Below, in pieces: positions 1 through 64,000 of a stretch of DNA of 64,000 nt; the stretch's first letter is position 1; each line of letters opens with the position of its first letter. A program made the translations under genes and the position numbers. Where the stretch lies: the NCBI RefSeq assembly GCF_028682455.1, contig NZ_JANHLD010000003.1, forward strand, positions 558,001 to 622,000, given 5' to 3'. The DNA comes from Pseudomonas putida. GTDB lineage: Bacteria; Pseudomonadota; Gammaproteobacteria; Pseudomonadales; Pseudomonadaceae. A model generated the notes under the pieces. That model saw only the letters and a list, made by a program, of their open reading frames with translations, was not told where the DNA came from and ran no database searches.

Positions 1-1
1 C

Positions 2-679
2 AGCTTTGCCATGGCTCAGCAGGACGTGCGCTACTACCTCAACGGCATGCTGCTGGAAGTCTCCACTGACACCCTGCGCGCCGTGGCGACCGACGGTCAC
101 CGCTTGGCCATGTGCTCGATGCGTGCCGACATTGGCCAGGCCGATCGCCATCAGGTCATCGTGCCACGCAAGGGCATCCTGGAGCTGGCGCGCTTGCTCA
201 CCGAGCCCGATGGCATGGTCAGCATCGTCCTGGGCCAGCATCACATTCGTGCCACTACCGGAGAGTTCACCTTCACCTCCAAGCTGGTCGATGGCAAGTT
301 CCCGGATTACGAGCGCGTGCTTCCTAAAGGCGGCGACAAACTGGTTGTCGGCGATCGTCAGGCGCTGCGTGAGGCGTTCAGCCGTACTGCCATCCTGTCC
401 AACGAGAAGTACCGCGGTATCCGCCTGCAACTGGCCAACGGCCAGCTGAAGATCCAGGCGAACAACCCCGAGCAGGAAGAAGCGGAAGAAGAAATCAGCG
501 TCGACTACAACGGTAGCTCGCTGGAAATCGGCTTCAACGTCAGCTACCTGCTGGACGTACTGGGTGTGATGACTACTGAGCAAGTTCGCCTGATCTTGTC
601 GGATTCCAACAGCAGTGCGCTGCTGCAGGAAGCTGACAACGACGACTCCGCTTACATTGTCATGCCGATGCGTCTGTAA
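2..679 (+). CDS. dnaN: DNA polymerase III beta sliding clamp, C-terminal part (5' end outside window)
   Basis: The gene is open at the window edge; the visible 225 residues are the C-terminal portion of the ring-shaped processivity clamp that tethers Pol III to DNA. The segment around MAQQDVRYYLNGML matches the conserved start of the clamp's central domain, and it ends in the typical C-terminal MPMRL tail, which closes the protein-binding pocket in this family. The full protein is normally about 367 residues, so roughly 140 are missing upstream. recF follows after 19 nt, as expected for the dnaA-dnaN-recF-gyrB operon beside oriC. Identification is secure. Confidence 0.97.
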   Translation, partial: SFAMAQQDVRYYLNGMLLEVSTDTLRAVATDGHRLAMCSMRADIGQADRHQVIVPRKGILELARLLTEPDGMVSIVLGQHHIRATTGEFTFTSKLVDGKFPDYERVLPKGGDKLVVGDRQALREAFSRTAILSNEKYRGIRLQLANGQLKIQANNPEQEEAEEEISVDYNGSSLEIGFNVSYLLDVLGVMTTEQVRLILSDSNSSALLQEADNDDSAYIVMPMRL

Positions 680-698
680 CTTGTCCAGCAGACTCTAG

Positions 699-4224
<3,526 letters not shown>

Positions 4225-4247
4225 TCAGGCTCACATACCCCAAACAC

Positions 4248-4271
4248 AAACCCCGGCCTTTGCCGGGGTTT
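4248..4271 (+). terminator. Rho-independent terminator after gyrB
   Basis: Hairpin AAACCCCGGC / GCCGGGGTTT with a 4-nt loop, placed 23 bp after the gyrB stop. The T-run is short. The A-run on the other side lets it also work for the convergent sigma-54 regulator gene ending at 4285. Confidence 0.85.
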
Positions 4272-4284
4272 GTCGTTTCTGGGG

Positions 4285-5601
4285 TCAAAGTCCGAGTTCA
4301 CGCAAGCGTCGGTACAGGGTGCGTTCACTCAAACCCAGATGCCTTGCCAGTTCACTGCGTGAGCCGTCGAAGTTTTCCAGGGCCTGGGCCAGTTGCCCGA
4401 GGTTGTCCTTGGAGCGTCGTCTACCAAGCGGTTCGGCTCTGCCCTCCTCGCTTCCCAGCTCTGCCGGCAAGTGCTCGGCGCGGATGATGCCGTCATCGGC
4501 AAACAGCCGTGCCCGCTCGAGGATGTTCCGCAGTTCGCGGATGTTGCCGGGAAAGCTGTGCAGGCTGAGCCGCTTCATGGCCTGGCTATCGACCTGCGGC
4601 GCTGCCTTGCCGGCCAGTCGTTGCAGTAGGCTTTCGACCAATAGCGGCAAATCACCCACCCGTTCCCGAAGCGCCGGCAACCGGATGGGAAAGCCGCTGA
4701 TGCGGTAGTAGAGGTCTTCACGGAAGGTGCCGGCGACGGCCATTTCCTTGAGCGGTTTGTGAGTCGCCGAGATCAGGCGGAAGTCCGAGTGGACGGTGCG
4801 CAGGCTGCCTACCGGGCGAAAGCTGCCAGATTCGATCAGGCGCAACAGTTTGACCTGCATGGCCAAGGGCACTTCCCCAATCTCATCGAGGAACAAGGTT
4901 CCGCCATGCGCTGCTTCGGCGAGGCCGATCTTGCGCTGCAGGGCACCAGTGAAGGCACCCTTCTCGTAGCCAAACAGTTCGCTCTCGAACAGTGACTCGG
5001 TCAGGCCGGTGCAGTCGACCACTACCAACGGACCATTGGCCCGCGGGCTACCCAGGTGCAAGGCACGGGCGAAGAGTTCCTTGCCGGTACCGGATTCGCC
5101 CTGCAGGAGTACAGGAATTTGCGCAGGGGCGGCACGTTGTAAGCTGGCCAATGACTCCTGGAACGCCGGCGAGCGCCCTACCAGCCCCTGCTGCTGGGGT
5201 TGGGCCGAGGCCACGGCGATGCTGGTCAATCGCTCGACAAAGGCCACGACCTCGCCCTGCTGGTCGAGGATCGGACGCAGCTCGACATCCACGTGTTCAG
5301 GTCCACGCGGGGTGTGATGTACATGCAGTACGCGTTCCGGCGCGCGGCTCTCCCAGGCTTTGCGCATCGGGCACAGCTCACCGGCCTGGTCGCACGGCAC
5401 GGCATAGTGATGGGATACCCGGTGGCATTTGCCGCCGATTGGGGGCTGGCCGTCTACACCGAACTGGCGTTGATAAGCTGCATTGGCCGCCAGGATGTTG
5501 TAGTCGGTGTCCAGCACGATGGTTGGTTGTACGTCATGCTCAAGATAGGACACCAGCGCCTGGACGGCGGGGTCGGGCACTGCTCGCGAAGAATAGGACA
5601 T
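4285..5601 (-). CDS. fisR: Sigma-54 dependent activator with FisR-type three-cysteine sensor
   Basis: A 438-residue enhancer-binding protein. The N-terminal PAS-like domain (about 1-130) holds Cys59, Cys70 and Cys77; the 11 and 7 residue spacings equal those of the three cysteines of Cupriavidus FisR (53, 64, 71 from memory), which sense sulfane sulfur. The AAA+ domain follows, with Walker A GESGTGKE (about 168), the sigma-54 contact loop GAFTGA (215-220) and Walker B TLFLDE (about 235), then a Fis-type helix-turn-helix ([18 protein letters not shown]). The start at 5601 is the first ATG giving the family architecture; its Shine-Dalgarno is weak. The gene is divergent from persulfide dioxygenase and sulfide oxidase genes, the known FisR targets. 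The symbol is inferred from cysteines plus context. Confidence 0.85.
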
Positions 5602-5648
5602 AAGGCACCAGGAAAAGCACTCAAGCAGCTTAACTGAAGGCGGGAGGG

Positions 5649-5705
5649 ACTGCCAAAAACTGCCAGGGACTGCCATGACCTGACAGACACAACGGCAGTT
5701 TGCCA
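5649..5705. promoter_or_regulatory. Probable FisR enhancer: three phased ACTGCCA repeats plus inverted copy
   Basis: ACTGCCA occurs at 5649, 5659 and 5669, spaced exactly 10 bp (one helical turn), followed by an inverted GGCAGT at 5694-5699 and a TTGCCA at 5700. The block lies about 100-150 bp upstream of the predicted transcription start of the dioxygenase gene, the usual distance for enhancers of sigma-54 activators, and 48 bp upstream of the fisR start. I infer this is where the regulator binds and may control itself. Confidence 0.65.
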
Positions 5706-5769
5706 TGGGCCAACCCATGAGGCCCCCATGAAAGCGGCGTCCAAGTGCTGCCCAGGCGCAGATTATTGG

Positions 5770-5785
5770 TGGCACATATCTTGAT
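5770..5785 (+). promoter_or_regulatory. Sigma-54 (-24/-12) promoter of the sulfide-oxidation operon
   Basis: TGGCACATATCTTGAT matches the consensus TGGCAC-N5-TTGCW, with the -24 GG exactly 10 bp from the -12 G. The only departure is GA in place of GC at -12. It lies 64 bp before the dioxygenase start, and a sigma-54 activator is encoded next door, so the assignment is well supported by context. Confidence 0.75.
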
Positions 5786-5849
5786 GACAGCTTGGCCAAT
5801 GCCCGAAGAAGGCTCGAAGCCATGGCACCTGGAAATCTGGAGAGCGGTA

Positions 5850-6734
5850 ATGATCATCGGCGGCAATTTGTATGTGGAAGCGTTGTTCGACAGCGCGACC
5901 TCGACCATCAGCTATCTGCTGATGGATCGTGGCAGCGGCCACTGTGCGTTGATAGACAGCGTACTGGACTACGACCCCAAGTCCGGCCGAACCAACACCG
6001 AGTCGGCCGACAAACTGATTGCCCGGGTGAAGGCGCTCGGAGGCCAGGTGCAGTGGATCCTGGAAACCCACGTTCATGCCGACCATCTCTCGGCGGCGGC
6101 ATATCTCAAGCAGACACTGGGTGGCCAGGTTGCCATCGGCAACCAGATCACTCAGGTCCAGAAGGTGTTTGGCGCCCTCTTCAATGCCGATTCCAGCTTT
6201 GCCCGCGACGGCAGCCAGTTCGATGTGTTGTTCGAGGATGACCAGGCGTTTGCCATCGGCAGCGTGCGCGCCCGCGCACTGCACACCCCGGGTCATACAC
6301 CGGCATGCATGACCTATGTGGTGGAGATCGACGGGCACTGCATCGCCTTTGTCGGCGATACCCTGTTCATGCCGGACTACGGCACCGCGCGCTGCGATTT
6401 TCCCGGTGCCAGTGCCCGCACCCTGTATCGCTCGATCCGGCGCATCCTCGCCCTGCCCGCGGATACACGGCTGTTCATGTGCCATGACTACCTGCCCGGT
6501 GGTCGCGAACTGCGCTACATGACCACTGTGGCCGAACAACGCGCCAGCAATATACATGTGCGCGAAGGCATCAGCGAAGACAGTTTCGTGGCCATGCGCG
6601 AAGCCCGCGATGCCACCCTCGACATGCCGGTACTGATCTTGCCGTCTGTCCAGATCAACATGCGCAGCGGCCAGTTGCCAGAGCCCGAGGACAACGGCGT
6701 GCGCTACTTGAAGATCCCGCTCAACGCACTTTGA
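5850..6734 (+). CDS. Persulfide dioxygenase (metallo-beta-lactamase fold)
   Basis: A 294-residue non-heme iron dioxygenase of the ETHE1/PDO2 type, which oxidises glutathione persulfide to sulfite. The metal motif THVHADH is at residues 73-79; His149 in TPGHTP and Asp170 in VGDTLF complete the usual iron site, and CHDYLP (211-216) follows. The start at 5850 was preferred over 5745 because it lies downstream of the sigma-54 promoter and follows GGAGAGCGGTA. It leads an operon with sulfide:quinone oxidoreductase, so persulfide made by that enzyme is consumed here. It appears orthologous to the P. putida PDO2-type enzyme (from memory). Confidence 0.9.
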   Translation: MIIGGNLYVEALFDSATSTISYLLMDRGSGHCALIDSVLDYDPKSGRTNTESADKLIARVKALGGQVQWILETHVHADHLSAAAYLKQTLGGQVAIGNQITQVQKVFGALFNADSSFARDGSQFDVLFEDDQAFAIGSVRARALHTPGHTPACMTYVVEIDGHCIAFVGDTLFMPDYGTARCDFPGASARTLYRSIRRILALPADTRLFMCHDYLPGGRELRYMTTVAEQRASNIHVREGISEDSFVAMREARDATLDMPVLILPSVQINMRSGQLPEPEDNGVRYLKIPLNAL

Positions 6735-6772
6735 GCAAAGCCCCATAATTATTATTAAAGGAAGACCCTGCC

Positions 6773-8044
6773 ATGCCTGCACACTCACCCTCGCCCAAAG
6801 GCGATCACCACAAGGTCCTGATTGTTGGCGCGGGGGCCGCTGGCATCGCTGCGGCATCCAGCTTGATCTGCCGCGACCCATCGCTGGACATCGCCATCAT
6901 CGATCCGGCCGACACCCATTACTACCAGCCGGGCTGGACCATGGTCGGCGCAGGTATATTCAATGCCCCCAGCACAGCGCGAAGCATGGCCTCGACCATT
7001 CCCTCCGGCGTACGCTGGATCAAGGCCCGTGTCGAAGGCTTCAATCCCCATGCGCAGACCGTAAACCTGGATGACGGCCGCCTGTTGAGCTACGAGCAAC
7101 TGGTGGTGTGTCCTGGGCTGAAGCTGGATTGGAATGCCATCGACGGCTTGAACGAGACCTTGGGTCGCAATGGCGTGACCTCCAACTATCGTTACGACCT
7201 GGCGCCTTATACCTGGCAGCTGGTGCAGAACCTGCGCGAGGGGCGTGCGTTGTTCAGCCAACCGCCCATGCCGATCAAATGCGCCGGCGCACCGCAAAAG
7301 GCGCTCTACCTCTCCTGCGACTACTGGCTGCGCAATGGTCGCCTTGGCAACATCCAGGCGCAGTTCTTCAATGCCGGTGCGGTGCTGTTTGGCGTGGCGG
7401 ACTATGTGCCGGCGCTGATGGAGTACATCGACAAGTACGCTGTAGACCTGCAGTACGCCCACCGATTGGTCGCGGTCGATGGCCCAGGCAAGCAGGCCAC
7501 CTTCATTCGCACCCTGCCCGATGGCAGCAGCGAAACCTGTGTGCAGCCGTTCGACATGCTGCATGTGGTACCGCCGCAAGTCGCCCCCGACTTCATCCGC
7601 GACAGCCCCTTGGCTGATGCGGGCGGCTGGATCGATGTCGATCCGGCAACCCTGCGTCATCGCAAATTCTCCAACATCCATGCCCTGGGCGACGGGGTGA
7701 ACACCACCAACGCCAAGACTGCCGCAGCCGCGCGCAAGCAGGCGCCGGTGGTGGCCAACAATGTGTTGGTCGCCCTTGGCCGCTTGCCGAATCTTGCGCA
7801 TTACGACGGCTATGGCTCATGCCCGTTGACCGTCGAGCGCGGCAAGATCGTACTGGCCGAGTTCACCTATGGCGGCAAGGTTGCGCCAAGCTTTCCGCGT
7901 TGGCTGCTGGATGGCCGTCGCCCGACGCGCCTGGCCTGGTTGCTCAAGGCGCAGATCCTGCCGCCCCTGTACTGGCGCTGCATGCTCAAGGGACGTGAGT
8001 GGCTGGCCAAGCCGCAGCCGGCACCGGTCGAGGTTCGGCAGTGA
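6773..8044 (+). CDS. sqr: Sulfide:quinone oxidoreductase (type II, FAD)
   Basis: A 423-residue flavoprotein oxidising H2S to sulfane sulfur and passing electrons to quinone at the membrane. The FAD-binding GAGAAG is at residues 19-24. The probable redox pair is Cys170 (IKCAGAPQK) and Cys350 (YGSCPL); the 180-residue spacing is nearly that of the human enzyme's active-site cysteines (201 and 379 from memory), and the surrounding segments also resemble it. The family includes many generic FAD/NAD(P) oxidoreductases, but the cysteines and the neighbouring dioxygenase make this call firm. It lies 38 nt after the dioxygenase gene and overlaps the exporter gene. Confidence 0.88.
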   Translation: MPAHSPSPKGDHHKVLIVGAGAAGIAAASSLICRDPSLDIAIIDPADTHYYQPGWTMVGAGIFNAPSTARSMASTIPSGVRWIKARVEGFNPHAQTVNLDDGRLLSYEQLVVCPGLKLDWNAIDGLNETLGRNGVTSNYRYDLAPYTWQLVQNLREGRALFSQPPMPIKCAGAPQKALYLSCDYWLRNGRLGNIQAQFFNAGAVLFGVADYVPALMEYIDKYAVDLQYAHRLVAVDGPGKQATFIRTLPDGSSETCVQPFDMLHVVPPQVAPDFIRDSPLADAGGWIDVDPATLRHRKFSNIHALGDGVNTTNAKTAAAARKQAPVVANNVLVALGRLPNLAHYDGYGSCPLTVERGKIVLAEFTYGGKVAPSFPRWLLDGRRPTRLAWLLKAQILPPLYWRCMLKGREWLAKPQPAPVEVRQ

Positions 8045-8859
8045 TCGAACAGTCTTTTTTCGCGACAGGATTGGGGGCAATCATTGGGGCTGTGCTGGCA
8101 TTGACCGGGGCCGGAGGCGGCATCCTGGCCGTGCCGTTGTTGGTCTTCGGTCTTGGTTTGTCGATGGTCGAGGCGGCGCCGGTGGGCTTGTTGGCGGTCG
8201 GTATGGCAGCGATGGTCGGTGCGGTGCTGGGACTGCGCCAGGGGGTGGTGCGTTATCGGGCGGCGGCGTTTGTCGCGCTGATCGGCATCGTCGCCGCACC
8301 GTTCGGCTTGATGCTGGCGCACCGATTGCCGAACGCGCCCTTGGCGCTGGCCTTCGCGGCTGTGCTGGTATACGCCTGCGGTCGCATGCTGCTCAAGGCC
8401 CGTCGCGAGCTGCGCGGTGAGCCGCCCTTGGGAGAGCGCAGCCTGATGCCCTGTGTGCTCAACCCCTTGCAGGGGCGTTTGCGCTGGACATTGCCCTGCG
8501 CCCGGGCGCTGGCGTTCACCGGATTGTTGTCGGGGCTGCTTTCCGGCTTGCTGGGCGTGGGTGGCGGCTTTGTGATCGTGCCGGCCCTGAGTCGCTACAC
8601 CAACTTGCCAATGAAAAGCATCGTCGCCACCTCGCTGGCGGTGATTGCCCTGGTATCCACTGGCAGCGTGGTGAGCGCCAGCATCGGCGGGGTGATGCAT
8701 TGGGCCGTGGGGGCGCCCTTTGCCATCGGTGCGGTGCTGGGTCTGCTGGCCGCTCGTCCATTGGCCAGCCACCTGGCCGGGCCACGCCTGCAGCAACTGT
8801 TCGCGGCGGTCGGCATCGGCGCTGCCGTGTTGCTGGCGGTGAAAGCCCTGGGCAATTGA
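8041..8859 (+). CDS. TauE/SafE family membrane protein, probable sulfite/sulfur-compound exporter
   Basis: A 272-residue integral membrane protein with the TauE/SafE pattern: two similar halves of hydrophobic helices, each beginning with a G-rich GTGGG-like motif (ALTGAGGGILAVPLL near residue 20; LLGVGGGFVIVPALS near residue 170). The start is GTG at 8041, overlapping the TGA of the preceding gene, which implies translational coupling. Because the preceding enzymes yield sulfite, I infer that it exports sulfite or a related anion. The substrate cannot be read from sequence. Confidence 0.8.
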   Translation: MIEQSFFATGLGAIIGAVLALTGAGGGILAVPLLVFGLGLSMVEAAPVGLLAVGMAAMVGAVLGLRQGVVRYRAAAFVALIGIVAAPFGLMLAHRLPNAPLALAFAAVLVYACGRMLLKARRELRGEPPLGERSLMPCVLNPLQGRLRWTLPCARALAFTGLLSGLLSGLLGVGGGFVIVPALSRYTNLPMKSIVATSLAVIALVSTGSVVSASIGGVMHWAVGAPFAIGAVLGLLAARPLASHLAGPRLQQLFAAVGIGAAVLLAVKALGN

Positions 8860-8862
8860 GCC

Positions 8863-9750
8863 TTACTCCGCAAGCAAGGTGCCCTGCTCTTCGGCGCACA
8901 GCGCCAGAAGGAAATCCCACACCACCCGCAGGCGGACGGACTTGTGCAGTTCGCGGCGGGTGCAGATCCAGTAGCTGCGCTGGATAGTCTCGCTGGGCAG
9001 CACGCGCACCAGCGCCGGGTCATGTCGAGCCATGTAGTTGGGCAGCACGGCGATCCCCAGCCCGGCCCTTGCGGCCTGTTGCTGGGCAATCACGCTGGTG
9101 CTGCGAAACACCACATTCGGCGCTCGGCAGAAGCTGTTGAGAAACAGCAGCTCCTGGCTGAACAGCAGGTCGTCGACGTAGCCGATCCAGCAGTGCTTGG
9201 CCAGGTCCTCGCGGTGCTCGAGCGCTGGCGCCTTGGCCAGGTAGTCGGGGCTGGCGTACAGCGCCAGCCGGTAATCGGTGAGCTTTCGAGTGATCAACAG
9301 GTCGGCGTTGGGCCGCTCCAGGTGGATGCTGATTTCTGCCTCGCGGTTGAGGATGCTGACAAAGCGCGGCACCGCGACCAGTTCCACCTCCAGCCCCGGA
9401 TAGCGCTCGAACAGGCTACCCATGCGCGGGGTGAAGAACATGATGCCGATGCCTTCGGTGACGCCGAGGCGGATCTTGCCCAGCGGTGTGATGGCCTGGG
9501 TGATTTCTTCCTGCGCCAGCAATGCGACGTTTTCCATGGCTTCGGCGTGCTTGAGCAGGGCTTGCCCGGATGGCGTCAGTTCGTAGCCCTGGGCGTGCTG
9601 GACGAAAAGTGCAGTGCCCAGGCTTTGCTCGATATTGTCGATATGCCGGGCCACGGTGCTGTGGGTGGTGTTGAGGCGCTTGGCGGCGGTCAGCAGGCGG
9701 CCGCTACGCTGCAACTCGAGAAAAAACCGCAGATCATTCCAGTCGAACAT
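8863..9750 (-). CDS. LysR-type transcriptional regulator
   Basis: A 295-residue LTTR with an N-terminal winged helix (residues 1-60, including THSTVARHIDNIEQSLGTALF) and a periplasmic-binding-like effector domain behind it. It is divergent from the GMC oxidoreductase and transporter genes, which are its likely targets. Its stop is only 3 nt from the stop of the convergent exporter gene, with no terminator between. The ligand is unknown; by context it could be the alcohol or acid handled by the neighbouring genes. Confidence 0.85.
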   Translation of the reverse strand: MFDWNDLRFFLELQRSGRLLTAAKRLNTTHSTVARHIDNIEQSLGTALFVQHAQGYELTPSGQALLKHAEAMENVALLAQEEITQAITPLGKIRLGVTEGIGIMFFTPRMGSLFERYPGLEVELVAVPRFVSILNREAEISIHLERPNADLLITRKLTDYRLALYASPDYLAKAPALEHREDLAKHCWIGYVDDLLFSQELLFLNSFCRAPNVVFRSTSVIAQQQAARAGLGIAVLPNYMARHDPALVRVLPSETIQRSYWICTRRELHKSVRLRVVWDFLLALCAEEQGTLLAE

Positions 9751-9760
9751 GCTTTTCCTT

Positions 9761-9788
9761 GTGAATCAGTTGTTCACGAACGTTGTTC
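9761..9788. promoter_or_regulatory. Palindromic operator-like block between LysR gene and GMC oxidoreductase gene
   Basis: GTGAA-N7-TTCAC at 9761-9777 runs directly into GTTC-AC-GAAC (9772-9781) and GAAC-GTT-GTTC (9778-9788), an alternating series of GAA(C)/GTTC arms, 10-40 bp upstream of the regulator start. Interrupted inverted repeats in a divergent LysR intergenic region are typical regulator binding sites. The exact T-N11-A spacing is not met, so the assignment is tentative. Confidence 0.5.
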
Positions 9789-9887
9789 TAAAACGCACAG
9801 CACATGAGTGAAATCTAACGTTTTCATCTCGAAATTAATCAATAACATGGACGGGGACAAGAATAATAATCAGGCGCGAGGTTGCCC

Positions 9888-11537
9888 ATGCCATCAGCCG
9901 ATCCTGTCTACGACTATGTGGTCGTGGGTGCCGGCCCAGCCGGATGCCTGCTGGCCAATCGTTTGTCCGCCAACCCGGGCTGCCGGGTGCTGCTGCTTGA
10001 AGCGGGCGGTCGCGACAACTATCCCTGGATTCACATTCCGGTGGGTTACCTCTACTGCATTGGTAATCCCCGCACCGACTGGTGCTTCAAGACCGAAGCC
10101 CAGCCAGGCCTCAACGGGCGCGCCCTGGGATATCCACGGGGCAAGGTGCTCGGAGGCTGCTCCTCGATCAACGGCATGATCTACATGCGTGGCCAGGCCG
10201 GCGATTACGATCGCTGGGCCGAGCAAGGAAACGCCGGTTGGGCCTGGAAAGATGTGCTGCCCTTGTTCAAGGCCAGCGAAAACCACTTTGGCGGCGCCAG
10301 TGAGATACACGGCAACGAAGGTGAGTGGCGGGTCGAACAGCAACGTTACTCCTGGGCGATTCTCGATGCCTTCCGCGATGCCGCTGCGCAAAGCGGCATC
10401 GAGACCGTCACCGACTTCAATGGTGGCGATAATCAGGGCTGTGGATACTTTCAGGTCAACCAGCGTTCCGGCATTCGCTGGAACTCGGCCAAGGCCTTCT
10501 TGCGGCCTGTGCTCAAGCGCCCCAACCTGACCGTGCTGACCGATGTGTTGGTGGATCAGGTAGTCCTCGACAACGGCCGCGCGTCGGCGGTGCGGGCACG
10601 CTGGCAAGGCAGCTGGCAGCAGTTCAGCGCCCGCCGCGAGATCATCCTGTGCGCAGGTTCGGTAGGCTCGCCCGGTATCCTGCAGCGCTCGGGTATCGGC
10701 CCGCGTGGCCTGCTGGAGAGCGTGGGCATTGCAGTGCGTCACGAGCTGCCCGGGGTCGGCGGCAACTTGCAGGATCACCTGCAGCTGCGCCTGATCTATC
10801 AGGTGAGCCAGGCGCGTACCCTCAATCAGGTCGCAAACAGCACATGGGGCAAGCTGGGCATGGGGCTGCGCTATTTGTATGACCGCAGCGGTCCGTTGGC
10901 CATGGCACCGAGCCAACTCGGTGCCTTTGTGCGTTCTGGACCTGAGCAGGCGTCAGCCAACCTGCAGTATCATGTCCAGCCGCTGTCGCTGGAGCGCTTC
11001 GGCGAGCCGCTGCACCGCTTTGCGGCTTTTACTGCCTCTGTGTGCAACCTGCGCCCGGCCAGCCGTGGGCGTATCGATATCCGCTCGGCCAACCCGGACG
11101 ATGCCCCGCTGATCGACCCCAACTACCTGAGTGACCCTGAAGACCTGCGCGTAGCTGCCCAGGCGATTCGCATCACCCGCAAGATCGTCCAGGCCCCTGC
11201 CCTGGCGGCGTTCAGACCCAAGGAGTATTTGCCAGGACCGGATCTGAACAGCGAAGAACAACTGCACGAAGCCGCGGGCCAGATCGGCACAACAATCTTC
11301 CATCCGGTGGGCACTTGCCGGATGGGCAATGGGCCGCTGGATGTGGTCGATGACCAGCTGCGCGTGCATGGCGTGCCGGGGCTGCGCATCGCCGACGCCT
11401 CGATCATGCCGCAGATTGTCTCCGGCAATACCTGCTCACCCACCTTGATGATCGCCGAGAAGGCGGCGCAACTGATTGCACGGGGGAAGTTATCCACAAC
11501 CCGGATCGACGAAGAAACCGCAATACCGACGCCCTGA
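9888..11537 (+). CDS. GMC family FAD-dependent oxidoreductase (choline dehydrogenase-like)
   Basis: A 549-residue GMC flavoenzyme oxidising an alcohol with FAD. The FAD-binding VVGAGPAGCLLANRLS is close to the N-terminus, GMC signature 1 (GKVLGGCSSINGMIYMRG) near residue 88, signature 2 (GSVGSPGILQRSGIGP) near residue 260, and the C-terminal catalytic region HPVGTCRMG followed by SGNTCSPTLMIAEKAA. The ATG at 9888 was chosen over a TTG at 9882 because GAGG lies at proper spacing. Annotation as choline dehydrogenase would be over-specific: no betaine aldehyde dehydrogenase is adjacent. It is probably co-transcribed with the following transporter (100-nt gap). Confidence 0.85.
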   Translation: MPSADPVYDYVVVGAGPAGCLLANRLSANPGCRVLLLEAGGRDNYPWIHIPVGYLYCIGNPRTDWCFKTEAQPGLNGRALGYPRGKVLGGCSSINGMIYMRGQAGDYDRWAEQGNAGWAWKDVLPLFKASENHFGGASEIHGNEGEWRVEQQRYSWAILDAFRDAAAQSGIETVTDFNGGDNQGCGYFQVNQRSGIRWNSAKAFLRPVLKRPNLTVLTDVLVDQVVLDNGRASAVRARWQGSWQQFSARREIILCAGSVGSPGILQRSGIGPRGLLESVGIAVRHELPGVGGNLQDHLQLRLIYQVSQARTLNQVANSTWGKLGMGLRYLYDRSGPLAMAPSQLGAFVRSGPEQASANLQYHVQPLSLERFGEPLHRFAAFTASVCNLRPASRGRIDIRSANPDDAPLIDPNYLSDPEDLRVAAQAIRITRKIVQAPALAAFRPKEYLPGPDLNSEEQLHEAAGQIGTTIFHPVGTCRMGNGPLDVVDDQLRVHGVPGLRIADASIMPQIVSGNTCSPTLMIAEKAAQLIARGKLSTTRIDEETAIPTP

Positions 11538-11637
11538 CCAGGGTGCGTGGCAACAACGACGCCGGACGCGGTCTGCCGGTGTCGACAGTGGAACAACAAG
11601 AATAATCACTGGGGCCTTCTGGCCGAGGACAGCAACG

Positions 11638-13260
11638 ATGTCGGATTACATTCAGGAGCAGGGCGCGGCAACGACCAGCAACAGCCGCCGTGAAGAGCGC
11701 AAGATCATTTTTGCGTCATCCCTCGGGACGGTGTTCGAGTGGTATGACTTTTTTCTCTATGGGGCACTGGCCGCTGTTATCAGCAAACAGTTCTTCGCGG
11801 GTGTGAACGACACCACTGCCTTTATCTTTGCCTTGATGGCCTTTGCCGCCGGCTTTCTGGTGCGCCCATTCGGCGCACTGGTGTTCGGGCGCCTGGGGGA
11901 CATGATCGGGCGCAAGTACACCTTTCTGGTGACCATTGTGCTGATGGGGCTGTCGACCTTCGCTGTCGGTTTGCTGCCTACCTACGCCAGTATCGGCATC
12001 GCCGCACCAATCATCCTGGTGATATTGCGCATGCTCCAGGGCCTGGCGCTGGGCGGTGAATATGGTGGTGCGGCGACCTATGTGGCCGAGCATGCGCCGC
12101 CGGGCAAGCGCGGGTTTCACACCGGCTTCATCCAGTCCACCGCCACCCTCGGTCTTTTGCTGTCGCTGCTGGTCGTGCTGGGCAGCCGCTACATCAGTGG
12201 CGACCAGTTCGAAGTGTGGGGCTGGCGCCTGCCGTTCCTGCTGTCGATCGTGCTGCTGGCGATCTCGACCTGGATCCGCATGAGCATGCACGAGTCACCC
12301 GCCTTCGTGAAAATGAAGGCCCAGGGCAAGGCCAGCAAGGCACCGATTCGTGAATCCTTCGGCTCGTGGGCCAACCTCAAGGTGGTACTCACCGCGCTGT
12401 TCAGCATCAACGCAGGGCAAGCGGTCACCTTCTACACCGCGCAGTTCTACGTGCTGTTCTTCCTCACCCAGATGCTCAAGATGGACCCGGCCCAGGCCAA
12501 TACCCTGTTGATCATCAGCGTGGTGATCGGTGCACCGTTCTTCGTGTTTTTCGGTTGGTTGTCGGACCGGGTCGGACGCAAGCCGATCCTCATGCTCGGC
12601 CTGTTGTTGGCCACCGTGCTCTACTTCCCGCTGTTCAAGGCGCTGAGTCATTACGCCAACCCGCAGATCGATGCCGCCAGCCGCCAGGCTCCGATTGTGG
12701 TCATGGCCGATCCGCAGGGCTGCACCTTTCAGTTCGACCCAGTGGGCAAGGCACGTTTTGACAGCCCTTGCGACAAGGTCAAGACCTTCCTGGTCAAGCA
12801 AGGCCTGCCTTACAGCTCCCAGTCGGTTGCCCCAGGCAGCGAGGTCGTGGTGACGGTGGGCAACCAGCGCATCGACGGTTTCGATGAAGCGGCGCTGCGG
12901 GTTGCCATCGAGAAGGCGGGCTATCCGGCCAAGGCTGACCCTGCCAGCGTGAACGAAACCATGGTGGTGGTGCTGATCGTGGCGATGATCCTGATCGCCA
13001 CCATGACCTACGGCCCGCTGGCGGCGGTGATGGTCGAGCTGTTCCCGACCCGCATCCGCTACACCTCGATGTCGCTGCCCTACCATATCGGCAACGGCTG
13101 GTTCGGCGGCTTCCTGCCCACCGTGTCGTTCGCCCTGGTGGTGTACACCGGCGATATCTTCTATGGGCTGTGGTACCCGGTGTTGATCACTGGTGTGAGC
13201 CTGGTGGTGGGATTGTTCTGCCTTAAAGAAACCCGCGACGTGGATATCGACAAGGTCTGA
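11638..13260 (+). CDS. MFS transporter, metabolite:H+ symporter (MHS) type, with periplasmic insert
   Basis: A 540-residue 12-helix transporter. The N-terminal VFEWYDFFLYG, the loop 2-3 motif GRLGDMIGRKYTF and loop 8-9 SDRVGRKP place it in the MHS/ProP-like subfamily that imports organic acids or betaines with protons. Residues about 340-440, between helices 9 and 10 and hence predicted periplasmic, form an extra soluble segment of roughly 100 residues with two cysteines (362 and 378). This insert accounts for the length over the usual 430-450. The start at 11638 follows GAGG. The partner oxidoreductase suggests uptake of its substrate, an inference only. Confidence 0.85.
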   Translation: MSDYIQEQGAATTSNSRREERKIIFASSLGTVFEWYDFFLYGALAAVISKQFFAGVNDTTAFIFALMAFAAGFLVRPFGALVFGRLGDMIGRKYTFLVTIVLMGLSTFAVGLLPTYASIGIAAPIILVILRMLQGLALGGEYGGAATYVAEHAPPGKRGFHTGFIQSTATLGLLLSLLVVLGSRYISGDQFEVWGWRLPFLLSIVLLAISTWIRMSMHESPAFVKMKAQGKASKAPIRESFGSWANLKVVLTALFSINAGQAVTFYTAQFYVLFFLTQMLKMDPAQANTLLIISVVIGAPFFVFFGWLSDRVGRKPILMLGLLLATVLYFPLFKALSHYANPQIDAASRQAPIVVMADPQGCTFQFDPVGKARFDSPCDKVKTFLVKQGLPYSSQSVAPGSEVVVTVGNQRIDGFDEAALRVAIEKAGYPAKADPASVNETMVVVLIVAMILIATMTYGPLAAVMVELFPTRIRYTSMSLPYHIGNGWFGGFLPTVSFALVVYTGDIFYGLWYPVLITGVSLVVGLFCLKETRDVDIDKV

Positions 13261-13272
13261 GTTTTCACAGAT

Positions 13273-13303
13273 AAAAAAACCGGCGTAAGCGCCGGTTTTT
13301 TTA
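13273..13303 (+). terminator. Rho-independent terminator after the MFS gene (bidirectional)
   Basis: AAAAAACCGGCG-TAA-GCGCCGGTTTTTTT hairpin 12 bp after the transporter stop, with a run of Ts on the plus strand and a matching A-run for the opposite strand. It separates the transporter operon from the convergent lptA operon. Confidence 0.92.
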
Positions 13304-13430
13304 TGCCGCGAGAAAACTTATGCACGATTTTCAGAAAACAGTCATACAGAGAAATAAGTAGCTAAATTAATAACTTAGCGATTTTTTTGGCAAGAAATCC
13401 AAATACTGTACACAAGTTATCCACAGAACG

Positions 13431-14201
13431 TCAGGCTACGCCTTCGGCAGCGTTGGGTGCCGCTGCAGGCAACGAACCCAGGTCGCGTTGTGTCTGCTCG
13501 TTCCAGGCGGCTGCACGGTCATTGAGGGCGGCGATAGCCCGAGGACCTGTGCCTTCGGCATACATCGGCTCGCCAATCACTACCTCGATGGTCCCGGCAC
13601 GCTTGCCCCAGCCCTGCTTGGGCCAGAACTTGCCAGCGTTGTGGGCAATCGGCAGCACCGGCAACCCGGCGTTCACCGCAAGGGCAGTCCCGCCGCGGGA
13701 GAACTTGCCGATCTGGCCGAAGGGCACGCGGGTACCTTCGGGGAAGATCAACACCCAGACGCCGTCCTTGAGCAGTTTGTCGCCTTCGCTGGCGACTTGC
13801 TTCAGGGCGGCCTTGGGGTTGTCACGGTCGATGGCAATCGGCCGCAGCATGGCCATGGCCCAGCCGAAGAACGGCACATACAGCAGTTCACGCTTGAGCA
13901 CCTGGCTCAAGGGCGAGAAATAGGCAGAGAGGAAGAAGGTCTCCCAGGTGCTCTGGTGGTTGGACAGAATCACGCAAGGGGTTTTGGGGATGTTCTCGGC
14001 CCCGCTGACCTTGACCTTGATATTGAGGAACACCCGCACCAGTACCAGCGCAAAGCGGCACCAGTAGACGTTGATGAAGCGATAGCGGGCGCTGAAAGGC
14101 AGAAACGGCGCGATGAAAAAGCTCAGGGTGCACCACAGCAGGGAGCTGGTACCCAGCAGCAGGTAAAAAAGAAAAATTCTGATCGCCTGCAGGATCGACA
14201 T
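13431..14201 (-). CDS. lptA: 1-acyl-sn-glycerol-3-phosphate acyltransferase (LptA/HdtS-like)
   Basis: A 256-residue inner-membrane PlsC-family acyltransferase adding the second acyl chain to lysophosphatidic acid. It has two N-terminal hydrophobic segments (residues 5-33 and about 45-60), the catalytic NHQSTWE motif (His82, Glu87; H-X4-E rather than the usual H-X4-D) and the FPEGTR substrate motif. The position beside gmhB-glyS-glyQ matches lptA of P. aeruginosa (PA0005, from memory). The P. fluorescens homologue HdtS has been linked to acyl-homoserine lactone production. The last gene of the leftward lpxL-independent run glyQ-glyS-gmhB-lptA; 61 nt separate it from gmhB. Confidence 0.88.
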   Translation of the reverse strand: MSILQAIRIFLFYLLLGTSSLLWCTLSFFIAPFLPFSARYRFINVYWCRFALVLVRVFLNIKVKVSGAENIPKTPCVILSNHQSTWETFFLSAYFSPLSQVLKRELLYVPFFGWAMAMLRPIAIDRDNPKAALKQVASEGDKLLKDGVWVLIFPEGTRVPFGQIGKFSRGGTALAVNAGLPVLPIAHNAGKFWPKQGWGKRAGTIEVVIGEPMYAEGTGPRAIAALNDRAAAWNEQTQRDLGSLPAAAPNAAEGVA

Positions 14202-14262
14202 AGCGGCATGTACCGTTGCGGGCTTGCCCGCCTAGTAAAAGTGCGCCTGGTTCGCAGACGCC

Positions 14263-14796
14263 CTATTTGTGGATAAGTTCTCTGGCGATGGCTGCCAGAT
14301 CATCGAAAATCAGCGTGTTCTCTGGAATGCCCTTGCTCAGGGTCTTCTCGCCTTTTCCAGTTTTTACCAGAATCGGTTGAGCATCGACGGCCAAAGCGGC
14401 CTCCAGGTCACCCTTACTGTCACCGACAAACCATACACCGGCCAGATCGACCTGGTAGTGCGCGGCAATGGTCCGCAGCATGCCCGGCTTGGGCTTGCGG
14501 CACTCACAGCCATCATCGGGGCCATGGGGGCAATGGACGATCAGCCCGACCTCGCCACCCTGCTCGGCCACCAATGCGCGCAAGCGTGCATGCATGGCGT
14601 CGAGGGTGGCCAGCGGGTAGTAGCCGCGAGCGATGCCGGACTGGTTGGTGGCAACTGCCACCGTCCAGCCGGCTTTGCTCAACTGCGCAATTGCCTCGAT
14701 GGAGCCAGGGATCGGTATCCACTCGTCCAGCGACTTGATGTAGGCGTCGGAGTCCTGGTTGATCACACCGTCCCGATCGAGAATCAGCAGCTTCAA
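14263..14796 (-). CDS. gmhB: D-glycero-beta-D-manno-heptose 1,7-bisphosphate 7-phosphatase
   Basis: A 177-residue cytoplasmic HAD phosphatase in ADP-heptose synthesis for the LPS inner core. Asp7 and Asp9 of DRDGVIN form the nucleophile motif, TNQSG is motif II, and GDSKGDLEAA is motif IV. The structural zinc-binding loop CPHGPDDGCECR supplies Cys89, His91, Cys97 and Cys99, which is diagnostic of GmhB over histidinol phosphatase. It lies 3 nt after glyS, so it is translated with it. Its final codons (LIHK) contain a perfect DnaA box. Confidence 0.92.
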   Translation of the reverse strand: MKLLILDRDGVINQDSDAYIKSLDEWIPIPGSIEAIAQLSKAGWTVAVATNQSGIARGYYPLATLDAMHARLRALVAEQGGEVGLIVHCPHGPDDGCECRKPKPGMLRTIAAHYQVDLAGVWFVGDSKGDLEAALAVDAQPILVKTGKGEKTLSKGIPENTLIFDDLAAIARELIHK

Positions 14797-14799
14797 GAC

Positions 14800-16854
14800 T
14801 TACCCCAGCAGCGAAATGTCGGCAACGCCCAGGAACAGACCGCGCAGGCGGCTGAGCAAGGCATAACGGTTGGCCCGCACATTGGCGTCGTCGGCGTTGA
14901 CCATCACCGCCTCGAAGAAGGCGTCGACCGGTTCACGCAAGGCTGCCAGACGCGCCAGCGACTCGCTGTACTGGCGCGCAGCGGCCATTGGCTGCACCGC
15001 CTGGTCTGCCTGCTGGATCGCCGAGTACAGGGAGAACTCGTTGGCGTTGTCGAAGTACTTGGGCTCGACCGTGGCGGCAACCGCGCCTTCGGCCTTGCTC
15101 AGCAGGTTCGACACGCGCTTGTTCACCGCGGCCAGGGCAGCGGCTTCCGGCAACTGGCGGAAGGCTTGGACGGCCTGCACGCGCTGGTCGAAGTCCAGTG
15201 CCGAGCCCGGCTTGAGCGCACGCACCGAGAGGTAGGTGGCAACGTCGATACCTTCGTCTTCATAACGCGCACGCAGGCGGTCGAAGACGAATTCCAGTAC
15301 CTGGTCGGCCAGGCCTGCGGCCTTGACCTTGGCGCCGAACTGGGCGACGGCGAACTCCACCGCTTCGTTCAGGTTCAGGTCCAGCTGCTTCTCGATCAGG
15401 ATACGCAGCACACCCAGGGCGGCACGGCGCAGGGCGTAGGGGTCTTTGCTGCCGGTAGGCAGCATGCCGATACCGAAAATGCCCACAAGGGTGTCGAGCT
15501 TGTCGGCGATGGCCACGGCTGCGCCGGTCAGGGTCGATGGCAACTCGGCACCGGCACCGCGCGGCATGTACTGCTCGTTCAGGGCCAGGGCGACGTCTTG
15601 CGGCTCGCCGTCGTTGAGAGCGTAGTAGTAGCCGGCAACGCCCTGCATTTCCGGGAATTCGCCGACCATCTCGGTGGCCAGGTCGCACTTGGACAGCAGG
15701 CCGGCGCGGGCTGCGCGCTGGGCGTCGCCGCCGATGCGCTGGGCGATGAACGAGGCGAGCTTGGCAACGCGCTCGGCCTTGTCGAAGACGCTGCCCAGCT
15801 GGGCCTGGAACACCACGTTCTTGAGACGCTCGTTGAAGGCTTCCAGCGGCTGCTTCTTGTCTTGCTTGAAGAAGAACTCGGCGTCGGTCAGGCGTGGGCG
15901 TACCACCTTCTCGTTACCTTCGACGATCTGCTTCGGATCGCGGCTTTCAACGTTGGCCACGGTAATGAAGCGCGGCAGCAGCTTGCCGTCGGCATCCAGC
16001 AGGCAGAAGTACTTCTGGTTGTCCTGCATGGTGGTGATCAGGGCTTCCTGCGGGACTTCAAGGAAACGCTCTTCGAACGAGCACACCAGCGGCACCGGCC
16101 ATTCGACCAGCGCGGTGACTTCATCGAGCAGTGCTGGCGGCACGATGGCAGTGCCTTCCTGCTGCATGGCGAGTTCCGCCGTGCGCTTGCTGATGATCTC
16201 GCGACGTTCGGCGAAGTCGGCCAGCACATACGCGCTGCGCAGGTCTTCGAGGTAGTTTGCCGGAGCGCTGATGCGCACGTCTTCCGGGTGATGGAAGCGG
16301 TGACCGCGCGAGTCGCGGCCAGCCTTCTGGGCGAGGATGGTGCAGTCGATGACGTTGTCACCGAGCAGCATGACCAGCCACTGGGTCGGACGCACGAACT
16401 CTTCCTTGCGCGCACCCCAACGCATGCGTTTGGGGATCGGCAGGTCGTTCAGCGAGTCTTCAACGATGGTTGGCAGCAGGCTGGCAGTCGCCTTGCCCGG
16501 GATGTGCTGGGAGAAGCGCAGCTTGGCACCGCTCTGGTCGATCTCGTCGAGTTCGACGCCGCACTTCTTGGCAAAGCCCAGGGCAGCCTGGGTCGGGTTG
16601 CCTTCGGCATCGAAGGCGGCCTGGCGTGGCGGGCCGTCGAGGTTGACGCTGCGGTCCGGCTGCTGGGTGTCGAGCTGACGGATCAGCACGGCCAGGCGGC
16701 GCGGTGCGGCGTATACCTGCTTGCCGGTGTAGTTCAGGCCAGCGGCCTGCAGGCCTTTCTCGATACCGGCGAGGAAGGCATCACCGAGGCTGCTCAGGGC
16801 CTTGGGTGGCAGTTCTTCGGTGCCCAGTTCAACCAGGAAATCTTGAGCACTCAT
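14800..16854 (-). CDS. glyS: Glycyl-tRNA synthetase beta subunit
   Basis: The 684-residue beta chain of the heterotetrameric bacterial glycyl-tRNA synthetase, carrying the tRNA-binding and HD/anticodon regions. It starts [20 protein letters not shown], the strongly conserved N-terminus, and has the usual length. Its ATG overlaps the glyQ stop by 4 nt, giving equimolar translation with the alpha subunit. The complementary strand is open over nearly the whole gene, a result of GC-rich codon use and not a second gene. Confidence 0.97.
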
Positions 16855-17798
16855 TGTGCAGCCTCCAGCTTAGCCAACGCTTCATCACGCAATTCGGGGG
16901 ACGCCATCGGGAAGCCCAGCTTGGCGCGGGCTTGCAGGTAGCTTTGCGCCACGGCCCGGGCCAGGGTCCGTACACGCAGGATGTAACGCTGGCGCTCCGT
17001 TACCGATATGGCCCGGCGGGCGTCCAGCAGGTTGAAGGTGTGCGAGGCCTTGAGGACCATTTCATAGGTCGGCAGCGGCAGTTCCAGCTCGATCAGGCGA
17101 TTGGCTTCGCTTTCGTAGAAGTCGAACAGTTCGAACAGCTTCTCGACGTTGGCATGCTCGAAATTGTAGGTCGACTGCTCCACTTCGTTCTGGTGGAACA
17201 CGTCGCCGTAGGTCACCTTGCCGAACGGACCGTCGGTCCAGACCAGGTCGTAGACCGAGTCGACGCCCTGCAGGTACATGGCCAGGCGCTCCAGGCCATA
17301 GGTGATTTCACCGGTCACCGGCATGCACTCGATGCCGCCCACTTGCTGGAAGTAGGTGAACTGGGTGACTTCCATGCCGTTGAGCCAGATTTCCCAACCC
17401 AGACCCCAGGCACCGAGGGTCGGCGATTCCCAGTTGTCTTCGACGAAGCGGATGTCGTGTACCAGTGGGTCGAGGCCGATGGCCTTGAGCGATCCCAGGT
17501 ACAGTTCCTGGAAGTTCGCCGGGTTCGGCTTGAGCACCACCTGGAACTGGTAGTAGTGCTGCAGGCGGTTGGGGTTTTCACCATAACGACCGTCGGCTGG
17601 GCGACGGCTAGGCTGCACGTAGGCGGCGTTCCAGGTTTCCGGGCCGACGGCGCGCAGGAAAGTGGCGGTATGGAAAGTGCCGGCGCCTACTTCCATATCG
17701 TAGGGCTGAAGTACCACACAACCTTGCTCGGCCCAGTAGTTCTGCAGGGCGAGGATCAGGTCTTGGAAGGTACGCACGGCTGGCGTAGGCTGGCTCAC
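16851..17798 (-). CDS. glyQ: Glycyl-tRNA synthetase alpha subunit
   Basis: A 315-residue catalytic subunit joining glycine to tRNA-Gly. The conserved segments [34 protein letters not shown] and [20 protein letters not shown] are all present. I chose the GTG at 17798 over a GTG at 17807 because AGGTGA sits at correct spacing before the former and because 315 residues is the known pseudomonad length. It is the first gene of the leftward run glyQ-glyS-gmhB-lptA and divergent from tag. Confidence 0.95.
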
Positions 17799-17880
17799 GA
17801 AATTCACCTGTTTCTAGGGCTGCGAATATAAAGAGCGGGAGTATAACCCGATTCGCGCAGGCCTCTACCCTTGGAGCCTT

Positions 17881-18432
17881 ATGCCACGCTGCTTTTGGTG
17901 TACCGACGATCCGCTTTATCAGGCTTACCACGATCAGGAATGGGGCACGCCGCAGCGCGACCCGGTGCAGCTGTTCGAGATGCTGCTGCTCGAGGGCTTC
18001 CAGGCCGGTCTGTCGTGGATCACCGTGCTGAAAAAACGCGAGCGCTACCGCCAGGTGCTGTTCGGATTTGACCCACAGCGCCTGGCGCAAATGAGCGACG
18101 AAGAAATCGAAGAACGCATGCTCGACCCCGGCATTATCCGCAATCGCCTCAAACTCAACGCCGCACGGCGCAATGCCCGCGCCTGGCTTGAGCTGGAGAA
18201 CCCGGGCCAGTGGCTGTGGTCGTTCGTGGGCGGCTCGCCGAAAATCAATCATTTCACCCAGCGCAGCGACGTGCCGGCCGTCACCGACGAAGCCAAGGCC
18301 ATGAGCAAGGCCCTGCAGAAAGCCGGCTTCACTTTTGTCGGCCCGACCATCTGCTACGCCTTCATGCAGGCCACCGGGATGGTCATGGACCACACCACCG
18401 ATTGTGATCGCTACGCCGCGCTGCTGCGCTGA
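17881..18432 (+). CDS. tag: DNA-3-methyladenine glycosylase I
   Basis: A 183-residue base-excision enzyme removing 3-methyladenine. The zinc-snap ligands Cys4, His17, His171 and Cys175 (HX3C at the C-terminus) match the family, and the N-terminus CxWCTDDPLYQAYHDQEWG is characteristic. The conserved aromatic/helix-hairpin segment FVGPTICYAFMQATG closes the protein. GGAG lies 9 nt before the ATG. It lies 82 bp from the divergent glyQ start, and lpxL follows 39 nt later. Confidence 0.95.
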   Translation: MPRCFWCTDDPLYQAYHDQEWGTPQRDPVQLFEMLLLEGFQAGLSWITVLKKRERYRQVLFGFDPQRLAQMSDEEIEERMLDPGIIRNRLKLNAARRNARAWLELENPGQWLWSFVGGSPKINHFTQRSDVPAVTDEAKAMSKALQKAGFTFVGPTICYAFMQATGMVMDHTTDCDRYAALLR

Positions 18433-18471
18433 GGGGTACAATGGCCGGCTTGCAGAAAGAGGAACCAGCCT

Positions 18472-19359
18472 GTGGATAAATTCAAAGGCGCCTTGATGGT
18501 CGGGGCGTTGCGGTTGTTTGCCAAGCTCCCTTGGGGCGCGGTACAGCGGGTCGGTGCAGCGATCGGCTGGATCATGTGGAAAGTGCCTAACAGCTCGCGC
18601 AACGTGGTACGCATCAACCTGGCCAAGTGCTTTCCGGAGATGGACCCGGCAGCGCGCGAGCAACTGGTCGGCCGTACCCTGATGGACATCGGCAAGTCGT
18701 TCACCGAAAGCGCGTGTGCCTGGATCTGGCCGGCCCAGCGCTCGATCGACCTGGTCCGCGAAGTCGAAGGCCTGGAAGTCCTGCATGCAGCACTGGCGTC
18801 GGGCAAGGGCGTGGTTGGCATCACCAGCCACCTGGGCAACTGGGAAGTGCTCAACCACTTTTATTGCAACCAGTGCAAACCGATCATTTTCTACCGTCCA
18901 CCCAAGCTCAAGGCGGTCGATGACCTGTTGCGCGAACAGCGCGTGCAACTGGGCAACCGCGTGGCGGCGTCGACCAAGGAAGGCATCCTGAGCATCATCA
19001 AGGAAGTGCGCAAAGGCGGTCAGGTCGGTATTCCGGCAGACCCGGAGCCGGCCGAGTCGGCCGGGGTCTTCGTGCCCTTCTTCGCCACCAAGGCACTGAC
19101 CAGCAAGTTCGTGCCGAACATGCTGGCTGGCGGCAAGGCGGTCGGGGTGTTTTTGCATGCCCTGCGCCTGCCGGACGGTTCCGGCTTCAAGGTGATCCTC
19201 GAGGCGGCGCCCGAAGCGATGTACAGCGAAGACACCGAAACCTCGGCTGCGGCCATGAGCAAGGTGGTTGAGCGGTATGTGCGCGAGTATCCGAGCCAGT
19301 ACATGTGGAGCATGAAGCGCTTCAAGAAGCGTCCGCCCGGAGAGGCGCGCTGGTATTGA
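18472..19359 (+). CDS. lpxL: Lipid A lauroyl/myristoyl acyltransferase
   Basis: A 295-residue LpxL/HtrB-family enzyme adding a secondary acyl chain to lipid A at the inner membrane. The catalytic HLGNWE motif (His120, Glu125) and the later IPADPEP segment are visible, with a hydrophobic N-terminal stretch for membrane attachment. The GTG start at 18472 is preceded by AGAGGA; the start codon is embedded in a perfect DnaA box (TGTGGATAA). Pseudomonads carry more than one lpxL paralogue, so which acyl position it modifies cannot be told here. Confidence 0.88.
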   Translation: MDKFKGALMVGALRLFAKLPWGAVQRVGAAIGWIMWKVPNSSRNVVRINLAKCFPEMDPAAREQLVGRTLMDIGKSFTESACAWIWPAQRSIDLVREVEGLEVLHAALASGKGVVGITSHLGNWEVLNHFYCNQCKPIIFYRPPKLKAVDDLLREQRVQLGNRVAASTKEGILSIIKEVRKGGQVGIPADPEPAESAGVFVPFFATKALTSKFVPNMLAGGKAVGVFLHALRLPDGSGFKVILEAAPEAMYSEDTETSAAAMSKVVERYVREYPSQYMWSMKRFKKRPPGEARWY

Positions 19360-19367
19360 GGCCGCTT

Positions 19368-19416
19368 TCGCGGGGCAAGCCCGCTCCTGCACCGTAGGAG
19401 CGGGCTTGCCCCGCGA
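19368..19416. repeat. REP palindrome, copy 1
   Basis: TCGCGGGGCAAGCCCGCTCC arm and its complement around a short loop, in the gap between the convergent lpxL and TPR genes. It is the P. putida-type REP; as a stable hairpin it may stop transcription from both sides. Confidence 0.93.
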
Positions 19417-19420
19417 TGGT

Positions 19421-19732
19421 TCAGCCAGCTTTATCCAGCTTCTTGAGAAACACCGTCATCTCTTTCTCGGCCTGCTTGTCGCCATGGGCCTTGGCGGCTT
19501 CCAGCCCTTGTTCCCAGGCTAAGCGAGCCGCCGCTTTGTCGCCCTGCAGCTGATGAGCCTTGCCCAGCAGCTTCCAGGCCGCCGAATACTTCGGATCGAA
19601 CTCGACGCAGCGCTGCAGGTGCACCGCGGCCTCGGCGCCATTGCCTTCATCGAGCCAGGCCTTGCCCAGGCCGAAGCGCAACAGGGCGTTATCCACACCC
19701 TTGGCCAGCATCTTTTCCAGTGATTCGCGCAT
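19421..19732 (-). CDS. Small tetratricopeptide-repeat protein
   Basis: A 103-residue soluble protein with no signal peptide, made of about two and a half TPR units (GLGKAWLDEGNGAEAAVHLQ; AAWKLLGKAHQLQGDKAAAR) followed by a lysine/glutamate-rich tail. TPRs mediate protein contacts; no enzymatic role is visible. It lies 11 nt after trkA in the same direction and is probably co-transcribed with it. A similar small gene sits at this locus in other pseudomonads as far as I recall. Function unknown. Confidence 0.8.
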   Translation of the reverse strand: MRESLEKMLAKGVDNALLRFGLGKAWLDEGNGAEAAVHLQRCVEFDPKYSAAWKLLGKAHQLQGDKAAARLAWEQGLEAAKAHGDKQAEKEMTVFLKKLDKAG

Positions 19733-19743
19733 GTCCTGCTCCT

Positions 19744-21117
19744 TCAGAAGAAGCTCAACCCTACATGGAACAGCTTCTCGACGTCACGGATGTACTTCTT
19801 GTCCACAACAAAGAGGATCACATGGTCTCCCGCCTCGATCACTGTATCGTCGTGGGCGATCAGCACTTCTTCGTCACGGATGATCGCGCCGATGGTGGTA
19901 CCGGGCGGCAGGGCGATGTCTTCGATGGCCTTGCCGATCACCTTGCTCGATTTCGAGTCACCGTGGGCGATGGCCTCGATGGCTTCCGCCGCCCCGCGAC
20001 GCAGCGAGTGTACGCTGACGATATCGCCGCGGCGCACGTGGGCCAGCAAGGTGCCGATGGTCGCCAGTTGCGGGCTGATGGCGATGTCGATATCGCCGCC
20101 TTGCACCAGGTCGACATAGGCCGGGTTGTTGATGATGGTCATCACCTTGCGCGCACCCAGGCGCTTGGCCAGCAGCGAGGACATGATGTTGGCCTCGTCA
20201 TCGTTGGTCAGGGCCAGGAAGATGTCGGCCTCGGCGATGTTCTCTTCAAGCATCAGGTCGCGGTCCGAGGCGCTGCCTTGCAGTACCACGGTGCTGTCGA
20301 GAGTGTCGGAGAGGTAGCGGCAGCGGGCCGGGTTCATCTCGATGATCTTTACCTGGTAGCGGCTTTCGATGGCCTCGGCCAGGCGTTCGCCGATCTGCCC
20401 GCCACCGGCGATGACCACCCGCTTGTTGGTTTCGTCGATGCGGCGCAGTTCGCCCATCACCGCGCGGATGTGGGCCTTGGCGGCGATGAAGAACACTTCA
20501 TCATCGGCTTCGATCACGGTATCGCCCTGGGGCAGAATCGGCCGGTCGCGGCGGAAGATCGCCGCCACGCGGGTGTCGACATTGGGCATGTGCTCGCGGA
20601 TCTGGCGCAGTTGCTGGCCCACCAGCGGGCCGCCATAGTAGGCCTTGACCGCTACCAGCTGCGCCTTGCCTTCGGCGAAGTCGATGACCTGCAGGGCACC
20701 GGGATGCTCGATCAGGCGCTTGATGTAGTGGGTAACTACCTGCTCGGGGCTGATCAGCACGTCGACCGGGATGGCTTCATTGTCGAACAGGCCGGCACGG
20801 GTCAGGTAGGCCGACTCGCGCACCCGGGCGATCTTGGTCGGGGTGTGGAACAAGGTATAGGCGACCTGGCAGGCGACCATGTTGGTTTCGTCGCTGTTGG
20901 TCACCGCCACCAGCATGTCGGCGTCGTCGGCACCGGCCTGGCGCAACACGGTAGGGAACGAGGCGCGGCCCTGGACGGTACGGATGTCCAGGCGGTCGCC
21001 GAGGTCGCGCAGGCGCTCGCCATCGGTGTCGACCACGGTGATGTCGTTGGCTTCGCTGGCCAGGTGCTCGGCCAGCGTACCGCCGACCTGCCCTGCGCCC
21101 AGGATGATGATCTTCAT
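19744..21117 (-). CDS. trkA: Trk potassium uptake system NAD-binding regulator
   Basis: A 457-residue peripheral membrane protein gating the TrkH/TrkG K+ channel through nucleotide binding. It has two tandem RCK units: N-terminal Rossmann folds begin [14 protein letters not shown] (residue 7) and [13 protein letters not shown] (about residue 240), each followed by an RCK_C domain. The start MKIIILGAG is the conserved TrkA N-terminus. It lies 19 nt after rsmB. No trkH partner is in this window, as in other proteobacteria. Confidence 0.95.
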
Positions 21118-21136
21118 CCGCTCTTCCCTTCTCTTG

Positions 21137-22447
21137 TTATCCGCGCGCGGCGGCGATTTTGATCAGCTTGGCATAGTAGAAGCCGTCGTGTCCGCCTTCC
21201 TGGGCCAGCAACTGGCGGCCATGGGGCTGGCGCACGCCGGCCTGGGTCGCCAGGTCCAGTTCGCGGGCACCCGGGGTGCGGGCGAGGAACGCTTCGATGA
21301 CTTCGGTGTTTTCCGTCGGCAGGGTCGAGCAGGTGGCGTAGAGCAGGATGCCGCCGACTTCGAGGGTTGGCCACAAGGCATCGAGCAGCTCGCCCTGCAG
21401 GCTGGCCAAGGCCGGAATATCGTCGGCCTGGCGGGTCATCTTGATGTCGGGGTGACGGCGGATCACACCGGTGGCCGAGCAGGGCGCATCCAGCAGGATG
21501 CGCTGGAAGCTCTTGCCGTCCCACCAACTGGCGGTGTCGCGGGCATCGCAGGCAATCAGCTGGGCATCCAGGCCAAGGCGGTCGAGGTTTTCCCGCACGC
21601 GGGTCAGGCGCTTGGCCTCAAGGTCGATAGCGACCACAGCGTCGAGGCCGGCCTGGGCTTCGAGCAGGTGGCAGGTCTTGCCACCCGGCGCACAGCAGGC
21701 ATCGAGCACGCGCTGGCCCGGAGCCAGGTCCAGCAGGTCGGCAGTCAGTTGCGCCGCTTCGTCCTGGACGCTGATCCAGCCTTGGTCGAAGCCAGGCAGG
21801 CTGCGCACGTCGCAGGCCTGGGCCAGCACAATGCCATCGACACTGAACTGGCAAGGACTGGCTTCAATGCCAGCCTCGCCCAGTAACTGCAGGTAGGCAT
21901 CCCGGCCGTGATGACGGCGATTGACCCGCAGGATCATCGGCGGGTGGGCATTGTTGGCGGCGCAGATGGCTTCCCATTGCTCCGGCCAGAAGGCTTTCAG
22001 CGATTTCTGCAACCAGCGTGGGTGGGCGGTGCGCACCACGGGATCGCGTTCGAGTTCGGCGAGGATATCGCTGCTTTCGCGTTGTGCCCGGCGCAGTACG
22101 GCGTTGAGCAAGGCTTTGGCCCAGGGCTTTTTCAGCTTGTCGGCGCAGCCCACGGTTTCACCCAAGGCGGCATGCGCCGGGATGCGGGTGTACAGCAGCT
22201 GGTACAACCCCACCAGCAGCAATGCCTCAACGTCGGCATCGGCCTTCTTGAAGGGTTTTTGTAGCAGGCGTTCGGCCAGGGCCGACAGCCGTGGCTGCCA
22301 GCGCGCAGTGCCGAATGCCAGGTCCTGGGTCAGGCCACGGTCACGCACCTCGACCTTGTCCAGTTGCGCAGGCAGTGAACTGTTCAGCGAGGCTTTGCCG
22401 CTCAGAACTGCCGCCAGAGCGCGGGCGGCCGCCAGACGTGGATTCAT
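21137..22447 (-). CDS. rsmB: 16S rRNA (cytosine-967-C5) methyltransferase
   Basis: A 436-residue enzyme methylating C967 of 16S rRNA with S-adenosylmethionine. The first 140 residues are the NusB-like RNA-binding domain ([22 protein letters not shown]); the SAM-binding motif is [15 protein letters not shown], and the two catalytic cysteines lie in [14 protein letters not shown] and LYATCST. The start overlaps the fmt stop by 4 nt, in the conserved fmt-rsmB-trkA order. Confidence 0.95.
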
Positions 22448-23376
22448 TGGCCAAGCACCGTGCCGATGGCGAACTTCTCACGACGGCTGTTGAACAAGTC
22501 GCTGAAGTGCAGCGCCTTGCCGCCGGGCAGTTGCAGGCGGGTCAGGCACAGGGCCTGCTCACCGCAGGCGACGATCAAGCCGTCTTTGCTGGCGCCAAGG
22601 ATTTCGCCCGGCTGGCCTGCGCCTGTGGCCAGGCTGGCCGCCAGCACTTTGACCGCTTCACCATTGAGGGTGCTGTGGCAGATCGGCCAGGGGTTGAAGG
22701 CACGGACCAGGCGCTCCAGCTCAACGGCCGGGCGGCTCCAGTCCAGGCGGGCTTCGTCCTTGTTCAGCTTGTGCGCATAGGTGGCCAGGCTGTCGTCCTG
22801 GACTTCGCCTTGCAAGGTGCCAGCGGCAAGGCCGGCTACAGCTTGCAGTACCGCAGGCGGGCCCATTTCGGCCAGGCGGTCGTGCAGACTGCCACCGGTA
22901 TCGGTGGCGCGGATCGGCGTGGTCACCTTGAGCAGCATCGGGCCAGTGTCCAGGCCGGCTTCCATGCGCATCACGGTCACTCCACTTTCGCTGTCACCGG
23001 CTTGGACTGCGCGCTGGATGGGCGCGGCACCGCGCCAGCGAGGCAGCAGCGAGGCGTGGCTGTTGATGCAGCCCAGGCGCGGGATATCCAGTACCGCCTG
23101 CGGCAGGATCAGGCCATAGGCGACCACCACCATCAGGTCAGGCTTGAGCGCCGCGAGTTCGGCTTGCGCCTCGGCATTGCGCAGGGTCGGCGGTTGCAGC
23201 ACGGGAATGCCGTTATCCACAGCCAGCTGTTTGACGGCGCTGGGCATCAGCTTTTGCCCGCGGCCGGCTGGACGGTCCGGTTGGGTGTAGACCGCCACCA
23301 CGTCATAGGGGCTGTCGATCAGGGCCTTGAGGTGTGCGGCGGCAAACTCTGGGGTGCCTGCGAAGACAATGCGCAT
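22444..23376 (-). CDS. fmt: Methionyl-tRNA formyltransferase
   Basis: A 310-residue enzyme formylating initiator Met-tRNA. The conserved [13 protein letters not shown] start (chosen over an upstream in-frame start that would add 13 unrelated residues), the catalytic segment [20 protein letters not shown] and the C-terminal tRNA-binding domain are present. It normally pairs with def, which lies upstream in the same direction, but a good hairpin terminator separates them here. rsmB overlaps its 3' end. Confidence 0.96.
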
Positions 23377-23390
23377 GGAGTTCTCGCTTA

Positions 23391-23421
23391 AAAAGAAAAA
23401 GGCTTGCCGGAGCAAGCCTTC
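23391..23421 (-). terminator. Terminator/attenuator between def and fmt
   Basis: Read on the minus strand: AAGGCTTGC-TCCG-GCAAGCCTT followed by TTTCTTTTT. It lies 13 bp after the def stop and about 15 bp before the fmt start, so some def transcripts should end here and fmt would need read-through or its own promoter. Confidence 0.85.
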
Positions 23422-23433
23422 TGGAAGAGGGGA

Positions 23434-23940
23434 TCAAGCTTGCTGGCGGTGCTGCTTTTCCAGCTTCTTCTTGATGCGGTCGCGTTTGAGCGTCGACAGG
23501 TAATCAACGAACAGTTTGCCGTTGAGGTGATCGCATTCGTGCTGGATGCAGACGGCCAGCAGGCCTTCGGCGATTTCTTCGAACGGCTTGCCGTCGCGGT
23601 CCAGCGCCTTGATCTTGACCCGTACCGGGCGATCGACGTTCTCGTAGAACCCTGGCACCGACAGGCAACCTTCCTGGTACTGGTCCATGTCGTCGGTCAG
23701 CGTTTCGAGTTCGGGGTTGATGAACACCCGTGGCGCGCTGCGATCTTCGCTCAGGTCCATGACTACGACGCGCTTGTGTACGTTGACCTGGGTGGCGGCA
23801 AGGCCGATGCCAGGGGCTTCGTACATGGTTTCAAACATGTCATCGACCAACTGGCGGATGCTGTCGTCGACTTCCGTCACCGGTTTGGCGAGGGTACGAA
23901 GGCGCGGGTCCGGGAATTCGAGAATGTTCAGAATGGCCAT
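23434..23940 (-). CDS. def: Peptide deformylase
   Basis: A 168-residue metalloenzyme removing the formyl group from new proteins. All three class motifs are seen: GIGLAATQV (residues 44-52), EGCLSVPG with metal ligand Cys92, and HECDHLNG with His134, Glu135 and His138. The start [11 protein letters not shown] at 23940 is the universal N-terminus; longer in-frame starts are discarded. Divergent from dprA across 242 bp. Confidence 0.97.
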
Positions 23941-24182
23941 AAGCGTATGAGCTGCACTGTGCGATGAAATACAAACATGAATACACATAATAAAGGGATT
24001 CGCCGGATTCGGCACCTGGCAAAGGTCGGCTAAGGTGTTTCAAAGCCCCCGTGTCCCTGTTTCGGCAAGCCCGAAAGGCCGCGACCCAGGGCAATCCTTC
24101 AACCGGTTGTCAAAGTATTATCAACAGAGTTATCCACAGCTTGTGCAAGGCACGGATACTCGCTCGATCAAGGATGATCGTC

Positions 24183-25289
24183 ATGGCGCAGTTACCTTTC
24201 CCCGGCTGTTCGCCAGCCGAACTCGAGGCGCGCTTGCGCCTGCACCGGATGCCGGCACTGGGCCCGCATCGCTTCCACGTACTCATTCAAGCCTTCGGCA
24301 GTGCCTCGGCAGCGCTGAGCGCGCCGGCCGGTGCCTGGTATTCCCTGGGCATCCCGGCGGTCAGTACCGAATCACGCCGCAGCCCGCAGGTGCGCGAAGG
24401 CGCTGCGGCTGCATTGGCCTGGCTAGAGCGGCGCGACCAGCATTTGCTGATGTGGGACAACCCCGCCTACCCTGCCTTGCTGGCCCAAGTGGATACCGCC
24501 CCGCCGCTATTGTTCGTAGCCGGTAACCCCGCCCTGCTGGAAAAACCGCAGTTGGCGATTATCGGCAGTCGCCGCGCTTCGCGACCGGCACTGGACACCA
24601 CCGCAGCCTTTTCTCGCAGCCTGGCGCGGGGCGGTTTTGTCATTACCAGCGGCCTGGCCCTGGGCGTCGACGGTGCTGCCCACCAGGCGGCGCTGGATGT
24701 CGGAGGGCACACCATCGGCGTGCTGGGCACAGGCTTGCAGAAACTTTATCCACAACGTCACCGTGCCCTGGCCACCGCGATGATCGAGCGCGGCAGCGCG
24801 GTGGTTTCGGAGTTTCCACTGGATGCAGGGCCGGTTGCGGGCAATTTTCCCAGGCGCAACCGCATCATCAGTGGCCTGTCACTGGGTGTGCTGGTGGTCG
24901 AGGCAAGCCTGGCCAGCGGCTCGTTGATCACCGCGCGGCTGGCGGCCGAGCAGGGTCGTGAGGTGTACGCCATTCCAGGCTCGATTCACCATCCGGGAGC
25001 CAAGGGTTGCCACCAGTTGATTCGCGATGGCGCGTTGCTGGTTGAGAACGTCGAGCAGATCGTTGAAACCCTGCAGGGGTGGCAGCGGTTGCCGCCTGCC
25101 CCGGGCGGTGAAACGTCCGGGGCCCGCCATGTTCTCGAGGAGTTGCTGCTGGCGGCACCGCAAACGTGCGAAGGGCTTGCCATCAGCGCTGGCTGGCCGT
25201 TGCCCAGGGTACTGGCGGCATTGACCGAGCTTGAAGTGGCTGGCCGGGTTTGTAATGAAGCTGGGCGTTGGTTTGCCCGGCCTGCCTAA
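24183..25289 (+). CDS. dprA: DNA-processing protein DprA
   Basis: A 368-residue RecA-loading protein that handles single-stranded DNA in natural transformation; in non-competent species its role is unclear. An N-terminal helical domain is followed by the Rossmann-like core ([84 protein letters not shown]) and the C-terminal winged helix. The ATG at 24183 follows AAGGA by 8 nt. In other pseudomonads a LysM-domain gene usually lies between def and dprA; it is absent here. Confidence 0.93.
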
Positions 25290-25326
25290 GTACACTGCTC
25301 ATCAGCCTTTACGCGGAGAGATATCA

Positions 25327-25884
25327 ATGGTGAGCAGTTGGCGTGTGCAACAAGCCGCGCGTGAAATTCGAGCCGGTGCGGTGATTGCCTACCCAACCGA
25401 GGCTGTCTGGGGCCTGGGCTGTGACCCATGGAACGAAGAAGCGGTGGACCGCCTGTTGGCGATCAAGTCGCGCTCGGTCGACAAGGGGCTGATCCTGATC
25501 GCCGACAATATCCGCCAGTTCGACTTTTTGTTCGACGATTTTCCGCAAGTCTGGCTCGATCGCATGAGCAGTACCTGGCCTGGGCCGAATACCTGGCTGG
25601 TACCGCACCAGAACATGCTGCCAGAGTGGATCACCGGGGTGCATGACACCGTTGCCTTGCGGGTCAGCGACCATCCGGTGGTGCGTGACCTGTGCGCGCT
25701 GGTCGGGCCATTGGTCTCGACCTCGGCCAACCCCCAGGGCCGGCCGGCGGCGCGTACCCGGTTGCGGGTCGAGCAGTACTTTCGCGGGCAGTTGGACCTG
25801 GTGCTGGGTGGTGCCCTCGGTGGGCGACGCAATCCCAGTGTGATTCGCGACCTGGTGACGGGCGATATCGTCCGGGCGGGTTGA
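25327..25884 (+). CDS. tsaC: Threonylcarbamoyl-AMP synthase (TsaC/YrdC family)
   Basis: A 185-residue YrdC-domain enzyme making threonylcarbamoyl-AMP for the t6A modification of ANN-decoding tRNAs. The conserved [19 protein letters not shown], the basic RLLAIKSR region and [15 protein letters not shown] are present. The length of the short TsaC type excludes the longer Sua5 form. GGAG precedes the ATG at 25327. It lies 37 nt after dprA and is likely co-transcribed, ending in a REP hairpin. Confidence 0.92.
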
Positions 25885-25890
25885 GAAGCC

Positions 25891-25941
25891 GATCGCGGGG
25901 CCAACCCGCTCCTGCATCAGGAGCGGGCTGGCCCCGCGATC
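25891..25941. repeat. REP palindrome, copy 2
   Basis: GATCGCGGGGCCAACCCGCTCC and its near-complement around a 5-nt loop between the convergent tsaC and qor genes. The base change in the arm (GGCCAACCC for GGCAAGCCC) is partly mirrored in the other arm (GGGCTGGCC), preserving most of the stem. Confidence 0.92.
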
Positions 25942-25944
25942 AGT

Positions 25945-26922
25945 TCAAGGCAACAACACAGTAGACCCCACGGTACGCCGCGCCGACAGTTCAGTCTGCG
26001 CCTTGGCCGCTTCACTCAGTGCATAGCGCTGCTGGATATCCACCGTCACTTTGCCGCTGGCGATCATCGCGAACAGGTCATCGGCCATCGCCTGGGTGTT
26101 GGCTGCGTTATTGGCATAGGAGGCCAGGGTCGGCCGCGTGACATACAGCGAACCCTTCTGTGCCAGGATCCCCAGGTTGACCCCGCTCACCGCGCCCGAG
26201 GCGTTGCCGAAGCTGACCATCAAGCCGCGTGGCGCCAGGCAATCGAGCGAAGTGAGCCAGGTGTCCTGGCCGACGCCGTCATACACCACCGGGCATTTCT
26301 TCCCATCGGTCAGCTCCAGCACCCGTTTCGCCACGTCTTCACGGCTGTAGTCGATGGTTGCCCAGGCCCCCAGCGCCTTGGCGCGCTCGGCCTTTTCGGC
26401 GCTGCTGACAGTGCCGATCAGTCTGGCGCCCAGGGCCTTGGCCCACTGGCAGGCCAGCGAGCCGACGCCGCCGGCGGCGGCATGGAACAGAATGGTGTCG
26501 CCAGGTTGCACGGCGTAGGTTTGCTTGAGCAGGTACTGCACGGTCAGGCCCTTGAGCATCACCGCGGCTGCCTGTTCGAAGCTGATGCTGTCGGGCAGCT
26601 TGACCAGATTGGTCTCGGGCAGCACATGCACTTCGCTGTAGGCACCCAGCGGGCCGCCGGCGTAGGCCACGCGATCGCCTACCTTCAGGCGCGTCACCTG
26701 ATCGCCGACGGCTTCGACCACTCCGGCACCTTCGGTGCCCAGCCCGGATGGCAAGGCCGGCGGTGGATACAGACCGCTGCGAAAATAGGTGTCGATGAAG
26801 TTCAGGCCGATGGCCTGGTTGCGGACGCGCACTTGTTGCGGGCCGGGGGCCGCAGGCTCGAAATCGACCAGTTGCAGGACCTCGGGGCCCCCATGCTGGC
26901 TGAACTGGATACGCTTGGCCAT
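25945..26922 (-). CDS. qor: NADPH:quinone oxidoreductase (zeta-crystallin-like)
   Basis: A 325-residue zinc-independent medium-chain dehydrogenase reducing quinones with NADPH. The N-terminal GroES-like fold carries GTEGAGVVEAVGDQV, and the cofactor-binding AAAGGVGSLACQWAKALGA follows near residue 150. No structural zinc cysteines are seen, as in QorA. The ATG at 26922 is preferred over the GTG at 26928 because AGGAGA lies 6 nt before it. Divergent from hemF, the usual pseudomonad arrangement. Confidence 0.92.
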   Translation of the reverse strand: MAKRIQFSQHGGPEVLQLVDFEPAAPGPQQVRVRNQAIGLNFIDTYFRSGLYPPPALPSGLGTEGAGVVEAVGDQVTRLKVGDRVAYAGGPLGAYSEVHVLPETNLVKLPDSISFEQAAAVMLKGLTVQYLLKQTYAVQPGDTILFHAAAGGVGSLACQWAKALGARLIGTVSSAEKAERAKALGAWATIDYSREDVAKRVLELTDGKKCPVVYDGVGQDTWLTSLDCLAPRGLMVSFGNASGAVSGVNLGILAQKGSLYVTRPTLASYANNAANTQAMADDLFAMIASGKVTVDIQQRYALSEAAKAQTELSARRTVGSTVLLP

Positions 26923-26973
26923 CTGCACTCTCCTGTCGGGTTCGCAAAACCCCTATCGGACGCCTTTGCTTGA

Positions 26974-27978
<1,005 letters not shown>

Positions 27979-28035
27979 AACCGCTGTGTGGATAACTTTG
28001 CCGGGCAAACCGGCCCCGACCCAGGAACCGCGTGA

Positions 28036-28860
28036 ATGGACCAGTACGTTGTATTCGGCAACCCGATCGGCCACAGCAAGTCGCCGTTGATTCACCGGCT
28101 GTTTGCCGACCAGACCGGCCAGCAGCTGGAGTACAACACCCTGCTGGCGCCGCTGGACGACTTCACCGTGTGTGCTCTGGGGTTCTTCAAGCAAGGCCTG
28201 GGCGCCAACGTCACGGTGCCGTTCAAGGAAGAAGCCTACCGCCTGGTCGACAGCCTGACGCCACGGGCCAAGCGCGCCGGGGCGGTGAACACCTTGAGCA
28301 AACTGGCCGACGGCAGCCTGCAAGGCGACAATACCGATGGTGCGGGCCTGGTGCGTGACCTGACCGTCAACGCCGGGGTCCAGTTGCGCGGCAAGCGTAT
28401 TTTGCTGCTGGGCGCCGGTGGTGCTGTTCGCGGGGTACTGGAGCCACTGCTGGCGCATGACCCGGCGTCGCTGGTGATTGCCAACCGAACCGTGGAAAAG
28501 GCCGAGCAACTGGCCCGTGAGTTCGCCGACCTAGGCTCGGTGGCGGCCAGTGGATTCGGCTGGTTGCAGGAGCCGGTCGACCTCATCATCAACGCCACTT
28601 CGGCAAGCCTGGCCGGTGAACTGCCACCCATCTCCGCCCACCTGATCGAGCCGGGCAAGACCGTGTGCTACGACATGATGTACGCCAAGGAGCCTACGCC
28701 GTTCTGCCAGTGGGCCACTGAGCACAAGGCGGCCAAGGTGCTGGATGGCTTGGGCATGCTGGCCGAGCAGGCTGCCGAAGCCTTCTTCATCTGGCGTGGC
28801 GTGCGGCCTGAGACCGGGCCGGTGCTGGATGAGCTTCGTCGTCAATTGGCGCGAGGCTAG
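28036..28860 (+). CDS. aroE: Shikimate 5-dehydrogenase
   Basis: A 274-residue NADPH enzyme reducing 3-dehydroshikimate in aromatic amino acid synthesis. It has the shikimate-binding [12 protein letters not shown] at residues 9-20, the catalytic lysine in [20 protein letters not shown], and the nucleotide-binding [14 protein letters not shown]. Length is standard. It forms a hemF-aroE pair and ends at a REP palindrome facing the convergent SulP gene. Confidence 0.97.
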
Positions 28861-28867
28861 TAGTTGA

Positions 28868-28913
28868 ATCGCGGGGCAAGCCCGCTCCTACAGGAGCAGG
28901 CTTGCCCCGCGAT
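28868..28913. repeat. REP palindrome, copy 3
   Basis: ATCGCGGGGCAAGCCCGCTCC paired with GGAGCAGGCTTGCCCCGCGAT around a very short loop (TACA), between the convergent aroE and SulP permease genes. Confidence 0.93.
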
Positions 28914-28917
28914 GTTT

Positions 28918-30489
28918 TCACCCCTCAAATCGTATCGGGCAGTTCGTCGCCCCTTCCAGCTTGTGCAATTCCTCGATCACCTGCGGTCGCGCCCGATGCA
29001 GCGTCAGGCTGCCCCCTGCCCGGCCCAGGCGGCGGGCTTCGCGGTGGAGCATGTCGACCCCGGAATAATCGATGAAGTTGATCTGCCGGGCATCGATGAT
29101 CACATCGGGGCCCTGGCAACGTTGCAGGCGCACCTGCAGGTAATGGCTGGCGCCGAAGAATATCGACCCCCCGACCCGCAGCACATCGGCATCACCTTCA
29201 CGAAATTGTTGCACCCGTGGGCGCGAGGTGCGCTTGAGGTAGAAGAACAGCGATGCCAGCACGCCGGCATAGATGGCGGTCTGCAACTCCAGCAGCAAGG
29301 TCGCCGCCGCGGTCAGCGCCATCACCAGGAACTCGGAACGGCTGACCCGCCACAACGCGCGCATGGCTCGGTGATCGTTCAAGCCCCAGCAGATCAGCAG
29401 GATGCTGCCGGCCATGGCCGGGATCGGAATATGCGCGATCAGGCCGGCACCCGCCACCGCAAACAGCGCGACCCAAAGTGCCGAGAACACGCCCGCGAGC
29501 GGCGAGTGGGCCCCGGCGTCATAGCTGAGCCCTGAACGGGTGAAGGAGCCTGACGACAGGTAGCCGGAGAAAAAACTGCCGACAATGTTCGACAAGCCCT
29601 GGGCGCGGATTTCCTGGTTGGCATCGATCAGCTGCTCCGAGCGTGACGACAGCGAGCGGGCAATCGACAGGCTCGTCACCAGGCCTAGCATGCCGACCGC
29701 CACGGCGCTGGGCAGCAGGCGCAGGATCAGCTCCAGGTCCCACAACGGCAAAGGGCTCAAGGGCGGCAACTGGCCGACGAACCCGGGCACCAACTGCACA
29801 TGGCCGAACACGCCGGGCAACAGCCAGACCAGCCCACCGGCGATGCCCAGGGTTATCAACAGGCCGGGCCAGCGTGGACGCAGCAGCTTGAGGGCAACGC
29901 CCAGCACCAGGGTGCCCAGCCCCAGCGCAAGGGATGGCCAATCCACCTCGCCGGCATGTTCCAGCAGGCTTTCCAGGGTTTTCAGTGCGGTGGCCTGGCT
30001 GGGCAGGTCAAGACCCATCAGGTTTGGCAGTTGCCCCAGGGCGATGACCACGGCGGCGCCGAGGGTGAAGCCCAGCACCACCGAATGAGAAACGAAGTTG
30101 ACCAGGGCGCCAAAGCGCAGCAGTCCGAGCAACCACTGAAAGACCCCGCCCAGGAACGTCAGCAGCAGAATCAGGGTGATGTAGTCGTCGCTGCCGCTGA
30201 TGGCCAGCGGGCTGACGCTGGCATAGAGGACGATGGAGATCGCCGCCGTCGGCCCGCAGATCAGGTGCCACGACGACCCCCAGAGGCAGGCGATAAGCAC
30301 CGGCACAATGGCAGCGTACAGGCCGTATTCGGCGGGCAGGCCGGCGATCAGCGCGTAGGCGATCGACTGCGGCAGCGCGAGGATCGCGCCACTCAAGCCC
30401 ACCAGCAGATCACGGCGCACACTGCCACGGGTCTGCTGGGGCAGCCAACTGAGGAACGGCAACAAACGGTGGCGATCAGGCCGGGCCAT
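28918..30489 (-). CDS. SulP family anion permease with STAS domain
   Basis: A 523-residue inner-membrane transporter: about ten to twelve hydrophobic helices in the first 400 residues (conserved ALPQSIAYALIAGLPAEYGLYAA near residue 40 and GPTAAISIVLYAS near 80), then a cytoplasmic STAS domain (about 420-523, with ARQINFIDYSGVDMLHREARR). It follows the binding-protein and choline-sulfatase genes in one direction (72-nt gap), so I infer that it moves choline-O-sulfate or the sulfate released from it; plain sulfate uptake is also possible. Confidence 0.85.
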   Translation of the reverse strand: MARPDRHRLLPFLSWLPQQTRGSVRRDLLVGLSGAILALPQSIAYALIAGLPAEYGLYAAIVPVLIACLWGSSWHLICGPTAAISIVLYASVSPLAISGSDDYITLILLLTFLGGVFQWLLGLLRFGALVNFVSHSVVLGFTLGAAVVIALGQLPNLMGLDLPSQATALKTLESLLEHAGEVDWPSLALGLGTLVLGVALKLLRPRWPGLLITLGIAGGLVWLLPGVFGHVQLVPGFVGQLPPLSPLPLWDLELILRLLPSAVAVGMLGLVTSLSIARSLSSRSEQLIDANQEIRAQGLSNIVGSFFSGYLSSGSFTRSGLSYDAGAHSPLAGVFSALWVALFAVAGAGLIAHIPIPAMAGSILLICWGLNDHRAMRALWRVSRSEFLVMALTAAATLLLELQTAIYAGVLASLFFYLKRTSRPRVQQFREGDADVLRVGGSIFFGASHYLQVRLQRCQGPDVIIDARQINFIDYSGVDMLHREARRLGRAGGSLTLHRARPQVIEELHKLEGATNCPIRFEG

Positions 30490-30561
30490 GGACAGTCTCT
30501 ATCGCATGCACAAGCTGTACAGGGTGCGGTGTCCGGCTTGTCGGTGCAAGTTGCGGCGCCA

Positions 30562-31482
30562 TTACAGTCTGGCTTTCACGGCCGACAATGCATCGCCACC
30601 ATCGAGGTGGGTTACACCTTCGAGCCAATGGTCGAGCTGCGCCGGGTGTGCCTTGATCCAGGCTCTGGCTGCTGCCTCGTAGCTGACTTTGTTATCCACA
30701 ACCTGCGCCATGATGGTGTTCTCCATGTCCCGGCTGAAGGTGAGGTTGTCGAACAGCCGCGCAACGTTCGGGCAAGCCTGTGGATAACCTTTGCGGGCCA
30801 GGGTATAGACGCTGCCGGTGCTGCCGAACCACTGCTCGCCTCCACTCAGGTAGCGCAGCTTCATCTGCACGTTCATGGGGTGCGGCGTCCAGCCCAGGAA
30901 GGCGATGAACCGCTGGCGCTTGGCCGCGCGATGGACCTGGGCGAGCATGGCTTGTTCACTGGACTCCACCAGCTTCCAGCCGCCGAGGTTGAAGGCATTC
31001 TTGCTGATGATGTCCTTGAGCGACAGGTTGGCCGGTGCGCCTGCGCCGATGCCGTAGATCTTCTGGTCGAACCGGTCGGCAAAGCGTTGCAGGTCGGCGA
31101 AGTCCCGCACACCTGCATCCCACACATACTCGGGCACGGCCAGGGTGAATTGAGTACCTTCCAGGTTGCGCGCCAGTTGCTGTACCTCGCCGCTGGCGAC
31201 GAACCTGTCATGGAAACCCTGCTGGGCCGGCATCCAGTTGCCGAGAAAGACGTCCACCAACCCATCCTTGAGCCCGCCATAAATGATCGGCACGGCCAGG
31301 CTGTCGACTCGGGTCTTGTAGCCCATGCCTTCGAGCAACAGACGGGCCACGGCGTTGGTGGCGGCGATGTCGCTCCAGCCGGGGTCGGCCATCTTCACCG
31401 TACTGCAATCGCTCTCGGCGCGGGCGCCGAGGCTGGCAAGGCTCAAGACAACCGCAATGATGCTTGTGGATAACCTTTTCAT
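30562..31482 (-). CDS. choX: Periplasmic choline/glycine-betaine-type substrate-binding protein
   Basis: A 306-residue OpuAC/ChoX-like binding protein. Residues 1-22 form a signal peptide (cleavage after ARA, before ESDCSTV), and the mature part has the type II fold typical of quaternary-amine binders, with scattered Trp/Tyr (DPGWSD, NWMP, YVWDAG, GWTPHP) likely forming the cation box. It lies 18 nt after betC. No ABC permease or ATPase gene is adjacent, so it must use components encoded elsewhere or serve the SulP permease. Three perfect DnaA boxes lie inside the gene, one coding for Leu-Ser-Thr of the signal peptide. Confidence 0.83.
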   Translation of the reverse strand: MKRLSTSIIAVVLSLASLGARAESDCSTVKMADPGWSDIAATNAVARLLLEGMGYKTRVDSLAVPIIYGGLKDGLVDVFLGNWMPAQQGFHDRFVASGEVQQLARNLEGTQFTLAVPEYVWDAGVRDFADLQRFADRFDQKIYGIGAGAPANLSLKDIISKNAFNLGGWKLVESSEQAMLAQVHRAAKRQRFIAFLGWTPHPMNVQMKLRYLSGGEQWFGSTGSVYTLARKGYPQACPNVARLFDNLTFSRDMENTIMAQVVDNKVSYEAAARAWIKAHPAQLDHWLEGVTHLDGGDALSAVKARL

Positions 31483-32281
31483 GACAGCCTCGCGGGATGA
31501 TTACTGGGCGGGTTGTGGATAACGTGCCTTGCGTTCCAGGTCGTCGAGATCAATGTGATTGCGCATGTACTGCTGGCTGGCATCCACCAATGGTTGGTGG
31601 TCCCAGCTCTTGAGTGTGCCGATGGCCAGGGCCTCGGCCACCAGGCGACGACGGCGCTGGCTGTCGAGTACTTGCTGGCGCAGCACCGGGATGTCCCAGC
31701 GCTGTCGGGCTTCATCGACAAATGCCTGCAGCAGCGCCTGGTGATCAGGGCTGCCTGCCAGGTTTTCGCACTCCTGTGGATCGTGCTCAAGGTCGTACAG
31801 CAGGCAAGGGTCGTCTTCGCTGTAGATGAATTTGTAGGCCCCGCGGCGAATCATCATCAAGGGCCCGACAGTGCCTTCGGCCATGTATTCGCCGATCACT
31901 TCATCGTGGCCGCCCTGGCCCTGCAGATGGCCCAGCAGCGAGCGTCCATCGAGCGGCAACTGCGGCTCCAGGCTGCCGCCAGCGAGGGCCACAAGGGTCG
32001 GCAGCAGGTCGCAGGTGGATACGGCAGCGCTGACACGCGCCGGCTTGAACTGTCCGGGCGCGTACACCAGCAGCGGCACCCGCGCCGACATCTCGAACCA
32101 GTGCATCTTGTACCAGAGGCCGCGCTCGCCAAGCATGTCGCCATGGTCGCCGGAGAACACGATCAACGTGTCGTCGGCCAGCCCGGTTTCTTCCAGGGTC
32201 TGCAGCAGCTTGCCGATGTTGCTGTCGATGTAGCTGCAGGCGCCGAAGTACGCGCGGCGGGCATCGCGGATCTTATCCACA
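30692..32281. other. Cluster of five perfect DnaA boxes (datA-like)
   Basis: Perfect TTATCCACA boxes at 30692 (+), 30779 (-), 31465 (-), 31514 (-) and 32273 (+), all within 1590 bp of the choX-betC coding region. E. coli datA is a comparable set of five boxes that titrates DnaA. The boxes are read in several frames and on both strands. A replication-control role is an inference; the boxes themselves are seen directly. Confidence 0.65.
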
Positions 32282-33012
32282 GGTAGCGGTTTATCCCACA
32301 GGTCGTAGACCTTGAGCAGGCGTTGGGAGTGGGGGTCCAGCGTTTCCTGGGGGTAGCGCTGGCTCGGCAACGGAATCTCGTCGTTCTGGTACAGGTCCCA
32401 GAAGGCTTTGGGAATGGTGTACGGGTCGTGGGGATGGGTCATTGACACGGTCAGGCAGAATGGCCTGTCACCAGCCTCGCGCACGTGATCGAACAGGTAC
32501 TGGCGGGCCTTGAAGACCACCTCCTCATCGAAATCCAGCTGGTTGGTGCGTACGCAAGGCCCGGCCTGCAGCACGGATGACATGTTGTGGTACCAGCTGG
32601 GACGCACATCGGGCGCGTCCCAATTGACCGCCCAACCGTAGTCGGCGGGGTAAATGTCGCTGGTCAATCGTTCTTCGTAGCCGTGCAACTGGTCGGGCCC
32701 GCAAAAGTGCATCTTGCCCGACAGCGCGGTGCGATAACCCAGGCGCCGCAGGTAATGGGCATAGGTGGGGATATCGGCGGGGAAATCTGCCGCGTTGTCG
32801 TAGGCGCCGATCTTGCTCGGCAATTGGCCGCTGACCAGGGTAAAGCGCGACGGCGCACACAGCGGACTGTTGCAATAGGCGGCATCGAAGACCACAGCCT
32901 CGCTGGCCAGGCGAGTCAAATGCGGCATCTTGATCGGCGAGGAGGCGTAGATGGGCAACAAGGGCGCCGCCATTTGGTCGGCCATGATGAAAAGAATGTT
33001 CTTGCGCTTCAT
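31501..33012 (-). CDS. betC: Choline sulfatase
   Basis: A 503-residue type I sulfatase hydrolysing choline-O-sulfate to choline and sulfate. Cys52 in the motif CAPSR is the residue converted to formylglycine; the metal ligand aspartate is in IMADQM (Asp12), and FSGDHGDMLGERG carries the second metal site. No signal peptide is evident, so it is cytoplasmic. The ATG at 33012 follows GGTGA; a start six codons upstream is possible. It leads the betC-choX-sulP run, divergent from the LysR regulator. Confidence 0.93.
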   Translation of the reverse strand: MKRKNILFIMADQMAAPLLPIYASSPIKMPHLTRLASEAVVFDAAYCNSPLCAPSRFTLVSGQLPSKIGAYDNAADFPADIPTYAHYLRRLGYRTALSGKMHFCGPDQLHGYEERLTSDIYPADYGWAVNWDAPDVRPSWYHNMSSVLQAGPCVRTNQLDFDEEVVFKARQYLFDHVREAGDRPFCLTVSMTHPHDPYTIPKAFWDLYQNDEIPLPSQRYPQETLDPHSQRLLKVYDLWDKPLPVDKIRDARRAYFGACSYIDSNIGKLLQTLEETGLADDTLIVFSGDHGDMLGERGLWYKMHWFEMSARVPLLVYAPGQFKPARVSAAVSTCDLLPTLVALAGGSLEPQLPLDGRSLLGHLQGQGGHDEVIGEYMAEGTVGPLMMIRRGAYKFIYSEDDPCLLYDLEHDPQECENLAGSPDHQALLQAFVDEARQRWDIPVLRQQVLDSQRRRRLVAEALAIGTLKSWDHQPLVDASQQYMRNHIDLDDLERKARYPQPAQ

Positions 33013-33126
33013 GGAGTCACCGCGTTCCATAGGTGTTCGTTATGGGAAAGTGCTGTAATCGAGCATGCGGCTGTGGGTAACTACGGTAAAGCCCATGGCG
33101 GGCAATGACTGGGATTAGCAGAGCTT

Positions 33127-34032
33127 ATGTTTGAGCGCCTTGATGGTTTGTCACTGGACGCCTTGCGGGTGTTCGAAGTCGCTGCTCGCCAGCGCAGTTT
33201 CACTACCGCGGCGGTCGAGCTGGGCACCACCCAACCTGCGGTCAGCCAGCAGATCAAGCGACTTGAAAAGCAGCTGGGCGCGCGCCTGTTCGATCGCATC
33301 TATCGCGGTATCGAACTGACCGAGGCCGGCCAGGTGCTGTTCGAGCAGGTTCATCAGGGCATGGTGTGCCTGGACGAGGGCGTGGCGCAGGTCAGTGGCC
33401 GCGACCAGCATGAGGTGCTCCAGGTCGCAACCGACTTTGCCTTTGCGGCCTATTGGCTGATGCCGCGGTTGCAGCGCTTTCATCAGGGCAACCCGCAGGT
33501 CGATGTGAGCCTGGTAACCAGCGAACGCAGCCACGCCATGCTGCGCCCGGATGTCGACGTGGCGATCCTGTTCGGTGATGGGCGCTTTCATCAGGGCGAA
33601 AGCCACTGGCTGTTCGATGAACAAGTGTTCCCGGTCTGCAGCCCCCGCCTGGTCGAGCAGCAGGCCGTGCCCCTGCCGGCGCGCAGCCTGCTGCAATTGC
33701 CCTTGCTGCATTTGCGCGGCGAGAGCGCCAGCCGCTGGTTCGACTGGGGCGGCGTGTTCCGCCAGTTGGGTATCGCCAGCCCGCCGAGCCAAGGTCCGTT
33801 GCGTTTTGACAACTACACCCTGCTCATTCAGGCGGCCATCGCTGGCCAGGGCGTCGCCATCGGCTGGCGTCACCTGGTGGATGACCTGCTGGATCAGGGC
33901 CTGTTGTGCCGGCCTATCAGCGAGCAGGTGAGCTCTTCGCGGGGGTACTACGTGGTGCTGCCACCGCGCAAACGTCGTGGCGCGCTGATCGAACGCTTTG
34001 TCGAGTGGCTGCGGGACGAGCAGGCGCGCTAG
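33127..34032 (+). CDS. betR: LysR-type regulator of choline-sulfate genes
   Basis: A 301-residue LTTR of the GcvA/TrpI-like subgroup. The winged helix spans residues 8-66 (FTTAAVELGTTQPAVSQQIKRL). It is divergent from betC across 114 bp, the expected location of its operator, and this pairing is the known choline-sulfate arrangement in pseudomonads. The likely co-inducer is choline-O-sulfate (family knowledge plus context). Its TAG stop shares the tetranucleotide CTAG with the stop of the convergent gene. Confidence 0.85.
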   Translation: MFERLDGLSLDALRVFEVAARQRSFTTAAVELGTTQPAVSQQIKRLEKQLGARLFDRIYRGIELTEAGQVLFEQVHQGMVCLDEGVAQVSGRDQHEVLQVATDFAFAAYWLMPRLQRFHQGNPQVDVSLVTSERSHAMLRPDVDVAILFGDGRFHQGESHWLFDEQVFPVCSPRLVEQQAVPLPARSLLQLPLLHLRGESASRWFDWGGVFRQLGIASPPSQGPLRFDNYTLLIQAAIAGQGVAIGWRHLVDDLLDQGLLCRPISEQVSSSRGYYVVLPPRKRRGALIERFVEWLRDEQAR

Positions 34033-34646
34033 AGCACGAAGTTCACATGCTCGCCCTGATGCAGCTTGAGCTCCAGGGTATCGGCCATACCGGCGGCGAT
34101 CCGGGACAGGCGTTGCAGTGGTTCGGCAAGGCCCGGTTCGAGGGTGCCATGGGTGTGATGGAAGTGCTCGATGCCCAGGCCGGCGACCTCCTGCGGGGCG
34201 TTGATCAATGTCCATTGCAAGGTGCTGCGTTGCAACAGATCGACCATATGGCCGATGCACTGGCGTTGTTGCTCGCTATGCTGGTCGGGATGCTCGAGGA
34301 CGCTGAAATCGCCGACCAGCAGGAGCCGGCGTATAGTCGTGCGAGACATGCCATCGAGCAGGGCGTGGACACAATGCAGCTGTGCGCGAGGGTCGTCTGG
34401 GGCCAGTGCGGGTAACAGGCAAATCACCGCTGAGCTGCCCGCCACGCTCTGCTCGGCCTGGTCGGTGTCTTTCAGGCCACCGTACTTGCAGTGCAGGCCC
34501 GGGCGAGGTGCCAGCTGGTTGAGGTCGTCGATGATCACGATCACCTCATGCTGGCGCTTGAGCAGTTCGGCCATCAGCGCACTGCCCAGGCCACTCAAGG
34601 CGCCGAACAGCGTGACCTTGAAGGTGTAGGTTTCGGCATTTTTCAC
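34029..34646 (-). CDS. NAD(P)-binding Rossmann-fold protein
   Basis: A 205-residue atypical short-chain dehydrogenase/NmrA-like protein. The N-terminal dinucleotide loop reads GALSGLGSALMAELL, followed by VIVIIDDLN and, later, LLLVGDFSVLEH and INAPQEV strands. No YxxxK catalytic pair is visible, so it may sense or bind NAD(P) without catalysis. The gene stands alone: convergent with betR (4-nt shared stop) and divergent from the following small dioxygenase gene by 77 bp. Function unknown. Confidence 0.7.
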   Translation of the reverse strand: MKNAETYTFKVTLFGALSGLGSALMAELLKRQHEVIVIIDDLNQLAPRPGLHCKYGGLKDTDQAEQSVAGSSAVICLLPALAPDDPRAQLHCVHALLDGMSRTTIRRLLLVGDFSVLEHPDQHSEQQRQCIGHMVDLLQRSTLQWTLINAPQEVAGLGIEHFHHTHGTLEPGLAEPLQRLSRIAAGMADTLELKLHQGEHVNFVL

Positions 34647-34723
34647 GGCATCACTCCGTCGCTTACGGGTGATCGTTTGACTCTCGGGCGCAGGCTCGGG
34701 TTCGCAGAGATTCAGGAGTTTTC

Positions 34724-35053
34724 GTGCAGAGGATCAAGGGATATCACGCCCACGTTTACTACGACGCCAGCACCATGGAGCAGGCCCGAGAGTTGTGTGA
34801 AGAGGCAGCCAAGCTGTTTCCGGTGACCATGGGGCGCATGCACCAAAAGCCCGTCGGACCGCATCCGGACTGGAGCTGCCAGTTGGCGTTCGGGCCGGAG
34901 GTGGTGGGGGTGGTGTTGCCCTGGTTGGCGTTGTACCGGCGGGGACTGGTGGTGTTTCTGCATCCGCTGACCGGGGATGAGCTGGCGGATCACCGGGATC
35001 ATGCGATCTGGATGGGGGCTGTGCGCCCCCTGGATCTGTCGATCTTTGAATAG
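34724..35053 (+). CDS. DOPA 4,5-dioxygenase family protein
   Basis: A 109-residue protein of the DOPA_dioxygen family, small cupin-unrelated extradiol-type enzymes. The conserved GYHAHVYYD start, with His8/His10, the HPDW motif and HPLTGDELADHRDHAIWMG are present. The GTG start at 34724 follows GGAG. In fungi and plants related proteins cleave DOPA; the bacterial substrate is generally not known. It ends in a REP palindrome. No catechol pathway genes are adjacent. Confidence 0.8.
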   Translation: MQRIKGYHAHVYYDASTMEQARELCEEAAKLFPVTMGRMHQKPVGPHPDWSCQLAFGPEVVGVVLPWLALYRRGLVVFLHPLTGDELADHRDHAIWMGAVRPLDLSIFE

Positions 35054-35056
35054 TCA

Positions 35057-35103
35057 TCGCTGGGCAGGCCCGCTCCTACGGTAGGAGCGGGCCTGCCCAG
35101 CGA
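35057..35103. repeat. REP palindrome, copy 4 (variant arms)
   Basis: TCGCTGGGCAGGCCCGCTCC with an exact complementary arm GGAGCGGGCCTGCCCAGCGA. It differs from the other copies at several positions, yet both arms changed together, so the hairpin is fully paired. It separates the convergent dioxygenase-family and trpA genes. Confidence 0.92.
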
Positions 35104-35110
35104 CCGGGCC

Positions 35111-35923
35111 TCACGCCTTGCGCGCGCCCCGCACACCCTGGGCCAGCGCCGAGCACAGCTCAAGCACATCGCCCACGGCCTGCTCGGCAGTCTTGGCATT
35201 GGCGATCTTGTCGACCAGTGCAGACCCCACCACCACTCCATCGGCCAGTTTGGCAATGGCCGCCGCCTGTTCTGGCGTGCGAATACCAAAACCAACGCTG
35301 ATTGGCAGGTCGGTGTGCCGACGCAGGCGTTCGATGGCGCTGCTGACGTGCTCGGTGGTCGCTGAACCCGCACCGGTCACGCCCGCGACCGATACGTAGT
35401 AGACGAAACCGGAACTGCGCTCCAGCACGCGCGGCAGGCGCACATCATCGGTGGTCGGCGTGGTCAGGCGGATGAAGTCGATGCCGGCGGCCTGGGCCGG
35501 GGTTGCCAGCTCGGCGTCGTGTTCGGGCGGCAGGTCGACGATGATCAGGCCATCCACACCGACTTCCTTGGCCTGGGCCACGAAGGCCTCGACGCCAAAG
35601 CGGTGGATCGGGTTGTAGTAGCCCATCAGCACGATCGGTGTGGTCTGGTTGTCGACGCGGAACTCGCGAACCATCTGCAGGGTTTTAGCCAGGGTCTGTC
35701 CGGCATCCAGGGCGCGCAGGGTAGCCAGCTGGATGGCCACGCCGTCGGCCATCGGGTCGGTGAACGGCATGCCCAGTTCGATCACGTCGGCGCCGGCAGC
35801 CGGCAGGCCCTTGAGGATCGCCAGCGAGGCGTCGTAGCCCGGGTCGCCGGCGGTGACGAAGGTAACCAGTGCAGAGCGGCCTTCGGCCTTGAGCTCAGCG
35901 AAGCGTTGTTCAAGACGGCTCAT
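35111..35923 (-). CDS. trpA: Tryptophan synthase alpha subunit
   Basis: A 270-residue TIM-barrel subunit cleaving indole-3-glycerol phosphate to indole. Visible are [16 protein letters not shown], the catalytic Glu in [13 protein letters not shown], and the phosphate-binding [12 protein letters not shown]. The start [12 protein letters not shown] at 35923 gives the family length; a longer in-frame start lies within trpB. The ATG overlaps the trpB stop by 4 nt, coupling production of the two subunits that form the alpha2beta2 complex. Confidence 0.97.
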
Positions 35924-37137
35924 GCCTGTTTCTCCTGGGCGGCCATATGGCTCATCACGGTTTGCATGTCTTTGTCGCCACGCCCGGAGAGGCATACCAC
36001 CATCAGGTGATCCTTGGGCAGGGTCGGGGCGCGTTTGATCGCTTCGGCCAGCGCGTGGGAGGTTTCCAGCGCAGGAATGATGCCTTCCAGGCGGCAGGTG
36101 GTGTGGAATGCAGCCAGGGCTTCGTCGTCGGTGATGCTGACGTATTCGACGCGCTTCACTTCATGCAGGTAGGCGTGCTCCGGGCCGATGCCAGGGTAGT
36201 CCAGGCCTGCGGAAATCGAGTGGGCGTCAGTGATCTGGCCGTCGGCATCCTGCAGCAGGTAGGTGCGGTTGCCGTGCAGTACACCCGGCACACCGCCGTT
36301 GAGGCTGGCAGCATGCTTGTCGGTATCGACACCATGTCCACCGGCTTCGACGCCGATGATCTGCACGCTGGTGTCATCGAGGAAGTCGTGGAACAGGCCC
36401 ATGGCGTTGGAGCCGCCGCCGACGCAGGCGATCAGGCTGTCGGGCAGGCGCCCTTCCTTGGCCTGCAGTTGCTCGCGGGTTTCCTTGCCGATGATCGACT
36501 GGAAGTCGCGGACCATGGCCGGGTACGGATGCGGGCCGGCAACGGTGCCGATCAGGTAGAAGGTGTCGTCGACGTTGGTGACCCAGTCGCGCAGGGCCTC
36601 GTTCATGGCGTCCTTGAGGGTGCCGGTGCCGGCGGTGACCGGAACGATCTCGGCGCCCAGCAGCTTCATGCGAAATACGTTGGCCTGCTGGCGCTCGATG
36701 TCGGTGGCGCCCATGTAGATCACGCAGGGCAGGCCGAAACGTGCAGCCACGGTGGCGGTGGCCACACCGTGCATGCCGGCGCCGGTTTCGGCGATAAGGC
36801 GTTTTTTGCCCATGCGCTTGGCCAGCAGCACCTGGCCGATGCAGTTATTCACCTTGTGGGCACCGGTGTGGTTGAGTTCTTCACGCTTGAAGAAAATCTT
36901 CGCGCCGCCGCAGTGCTCGGTGAGGCGCTCGGCGAAGTACAGCGGGTTGGGGCGGCCGATGTAATCGCGCTGGAAGTAGGCCAGCTGCTCAAGAAACTCG
37001 GGATCGGCCTTGGCTGCTTCGTATTCGCGGGCAAGGTCGAGCACCAGCGGCATCAGGGTTTCAGCCACGTAGCGGCCGCCGAATGCGCCAAACAGGCCAT
37101 TGGCATCGGGGCCGGCGCGGAAGTTGGTCTGAGTCAT
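35920..37137 (-). CDS. trpB: Tryptophan synthase beta subunit
   Basis: A 405-residue PLP enzyme joining indole and serine to give tryptophan. The PLP lysine lies in [11 protein letters not shown], the phosphate loop in VGGGSNAMG, and the tunnel region [20 protein letters not shown] is conserved. Together with trpA it is divergent from trpI, the classical Pseudomonas arrangement in which indole glycerol phosphate and TrpI induce trpBA. Confidence 0.97.
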
Positions 37138-37246
37138 GGGTCGCTCCAGGGCGTTATCAAGACGGGGAATGGCTTTACTGTAACCACGACACGCCCGGCT
37201 GAAAACCGATAAGATTGCGACAACACGTCAGGAAAACTCACACGTC
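37138..37246. promoter_or_regulatory. trpBA/trpI divergent control region
   Basis: A 109-bp gap between divergent starts. In P. aeruginosa TrpI binds two sites in the equivalent region to activate trpBA and repress itself. I can see AT-richer patches (AATGGCTTTACTGTAAC near 37170 and GATAAGATTGCGACAA near 37208), but I cannot align the operator sites with certainty. Confidence 0.55.
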
Positions 37247-38143
37247 ATGCGCCAGGACCTGCCTCCTCTCAATGCCCTGCGGGCGTTCGAAGCCACTGCC
37301 CGGCTCGGTAGCGTCAGCCAGGCAGCCGAACAGCTGCATGTGACCCATGGGGCCGTCAGCCGACAATTGAAGGTGCTCGAAGAGCATCTGGGCGTGAGTT
37401 TGTTCGTCAAGGACGGGCGTGGCATTAAACTCACAGATGCCGGGTTACGCCTGCGTGATGCCAGTTTCGATGCCTTCGACCGTTTGCGTAGTGTCTGTAC
37501 AGAACTGGGCCAGAGCGGCGCCGATGCGCCGTTCGTGCTGGGCTGCTCCGGCAGCCTGCTGGCGCGCTGGTTCATTCCGCGTCTTGGTCGGCTCAAGGCC
37601 GACCTGCCCGAACTGCGCTTGCATCTATCGGCGGGCGAAGGCGACCTGGACCCACGACGCCCGGGCCTGGACGCCTTGCTGGTGTTCGCCGAGCCGCCGT
37701 GGCCGGCCGACATGCAGGTCCATGTGCTGGCCGAGGAGCGTATCGGCCCGGTGCTGAGCCCGCACTTTGCCGGCTTCGCCCGCCTGCAGCAGGCGCCCGC
37801 TCGGGCCCTGCTGGAAGAAACACTGCTGCAGACTACTTCGCGCCCGCAAGCCTGGCCGAACTGGGCCCGGCAACAGGGGATCGATCCCGAGTCGCTGCGC
37901 TATGGGCAGGATTTCGAGCACCTGTATTACTTGCTGGAAGCTGCGGTGGCGGGCTTGGGGGTGGCGATTGCACCGCAGCCACTGGTAGCCGACGACCTGC
38001 GCGCCGGACGCTTGGCGGCGCCCTGGGGCTTTTGCCAGACCCAGGCGGCGCTGGCGCTATGGGTGCCGCGACGCGCCGCAGACGGGCGCGCCGAGCAATT
38101 GGCCGGATGGTTGCGCGCCGAGTTGGCGCGCCAGGTCGCTTAG
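37247..38143 (+). CDS. trpI: LysR-type activator of tryptophan synthase genes
   Basis: A 298-residue LTTR. The winged helix spans residues 8-65 ([24 protein letters not shown]), followed by the effector domain that responds to indole-3-glycerol phosphate in the family. Identity rests on similarity to the GcvA/TrpI subgroup and on the divergent trpBA neighbours. Its stop overlaps the stop of the convergent ElaB-like gene through TTAG. Confidence 0.93.
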
Positions 38144-38466
38144 TTGCCGCGTTTGCACATCAGGTACGCCGCGAGCAGCCCCAGTGCGCCGACGGCGACA
38201 CCGGCGGTGGTCCAGGGATGTTGTTGGGCGTAGTCGCGGGTCGCCAGGCTGGTCTCGCGAGTTTTGGTCTTCACTTCTTCGTAGGCATCGCTGAGCAGGC
38301 TGCGCGAGTGACGCAAGGCGTTCTCGGCGTTGCCCTTGAGCGTCTTCAGGGTTTTGCGCGACTCGTCCGAGGCGTCGTCCTTGAGGCTTTCCAACGACTT
38401 GAGAAGGCTTTCGATCTCCGCTTCCATGCTTTGCAGCGACGCTTTACGCAGCGAATGGTTGGCCAT
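38140..38466 (-). CDS. ElaB/YqjD/DUF883 family membrane-anchored protein
   Basis: A 108-residue protein: charged amphipathic helices over residues 1-80 (rich in Lys, Glu, Ser, Leu) and one C-terminal transmembrane helix (about 84-104, [19 protein letters not shown]) ending in CKRGN. This is the layout of the YqjD/ElaB family, tail-anchored inner-membrane proteins reported to bind ribosomes in stationary phase in E. coli. GGAGAG lies before the ATG. The gene is alone on this strand. Confidence 0.85.
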
Positions 38467-38620
38467 GGTGACTCTCCTTCGAGGTGTGAGTGAACTGTTC
38501 TGGTTCCGACTTCGCGGGGACCGGAAAGTGCAGTCGAACTTTTCCCGGTGTTTGCCGCTCGCAGGTAAAACAGCCCTGCACTGCTAGGCTCAAAGCTCAT
38601 ACCCGAAAAGGAGACTGCTC

Positions 38621-38836
38621 ATGTCCGATCACCACACCTACAAGAAAATCGAACTTGTCGGCTCGTCGCCCACCAGCATAGAAGACGCGATCAACAATGC
38701 ATTGGCCGAAGCCGGCAAGAGCATCAAGCACCTTGAATGGTTCGAAGTGATCGACACCCGTGGCCATATCAAGGACAACAAGGCGGCGCATTTTCAGGTA
38801 ACGCTGAAGGTGGGCTTCCGTATCGCCAACAGCTGA
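38621..38836 (+). CDS. Dodecin, flavin-binding dodecamer protein
   Basis: A 71-residue protein with the typical dodecin sequence: [24 protein letters not shown], the flavin-stacking Trp in [13 protein letters not shown], and VTLKVGFRI at the end. Dodecins form hollow dodecamers that store or quench flavins. AAAGGAG precedes the ATG. The next gene, 105 bp downstream, is a small secreted protein, so the two are probably separate units. Confidence 0.93.
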
Positions 38837-38941
38837 TCCGTGCCACTGGCTTGTGCGGATCAATTGGGTTACACAGTCCTGAGGCGACCGGACGTGCGCC
38901 GGCGCCCTTCTCTACTTTGATCTGAACAAGGAAAGCGATCG

Positions 38942-39163
38942 ATGAAGACGTTGGTAGTTGCACTGGGATTGATGACGCTGGCAGGCACTGCGCTGGCAGC
39001 GGGCAAGCCCTGTGAAGAATTGAAGAGTGAAATAGCCGCCAAGATCGACGCCAAGGGCGTCAGCGGTTATTCACTGGAGATTGTCGACAAGGGCGCTGCC
39101 ACTGACGGCAAGGTCGTAGGTACCTGCGAAGGCGGGACCAAGGAAATCGTCTATAAACGTTGA
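38942..39163 (+). CDS. DUF1161 family small secreted protein (paralogue A)
   Basis: A 73-residue protein with a signal peptide (residues 1-19, cleavage after ALA) and a mature part of about 54 residues containing two cysteines (KPCEELK and GTCEGG) that could form a disulfide in the periplasm. The family is widespread in pseudomonads and has no known function. A clear paralogue lies at 40917-41150. AAGGAAAGCG precedes the ATG. A REP hairpin follows. Confidence 0.85.
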   Translation: MKTLVVALGLMTLAGTALAAGKPCEELKSEIAAKIDAKGVSGYSLEIVDKGAATDGKVVGTCEGGTKEIVYKR

Positions 39164-39177
39164 AAATATCGCGGGGC

Positions 39178-39222
39178 AAGCCCGCTCCTGCACATCAGGT
39201 AGGAGCGGGCTTGCCCCGCGAT
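39178..39222. repeat. REP palindrome, copy 5
   Basis: ATCGCGGGGCAAGCCCGCTCC and GGAGCGGGCTTGCCCCGCGAT with a 9-nt loop region, between the convergent DUF1161 gene and the luciferase-like monooxygenase gene. Confidence 0.94.
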
Positions 39223-39229
39223 CAGTCTC

Positions 39230-40234
39230 TCAATTGCCCCGCATCACCTGCGCCAGCAGCTCATAGGACCGAATCCGGTCCGCATGTTCATACACGTCAC
39301 AGGTAAAAATCAGCTCATCGGCCTGGGTCTGCTCCAGCAGCACCTCCAGCTTGGCGCGGATCTTCTGCGGCCCGCCAACCATCGCCAGGCCCAGGAAACT
39401 TCCCACCGCCTCGCGCTCATGGGGCAGCCACAGGCCGTCCATGGTCTGCACGGGCGGGCGCTGCACCAGGCTCTGACCGCGCATCAGGGCGAGGATGCGC
39501 TGGTACACCGAAGTCGCCAGGTAATCGGCCTGCTCGTCGGTATCGGCAGCGACCAACGGCACCCCGAGCATCACATAGGGCTTGTCGAGCACCGCCGAAG
39601 GCTGGAAGTGATCGCGGTAAATGCGGATGGCTTCATGCATATAGCGGGGTGCGAAATGCGAGGCGAAGGCATAGGGCAGACCGCGCATGCCGGCCAATTG
39701 GGCGCTGAACAGGCTCGAGCCGAGCAGCCAGATCGGTACCTGGGTACCATAGCCCGGTACGGCAATGACTTTCTGATCCGGTGTGCGTGGGCCCAGGTAG
39801 CGCACCAGCTCTTCTACGTCATCGGGAAAGTCGTCAGCGCTGCCGGAGCGTTCACGGCGCAAGGCGCGGGCGGTCATCTGGTCGGAGCCCGGCGCACGAC
39901 CCAGGCCCAGGTCGATACGGCCGGGATATAGGCTTTCCAGGGTACCGAACTGCTCGGCAATCACCAGCGGGGCATGGTTGGGCAGCATGACGCCGCCCGC
40001 ACCGACGCGGATGGTCGAGGTGCCGCCAGCCAGGTAGCCGAGCAGCACGGACGTTGCAGAGCTGGCTATGCCGTCCATGTTGTGGTGTTCAGCGACCCAG
40101 AAGCGGTTGTACCCGAACTTTTCCACATGCTGCGCCAGATCCAGCGAGTTGCGCAGGGATTGCGCCGGGCCACCCTCTGCACGAACCGGAACCAGATCGA
40201 GGGTGGAAAACTTGATGTCTGCAAGTCGCGTCAT
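39230..40234 (-). CDS. LLM class flavin-dependent oxidoreductase (bacterial luciferase-like)
   Basis: A 334-residue TIM-barrel flavoprotein of the luciferase-like monooxygenase family, similar to the YhbW branch. The conserved [24 protein letters not shown] and [23 protein letters not shown] blocks are present. The start [17 protein letters not shown] at 40234 was chosen because AGGAGG lies 11 nt upstream and the homologues begin here; the longer reading frame has no similarity. The substrate is unknown. Divergent from the OsmC gene across 183 bp. Confidence 0.88.
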
Positions 40235-40417
40235 GGGCTGCTGAGCCTCCTGGGCAGTCGTGCGGCCGGCAGTACGCCAAGGCCTTTCCAACTCTGTATG
40301 GGCAGATCCCGAGGAATCAATGCCTGGAGTGAAATCGGGCTGAACTTGCCCGCATGGGTGTCCTCTGAACTTTAGGCAGCGCATCCACCCGCGCCGTACA
40401 TACACCCAGGAGGCGGT

Positions 40418-40843
40418 ATGAAAAAGACAGCATCAGCCATTTGGCAAGGCGGCCTGAAGGATGGCAAGGGCCTGCTCTCTACCGAAAGTGGCGCGCTCAA
40501 GCAGAACCCCTATGGGTTCAACACCCGTTTCGAAGGCCAGCCAGGCACCAACCCGGAAGAATTGATCGGCGCAGCCCATGCCGGTTGTTTTTCCATGGCC
40601 TTGTCGATGATGTTGGGCGAGGCAGGCTTTACGCCCGATCGCATCGATACCATCGCCGAGGTGACGCTCGATAAAAAGGACGATGGCTTTGCTATCACGG
40701 CCGTGCACCTGATTCTCAAGGCCAAGGTGCCCGGCGCCAGCCAGGAGCAGTTCCTCGAGATTGCCAACAAGGCCAAGGCCGGCTGCCCGGTCTCCAAAGT
40801 GCTCAATGCAACCATCAGCCTGGACGCCACCTTGGTGGGTTAA
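40418..40843 (+). CDS. osmC: OsmC family peroxiredoxin
   Basis: A 141-residue OsmC/Ohr-fold thiol peroxidase reducing organic hydroperoxides. The two redox cysteines are Cys57 (AAHAGCFSM) and Cys123 (AGCPVSK); the N-terminal [17 protein letters not shown] is characteristic of OsmC as opposed to Ohr. GGAGG lies 7 nt before the ATG. In other bacteria osmC is induced by osmotic and stationary-phase stress; no promoter element is clear here. Confidence 0.92.
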
Positions 40844-40916
40844 GGCAGAACCGGGGCACGCTTCTTGTGGTCAAATGGGCGTCGGCAAACTATTTGCCGT
40901 CACAAGGAGCTGTCCC

Positions 40917-41150
40917 ATGATTCGTGTCGCAATCGCTGTGCTGGCGTCATTGCTGGCGACTACTGCACTGGCTGCGCCCAAACCCTGCGAAGAACTCAAG
41001 GCCGAGATCGAGGCGAAGATCCAGGCCCGCGGGGTAACGTCCTATACCCTGGAAATCGTGCGTAACGACGAAGTCCACGACCAGAATATGGTGGTGGGCA
41101 GTTGCGACGGGGGCACCAGGAAAATCATCTACCAAAAGAATGATCGCTAA
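40917..41150 (+). CDS. DUF1161 family small secreted protein (paralogue B)
   Basis: A 77-residue secreted protein with a signal peptide (cleavage after LAA or ALAA, before PKPCEEL). The mature part aligns with paralogue A at 38942: KPCEELK-EIE/AKI-A-GV-YTLEIV and VVG-C-GGT-KI-YQK. Both cysteines are conserved. AAGGAGCTGTCCC precedes the ATG at 40917; longer in-frame starts overlap osmC. It lies 73 nt after osmC and ends just before the convergent lipoprotein gene. Confidence 0.85.
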   Translation: MIRVAIAVLASLLATTALAAPKPCEELKAEIEAKIQARGVTSYTLEIVRNDEVHDQNMVVGSCDGGTRKIIYQKNDR

Positions 41151-41153
41151 GCG

Positions 41154-41567
41154 TCAGGGGATGCAGAAGATGTCGTTGTCTTCTTCGGCAACGACCTTGC
41201 GCTGCGGGTCGTAGAGATAGGCGCTGGGCTGCATGGCCGGAGCCCGGGCTTCGAGGCGGTAGCGTTTGCCGGCTTCGAAGTGGTCGTAGCGCACTTTCAG
41301 GTAGCAGGTGCGGTCGACCGGATCGACCGAGAAGCCGCCGGCATACACCTCGTAGTCGAACCTTACGGTCAGCTCGTGCTTGCCGGGGGTGACCTGGAAA
41401 TAACGCCCGTCGCTCAGGCGCTCGCCGTCCAGGCGGTCGGCCATCAGCAACTTGCCAGGCGTCATGGTATAGAGGTCGACCCAGGCCTGCTTGCTGTCGA
41501 CTGGCGGCAAGGGGCTGGCGCAAGCCCCCAGGGTACTGAGGGCGATCAGCATCATTGGCTGGCGCAT
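41154..41567 (-). CDS. Small lipoprotein, tandem paralogue 1
   Basis: A 137-residue predicted lipoprotein: the signal sequence MRQPMMLIALSTLGAC has a lipobox LGAC, and the mature part shares with the adjacent gene (41621-42034) the pattern QAWxDL, a RYFxVxPGxHELTVR block, and CxLxVxYxxFxAGxRYxLEA. The centre looks like an all-beta domain and carries two further cysteines. No known enzyme motif. It begins 53 nt downstream of its paralogue and is probably co-transcribed with it. Confidence 0.8.
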   Translation of the reverse strand: MRQPMMLIALSTLGACASPLPPVDSKQAWVDLYTMTPGKLLMADRLDGERLSDGRYFQVTPGKHELTVRFDYEVYAGGFSVDPVDRTCYLKVRYDHFEAGKRYRLEARAPAMQPSAYLYDPQRKVVAEEDNDIFCIP

Positions 41568-41620
41568 GGCAAACTCCCGCTTGCAACCTACAAAGCACAA
41601 GCATAGCGCCATTCGCACTA

Positions 41621-42034
41621 TCAGGTGCGCTGGCAGCCCGCCGGTAGACCTTTGCCGACCAGTTTTCCCTGACCGTCGAACAACCTGGCCCACGGCCGGA
41701 AACCAATACTGCCGGCTTCCAGGTGGTAGCGCTGGCCGGCATTGAAATCCTTGTATTTCACGTTCAATTGGCAATCGCGCCATAGCGGCTCGCTGTCCGG
41801 GCCGATGTTGCTCGGTGTCACCGGGAACAGGTAGCGCACGGTCAGCTCATGGCTGCCTGGCGGTACTTCAAAGTAGCGCTTGTCGGCCCAGTCGCGATCA
41901 TCCACTTGCACGGCGTGCAAGGCTTCATCCGGGTTCGACGCAAGGTCGATCCAGGCCTGGTTGGGATCGGGGGCGGGTAGCCCGGCACAGCCGGACAACA
42001 GCACAAAACCGCTAACGACAAGCAGTGTACGCAT
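41621..42034 (-). CDS. Small lipoprotein, tandem paralogue 2
   Basis: A 137-residue lipoprotein with lipobox LSGC (MRTLLVVSGFVLLSGCAG). The mature region matches its downstream neighbour over almost the whole length, including PGSHELTVRY and the FNAGQRYHLEA segment, so the two arose by tandem duplication and have the same length. Function unknown; an envelope-localised, possibly stress-related role is an inference. It is divergent from the aminopeptidase lipoprotein gene across 68 bp. Confidence 0.8.
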   Translation of the reverse strand: MRTLLVVSGFVLLSGCAGLPAPDPNQAWIDLASNPDEALHAVQVDDRDWADKRYFEVPPGSHELTVRYLFPVTPSNIGPDSEPLWRDCQLNVKYKDFNAGQRYHLEAGSIGFRPWARLFDGQGKLVGKGLPAGCQRT

Positions 42035-42102
42035 GGCAAAACTCCAGCCGGGCAGGATAGTCTTGAAGCGGATAAACCCTTGAGCGAGAAGACAGGACGC
42101 GG

Positions 42103-43230
42103 ATGCTTCGACTATTTCTTTTGTTGCGCTCAAGTCACCGGGCACTCGACCGCATTTTTCGCTGTTTGGTTCCCTTGTCGCTGGGTGTCCTGCTGAACGG
42201 TTGTGCCAGCGTCAGTTACTACGGGCAACTGGCCAGTGGCCAATGGCAGCTGCTGCAAGCCCGTAAACCCGTGGCGGATATGTTGGCCGACCCCGCTACG
42301 CCCCCCATGCTTCGCCAGCATCTGCTGCAGGCCGAACACGCCCGGGCGTTTGCCAGCGAGCGTCTGAAACTGCCGGATAACCGCAGCTATCGGGTGTATG
42401 CCGACCTCGAGCGTCCGTTCGTGGTCTGGAACGTGTTCGCCACCCCGGAGTTTTCCCTGGAGCCCAAAACCCACTGCTTTCCGATTGCCGGATGCGTCGC
42501 CTATCGCGGCTTCTACAGCCAGGGCGCGGCCCGTGGCGCGGCGGCGTTGCAGAAGCAGCAGGGACTGGATGTGTACATCGGTGGGGTGGAAGCCTATTCG
42601 ACACTGGGCTGGTTCGATGATCCGATCCTCAACACCATGCTGCGCTGGGGGGATGAGCGACTGGCCACGGTGATCTTCCATGAGCTGGCGCATCAACGTT
42701 TCTATGTGGCGGACGACACCGCCTTCAATGAGTCCTTCGCCACCTTCGTCGAACAGGAGGGTACCCGCCAGTGGCGAGCGGCCCGCGGTTTGCCACCGCA
42801 ACAGCGGGACGAGAACCGGCAGCGTGACCAGTTTGTCGAGCTGGTGCTGGCCAGCCGGGAACGGCTCAAGGCGTTGTATGCCTCGCCGCTCACCGAATCA
42901 GCCAAACGGGCGGGCAAGCAGGCCGAGTTCGAGCGCTTGCGTCGAGAGTACCGGGCGATGCGGGATACCCAGTGGAACGGCGCTGGACGGTATGACGGCT
43001 GGATCAATGCACCGATGAACAATGCCAAGCTGCTGCCGTTTGGATTGTATGACCAGTGGGTGCCGGCGTTTGCGGGGCTGTTTGCGCAGGTGAGTGGGGA
43101 TTGGGAGGTGTTTTACGCAAGGGTTGAGGGGTTGGGGCGCCTGCCGGTCGAGCAGCGCCATCGACAGCTTGAAGACATCGCGGGGCAAGCCGGCTCCCAC
43201 ATCGGCAGGAGCGGGATTGCCCCGCGATAG
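42103..43230 (+). CDS. Aminopeptidase-family zinc lipoprotein with REP-encoded C-terminus
   Basis: A 375-residue protein of the putative aminopeptidase (DUF2265-like) family. The N-terminal hydrophobic segment ends in LLNGCAS, a lipobox, and the zinc site is HELAHQ (HExxH) with the downstream NESFATFVEQEG supplying the third ligand. The conserved WNVFATPEFSL and FPIAGCVAYRG blocks are seen. The last ~17 residues (IAGQAGSH onward to APR and the stop) are encoded by a REP palindrome, so the original stop has probably been displaced. The start ATG is assigned at 42103. Confidence 0.82.
   Translation: MLRLFLLLRSSHRALDRIFRCLVPLSLGVLLNGCASVSYYGQLASGQWQLLQARKPVADMLADPATPPMLRQHLLQAEHARAFASERLKLPDNRSYRVYADLERPFVVWNVFATPEFSLEPKTHCFPIAGCVAYRGFYSQGAARGAAALQKQQGLDVYIGGVEAYSTLGWFDDPILNTMLRWGDERLATVIFHELAHQRFYVADDTAFNESFATFVEQEGTRQWRAARGLPPQQRDENRQRDQFVELVLASRERLKALYASPLTESAKRAGKQAEFERLRREYRAMRDTQWNGAGRYDGWINAPMNNAKLLPFGLYDQWVPAFAGLFAQVSGDWEVFYARVEGLGRLPVEQRHRQLEDIAGQAGSHIGRSGIAPR
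43177..43228. repeat. REP palindrome, copy 6, within a coding 3' end
   Basis: ATCGCGGGGCAAGCCGGCTCC pairs imperfectly with GGAGCGGGATTGCCCCGCGAT. It lies in frame at the end of the aminopeptidase gene and provides its stop (GATAG). It is slightly more diverged than the other copies. Confidence 0.88.
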
Positions 43231-43235
43231 GGCCT

Positions 43236-43886
43236 TCAGGCCCGCATGAATGCCCGGTGCAGCTCACTCAGCGTGGCAAAGTGATAAGCCGGTTGCTCCG
43301 CCGTGAGTTCTTCATGGCTACCAAACCCGTACCCAACCGCGACCGCCTCCAGGCCATTGCTGCGGGCACCGATCAGATCGTGCTTGCGATCGCCGATCAT
43401 CAGCGTCTGTGCCGGGTCCAGCGACTCTTCAGCCAGCAGGTGGGCAATCAACTCGACCTTGTTGGTCCGGGTGCCGTCCAGCTCACTGCCGTAGATCACC
43501 TTGAAGTGATGATCGAACTCGAAATGCCGGGCGATCTCACGGGCGAACTCCCACGGTTTGGAGGTGGCGATGTACAGCGTCCTGCCCTGCCCGTTCAGGG
43601 CCTGGAGCAGTTCGCTGACGCCATCGAACACCTGGTTCTCATAGAGTCCCGTCACCTTGAAGCGCTCGCGGTAGAAGTTCACCGCCTCCCAGGCCCTGGC
43701 CTCGTCGAAGTGGTAGAACTGCATGAAGGCCTGCAGAAGCGGCGGGCCGATGAAGTGCTCCAGGCGAGCGAGGTCCGGCTCGTCGATACCGAGCTTGGCC
43801 AGGGCGTACTGGATCGAACGGGTAATACCCAGGCGCGGATCGGTCAGGGTGCCGTCGAGGTCGAAAAGGATGTTTTGCTGGTGCAT
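43236..43886 (-). CDS. HAD-family hydrolase, phosphoglycolate-phosphatase-like
   Basis: A 216-residue HAD phosphatase with cap domain. Motif I is FDLDGTLTD (Asp9 nucleophile, Asp11), motif II IATSKP, motif III the conserved Lys near TNKVELI, and motif IV GDRKHDLIGARSNG. The closest family is the Gph/PgmB group; similar pseudomonad proteins are annotated only as HAD hydrolases. The substrate is not determinable. It ends just after the REP that closes the convergent aminopeptidase gene. Confidence 0.85.
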   Translation of the reverse strand: MHQQNILFDLDGTLTDPRLGITRSIQYALAKLGIDEPDLARLEHFIGPPLLQAFMQFYHFDEARAWEAVNFYRERFKVTGLYENQVFDGVSELLQALNGQGRTLYIATSKPWEFAREIARHFEFDHHFKVIYGSELDGTRTNKVELIAHLLAEESLDPAQTLMIGDRKHDLIGARSNGLEAVAVGYGFGSHEELTAEQPAYHFATLSELHRAFMRA

Positions 43887-43915
43887 GGCAATCTCGATTA
43901 GTGCGTCAGGCAGGT

Positions 43916-44464
43916 TTACTCAGGCAGGTGGTAGCCTTCGGCCAGGTGCTGGTCCTTGAGTTTGACGTAGTTGCTGGCGCTGTAGGGGAAGAACGCACGT
44001 TCCTTTTCGGTCAGCGCGCGGGCTTGCTTGACCGGGCTGCCGACGTACAGAAAGCCGCTTTCAAGCCGCTTGCCCGGGGGCACCAGGCTGCCGGCGCCGA
44101 TGATCACGTCGTCCTCGACCACGGCGCCATCCATGATGGTGCTGCCCATGCCTACCAGGATCCGGTTGCCCAGGGTGCATCCGTGCAGCATGACTTTGTG
44201 ACCAATGGTTACTTCATCGCCGATCAGCAGCGCAAAGCCTTCGGGGTTGAACGGCCCGGCATGGGTGATGTGCAGCACACTGCCGTCCTGCACGCTGGTG
44301 CGCGCACCGATGCGGATACGGTGCATATCGCCGCGGATCACGGTCAGTGGCCACACCGAGCTGTCAGCACCGATCTCGACGTCTCCCAGCACCACCGCAC
44401 TGCGGTCGACGAAGGCGCGTTCGCCCAGGCGGGGGGTGTGGTTCTGGAAGCTGCGGATGGCCAT
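43916..44464 (-). CDS. Gamma-carbonic anhydrase family protein
   Basis: A 182-residue left-handed beta-helix protein built of hexapeptide repeats (for example VVEDDVIIGAGSLVPPG). The zinc-ligand histidines of the CamH/YrdA group are conserved as His65, His89 and His94, with the same 5-residue spacing for the last two. It may hydrate CO2 or act on coenzyme A derivatives, as PaaY does; the latter cannot be excluded. It lies 29 nt upstream of the HAD gene on the same strand and is likely co-transcribed with it. Confidence 0.88.
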   Translation of the reverse strand: MAIRSFQNHTPRLGERAFVDRSAVVLGDVEIGADSSVWPLTVIRGDMHRIRIGARTSVQDGSVLHITHAGPFNPEGFALLIGDEVTIGHKVMLHGCTLGNRILVGMGSTIMDGAVVEDDVIIGAGSLVPPGKRLESGFLYVGSPVKQARALTEKERAFFPYSASNYVKLKDQHLAEGYHLPE

Positions 44465-44555
44465 GATAGGAGTTCTCTTTGGTATTGATAGGGCTGCGGT
44501 CGGCGTCGATTGTAATTAAGATGGTCCAGTGTTTCTTCTGCCAAGGTGTTTAACC

Positions 44556-46607
44556 GTGAGTGCGACCAACCCGCTACTGCAGTCTTATGACTTGCCGCCC
44601 TTCTCGGCGATCCGTGCCGAGCATGTGCAGCCGGCGATTGAACAGATCCTGGCCGACAACCGTACCGCGATTGCCCAGATTCTCAAGACCCAGGGCCAGC
44701 AGCCAAGCTGGGCCGGCCTGATCCTGGCCATGGACGAGCTCAACGACCGGCTGGGCGCCGCCTGGAGCCCGGTGAGCCATCTCAATGCCGTGTGCAACAG
44801 CGCCGAACTGCGCGAGGCCTATGAGGCCTGCCTGCCGGCATTGAGTGCCTACGCCACCGAAATGGGCCAGAACCGTGAGCTGTTCCAGGCCTATGAGGCG
44901 TTGATTGCCAGCCCCGAGGCCGCAGGCTTCGATGTGGCGCAAAAGACTATTCTCGAACACGCCCTGCGTGACTTCCGCCTGTCGGGTATCGACCTGCCGG
45001 CCGACCAGCAGCAGCGTTATGCCGAAGTACAGAGCAAGCTCAGCGAACTGGGCAGCCGCTTCTCCAACCAGCTGCTCGATGCCACCCAGGCCTGGACCAA
45101 GCACGTTACCGACGAAGCCGCCCTTGCCGGCCTGACCGAATCGGCCAAGGCGCAAATGGCCGCAGCTGCCCAGGCCAAGGGCCTTGAAGGCTGGTTGATC
45201 AGTCTCGAGTTCCCAAGCTACTACGCGGTGATGACCTACGCCCAAGACCGCGCCCTGCGCGAAGAGATCTACGCCGCCTACTGCACCCGCGCCTCCGACC
45301 AGGGCCCCAATGCCGGCCAGTTCGACAATGGCCCGGTGATGCGCGAGATCCTCGACCTGCGCCAGGAGTTGGCCGAGCTCCTCGGCTATGCCAACTACGC
45401 CGAGCTGAGCCTGGCGACCAAGATGGCCGAATCCAGCGACCAGGTACTGAGTTTCCTGCGCGACCTGGCCAAGCGCAGCAAGCCGTTCGCCCAGCAGGAC
45501 CTGGCCCAGCTCAAGGCCTATGCCGCCGAGCAGGGCTGCCCGGACCTGCAAAGCTGGGACAGCGGCTTTTATGGCGAAAAACTGCGTGAGCAGCGCTACA
45601 GCGTTTCCCAGGAAACCCTGCGTGCCTACTTCCCGATCGACAAGGTGCTGTCCGGCCTGTTCGCCATCGTCCAGCGCCTGTACGGCATCGAGATTGCCGA
45701 GCTCAAGGGCTTCGACACCTGGCACCCGGATGTTCGCCTGTTCGAGATCAAGGAGCACGGCCAGCACGTGGGGCGCTTCTTCTTCGACCTCTATGCCCGC
45801 GCCAACAAGCGTGGCGGCGCCTGGATGGATGGCGCCCGCGACCGTCGTCGCGCCGCCGACGGCCAGTTGCAAAGCCCGGTGGCCAACCTGGTGTGCAACT
45901 TCACGCCGGCGGCGCCCGGCAAGCCGGCGCTGCTGACCCACGACGAAGTCACCACCCTGTTCCACGAGTTCGGTCATGGCCTGCACCACCTGCTGACCCG
46001 CATCGAGCACGCCGGTGTTTCCGGCATCAACGGTGTGGCCTGGGATGCCGTGGAGCTGCCAAGCCAGTTCATGGAAAACTGGTGCTGGGAGCCTGAAGGC
46101 CTGGCGCTGATCTCCGGTCACTACGAAACCGGTGCGCCACTGCCCCAGGACCTGCTGGAGAAAATGCTCGCGGCGAAGAACTTCCAGTCCGGCCTGATGA
46201 TGGTCCGCCAACTGGAATTCTCGCTCTTCGACTTCGAACTGCATGCCAGCCATGGCGATGGCCGCAGTGTGCTGGAAGTGCTCGAAGGTATCCGCGACGA
46301 GGTATCGGTCATGCGCCCACCGGCGTACAACCGCTTCCCCAACAGCTTTGCGCATATCTTCGCCGGTGGTTACGCGGCCGGTTACTACAGCTACAAGTGG
46401 GCTGAAGTGCTCTCGGCCGATGCCTTCTCGCGGTTCGAAGAGGAAGGCGTGCTCAATGCCGACACCGGTCGTGCCTTCCGCGAAGCCATCCTCGCTCGCG
46501 GTGGCTCCCAGGAGCCGATGCTGCTGTTCGTCGACTTCCGTGGCCGAGAGCCTTCAATCGATGCACTCTTGCGCCATTGTGGCCTGAGCGAGGAAGTGGC
46601 GGCATGA
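44556..46607 (+). CDS. prlC: Oligopeptidase A
   Basis: A 683-residue cytoplasmic M3 zinc metallopeptidase degrading signal peptides and short peptides. The active-site motif HEFGHGLHH lies near residue 470, and the downstream ELPSQFMENWCWEP region is conserved. The GTG at 44556 was chosen because AAGGTG precedes it and it gives the family's N-terminus (SATNPLLQSYDLPPFSAI). The TGA overlaps the start of the yheV-like gene (ATGA), the usual prlC-yheV pair. Confidence 0.96.
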   Translation: MSATNPLLQSYDLPPFSAIRAEHVQPAIEQILADNRTAIAQILKTQGQQPSWAGLILAMDELNDRLGAAWSPVSHLNAVCNSAELREAYEACLPALSAYATEMGQNRELFQAYEALIASPEAAGFDVAQKTILEHALRDFRLSGIDLPADQQQRYAEVQSKLSELGSRFSNQLLDATQAWTKHVTDEAALAGLTESAKAQMAAAAQAKGLEGWLISLEFPSYYAVMTYAQDRALREEIYAAYCTRASDQGPNAGQFDNGPVMREILDLRQELAELLGYANYAELSLATKMAESSDQVLSFLRDLAKRSKPFAQQDLAQLKAYAAEQGCPDLQSWDSGFYGEKLREQRYSVSQETLRAYFPIDKVLSGLFAIVQRLYGIEIAELKGFDTWHPDVRLFEIKEHGQHVGRFFFDLYARANKRGGAWMDGARDRRRAADGQLQSPVANLVCNFTPAAPGKPALLTHDEVTTLFHEFGHGLHHLLTRIEHAGVSGINGVAWDAVELPSQFMENWCWEPEGLALISGHYETGAPLPQDLLEKMLAAKNFQSGLMMVRQLEFSLFDFELHASHGDGRSVLEVLEGIRDEVSVMRPPAYNRFPNSFAHIFAGGYAAGYYSYKWAEVLSADAFSRFEEEGVLNADTGRAFREAILARGGSQEPMLLFVDFRGREPSIDALLRHCGLSEEVAA

Positions 46608-46885
46608 GTGATGCGCCCGTGATCAAGACGAAAAAACGCTTTATCGCCGGGGCAGTCTGCCCCGCGTGCAGCGAGCCGGACAAACTCATGATGTGGAGCG
46701 AAGACAGCGTTCCACACCGTGAGTGCGTGGCCTGCGGGTTTTCCGACACCCTTAACGAACAGGGGTTGTCGGTGCCCAAGGAACTGGGTACCCGGGTCAA
46801 CAAGGTCGAGTCGAAACCGGCCGAGGCCAAGGTACAGACCGTGCAGTTCTTCCCCAATCCAAAGCTGAAGAAACCAGCCGAGTAA
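46604..46885 (+). CDS. yheV: YheV family zinc-ribbon protein
   Basis: A 93-residue small protein with a four-cysteine zinc ribbon (CPAC ... CVAC) in residues 20-45. Family function is unknown; it is found linked to prlC in many gammaproteobacteria, as here, with a 4-nt overlap. A lysine-rich C-terminal tail (PNPKLKKPAE) is typical of the family. Probably translated by coupling. Confidence 0.9.
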   Translation: MSDAPVIKTKKRFIAGAVCPACSEPDKLMMWSEDSVPHRECVACGFSDTLNEQGLSVPKELGTRVNKVESKPAEAKVQTVQFFPNPKLKKPAE

Positions 46886-46929
46886 GGCGGGCGCTCAGCG
46901 GTACTGGAATCACGCAAACGCCCCGTGTA

Positions 46930-46945
46930 CTGTATGTATAAACAG
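46930..46945. promoter_or_regulatory. LexA box (SOS operator)
   Basis: CTGTATGTATAAACAG matches CTG-N10-CAG of gammaproteobacterial LexA boxes and centres about 24 bp before the radical SAM start. In P. aeruginosa the orthologous gene PA0069 is known as a member of the small LexA regulon (from memory). Confidence 0.88.
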
Positions 46946-46961
46946 TATGCGGAGCGTTTTC

Positions 46962-48023
46962 ATGTTTACTCCTCAAGGCCCGGTGCGGGGGCGTGGTACC
47001 GCGACCAATCCGCATAACCGCTTCGCCCCGAACCGCTCGGTGGCCGAGGACGACGGCTGGTATCAGGAAGTGCCCCTGACCCAAGGCACCGAAGTGCGGA
47101 TCGAAACCGCCAAGACCATCATCACCCGCAACAGCTCCCCAGACCTGCCCTTCGATCGTTCGATCAACCCCTATCGTGGTTGTGAGCACGGTTGTATCTA
47201 CTGCTATGCACGACCCAGCCATGCCTATTGGGACCTGTCGCCCGGGCTGGATTTCGAGACCAAGCTGATCGCCAAGACCAACGCGGCCGCGGTGCTTGAG
47301 CAACAATTGTGCAAGCCAGGCTATGTATGTGCGCCGATCAACCTGGGTTCCAATACCGACCCCTACCAACCTATCGAGCGTGAGCAAAAGCTCACCCGGC
47401 GGTTGTTGGAAGTGCTGCTGCGTTATCGCCATCCCGTCACCATTGTCACCAAGGGGTCGCTGATCCTGCGCGACCTCGATCTATTGACCGAGCTTGCTCG
47501 ACAGCGGCTGGTGGCAGTGATGATCAGCCTCACTACCCTGGACGACGAACTCAAGCGCACCCTGGAACCTCGCGCCGCAGCGCCAAAGGCACGGCTGCGG
47601 GCCATCCGTGTACTCAGCGAGGCGGGTATTCCTGTTGGCGTACTGTGTTCACCGATGATTCCGATGATCAACGACAGCGAGCTTGAACACCTGCTCGAGG
47701 CGGCGAAGGGCGCCGGCGCGCTCAGTGCTGCCTACATGATGTTGCGACTCCCGCTGGAAGTAGCGCCGCTGTTCGAGCAATGGCTGCAGGACCACTACCC
47801 GCAGCGGGCCAACCATGTGTTGAGCCTGATCCGCCAAAGTCGTGGTGGCGAGTTGTATGACAGCCGTTTTGGCGCGCGCATGCGCGGCGAGGGGGTGTTT
47901 GCCGATCTGCTGGCGCAGCGTTTCAGCAAGGCGATTCGTCGCTTGGAACTCGACCGCCGCAATGGCTATACCCTTGATTGCAATGCATTTTGCCCGCCAG
48001 GTGGGCAGATGTCGCTACTCTGA
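46962..48023 (+). CDS. PA0069-family radical SAM protein (SOS-regulated)
   Basis: A 353-residue radical SAM enzyme; the iron-sulfur motif CEHGCIYC gives Cys74, Cys78 and Cys81. It resembles the SplB-like group, in which spore photoproduct lyase repairs thymine dimers, but a repair reaction is not proven for this branch. The start at 46962 follows GCGGAG; an ATG five codons earlier lacks spacing. A LexA box lies immediately upstream, so DNA damage should induce it. It is followed by a weak hairpin. Confidence 0.88.
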   Translation: MFTPQGPVRGRGTATNPHNRFAPNRSVAEDDGWYQEVPLTQGTEVRIETAKTIITRNSSPDLPFDRSINPYRGCEHGCIYCYARPSHAYWDLSPGLDFETKLIAKTNAAAVLEQQLCKPGYVCAPINLGSNTDPYQPIEREQKLTRRLLEVLLRYRHPVTIVTKGSLILRDLDLLTELARQRLVAVMISLTTLDDELKRTLEPRAAAPKARLRAIRVLSEAGIPVGVLCSPMIPMINDSELEHLLEAAKGAGALSAAYMMLRLPLEVAPLFEQWLQDHYPQRANHVLSLIRQSRGGELYDSRFGARMRGEGVFADLLAQRFSKAIRRLELDRRNGYTLDCNAFCPPGGQMSLL

Positions 48024-48030
48024 AAAGCAA

Positions 48031-48059
48031 TAATGGGTATTGGCCATTAATGTTTTTTT
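48031..48059 (+). terminator. Weak terminator after the radical SAM gene
   Basis: TAATGG / CCATTA hairpin followed by a run of seven Ts, 8 bp after the stop. The stem is short and AT-rich, so efficiency is doubtful. The rest of the 246-bp gap to the carbonic anhydrase gene shows no feature I can name. Confidence 0.4.
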
Positions 48060-48269
48060 GATACTATCTGTCGAACTTGTTTCATTTCCTGGAACGCCCG
48101 TTCTAGAGCCTCCGAATTCAGTTTGAGTTAAGTTTCGCCGAGTAGCGTAGGAATTCAGCCAACGATTTAAGTGATTATTGGCTGGCACTTGTCATCTAAA
48201 TGCCATGTGCTGTTCCAATCATCAACCCGGTAAAATGGACTTAACCTAAACCGTCAAAGAGGATGAAAC

Positions 48270-48989
48270 ATGCCCGTAAAGGACCCATCCAAGGCTGTCC
48301 CGGAAGTTCCCGCCGAGAGTGCCGATGCCGCCCTGAAGCATATCGTCGACGGCTTTCTGCGCTTTCACCATGATGTCTTCCCCGAGCAGCAGGAGCTGTT
48401 CAAGAAGCTCGCCACCGCGCAAACGCCCCGTGCGATGTTCATCACCTGTGCCGACTCCCGCATCGTGCCCGAGCTGATTACCCAGAGCTCGCCGGGCGAC
48501 CTGTTCGTCACGCGTAACGTCGGTAACGTTGTGCCGCCCTACGGGCAGATGAACGGCGGCGTCTCCACCGCCATCGAATATGCCGTCCTGGCACTTGGCG
48601 TACACCACATCATCATTTGCGGTCACTCCGACTGCGGCGCCATGCGCGCGGTACTCAACCCCAACAGCCTGGAGAAGATGCCGACGGTCAAAGCCTGGCT
48701 GCGTCATGCCGAGGTGGCTCGCACGGTGGTTGAAGACAACTGTTCGTGCGGCAGCGAGCACGAAAGCATGCAAGTGCTGACCAAGGAAAACGTCATTGCC
48801 CAGTTGCATCACCTGCGCACGCACCCTTCGGTAGCATCGCGCCTGGCGGCTGGCCAGTTGTATATCCATGGTTGGATCTATGACATCGAAACCAGTCAGA
48901 TAGAAGCGTACGACGCCGCCAGCGACAGCTTCCTGCCCCTTGCTGCAGGCCAGCCAATCCCCTGCGCAACCCCGAGAGGACGCTACTAA
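48270..48989 (+). CDS. Beta-class carbonic anhydrase
   Basis: A 239-residue cytoplasmic zinc enzyme interconverting CO2 and bicarbonate. The zinc ligands are Cys60 (CADSR, with Asp62/Arg64), His119 and Cys122 (HSDCGA). AGAGGATG precedes the ATG. It lies 185 bp upstream of a SulP transporter gene in the same direction, a frequent pairing that suggests cooperation in bicarbonate supply. It corresponds to the P. aeruginosa psCA1-type enzyme (PA0102, from memory). Confidence 0.95.
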   Translation: MPVKDPSKAVPEVPAESADAALKHIVDGFLRFHHDVFPEQQELFKKLATAQTPRAMFITCADSRIVPELITQSSPGDLFVTRNVGNVVPPYGQMNGGVSTAIEYAVLALGVHHIIICGHSDCGAMRAVLNPNSLEKMPTVKAWLRHAEVARTVVEDNCSCGSEHESMQVLTKENVIAQLHHLRTHPSVASRLAAGQLYIHGWIYDIETSQIEAYDAASDSFLPLAAGQPIPCATPRGRY

Positions 48990-49174
48990 GCGTCCCTGAA
49001 ACCCCCACGACACGCTGATTGACGGCCGCCCCTGCAGGGTGCGGCCTGGTCATCGGCTGCCTTGAATTTCCCTGATTGCCTGCCGGCTCGTCTGGCGGTC
49101 TGCGCCTGCGCGTCTGTCAGGGGTGTGCCATCGGCCATTGGAATGGCTGTGAACGAGAAGGAAGGAGTGACACG

Positions 49175-50707
49175 GTGAACAAGACACAAGTCAAAGCGGC
49201 CTTGCCGCGTGAATTGCTGGCCTCGGTGGTGGTGTTTCTGGTGGCACTGCCTTTGTGCATGGGTATCGCAATTGCCTCGGGCCTGCCGCCGGCCAAAGGC
49301 CTGATCACAGGAATTATCGGTGGAATCGTGGTGGGCTGGTTGGCCGGCTCACCGTTGCAGGTCAGCGGTCCGGCGGCAGGCCTTGCGGTGCTGGTGTTCG
49401 AGCTGGTGCGCCAGCATGGGGTAGCCATGCTGGGCCCCATCCTGTTGTTGGCTGGGTTGCTGCAGTTGTTGGCTGGGCGCTTGCGGCTGGGCTGCTGGTT
49501 CCGGGTAACGGCGCCGGCCGTGGTGTATGGCATGCTGGCCGGCATTGGCGTGCTGATCGTGTTGTCACAGGTGCACGTGATGTTCGACAGCGCACCGCAG
49601 CCGTCCGGGCTTGCCAATGTGCTGGGGTTTCCCGATACCGTACAGCAGGCGCTGGCGCTTGAAGGCCCAGGTACGGGTTGGCAGGCAGGGGTATTGGGCT
49701 TGGGCACCATTGCGGTGATGTGGGGGTGGGAGCGCTTTCGACCGCAAGCGTTGCGCTTTGTACCGGGCGCTCTGCTGGGTGTTGCCCTGATGACCGCGAT
49801 CAGCATCTGGCTGACGCTGCCGGTCAACCGGGTCCAGGTGCCGGCTGACCTGAGCCAGGCCATCGACTGGTTGCACCCGGCCGATCTGCTCGATCTGGCG
49901 GATCCCAACCTGCTGGTTGCCGCCTTTGCCCTCGCCTTCATCGCCAGCGCCGAAACCTTGCTGTCTGCAGCAGCGGTGGACCGCATGCACAACGGGCAGC
50001 GCTCGGACTTTGATCGCGAATTGTCAGCCCAGGGTGTGGGCAATATGCTCTGCGGGGTGTTGGGTGCGTTACCGATGACCGGCGTGATTGTGCGCAGCTC
50101 CGCCAATGTGCAGGCCGGTGCGCGAACGCGCTTTTCGGCCATCCTGCATGGGATATGGTTGTTGGCGTTCGTAGTGGTGCTCAGCAGCACGCTGCAGCAG
50201 ATACCGGTGGCAAGCCTGGCGGGCGTGCTGGTGTACACCGGGATCAAACTGGTCGATCTCAAGGCGTTTCGCGGCCTGGGACGCTATGGCCGGATGCCGA
50301 TGTTCACCTATGCGGCGACGGCGCTGGCGATCATCTTCACCGACCTGCTGACGGGTGTTCTGCTCGGCTTTGCCCTGACGCTGCTCAAGCTGGCACTCAA
50401 GGCGGCACGCTTGAAAATCAGCGTGGTCAGCCTCGATACGCCGGGCCATCTGGAGCTCCGGCTCATCGGTGCGGCGACCTTTCTCAAGGTGCCGGCGTTG
50501 GCCCAGGCGCTTGAGGGTATCCCCGCCGCTACCACGCTGCATGTGCCGCTGGCGAACCTGAGCTACATAGACCACTCGTGCCTTGAATTGCTGGAGGATT
50601 GGGGCCGCGCCAATGCGGGCAAGGGATCGAGGTTGGTGATCGAGCAGCGTCGTCTGAAGCGACGCGTCGAAGGGAGGGTGCGTATGACTGCCGGCCTCGG
50701 CGCTTGA
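49175..50707 (+). CDS. SulP family transporter, carbonic-anhydrase-linked
   Basis: A 510-residue SulP membrane protein with the motif ALPLCMGIAIASGLPPAKGLITG near its start and roughly 11 hydrophobic helices. The C-terminal STAS-like region (about 425-505, with LANLSYIDHSCLELLED) is shorter than that of the first SulP in this window. The GTG at 49175 follows AAGGAGTGACAC. Because it accompanies a carbonic anhydrase, bicarbonate transport is plausible, but sulfate cannot be excluded. Confidence 0.85.
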   Translation: MNKTQVKAALPRELLASVVVFLVALPLCMGIAIASGLPPAKGLITGIIGGIVVGWLAGSPLQVSGPAAGLAVLVFELVRQHGVAMLGPILLLAGLLQLLAGRLRLGCWFRVTAPAVVYGMLAGIGVLIVLSQVHVMFDSAPQPSGLANVLGFPDTVQQALALEGPGTGWQAGVLGLGTIAVMWGWERFRPQALRFVPGALLGVALMTAISIWLTLPVNRVQVPADLSQAIDWLHPADLLDLADPNLLVAAFALAFIASAETLLSAAAVDRMHNGQRSDFDRELSAQGVGNMLCGVLGALPMTGVIVRSSANVQAGARTRFSAILHGIWLLAFVVVLSSTLQQIPVASLAGVLVYTGIKLVDLKAFRGLGRYGRMPMFTYAATALAIIFTDLLTGVLLGFALTLLKLALKAARLKISVVSLDTPGHLELRLIGAATFLKVPALAQALEGIPAATTLHVPLANLSYIDHSCLELLEDWGRANAGKGSRLVIEQRRLKRRVEGRVRMTAGLGA

Positions 50708-50712
50708 GGTCA

Positions 50713-50750
50713 GCAACGCCGACTCCACACGCTGTAGGAGCCGGCGTTGC
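50713..50750. repeat. Inverted repeat, degenerate REP-like
   Basis: GCAACGCCGACTCC / GGAGCCGGCGTTGC hairpin with a central TAG-rich loop, between the convergent SulP and hypothetical genes. It keeps the CTCC/GGAG inner part of the REP but not the GCGGGGC outer part. It may stop transcription. Confidence 0.7.
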
Positions 50751-50756
50751 CTCATA

Positions 50757-51404
50757 TCAGGCCGACTGATCCAGCTCCAGCCCTACGCCCAGCTGGCGCG
50801 ACAGGCAGGGCCAGCGCTTCCATGCGGCGCCAGTTTCAGGGCTGCTGAGTTTGTCGCGGTACTGCTCCACCGACTCCAGTGCGAAGCTCTCTTCATTGAG
50901 CATTTCGTCCACCGAGTGATGCACCACTTCATCGAGCTGGTTGGCGAATTCTTCGCCGATCAGCTGGTGAGCGATCAGGTTGGCCACGGTGGTGTCCAGC
51001 GGAATCAGCGGTTGATTGAAGTGCTTGATGTACAGGTCGTTGACTTCTTCCACCAGGCGATGCGCCAGGTACGCTTCGTCCAGCAGGCATCCCAGGCCCA
51101 GGTGGGTGTTGGTGATGGCCGGCGGTTGCAGGAAATACTGCTCGGCGATTTTCAGCACCGGCTTGATCTGCGATTCGATACCCGCCTCGCGGGCAACGGA
51201 ATTGGCAGCTTCCAGCATTTCTGGAACCTGCTCGATGTAAGCGCCGACGAAGCGGGTCAATGCACCTTGTGCGTCGATTTCAGGCAGCTGGATCGAGGGG
51301 TGCAGGTGCGGCAATTGTTGGACGAGTTGCGCTTTCAGTTGGCCGGTTTCGGTCTCATGTTGATGGGCACGGGTGATCTGCTCGCGCAAAGCGGCGATGT
51401 TCAT
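50757..51404 (-). CDS. Hypothetical protein at cox locus (PA0104-like)
   Basis: A 215-residue soluble, acidic protein with no signal peptide, transmembrane segment or motif I recognise. The predicted structure is mostly helical. The start at 51404 follows GGAG; upstream in-frame codons are discarded. It is divergent from the coxB promoter region. A homologue at the same place in P. aeruginosa (from memory) suggests a real conserved gene. Function unknown. Confidence 0.75.
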   Translation of the reverse strand: MNIAALREQITRAHQHETETGQLKAQLVQQLPHLHPSIQLPEIDAQGALTRFVGAYIEQVPEMLEAANSVAREAGIESQIKPVLKIAEQYFLQPPAITNTHLGLGCLLDEAYLAHRLVEEVNDLYIKHFNQPLIPLDTTVANLIAHQLIGEEFANQLDEVVHHSVDEMLNEESFALESVEQYRDKLSSPETGAAWKRWPCLSRQLGVGLELDQSA

Positions 51405-51773
51405 GACAACTCCAGGGTAAAGGCGTGACAAACGGAAGACACTAAGTTAGCTCTATTCTGCAATTGCCTAAGACGCATTTGGCATAAACCGAAGCCACTT
51501 ATAGTCAGCGATTATATCGAAATGCCATCATTGTGCCGCACGCCAGGTAAAACGCGGGCTGGCGCGCAAACGTTCAACCTGTTGCCTTTGATTTCTCGGC
51601 TCGCGTTGCGTGGTCGAGGTCGCTGTCTATACTCCGGTTTGAAAGTGATTCGCTGATGAGGCCCGACTGCAGTTCGCAGGGGCTCGGTCGTCGAAGTTCG
51701 CAGTCTTGGCCGCCGTACCCTTAGCCGTAGGTCCACGCCTCCGGGATAACAAGAACGATAAGGGGAACCCGCA
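51405..51773. other. 369-bp intergenic region upstream of coxB
   Basis: No coding gene, tRNA or repeat is seen. The only recognisable element is a sigma-S/extended -10-like CTATACT at 51627-51633. The stretch from there to coxB would give a leader of about 130 nt, which contains several GTTCGCAG-like repeats (TGCAGTTCGCAGG, GAAGTTCGCAG) of unknown meaning. A purine-rich Shine-Dalgarno GGGGAAC precedes the coxB start. Confidence 0.6.
51627..51633 (+). promoter_or_regulatory. Sigma-S-like -10 element of the cox operon
   Basis: CTATACT, the preferred RpoS -10 hexamer with the upstream C, lies in the only sizeable intergenic gap before coxB. The aa3 oxidase of P. aeruginosa is RpoS-dependent and used under starvation (established for that species). 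A clear -35 is not visible, as is usual for such promoters. Confidence 0.5.
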
Positions 51774-52901
51774 ATGATGCGACATCCACATGTCTGGATG
51801 GGCCTCCTGTTGTGGTCGGTATTCGGTCAGGCCAACGCCGCCTGGACCGTGAACATGGCGCCAGGGGCGACTGAAGTCAGCAACGCAGTGTTCGACCTGC
51901 ACATGACCATCTTCTGGATTTGCGTGATCATCGGCCTGGTGGTCTTTGGCGCGATGTTCTGGTCGATGATCATCCACCGTCGTTCGACCGGCCAGCAGCC
52001 TGCGCATTTCCACGAGCACACCTGGGTCGAGATCATGTGGACGGTAGTGCCGTTCCTGATCCTGGTGGCCATGGCCATTCCAGCGACCAAGACCCTGATC
52101 GACATCTACGATGCCAGCGAATCGGATGTGGATATCCAGGTCACCGGCTACCAGTGGAAGTGGCATTACAAATACCTGGGCCAGGACGTCGAATTCTTCA
52201 GCAACCTGGCCACCCCCGCCGACCAGATCCACAACAAAGCCCCCAAGGACGAGCATTACTTGCTCGAAGTCGACCAGCCGCTGGTGCTGCCGGTGGGTGC
52301 CAAGGTGCGCTTCCTGGTCACCGCTGCCGATGTCATCCACTCATGGTGGGTGCCGGCCTTTGCGGTCAAGCGTGACGCCATCCCTGGTTTCGTCAACGAG
52401 GCATGGACTCGGGTCGAGAAGCCCGGCATCTATCGCGGCCAGTGCACCGAGTTGTGCGGCAAGGACCACGGTTTCATGCCGGTGGTGGTCGAGGTCAAGT
52501 CCAAGGCCGACTACGAGACCTGGCTCGGCGAACGCAAGGCCGAAGCGGCCAAGCTCAAGGAGCTGACCAGCAAGGAATGGACGCTGCAGGAACTGGTCGA
52601 GCGTGGTGACAAGGTCTACCACACCACCTGTGTGGCCTGTCACCAGGCCGAAGGCCAGGGCCTGCCGCCGATGTTCCCGGCACTCAAGGGTTCGAAAATC
52701 GCCACCGGACCCAAGGAAGATCACCTGGGCATTGTCTTCCATGGCAAGCCGGGCACCGCCATGGCCGCCTTCGGCAAGCAATTGTCGGAAGTGGATATCG
52801 CCGCGGTAGTGACCTACGAACGTAACGCCTGGGGCAACAACAAGGGCGACATGGTCACGCCAAAAGATGTGCTGGCGATCAAGCAGGCAGAAAGCAAATG
52901 A
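51774..52901 (+). CDS. coxB: Cytochrome c oxidase subunit II with fused cytochrome c domain
   Basis: A 375-residue subunit: signal peptide, two transmembrane helices (about 44-65 and 88-106) and the periplasmic CuA domain with His189, Cys224, Cys228, His232 and Met235. It is extended by a class I cytochrome c domain whose heme motif is CVACH (286-290). CuA accepts electrons from cytochrome c and passes them to heme a in CoxA. The fused heme domain makes this a caa3/aa3 hybrid, as in other pseudomonads. Alternative start three nt later. Confidence 0.96.
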   Translation: MMRHPHVWMGLLLWSVFGQANAAWTVNMAPGATEVSNAVFDLHMTIFWICVIIGLVVFGAMFWSMIIHRRSTGQQPAHFHEHTWVEIMWTVVPFLILVAMAIPATKTLIDIYDASESDVDIQVTGYQWKWHYKYLGQDVEFFSNLATPADQIHNKAPKDEHYLLEVDQPLVLPVGAKVRFLVTAADVIHSWWVPAFAVKRDAIPGFVNEAWTRVEKPGIYRGQCTELCGKDHGFMPVVVEVKSKADYETWLGERKAEAAKLKELTSKEWTLQELVERGDKVYHTTCVACHQAEGQGLPPMFPALKGSKIATGPKEDHLGIVFHGKPGTAMAAFGKQLSEVDIAAVVTYERNAWGNNKGDMVTPKDVLAIKQAESK

Positions 52902-52953
52902 GCCGGCTCGACGCGTGTACCCGCACCAGCCACCGGACTGCAGGAGACAGGAC

Positions 52954-54543
52954 ATGAGCGCAGTGATCGACGACCACAGCCACGGTCATGACCACGCCCA
53001 CGGGCCGGCCAAGGGCCTGATGCGTTGGGTGCTGACCACCAACCATAAAGACATCGGCACGATGTACCTGTGGTTCAGCTTCATCGCCTTCCTGCTCGGC
53101 GGCTCGTTCGCAATGGTGATCCGCGCCGAGCTGTTCCAGCCGGGCCTGCAGATCGTGCAGCCGGAATTCTTCAACCAGATGACCACCATGCATGGCCTGG
53201 TGATGGTGTTCGGTGCGGTGATGCCGGCGTTCGTCGGCCTGGCCAACTGGATGATTCCGTTGATGATCGGCGCGCCCGACATGGCCCTGCCGCGAATGAA
53301 CAACTTCAGCTTCTGGCTGTTGCCGGCGGCGTTCCTGCTGCTGGTCTCGACCCTGTTCATGCCCGGTGGCGGGCCGAACTTCGGCTGGACGTTCTACGCG
53401 CCGCTATCGACCACCTACGCACCGGAAAGCGTGACGTTCTTCATTTTCGCCATCCACCTGATGGGGATCAGCTCGATCATGGGCGCGATCAACGTGATCG
53501 CCACCATCCTCAACCTGCGTGCCCCGGGCATGACCCTGATGAAGATGCCGCTGTTCGTCTGGACCTGGTTGATCACTGCTTTTCTGCTGATTGCAGTGAT
53601 GCCGGTACTGGCCGGTGTGGTGACCATGATGTTGATGGATATCCACTTCGGCACCAGCTTCTTCAGCGCCGCCGGTGGCGGTGACCCGGTGTTGTTCCAG
53701 CATGTGTTCTGGTTCTTCGGCCACCCCGAGGTGTACATCATGATCCTGCCGGCGTTCGGCGCGGTCAGTTCGATCATCCCGGCGTTCTCGCGCAAGCCAC
53801 TGTTCGGCTACACCTCGATGGTCTATGCCACCGGCGCAATCGCTTTTCTTTCCTTTATTGTCTGGGCGCACCACATGTTCGTGGTGGGTATCCCGGTGGT
53901 CGGCGAGTTGTTCTTCATGTACGCCACCATGCTGATCGCAGTGCCTACCGGGGTGAAGGTGTTCAACTGGGTCAGCACCATGTGGGAAGGTTCGCTGACC
54001 TTCGAGACTCCGATGCTGTTCGCCATTGCCTTTGTCATCCTGTTCACCATCGGCGGATTCTCCGGGCTGATGCTGGCCATTGCCCCGGCGGACTTCCAGT
54101 ACCATGACACCTACTTCGTGGTTGCCCACTTTCACTACGTGCTGGTGCCTGGTGCGATCTTCGGCATCTTCGCCTCGGCCTACTACTGGTTGCCGAAGTG
54201 GACCGGGCACATGTACGACGAGACCCTGGGCAAGCTGCACTTCTGGTTGTCGTTCATCGGTATGAACCTGGCGTTCTTCCCGATGCACTTCGTTGGCCTG
54301 GCGGGCATGCCGCGGCGGATTCCCGACTACAACCTGCAGTTCGCCGACTTCAACATGGTTTCCTCGATCGGGGCCTTCACCTTCGGTGCCACGCAGATTT
54401 TCTTCCTGTTCATCGTGATCAAGTGCATTCGGGGCGGCAAGCCTGCGCCGGCCAAACCCTGGGATGGTGCCGAGGGCCTTGAGTGGTCGGTGCCGTCGCC
54501 AGCCCCCTATCACACCTTCCAGACGCCACCGGAAGTGAAATGA
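52954..54543 (+). CDS. coxA: Cytochrome c oxidase subunit I
   Basis: A 529-residue 12-helix subunit reducing O2 at the heme a3-CuB centre. Heme/Cu ligand segments are present: TMHGLVMVF (low-spin heme His), WFFGHPEVYIMILPAFG (CuB His with cross-linked Tyr), WAHHMFVVG, and VAHFHYVLVPG. A histidine-rich N-terminal tail (DHSHGHDHAHG) precedes helix I and might bind Cu. The ATG at 52954 follows GGAGACAGG. Confidence 0.97.
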   Translation: MSAVIDDHSHGHDHAHGPAKGLMRWVLTTNHKDIGTMYLWFSFIAFLLGGSFAMVIRAELFQPGLQIVQPEFFNQMTTMHGLVMVFGAVMPAFVGLANWMIPLMIGAPDMALPRMNNFSFWLLPAAFLLLVSTLFMPGGGPNFGWTFYAPLSTTYAPESVTFFIFAIHLMGISSIMGAINVIATILNLRAPGMTLMKMPLFVWTWLITAFLLIAVMPVLAGVVTMMLMDIHFGTSFFSAAGGGDPVLFQHVFWFFGHPEVYIMILPAFGAVSSIIPAFSRKPLFGYTSMVYATGAIAFLSFIVWAHHMFVVGIPVVGELFFMYATMLIAVPTGVKVFNWVSTMWEGSLTFETPMLFAIAFVILFTIGGFSGLMLAIAPADFQYHDTYFVVAHFHYVLVPGAIFGIFASAYYWLPKWTGHMYDETLGKLHFWLSFIGMNLAFFPMHFVGLAGMPRRIPDYNLQFADFNMVSSIGAFTFGATQIFFLFIVIKCIRGGKPAPAKPWDGAEGLEWSVPSPAPYHTFQTPPEVK

Positions 54544-54568
54544 ACGGCCAAGGCCGAAGGAGAGAATC

Positions 54569-55138
54569 ATGAGTGAAGGGACTTCGCTCAAGCGCCTGGT
54601 CATGCGGCTGATGCTGCTGACCGTGGTGATGTTTGCCTTCGGCTTTGCTCTGGTGCCGATCTACGACGTGATGTGCAAGGCCTTCGGCATCAACGGCAAG
54701 ACCGGGGGGCAATACGAGGGGACGCAGGTCAGTGATCCGGACCGTACGGTGAAAGTGCAGTTCATGTCGACCAATGCCAGCGACATGGTCTGGGAATTCC
54801 ACTCCACCGCCGACCAGATCGACGTCAATCCCGGTGCGGTCAATCAGATGGTGTTCATTGCCCGCAACCCGACCGACAGACCCATGAGTGCCCAGGCCAT
54901 CCCCAGCATTACCCCGGCCGAGGCGGCGGCGTACTTCCACAAGACCGAATGCTTCTGCTTTACCCAGCAGGTGCTGCAACCGGGAGAGCGCATAGAGATG
55001 CCGGTGCGTTTCATCGTCGACCGCGACCTGCCCAAGGATGTGAAACACCTGACGCTTGCTTACACGTTGTTCGATATCACCGCTCGCCACCCGCCGGTTG
55101 CACAATTGGCGGGCCAGGACGCACAGGGCGCCCGATAA
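54569..55138 (+). CDS. ctaG: Cytochrome c oxidase assembly protein Cox11/CtaG
   Basis: A 189-residue membrane-anchored copper chaperone that delivers CuB to CoxA. One N-terminal transmembrane helix (about 11-31) is followed by a periplasmic beta domain with the copper-binding CFCF (C-x-C) motif near residue 130. It lies between coxA and coxC, 25 and 12 nt away, the standard order. Confidence 0.95.
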   Translation: MSEGTSLKRLVMRLMLLTVVMFAFGFALVPIYDVMCKAFGINGKTGGQYEGTQVSDPDRTVKVQFMSTNASDMVWEFHSTADQIDVNPGAVNQMVFIARNPTDRPMSAQAIPSITPAEAAAYFHKTECFCFTQQVLQPGERIEMPVRFIVDRDLPKDVKHLTLAYTLFDITARHPPVAQLAGQDAQGAR

Positions 55139-55150
55139 GGAGAACACTCA

Positions 55151-56038
55151 ATGGCTTCGCATGAGCACTATTACGTACCGGCGCAAAGCAAGTGGCCGAT
55201 CATTGCCACCATCGGCATGTTCATCACGGTGTTTGGCCTGGGCACCTGGTTCAACGACCTCAAGGCCGGGCGACCTGACTCTCATGGGCCATGGATCTTC
55301 TTCCTGGGGGCGTTGTGCCTGGCCTACATGATGTTCGGCTGGTTCGGTGCGGTCATTAAAGAGAGCCGTGCCGGGCTCTACAGCCCGCAGCTGGACCGCT
55401 CGTTCCGCTGGGGCATGTCGTGGTTCATCTTCTCCGAGGTGATGTTCTTCATCGCCTTTTTTGGTGCCTTGTTTTATGTGCGCAACCTGGCCGGCCCTTG
55501 GTTGGGCGGGGAAGGTGCGAAAGGCGTGGCGCACATGCTCTGGCCGAACTTCGAATTCGCCTGGCCGCTGCTCAATACGCCTGATCCGAAACTCTTTCCG
55601 CCACCCAGGGACATCATCGATCCCTGGCACCTGCCGCTGATCAACACCATCCTGCTGGTCAGTTCCAGTGTCACCGTGACCATCGCCCACCACGCCCTGC
55701 GCAAGAACCACCGGGGTCCGCTCAAATTCTGGCTGGCACTGACCATCGTGCTAGGCATCTCCTTCCTGATCCTGCAGGCCTACGAATATCACGAGGCCTA
55801 TACCGAACTGGGCCTGACACTGGGTTCGGGCATCTACGGCGCGACCTTCTTCATGCTCACAGGCTTTCATGGTGCCCACGTGACCATGGGCACGTTGATC
55901 CTGTTGGTGATGCTGGTACGGATCATGCGCGGGCACTTCAACGCCGACAAACACTTCGGTTTCGAGGCGGCCAGCTGGTACTGGCACTTCGTGGATGTGG
56001 TCTGGGTGGGGCTGTTTATCTTCGTGTATGTGCTGTAG
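55151..56038 (+). CDS. coxC: Cytochrome c oxidase subunit III
   Basis: A 295-residue seven-helix subunit stabilising CoxA and its proton uptake. The conserved SWFIFSEVMFFIAFFGALFYVRN and the C-terminal GFHGAHVTMGTLILLVMLVRI with ASWYWHFVDVVWVGLFIFVYVL are present. The region between helices II and III is longer than in mitochondrial COX3, as usual in gammaproteobacteria. GGAGAAC precedes the ATG. Confidence 0.96.
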   Translation: MASHEHYYVPAQSKWPIIATIGMFITVFGLGTWFNDLKAGRPDSHGPWIFFLGALCLAYMMFGWFGAVIKESRAGLYSPQLDRSFRWGMSWFIFSEVMFFIAFFGALFYVRNLAGPWLGGEGAKGVAHMLWPNFEFAWPLLNTPDPKLFPPPRDIIDPWHLPLINTILLVSSSVTVTIAHHALRKNHRGPLKFWLALTIVLGISFLILQAYEYHEAYTELGLTLGSGIYGATFFMLTGFHGAHVTMGTLILLVMLVRIMRGHFNADKHFGFEAASWYWHFVDVVWVGLFIFVYVL

Positions 56039-56044
56039 CACGGG

Positions 56045-56248
56045 TCAGAACGGTGCGTGAGACACCAGCTGGCCGCTGTAGAAGCCCCAGGTAATCAGCG
56101 CCAGGGTCAGCGCAGCGAGGGTGACCCGCACGGTCAGGGCCTTGAGCAGGCGCGTGGACTGTCCGTCGTCCTTGACCAGAAAGAACAGGCCACTGAACAG
56201 GCTGGCGATGGTGGCCAGCAGCATCAGGACAATCGCGGCTTTGAGCAT
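56045..56248 (-). CDS. Twin transmembrane protein (DUF2909 family)
   Basis: A 67-residue protein with two transmembrane helices (about 4-26 and 36-58) joined by a charged loop with VKDDGQSTR. This is the DUF2909 small protein that sits inside cox loci of pseudomonads on the opposite strand. The ATG follows CGGAGTTTCGCC. It faces coxC, with its stop 6 nt from the coxC stop. Role in oxidase assembly is suggested only by location. Confidence 0.85.
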   Translation of the reverse strand: MLKAAIVLMLLATIASLFSGLFFLVKDDGQSTRLLKALTVRVTLAALTLALITWGFYSGQLVSHAPF

Positions 56249-56311
56249 GGCGAAACTCCGGGGGGATGCATCGATGACCTTAAGTATAGCGATTGACCAT
56301 GGGGTGACCGG

Positions 56312-57052
56312 GTGAAGCCCTTTCGCCCAGGCTGGGTTCCGACCCTGGTGGTGCTGATGCTGCTGCCCGGCCTGATTGCATTGGGTTGCTGGCAACTGGA
56401 TCGCGCCGAGCAAAAGCGCGTCCTGCTCGCCAGCTATGCCGAGCGCCAGGCCAGTGACGCCCTGGGTGCTGCGCAGCTGTCGCAACTGCCGGACCCTGCC
56501 TATCGTCGGGTGCATCTGTTCGGCCGTTTCGACCGCCACCATAGCCTTCTGCTCGACAACCGAATTCGTGACGGCCAGGTCGGCGTCGAGCTGCTGCAAC
56601 CTTTTCTCGACCAGGCCAGTGGCGAGTGGCTGCTGGTCAATCGTGGCTGGCTGCCCTGGCCGGATCGGCGCAACCCTGTGCAATTCAGCACGCCGGAGCA
56701 AGCGCTGAGCCTGGATGCCTGGGTGTATGTCGCGCCCGGTGCCACTTTCCAGCTGCATGCCGACCCTGAAGGCGGCGACTGGCCGCGATTGCTCACAGCC
56801 ATCGATGCAAGACACCTCTGGTCGCAGCTGTCTCGCGAAGGATTTGCCCATGAATTGCGCCTGGAACCGGGCCAGGCCAGCTATCGGCTGGACTGGCCCG
56901 TCGTCGCCCTGGGCCCGGAAAAACACCTGGGCTACGCCGTGCAGTGGTTTGCCCTGGCGTTGGCCCTGGTGCTGCTCTACCTCTACTTCGGCTGGCATAA
57001 CAACAAGGAGAAACAGCATGGGAGTCGCCACGAGTCCACTCAACATGTCTGA
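56312..57052 (+). CDS. SURF1 family oxidase assembly protein
   Basis: A 246-residue membrane protein with the SURF1 layout: a transmembrane helix near each end (about 10-27 and 213-231) and the conserved WQLDRAEQKR, LLVNRGWLP and GYAVQWFALA motifs. SURF1 aids heme a insertion into subunit I. GTG start at 56312. Its last 35 nt overlap the next gene in another frame. Confidence 0.92.
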   Translation: MKPFRPGWVPTLVVLMLLPGLIALGCWQLDRAEQKRVLLASYAERQASDALGAAQLSQLPDPAYRRVHLFGRFDRHHSLLLDNRIRDGQVGVELLQPFLDQASGEWLLVNRGWLPWPDRRNPVQFSTPEQALSLDAWVYVAPGATFQLHADPEGGDWPRLLTAIDARHLWSQLSREGFAHELRLEPGQASYRLDWPVVALGPEKHLGYAVQWFALALALVLLYLYFGWHNNKEKQHGSRHESTQHV

Positions 57053-57611
57053 CGGCAAGACGCCGGCAGGTCGCACCCGGGGGCGCCTGCAACTGGTGCT
57101 GATCCTGCTGGTGGTGATCGGCCCGATGCTGCTGGCCACCGGCATGTACAAGTTCCAGTTCTGGGTGCCGGACAGCCGCAGCTACCACGGCGAGATGATC
57201 GGCAACGGCCAGAGTCGCGCCGACCTGGGCGTGAGTGCAGACGAGCAGCGCTGGCAGTTGCTGGTAAGTGCACCCAGGGATTGCGGCCTGGATTGCCAGC
57301 AGCTGGTGTACCTGGCGCGGCAGATCCAGATCGGCCTGGGCCGCGATGCCAGCCGCGCCAGCCATGCCCTGGCCACTGCTCAGCCGGTGGGTGCCGACTA
57401 TCAAGCCCGGCTTGAGCGTGAATACCCGCAGCTGCAGCGTTATCCGCTGGACCTGGGCAAATACGGCGCGGCCAGCCAGGGCAAGCAGGAAGCACAACTG
57501 TGGATCGTCGATCCCCACGGCAACCTGGTGCTGCGCTACGACGCCAGGGTCAAGGGCAAAGACTTGCTCAACGACCTGCGCCACCTGCTGAAACTGTCCA
57601 ATATCGGGTAG
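57018..57611 (+). CDS. SCO-like membrane-anchored thioredoxin-fold protein of the cox locus
   Basis: A 197-residue protein with one transmembrane helix (about 24-44) and a periplasmic domain. It has a CxxxC motif (Cys89 and Cys93, DCGLDC) where SCO proteins bind copper, and a later strand LWIVDPHGNLVLRYD resembling SCO's LIGPDGxxxxxY. It is distinct from the true SCO gene at 59584. Start at 57018 follows AAGGAG; this overlaps SURF1 by 35 nt. It is usually called hypothetical; a thiol-redox or copper role is my inference. Confidence 0.75.
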   Translation: MGVATSPLNMSDGKTPAGRTRGRLQLVLILLVVIGPMLLATGMYKFQFWVPDSRSYHGEMIGNGQSRADLGVSADEQRWQLLVSAPRDCGLDCQQLVYLARQIQIGLGRDASRASHALATAQPVGADYQARLEREYPQLQRYPLDLGKYGAASQGKQEAQLWIVDPHGNLVLRYDARVKGKDLLNDLRHLLKLSNIG

Positions 57612-57620
57612 GACTCCACC

Positions 57621-58703
57621 ATGGCCAGACCTGGATTTCGCCTCGCTGTGTTCGCCACCTTGCTGGCACTGGTGGTCGTCCTGCTCGGTGCCTACACCCG
57701 CCTCACCCATGCCGGCCTGGGCTGCCCGGACTGGCCGGGATGCTATGGCTTTATCAGCGTGCCCAAGACCGAGGCGCAGCTTGCTCATGCCGAGTTGCAC
57801 TACCCGGACACGCCGGTAGAAGTCCACAAGGGCCGCAACGAGATGGTCCACCGCTATTTCGCAGGCACCCTGGCATTGGTGATCACCCTGCTGGCCTGGC
57901 AAGCCTGGCGTCGCCACGGGCGTGAAGGTCAGCCCTACCGCCTGCCCTTGATGCTGCTGGGCGTGGTATTCGCCCAGGCGGCCTTCGGCATGTGGACGGT
58001 GACGCTCAAGCTGTGGCCGCAGGTGGTCACCGCCCACTTGCTGGGCGGCTTCGCCACCTTGAGCCTGCTGTTCCTGTTGAGTTTGCGCCTGTCCCGGGCC
58101 TTTGCCCCGCTACCTCGGCTGCCCCTGAGTGTGCGGCGGATCGCGGCCCTGGCCTTGCTGGTGGTGATCGGACAGATCGCCCTGGGCGGTTGGGTGAGCG
58201 CCAACTACGCGGCAGTGGCCTGTATCGACCTGCCCACCTGTCACGGCCAGTGGTGGCCGCAGGCGGATTTCGCCAACGGCTTTCATCTCACCCAGCACAT
58301 CGGCCCCAATTACCTGGGCGGGCAGTTGGACAGCGATGCACGCACCGCTATTCATATCAGCCATCGCCTGGGGGCGCTGATGGTCACCTGCGTACTGTTG
58401 TTGCTGAGCTGGAAGTTGCACCGTCACGGCCTGGGCAAATTGTCGCGGCTGGTGCTGCTGGCGCTGGCCGTGCAGATCGGCCTGGGCATCAGCAATGTGC
58501 TGTTCCACCTGCCACTGGCGGTCGCCGTGGCCCATAACGCCGGGGGCGCGATGCTGTTGTTGTGCATGGTGCTGGTCAATTACCGCATTCGCGTGGTGGC
58601 CCGGGCGAAGGCTCGTCGGGTCAGCCAGGGCTGGCGCCTGACGCCGCTGAACACGGGCGGCGTGGTTCACTATCTGGGAGATAACGCATGGCGACGCTTC
58701 TGA
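57621..58703 (+). CDS. ctaA: Heme A synthase (COX15/CtaA)
   Basis: A 360-residue eight-helix membrane enzyme oxidising the C8 methyl of heme O to give heme A. The first helix is followed by GAYTRLTHAGLGCPDWPGC, with the paired cysteines and histidines for heme; HLTQHIGPNYLGG and the later HISHRLGALM and HNAGGAMLL supply further ligands. It is followed by cyoE with a 16-nt overlap, so heme is processed by the two enzymes in adjacent steps. Confidence 0.95.
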   Translation: MARPGFRLAVFATLLALVVVLLGAYTRLTHAGLGCPDWPGCYGFISVPKTEAQLAHAELHYPDTPVEVHKGRNEMVHRYFAGTLALVITLLAWQAWRRHGREGQPYRLPLMLLGVVFAQAAFGMWTVTLKLWPQVVTAHLLGGFATLSLLFLLSLRLSRAFAPLPRLPLSVRRIAALALLVVIGQIALGGWVSANYAAVACIDLPTCHGQWWPQADFANGFHLTQHIGPNYLGGQLDSDARTAIHISHRLGALMVTCVLLLLSWKLHRHGLGKLSRLVLLALAVQIGLGISNVLFHLPLAVAVAHNAGGAMLLLCMVLVNYRIRVVARAKARRVSQGWRLTPLNTGGVVHYLGDNAWRRF

Positions 58704-59587
58704 GCGAGCGCAGGCTGCAAGCGGGCTGGCGCGACTACCTGGAGCTGACCAAGCCCAAGGTCGTTGTGCTGATGCTGATCACTTCGCTGGTGGGCATGTT
58801 CCTCGCCACCCGTGCGGGAGTGCCCTGGACGGTGCTGCTGTTCGGCAACCTGGGCATCGCCTGTTGTGCAGGCGCGGCAGCGGCGGTCAATCATGTGGTG
58901 GACCGGCGCATTGACGCGCTGATGGCCCGCACCCATAAAAGGCCGTTGGCCGAAGGCCGGGTCGCACCGGCGGCTGCGCTGGTCTTTGCCTTGCTGCTGG
59001 CGCTCACGGGCATGGCCTTGCTGTTGGTGTTCACCAATGCCCTCACGGCCTGGCTGACGCTGGCCTCGCTGTTGGGCTATGCGGTGATCTATACCGGCTT
59101 TCTCAAGCGCGCCACCCCACAGAACATCGTCATTGGTGGCCTGGCCGGGGCGGCACCGCCATTGCTGGGCTGGGTGGCGATCAGCGGGCACATCAGCGCA
59201 GAGCCCTTGCTGCTGGTGCTGATCATCTTCGCCTGGACCCCGCCGCACTTCTGGGCCCTGGCCATCCACCGCAAGGAAGAATACGCCAAGGCGGATATCC
59301 CCATGCTGCCGGTGACCCACGGCGAGCACTACACAAAAGTGCATATCCTGCTTTACACCCTGGTACTGCTGGCGGTCAGCCTGCTGCCTTTTGTCATTCA
59401 CATGAGCGGTGTGTTGTACCTGGCCTGCGCCGTGGTGCTGGGCGCACGCTTCCTGCAATGGGCCTGGGTGTTGTACCGTGGCAGCCGGCCGCACGCGGCG
59501 ATCAAGACCTTCAAGTACTCTATCTGGTACCTGTTCCTGTTGTTCATCGCGCTGCTTGTAGACCACTACCTACTGTTGAACCTATGA
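58688..59587 (+). CDS. cyoE: Protoheme IX farnesyltransferase (heme O synthase)
   Basis: A 299-residue UbiA-family polytopic enzyme adding a farnesyl group to heme B. It has the two prenyl-diphosphate Asp motifs (NHVVDRRIDALMARTHKRP and the YAKADIPMLPVTHGE region) and nine hydrophobic helices. Starts inside ctaA and ends overlapping the SCO gene by 4 nt (ATGA). Pseudomonads have a second copy with the cyo oxidase; this one serves the aa3 oxidase, also called ctaB. Confidence 0.95.
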   Translation: MATLLSERRLQAGWRDYLELTKPKVVVLMLITSLVGMFLATRAGVPWTVLLFGNLGIACCAGAAAAVNHVVDRRIDALMARTHKRPLAEGRVAPAAALVFALLLALTGMALLLVFTNALTAWLTLASLLGYAVIYTGFLKRATPQNIVIGGLAGAAPPLLGWVAISGHISAEPLLLVLIIFAWTPPHFWALAIHRKEEYAKADIPMLPVTHGEHYTKVHILLYTLVLLAVSLLPFVIHMSGVLYLACAVVLGARFLQWAWVLYRGSRPHAAIKTFKYSIWYLFLLFIALLVDHYLLLNL

Positions 59588-60216
59588 CTCGAACCCAGAA
59601 AACCGTCTTCATTCTCGTTGCCCTGGTCGCCGTGATCCTTGGGCTTACTGTCAACAAGGTGCTCAATGGCCGCAGCGAGGGCAATCCCACCGAGCTGATC
59701 GACGCCGGCATCATTTTGCTGCCGCAAAGCCGCACCGTGCCGAGCCTGGAAATGACCGATGAAAAGGGTCAGGCCGTGGCGGTGGATGAACTCAAGGACA
59801 AATGGTCGCTGCTGTTCTTCGGCTATACCTTCTGCCCGGACATCTGCCCGACCACCCTCGCGCAGCTGCGCCAGGTTAAGAGCGAACTGCCTAAAGAGGC
59901 AGCGGATCGCCTGCAGGTGATTCTGGTCAGCGTGGACCCCAACCGCGATACCCCGGCGCAGCTGCAGCAGTACCTGGGTTATTTCGACAAGGATTTTCGT
60001 GGCCTGACCGGCTCACTGGAGAACATTCAGAAACTGGCCAATGCGGTGAGTATTCCGTTCATTCCGGCCGATACCAGCAAGCCGAACTACACCGTCGATC
60101 ACAGCGGCAACCTGGCCTTGATTGGGCCGGATGGCAAACAGCGCGGCTTCATTCGCGCGCCGTTCAACAACCAGAAGCTGGTTGCTCAGTTGCCGGGGTT
60201 GGTTAAGCGGGATTGA
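59584..60216 (+). CDS. SCO1/SenC family copper chaperone
   Basis: A 210-residue thioredoxin-fold protein tethered by an N-terminal helix (about 8-25). Copper ligands are Cys in FFGYTFCPDICPTTL (CxxxC) and the His of VDHSGNLALIGPDG. It delivers Cu to the CuA site of CoxB or maintains its thiols. It is the last gene of the cox cluster and ends at a REP hairpin. Confidence 0.93.
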   Translation: MTRTQKTVFILVALVAVILGLTVNKVLNGRSEGNPTELIDAGIILLPQSRTVPSLEMTDEKGQAVAVDELKDKWSLLFFGYTFCPDICPTTLAQLRQVKSELPKEAADRLQVILVSVDPNRDTPAQLQQYLGYFDKDFRGLTGSLENIQKLANAVSIPFIPADTSKPNYTVDHSGNLALIGPDGKQRGFIRAPFNNQKLVAQLPGLVKRD

Positions 60217-60222
60217 AAAAAA

Positions 60223-60277
60223 ATCGCGGGGCAAGCCTGCTCCTACACTCACGGTAGGAGCGGGCTTGCCCCGCGAT
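60223..60277. repeat. REP palindrome, copy 7
   Basis: ATCGCGGGGCAAGCCTGCTCC / GGAGCGGGCTTGCCCCGCGAT with a longer loop; one arm has a C-to-T change (GCCTGC), leaving one G-T pair. It separates the convergent SCO and metQ genes. Confidence 0.93.
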
Positions 60278-60288
60278 CAATTACAGAA

Positions 60289-61059
60289 TCAGAACGCAGG
60301 CTTGACCGCGCCCTTGTACTTCTCTTCGATGAACTTCTTCACTTCCGGGGTGTGCAGGGCTGCAACCAGCTTCTTCACCGCCTCGGCATCCTTGTTGTCT
60401 TCGCGGGTTACCAGAATGTTCACATAAGGCGAGTCGCTGCCTTCGATGACCAGTGCGTCCTTTTCAGGGCTGAGCTTGGCTTCCAGCGCGTAGTTGGTGT
60501 TGATCAGCGCCAGGTCGACCTGGGTCAGCACGCGCGGGATGGTCGCCGCTTCCAGTTCACGGAACTTGAAGTTCTTGCTGTTCTCGGTGATGTCTTTGAC
60601 GGTGGACAGGATGTTGGTGTTGTCCTTGAGCTTGATCACGCCGGACTTGTCCAGCAGCAGCAAGGCACGGCCGCCGTTGGTGGCATCGTTTGGGATGACC
60701 ACGGTGGCAGTCGATGGCAGTTCGTCGAGCTTCTTGTACTTGCTGGAGTAGGCGCCCAGGGGCTCCAGGTGTACACCGGCAACGCTGACCAGATGGGTAT
60801 TCTTGGCCTTGTTGAACTCGTCCAGGTAGGGCTGGTGCTGGAAGAAGTTGGCGTCCAGGCGCTTTTCGGCAACCTGGACGTTCGGCTGGATGTAGTCGGT
60901 GAATACCTTCACCTTCAGGTCCACGCCTTCTTTGGCCAGGGCCGGTTTGACGAACTCGAGGATCTCGGCGTGGGGAACCGGGGTGGCGGCCACGGTCAGG
61001 GTCTCGGCCTGGGCAGAGAAGGCCGCGACGGCGGCGACAACAGCAAGCAGCTTTTTCAT
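60289..61059 (-). CDS. metQ: Methionine ABC transporter substrate-binding protein
   Basis: A 256-residue NlpA-family binding protein for methionine. The signal peptide ends in SAQA, before ETLTVAA; the usual lipobox cysteine of MetQ is absent, so it looks like a free periplasmic protein. Conserved are ATPVPHAEILEFVKP, YIQPNVQVAEKRLDANFFQHQPYLDEF and ALINTNYALEA. The ATG at 61059 follows AAGGAGTGATTTG. It is the third gene of metN-metI-metQ. Confidence 0.92.
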   Translation of the reverse strand: MKKLLAVVAAVAAFSAQAETLTVAATPVPHAEILEFVKPALAKEGVDLKVKVFTDYIQPNVQVAEKRLDANFFQHQPYLDEFNKAKNTHLVSVAGVHLEPLGAYSSKYKKLDELPSTATVVIPNDATNGGRALLLLDKSGVIKLKDNTNILSTVKDITENSKNFKFRELEAATIPRVLTQVDLALINTNYALEAKLSPEKDALVIEGSDSPYVNILVTREDNKDAEAVKKLVAALHTPEVKKFIEEKYKGAVKPAF

Positions 61060-61121
61060 CAAATCACTCCTTGTGAGGGCCGGTCCGGCCCCCGGTGCGT
61101 CGGCAGCGCCGACCCATGGGG

Positions 61122-61793
61122 TTACTTACGGGAAAAATGCACAACCAGTTTGTCGCCCACGCTCTGCAGCACTTGAACCAGGATCAGCAGCAGGACCACG
61201 GTGACAATCATGACGTCGGTCTGGAAGCGTTGGTAACCAAAGCGGATCGCCAGGTCGCCCAGGCCGCCCGCGCCCACCACACCCGCCATGGCGGTGTATG
61301 ACACCAGGGTAATGGCGGTAACCGTGATGGCCGCGAAGATACCCGGACGGGCTTCCGGCAACAGGGCATTCATGATGATCTGGCGAGTAGTGGCACCCAT
61401 CGACTGGGTCGCTTCGATGATGCCTCGATCGACTTCGCGCAGGGCGGTTTCCACCAGGCGGGCAAAGAACGGCGTGGCGCCCACCACCAGCGGTGGAATG
61501 GCCCCGGCGACGCCCAGCGAGGTGCCGGTGATCAGCACCGTGAAGGGAATCATCACGATCAGCAGGATGATGAACGGCAGCGAGCGCAGGATGTTGACGA
61601 CCAGCGACAGCAGCGCGTACACGCCTTTTTGCTCGAACAGCTGACGCGGGCCGCACAGGAACAGCAACACGCCCAACGGCAGGCCCAGCAGCACGGTGAA
61701 GAACAGCGAGCCGAACAGCATGATCATGGTGTCGACGGTGGCCAGCCAGATTTCGGCCCAATCGACGTTGGCAAAGAAACTCAGGAATTCCAT
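61122..61793 (-). CDS. metI: Methionine ABC transporter permease
   Basis: A 223-residue permease with five transmembrane helices. The ATPase-coupling loop EATQSMGATTRQIIMNALLPEARPGI is present, and RSLPFIILLIVMIPFT is the conserved family helix. It starts in TAATG, overlapping the metN stop by one base, and lies 62 nt upstream of metQ in the operon. Confidence 0.95.
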   Translation of the reverse strand: MEFLSFFANVDWAEIWLATVDTMIMLFGSLFFTVLLGLPLGVLLFLCGPRQLFEQKGVYALLSLVVNILRSLPFIILLIVMIPFTVLITGTSLGVAGAIPPLVVGATPFFARLVETALREVDRGIIEATQSMGATTRQIIMNALLPEARPGIFAAITVTAITLVSYTAMAGVVGAGGLGDLAIRFGYQRFQTDVMIVTVVLLLILVQVLQSVGDKLVVHFSRK

Positions 61794-62800
61794 TAACGCA
61801 GTACCTCCATATGAACATCAGCCGCCGTGAAGCGAGCGAATGCCGCTTCCATGTCGCCGCCGGTGACGGCCAGGGTCAGCTGCCCATACGGGGTGTCTTT
61901 GATGCGATCGATGCGGCCCGCGAGGATGCTGTAGTCCACACCGGTTTCCCGGGCCACGGTGCCCAGCAGCGGCGCATAGGTGGCGTCGCCCTGGAAGGTC
62001 AGGCGGATGATCCGGCCCGGCACATGGGCGAAGTCGTCGCGCTGCTCGGCTTCGTCGACCTGCTCGTCTTCCTGGACGAAGCGCTTGGTGGTCGGGTGCT
62101 GCGGGTGCAGGAATACATCGGCAACCGGCCCCTGCTCGACGATCTGCCCGGCGTCCATGACCGCCACGCGGTCGCAGACCCGACGGATCACGTCCATTTC
62201 ATGGGTGATCAGTACGATGGTCAGTTTGAGTTCGCGGTTGATCTCGGCCAGCAATTGCAGCACCGAGGCGGTGGTCTGCGGGTCGAGCGCGCTAGTGGCC
62301 TCGTCGCACAGCAGGATCTTCGGCTTGGTGGCCAGGGCGCGGGCGATGCCTACCCGTTGCTTTTGGCCGCCCGACAGCTGCGCCGGGTACTTTCGGGCGT
62401 GATCCGACAGGCCGACGCGAGCCAGCAACTCATTGACGCGGGCGTCGATGTCCTTGCGCGACAGCTCGCCGGCCAGGGTCAGTGGCAGGGCGACGTTGTC
62501 GGCCACGGTCTTGGAGGCCAGCAGGTTGAAGTGCTGGAAGATCATCCCGACTTGCTGGCGGAAGCGACGCAGGTCGTTGGCGTTGAAGGCGGTGACGTCT
62601 TCGCCGTCGACAATGATCTTGCCGCCGCTTGGGGCTTCCAGGCGGTTGATCAGGCGCAGCAGGGTACTTTTACCGGCACCGGAATGGCCGATCAGTCCGA
62701 ACACCTGGCCGTCTTCGACACTCAGGTTGGTCGGGTGCAGCGCGGGGATGTCCCTACCGGCGACGCGGTAGGTTTTATGCACATTTTGAAACTCGATCAC
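61793..62800 (-). CDS. metN: Methionine ABC transporter ATP-binding protein
   Basis: A 335-residue ABC ATPase. Walker A is [11 protein letters not shown], signature [16 protein letters not shown], and Walker [13 protein letters not shown], followed by the C-terminal NIL regulatory domain (about 255-335) that senses intracellular methionine and inhibits transport. Start is GTG at 62800. It heads the metNIQ operon, divergent from katE across 225 bp. Confidence 0.95.
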
Positions 62801-63025
62801 GTAGCGAACCTTGTGGGGCGCATGGAAATTTGGTCAGCGGTTAGCCGGGCGCGCATTTTAGCCTGTTCGTATAGAGGTTCTTAGCATTTATTTCGTAATA
62901 GACCAATGCTACGGGAATAACGCGATCAGTGGTAAATCCGAATGAACGCTCGCAGTACCTGGTCAGTCACTACTGAAAGGGCCCGCCGTGGGGTCGAACC
63001 GAGACTGATCGAGGAGAGCGTTCCA

Positions 63026-64000
63026 ATGCCCAGCAAGAAGAATCCGCCCAAGGAAAGTCAACTGGCCGGCACCCAGACCCCGGACCGGGCCAACACCAAT
63101 GCCAAGCTGCAGAGTCTGGAAACCTTTCGCAGCGACGCAACAGGCCAGGCCTTGCGTACCAATCAGGGGGTCAAGGTTGCCGACAACCAGAACACCCTGC
63201 GCGCAGGCGATCGCGGCCCGTCGTTGCTCGAAGACTTCATCATGCGCGAGAAGATCACCCACTTTGACCATGAGCGTATTCCCGAGCGGATCGTCCACGC
63301 ACGGGGTAGCGGCGCCCATGGCTACTTCCAGGCCTATCAATCCCACGCAGCGCTGACCAAGGCCGGATTCCTGCAGGATCCGGAAAAAATCACCCCGGTG
63401 TTCGTACGTTTTTCAACCGTCCAGGGGCCACGAGGGTCGGGAGACACCGTGCGTGACGTGCGCGGCTTTGCTGTGAAGTTCTTCACCGAGGAAGGCAACT
63501 TCGACCTGGTGGGTAACAACATGCCGGTGTTTTTCATCCAGGATGCGATCAAGTTCCCTGACTTCGTCCATGCGGTAAAACCCGAGCCCCATAACGAAAT
63601 GCCCACGGGCGGCTCGGCCCACGACACATTCTGGGATTTTGTCTCGCTGGTGCCGGAGTCTGCACACATGGTGATCTGGGCGATGTCGGACCGGGCCATT
63701 CCGAAAAGCCTGCGCACCATGCAGGGATTTGGCGTGCACACCTTTCGCATGATCAACGCCAAGGGCGAGTCGCACTTCGTCAAGTTCCACTGGAAGCCCA
63801 AGGCGGGTGTCTGCTCGCTGCTCTGGGATGAAGCGCAGAAGTTGGCCGGCAAGGACACCGACTATCACCGTCGTGACTTGTGGGAGGCCATTGAAACCGG
63901 AAATTACCCGGAATGGGAGTTCGGCGTGCAGATCGTGCCGGAGGCGGACGAACACAAATTCGACTTCGACCTGCTCGACCCGACCAAGATCATTCCTGAA
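63026..64000 (+). CDS. katE: Large-subunit catalase, N-terminal part (cut by window end)
   Basis: An open frame to the window edge, 325 codons visible, of a clade 2 monofunctional heme catalase (HPII type, about 700+ residues in full). The catalytic His91 ([12 protein letters not shown]) and Asn164 (GNNMPVF) have the same 73-residue spacing as His128/Asn201 of E. coli HPII. The long N-terminal extension ([17 protein letters not shown]) is typical of the large type. GAGGAG lies 8 nt before the ATG. Such enzymes are usually RpoS-controlled; no clear promoter was identified. Confidence 0.93.

Follow-up and report, generated by a model that had tools for sequence, protein, structure and literature searches.

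Selected DnaA boxes in choX-betC of Pseudomonas putida: a putative DnaA-titrating cluster within an oriC-centred field

Five perfect DnaA boxes (TTATCCACA) span 1590 bp (30692-32281) of the window, i.e., the whole stretch of 64,000 nucleotides of Pseudomonas putida DNA that was analysed, and they lie on both strands, as a preliminary description of this DNA had claimed. Judged from the related sequences, the cluster is real and kept by selection acting on the DNA. It is one of several clusters in a field of boxes that is centred on oriC and extends from about -20 to +34 kb in window coordinates. Its function is probably to titrate DnaA after initiation, as proposed for the oriC-proximal clusters of Bacillus subtilis.

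The five boxes are located in two adjacent genes (Table 1), with start-to-start spacings of 87, 686, 49 and 759 bp. The names choX and betC are those of the preliminary description; the genes referred to as def, dprA, hemF, aroE, parA, rpmH and gbcA are what we take them to be from their translations. The TTA and ACA codons inside box 31465 are very rare in this genome. At genome-average density, the Poisson chance of at least five boxes in 1590 bp is 9e-11, and synonymous shuffling of the genome's own betC and choX (5000 shuffles) gave a mean of 0.06 boxes (0.027 + 0.034) and a maximum of two; the statement that the boxes exceed chance thus held. Measured against the density of the oriC field, the group is only mildly unusual (scan P 0.035 for a field of 21 boxes in 56 kb, 0.10 for a field of 14 boxes in 11.4-34 kb), and the case for an exceptional concentration in its neighbourhood is weak.

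Table 1. Genes and DnaA boxes of the window, and bins in which the boxes of 16 relatives recur (window coordinates; named genomes are the best 80 of at least 590)
Feature	Position	Strand	Location and conservation
choX, choline-binding protein gene	30562..31482	-	host of boxes 30692, 30779 and 31465
betC, choline-sulfatase gene	31501..33030	-	host of boxes 31514 and 32273
Perfect DnaA box	30692..30700	+	antisense in choX, V-D-N codons
Perfect DnaA box	30779..30787	-	in choX, Y-P-Q codons
Perfect DnaA box	31465..31473	-	starts 9 nt into choX, L-S-T codons
Perfect DnaA box	31514..31522	-	last betC codons, 32-40 bp upstream of choX ATG
Perfect DnaA box	32273..32281	+	antisense in betC, V-D-K codons
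Near-cognate box TTACCCACA	33072..33080	-	42-50 bp upstream of betC ATG
Companion box	11490..11498	+	poorly conserved: 1 relative, 6 aligned
Companion box	13417..13425	+	between 3' ends of convergent genes, one plsC-like; 12/12 aligned relatives
Companion box	14268..14276	-	last codons of gmhB-like gene; 6 relatives, 10 aligned
Companion box	18471..18479	-	start of lpxL-like gene; 5/14 perfect, 9 TTTTCCACA
Companion box	19689..19697	+	11/14 relatives
Companion box	23213..23221	+	lineage-specific; 1/64 aligned named genomes, 2/15 relatives
Companion box	24130..24138	+	between the def-like and dprA-like genes, which diverge; exact relation to dprA set by where dprA starts
Companion box	24746..24754	+	inside dprA, Y-P-Q codons
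Companion box	27987..27995	-	between hemF-like and aroE-like genes; 4 relatives
Recurrent box bins	oriC; ~-20 kb; 12-14 kb; 18-20 kb		
Recurrent box bin	-12 to -4 kb		genes read as parA, rsmG, mnmG, mnmE
Recurrent box bins	24-26 kb; 30-34 kb		def-dprA; choX-betC and LysR gene

Conservation of the boxes and selection at synonymous positions

Of 398 genomes, 354 were scored, and 310 of these have the betC-choX block. A scan with BetC matched at least 590 relatives, and the 80 best of these, all named Pseudomonas loci, form the first set; P. vranovensis (94% identity) comes closest among those listed. A second set comprised 55 relatives, the best matches of two genus draws, with species partly shared with the first set. 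As the per-site counts of both sets use best-matching loci, distant members of the genus are under-represented in them. A third set of 16 relatives was mapped on the P. putida sequence. Counts in the 80 genomes accept places within 3 bp and may therefore be higher than those from gap-free alignment, with equal values for boxes 30692, 30779, 31514, 32273, 24130 and 24746.

Box 31514 is perfect in 71 of these best 80 of at least 590 loci, the other nine having TTACCCACA (5) or TTTTCCACA (4). It is also perfect in 50 of the 55 relatives (the remaining five have TTACCCACA or TTTTCCACA) and in 12 of the 16, where the rest carry TTTTCCACA, TTACCCACA, TTATCCGCA (G020) or TTATCCAAA (G163); in the last two genomes this place is neither a box nor the usual near-cognate. 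The other four boxes are less widespread among the best 80 of at least 590: 32273 is perfect in 45 (TTGTCCACA in 14, TTTTCCACA in 3), 31465 is found at or within 3 bp of its place in 43 (34 of 63, 0.54, in gap-free alignment), 30779 is TTATCCACA in 21 and TTATGCACA in 32, and 30692 is TTATCCACA in 20 and TTGTCCACA in 4 more. In the same best 80 of at least 590, the near-cognate place 33072 (aligned without gaps in 67) is a perfect box in 23, and three places that are no boxes in the P. putida genome studied here are boxes as well (31964 in 20, 33489 in 24, 33876 in 30). Ranked by identity among all 9-mers of the block, 31514 belongs to the top 1.0%, and 31465 and 32273 to the top 6%; 30692 and 30779 reach only the top 21-22% and are therefore lineage-specific rather than deeply conserved.

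The positions other than 31514 turn over between two lineage-specific sets that are largely mutually exclusive, a P. putida type (30692/30779/31964/33072/33489) and a P. fluorescens type (31465/32273/33876). Box 31514 is common to both, and the genome studied here mixes the two. The cluster had been taken for a possible new element of the P. putida group; this proved too narrow, as it also occurs, in a different configuration, in P. fluorescens, P. brassicacearum, P. mandelii and others. The homologue of 30489-33127 contains on average 3.08 boxes in the best 80 of at least 590 (none in 2), and the same 2.64 kb in the 55 relatives contains 3.1 (no perfect box in three). The number of boxes per genome is no more constant than independent sites would make it (permutation P 0.86), so that conservation of the number as such is not supported. 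Absence of the cluster from relatives, an idea that came from a genome without any perfect box there (G017), was rejected, this genome being an exception; the closest genome (G271, 90% identical), checked for box absence, has all five boxes and one more.

Selection on these boxes can be read from the synonymous positions, at which the boxes are kept in relatives, a check that the preliminary description had proposed. Among the best 80 of at least 590 relatives, the codons of box 31514 are CGT in 80/80 (background 0.18), CCA in 80/80 (background 0.11) and TAT in 71/76 (background 0.26), and the first wobble position beyond the box varies freely (CAA 53, CAG 27). Similarly, TTA is used in box 31465 in 49 of the 51 genomes of this set that have the same residue, at a background of 0.015. 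Synonymous shuffling of betC and choX in 79 of these best 80 of at least 590 (L210 was left out for its truncated choX) predicted 4.28 boxes and 238 were observed, a 56-fold ratio; 69 of the 79 genomes exceed all of their own 200 shuffles.

The five-box group had been called the strongest signal of the window, a rank that it loses to two companion boxes. Among the named genomes (best 80 of at least 590), box 24130 is invariant in all 62 that could be aligned and box 24746 in all 72; the corresponding counts in the 16-relative set are 14/14 and 15/15. Furthermore, the wobble positions of box 24746 are fixed in the named genomes (TAT 72/72, CCA 72/72), and the next wobble outside the box varies (CAG 66, CAA 6). 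Box 27987 is present in 18 of the best 80 of at least 590.

A field of boxes around oriC

The five boxes are not isolated, since the window contains 14 perfect boxes, all within 11.5-32.3 kb (0.15 expected from dinucleotide shuffles). The window begins ~2.3 kb from oriC, where four perfect boxes precede dnaA (-2317 to -2054 in window coordinates, i.e., 2.05-2.32 kb before its first base). The whole genome has 101 perfect boxes and 11 occurrences of the reversed pattern. Twenty-seven of the 101 are situated in the 60 kb around oriC and 74 in the rest of the genome, corresponding to a ~38-fold higher density (places are listed for 100 of the 101; the zone from -80 to +64 kb was read from the sequence). 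By distance from oriC, there are eight boxes at -25 to -1 kb, five at oriC/dnaA, none at 2-11 kb, 14 at 11-35 kb and one at 35-100 kb.

The field is present in most relatives read. A count of all k-mers (7-10 bases) covered 1216 kb around oriC from 15 genomes, including that of P. putida studied here, and, for comparison, 400 kb of distal DNA taken from 12 of them; G018 and G010, whose block is inverted and whose stretches fall short of oriC, were left out of this count and kept in the mapping of the 16 relatives. In this unbiased count, TTATCCACA was the most enriched 9-mer (439 around oriC vs 2 distal), and the top 10-mers were GTTATCCACA (271 vs 0) and TTATCCACAG (253 vs 0). The next independent motif was parS (GTTCCACGTG), which is known to sit near oriC; its recovery serves as a positive control of the method. 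Near oriC, several boxes with one mismatch were raised as well (TTGTCCACA 52/0, TTACCCACA 52/0, TTATGCACA 33/0, TTATTCACA 31/0, TTTTCCACA 73/2, ATATCCACA 84/1, oriC/distal), and others hardly at all (TGATCCACA 18/4, TTATCCGCA 8/1). The boxes of the 16 relatives, mapped on the P. putida sequence, recur in bins at the same genes (Table 1), with none over 0-10 kb and five beyond 34 kb, where the aligned coverage is thinner; the boxes at -9279 and -743 are each conserved in 14/14 relatives where aligned. The box excess varies across the genus and is not uniform: nine of ten complete Pseudomonas genomes have 80-154 boxes vs 11-21 reversed patterns, G014 has 32 vs 24, and G028 and G484 have 16 each vs 7 and 4. 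A strand polarity of the distal boxes, suggested by the box places listed for the ten complete genomes, was discarded as an idea because these lists are incomplete.

The relation of the cluster to oriC was analysed in a selection of 54 complete or nearly complete genomes with the block on a large contig. In these, the block starts 25-89 kb from dnaA. Nine of them have it inverted, at 62-89 kb from dnaA; all nine keep box 31514 and have two to four boxes, on average 3.8 (n=9) vs 3.2 in proximal blocks (n=22; Mann-Whitney P 0.63), although relocated genomes may be related and represent few independent events. Blocks in the same orientation at 54-78 kb (4 genomes) have a mean of 3.25 boxes. A dependence of the cluster on a distance of at most 35 kb from oriC is thus not supported; as it is kept in inverted distant blocks, the cluster is a property of the locus that withstands some distance.

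Outside Pseudomonas, no perfect box was found in the block in 12 of 13 genomes with BetC from five other genera of the family, and the remaining one has only 31514. Nevertheless, two of the genera (g9 and g12) have about as many boxes per genome as Pseudomonas, and one g12 genome (G424, with dnaA at base 1) has 18 boxes in 12.1 kb, apparently near the end of its contig. G424 alone was used here, and G420, for which the list of boxes is incomplete, was left out. Clusters near oriC may therefore be a trait wider than the genus Pseudomonas; the choX-betC cluster is not.

The largest box group outside the oriC field, among the boxes listed, consists of seven boxes in 1.9 kb, ~360 kb to the left of oriC. 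It is located downstream of a gbcA-like gene, with four of the seven boxes in an apparently intergenic stretch that contains copies of a ~100-bp module, i.e., a terminal perfect box followed by an inverted near-box. In G017, the gbcA-like gene is followed ~2.1 kb downstream, after a stretch of different DNA, by four copies of the module, at a distance of 562 kb from the oriC of that genome. Weaker copies exist at three more loci of the P. putida genome studied here, and there are three marginal matches (E 0.015-0.085) in loci of relatives, in a sample that is biased because the loci were chosen for holding box clusters. A DARS element has three core boxes, arranged in a fixed way, together with IHF/Fis sites. 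The structured intergenic gbcA module is a better candidate for a datA/DARS-type element than choX-betC.

Titration of DnaA and alternative functions

That chromosomal boxes titrate DnaA was proposed long ago, and direct evidence for it is scarce. For the field described here it would work as follows. Forks leaving oriC would duplicate the field boxes early, within about a minute as estimated from known fork speeds. Since 60 kb contain 27 of the 101 boxes, one strong site in four would double almost at once; free DnaA would fall and re-initiation would be delayed. We infer from the sequences that the boxes bind DnaA, lower its free level and influence the timing of initiation.

The closest known parallel is B. 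subtilis, where removal of six box clusters outside the origin led to early initiation, the effect being strong only if all six were removed, so that jointly they act as a sink (Okumura et al. 2012, as described in PMC5295017); according to the same review, no clusters with significant roles have been identified there. As in B. subtilis, several clusters of consensus boxes are located near but outside oriC in Pseudomonas. Unlike in B. subtilis, the boxes are often intragenic, are kept via wobble bases and change their positions by lineage; moreover, they belong to a gamma-proteobacterium with an Hda homologue. In E. coli and Salmonella, boxes accumulate near oriC, which was read as favouring titration, and single-protein tracking in E. 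coli was interpreted in the same way (Olivi et al. 2025, PMC12371093). The accumulation described there is a broad rise, based on 10-centisome windows and ~900 loose motifs per genome, whereas in the P. putida genome studied here it is ~38-fold for one strict 9-mer within 60 kb and involves conserved single sites.

For a cell that lacks SeqA sequestration, a sink in DNA replicated early would make sense. A SeqA search gave no match in this genome, whereas the same search finds SeqA in E. coli; therefore E. coli-like sequestration is unlikely. A clear Hda homologue is present, and a Dam-like match remained below the family cut-off (88.5 vs 114.85 bits). Furthermore, raised DnaA did not repress dnaA in P. 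putida (PMC8203912), so the feedback on the dnaA promoter may be weak in this species, which leaves room for titration.

The near-invariance of boxes 31514, 24130 and 24746 is stricter than a sink alone would require and suggests roles tied to the individual sites; box 31514 may have an additional action on choX. In an alternative reading, which we regard as unlikely as the main explanation, DnaA would act as a transcription factor, with 31514 and 31465 bracketing the choX start and coupling choline/betaine uptake or neighbour genes to DnaA activity. DnaA is a known transcription regulator (reviewed in PMC8203912). The most conserved of the five boxes does lie just ahead of choX, with 31465 just inside the gene; the place 33072, perfect in 23 of the best 80 of at least 590, precedes betC in a similar way, and the invariant box 24130 stands between divergent genes. 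However, 30692, 30779 and 32273, as well as 31964, 33489 and 33876 of the relatives, are intragenic or antisense and far from the choX start, the boxes gather around oriC across unrelated genes, and the betC-choX junction has little non-coding conservation outside the box.

A role of the field in chromosome organisation or segregation instead of titration, by contacts of DnaA, alone or with ParA, in the parS/oriC domain, seems improbable. It would be favoured by the overlap of the field with the parS-rich zone, by the second rank of parS among the enriched motifs and by a hot stretch at the genes read as parA, rsmG and mnmG; against this, blocks that are inverted and lie 62-89 kb from dnaA still have the cluster, an observation that fits titration equally well.

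The E. coli datA locus is hundreds of kb away from oriC. It is a single IHF-dependent locus of ~1 kb at 94.7 min with five boxes (PMC5295017), and choX-betC resembles it in having about five strong boxes outside oriC, though spread widely over 1.59 kb. A datA-type mechanism in choX-betC, i.e., a DnaA-IHF complex hydrolysing DnaA-ATP (DDAH), would draw on this similarity (five boxes in 1.6 kb) and yet is very improbable. In contrast to datA, the choX-betC boxes are coding, ~33 kb from oriC and one of several clusters; their spacing is wide and variable, and their positions differ by lineage. Moreover, with up to one mismatch to the IHF consensus WATCAANNNNTTR, no site was found in 30.0-33.5 kb, where about one is expected by background (18 in the window), although this was a consensus scan only and Pseudomonas IHF may tolerate more mismatches. 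Of the preliminary interpretation as a datA-like DnaA titration locus, titration thus survives as the best available reading of the sequence; datA in the narrow sense does not.

Chance, base composition or protein constraint can be practically dismissed: the high box density of the field makes a five-box group less rare (P 0.035-0.10), but the 56-fold ratio over synonymous shuffles, a wobble freeze that stops at the box edge and distal DNA nearly without the 9-mer refute it for the field and for 31514, with 30692 and 30779 taken alone less strongly excluded.

Implications for Pseudomonas

The open-licence literature contained no published account of this Pseudomonas box field in the titles and abstract openings searched, and no paper on DnaA ChIP-seq in Pseudomonas. 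A comparison of P. putida genomes mentions the box sequence at oriC (PMC3056050), the text passages covered of PMC4786541 include no DnaA-box survey, and the word Pseudomonas is absent from the main text of PMC12371093.

Tentatively, we propose a broader picture, to which we give somewhat less than even credence. Pseudomonas, apparently without SeqA sequestration, would run its initiation control on a distributed DnaA sink, most of it accommodated in the wobble positions that ordinary genes offer up to ~35 kb from oriC. This sink would include the choX-betC cluster as one station; some stations would be near-invariant and others swapped between the two lineage sets. The intergenic tandem modules with an inverted box pair (the gbcA locus and its weaker copies) would form a datA/DARS-like arm.

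In many species of one genus, individual strict DnaA boxes that lie in coding DNA around oriC bear the mark of selection. Boxes in coding DNA are removable by synonymous recoding with the proteins left untouched, and therefore a clean test of titration is possible, in an easily handled laboratory species and with a ready list of sites supplied here. For genome engineering and codon optimisation, this means that the wobble bases of oriC-proximal genes are not free.

Conserved boxes near oriC

The boxes at def-dprA and inside dprA, invariant in the Pseudomonas sequences to which they could be aligned, exceed in conservation every box of choX-betC. The genes under the cluster across oriC read as parA, rsmG, mnmG and mnmE; mapped onto the own sequence, its box at -9279 is kept in 14/14 aligned relatives, and those at -10045 and -7495 in 13/14 each. 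The four-box group farther left is alignable in one or two relatives, with a box present at most aligned places.

DnaA boxes and box-containing modules (G000, own genome; other G numbers, other genomes; L, fetched loci; negative window positions, oriC side)
Feature	Position	Boxes or copies	Remarks
DnaA box	window 24130	1	at def-dprA; invariant, 62/62 aligned Pseudomonas
DnaA box	window 24746	1	inside dprA; invariant, 72/72 aligned Pseudomonas
Conserved cluster	L060 ~9955-14286 = window -10045 to -5714		opposite side of oriC from the window
Box group	L058:14298-14603 = G000:C3:512298-512603 = window -45702 to -45397	4 in ~300 bp	43 kb left of oriC
Inverted perfect-box pair	G000:C1:41757-41779	2	14 bp
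Inverted perfect-box pair	G017:C1:86867-86889	2	14 bp
Inverted perfect-box pair	G136:C1:25834-25856	2	14 bp
Perfect-box array	G168:C1:141182-150010	15	single strand; exact 630-bp spacing
Perfect-box array	G188:C1:141306-147614	11	single strand; exact 630-bp spacing
Tandem module	L061:5342-5731 (within G000:C3:190001-202000)	3, one partial	downstream of gbcA-like gene; ~360 kb from oriC
Tandem module	L066:6832-7432 (G017)	4	downstream of gbcA-like gene; ~560 kb from oriC
Weaker module copies	L063:3885-3971, L063:4247-4334	2	own genome; profile match
Weaker module copy	L064:3697-3935		own genome; profile match
Weaker module copy	L062:6111-6189		own genome; profile match

Box number and arrangement in the family

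Perfect boxes were counted in 148 genomes of the family, alongside the reversed pattern. Their number varies with genus: about 64-172 per genome in g9 and g12, 16-154 in g1 and, elsewhere, about 7-75. For the reversed pattern most counts lie at roughly 2-30; in g13, reversed matches outnumber true ones. Inverted perfect-box pairs (14 bp start to start) were found in three genomes, and G017 also carries inverted pairs 36 bp apart. The regular arrays of G168 and G188, ~141-150 kb away from dnaA, apparently lie in tandemly repeated DNA, which may be a large gene for a repetitive protein.

A tandem module at the gbcA-like gene

The tandem module, ~100 bp long, combines a terminal TTATCCACA with an inverted near-cognate box (a variant of the DnaA box). 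Its profile matches three further own-genome loci, all more weakly. The module at the gbcA-like gene is a candidate analogue of datA/DARS, the E. coli DnaA-control loci.
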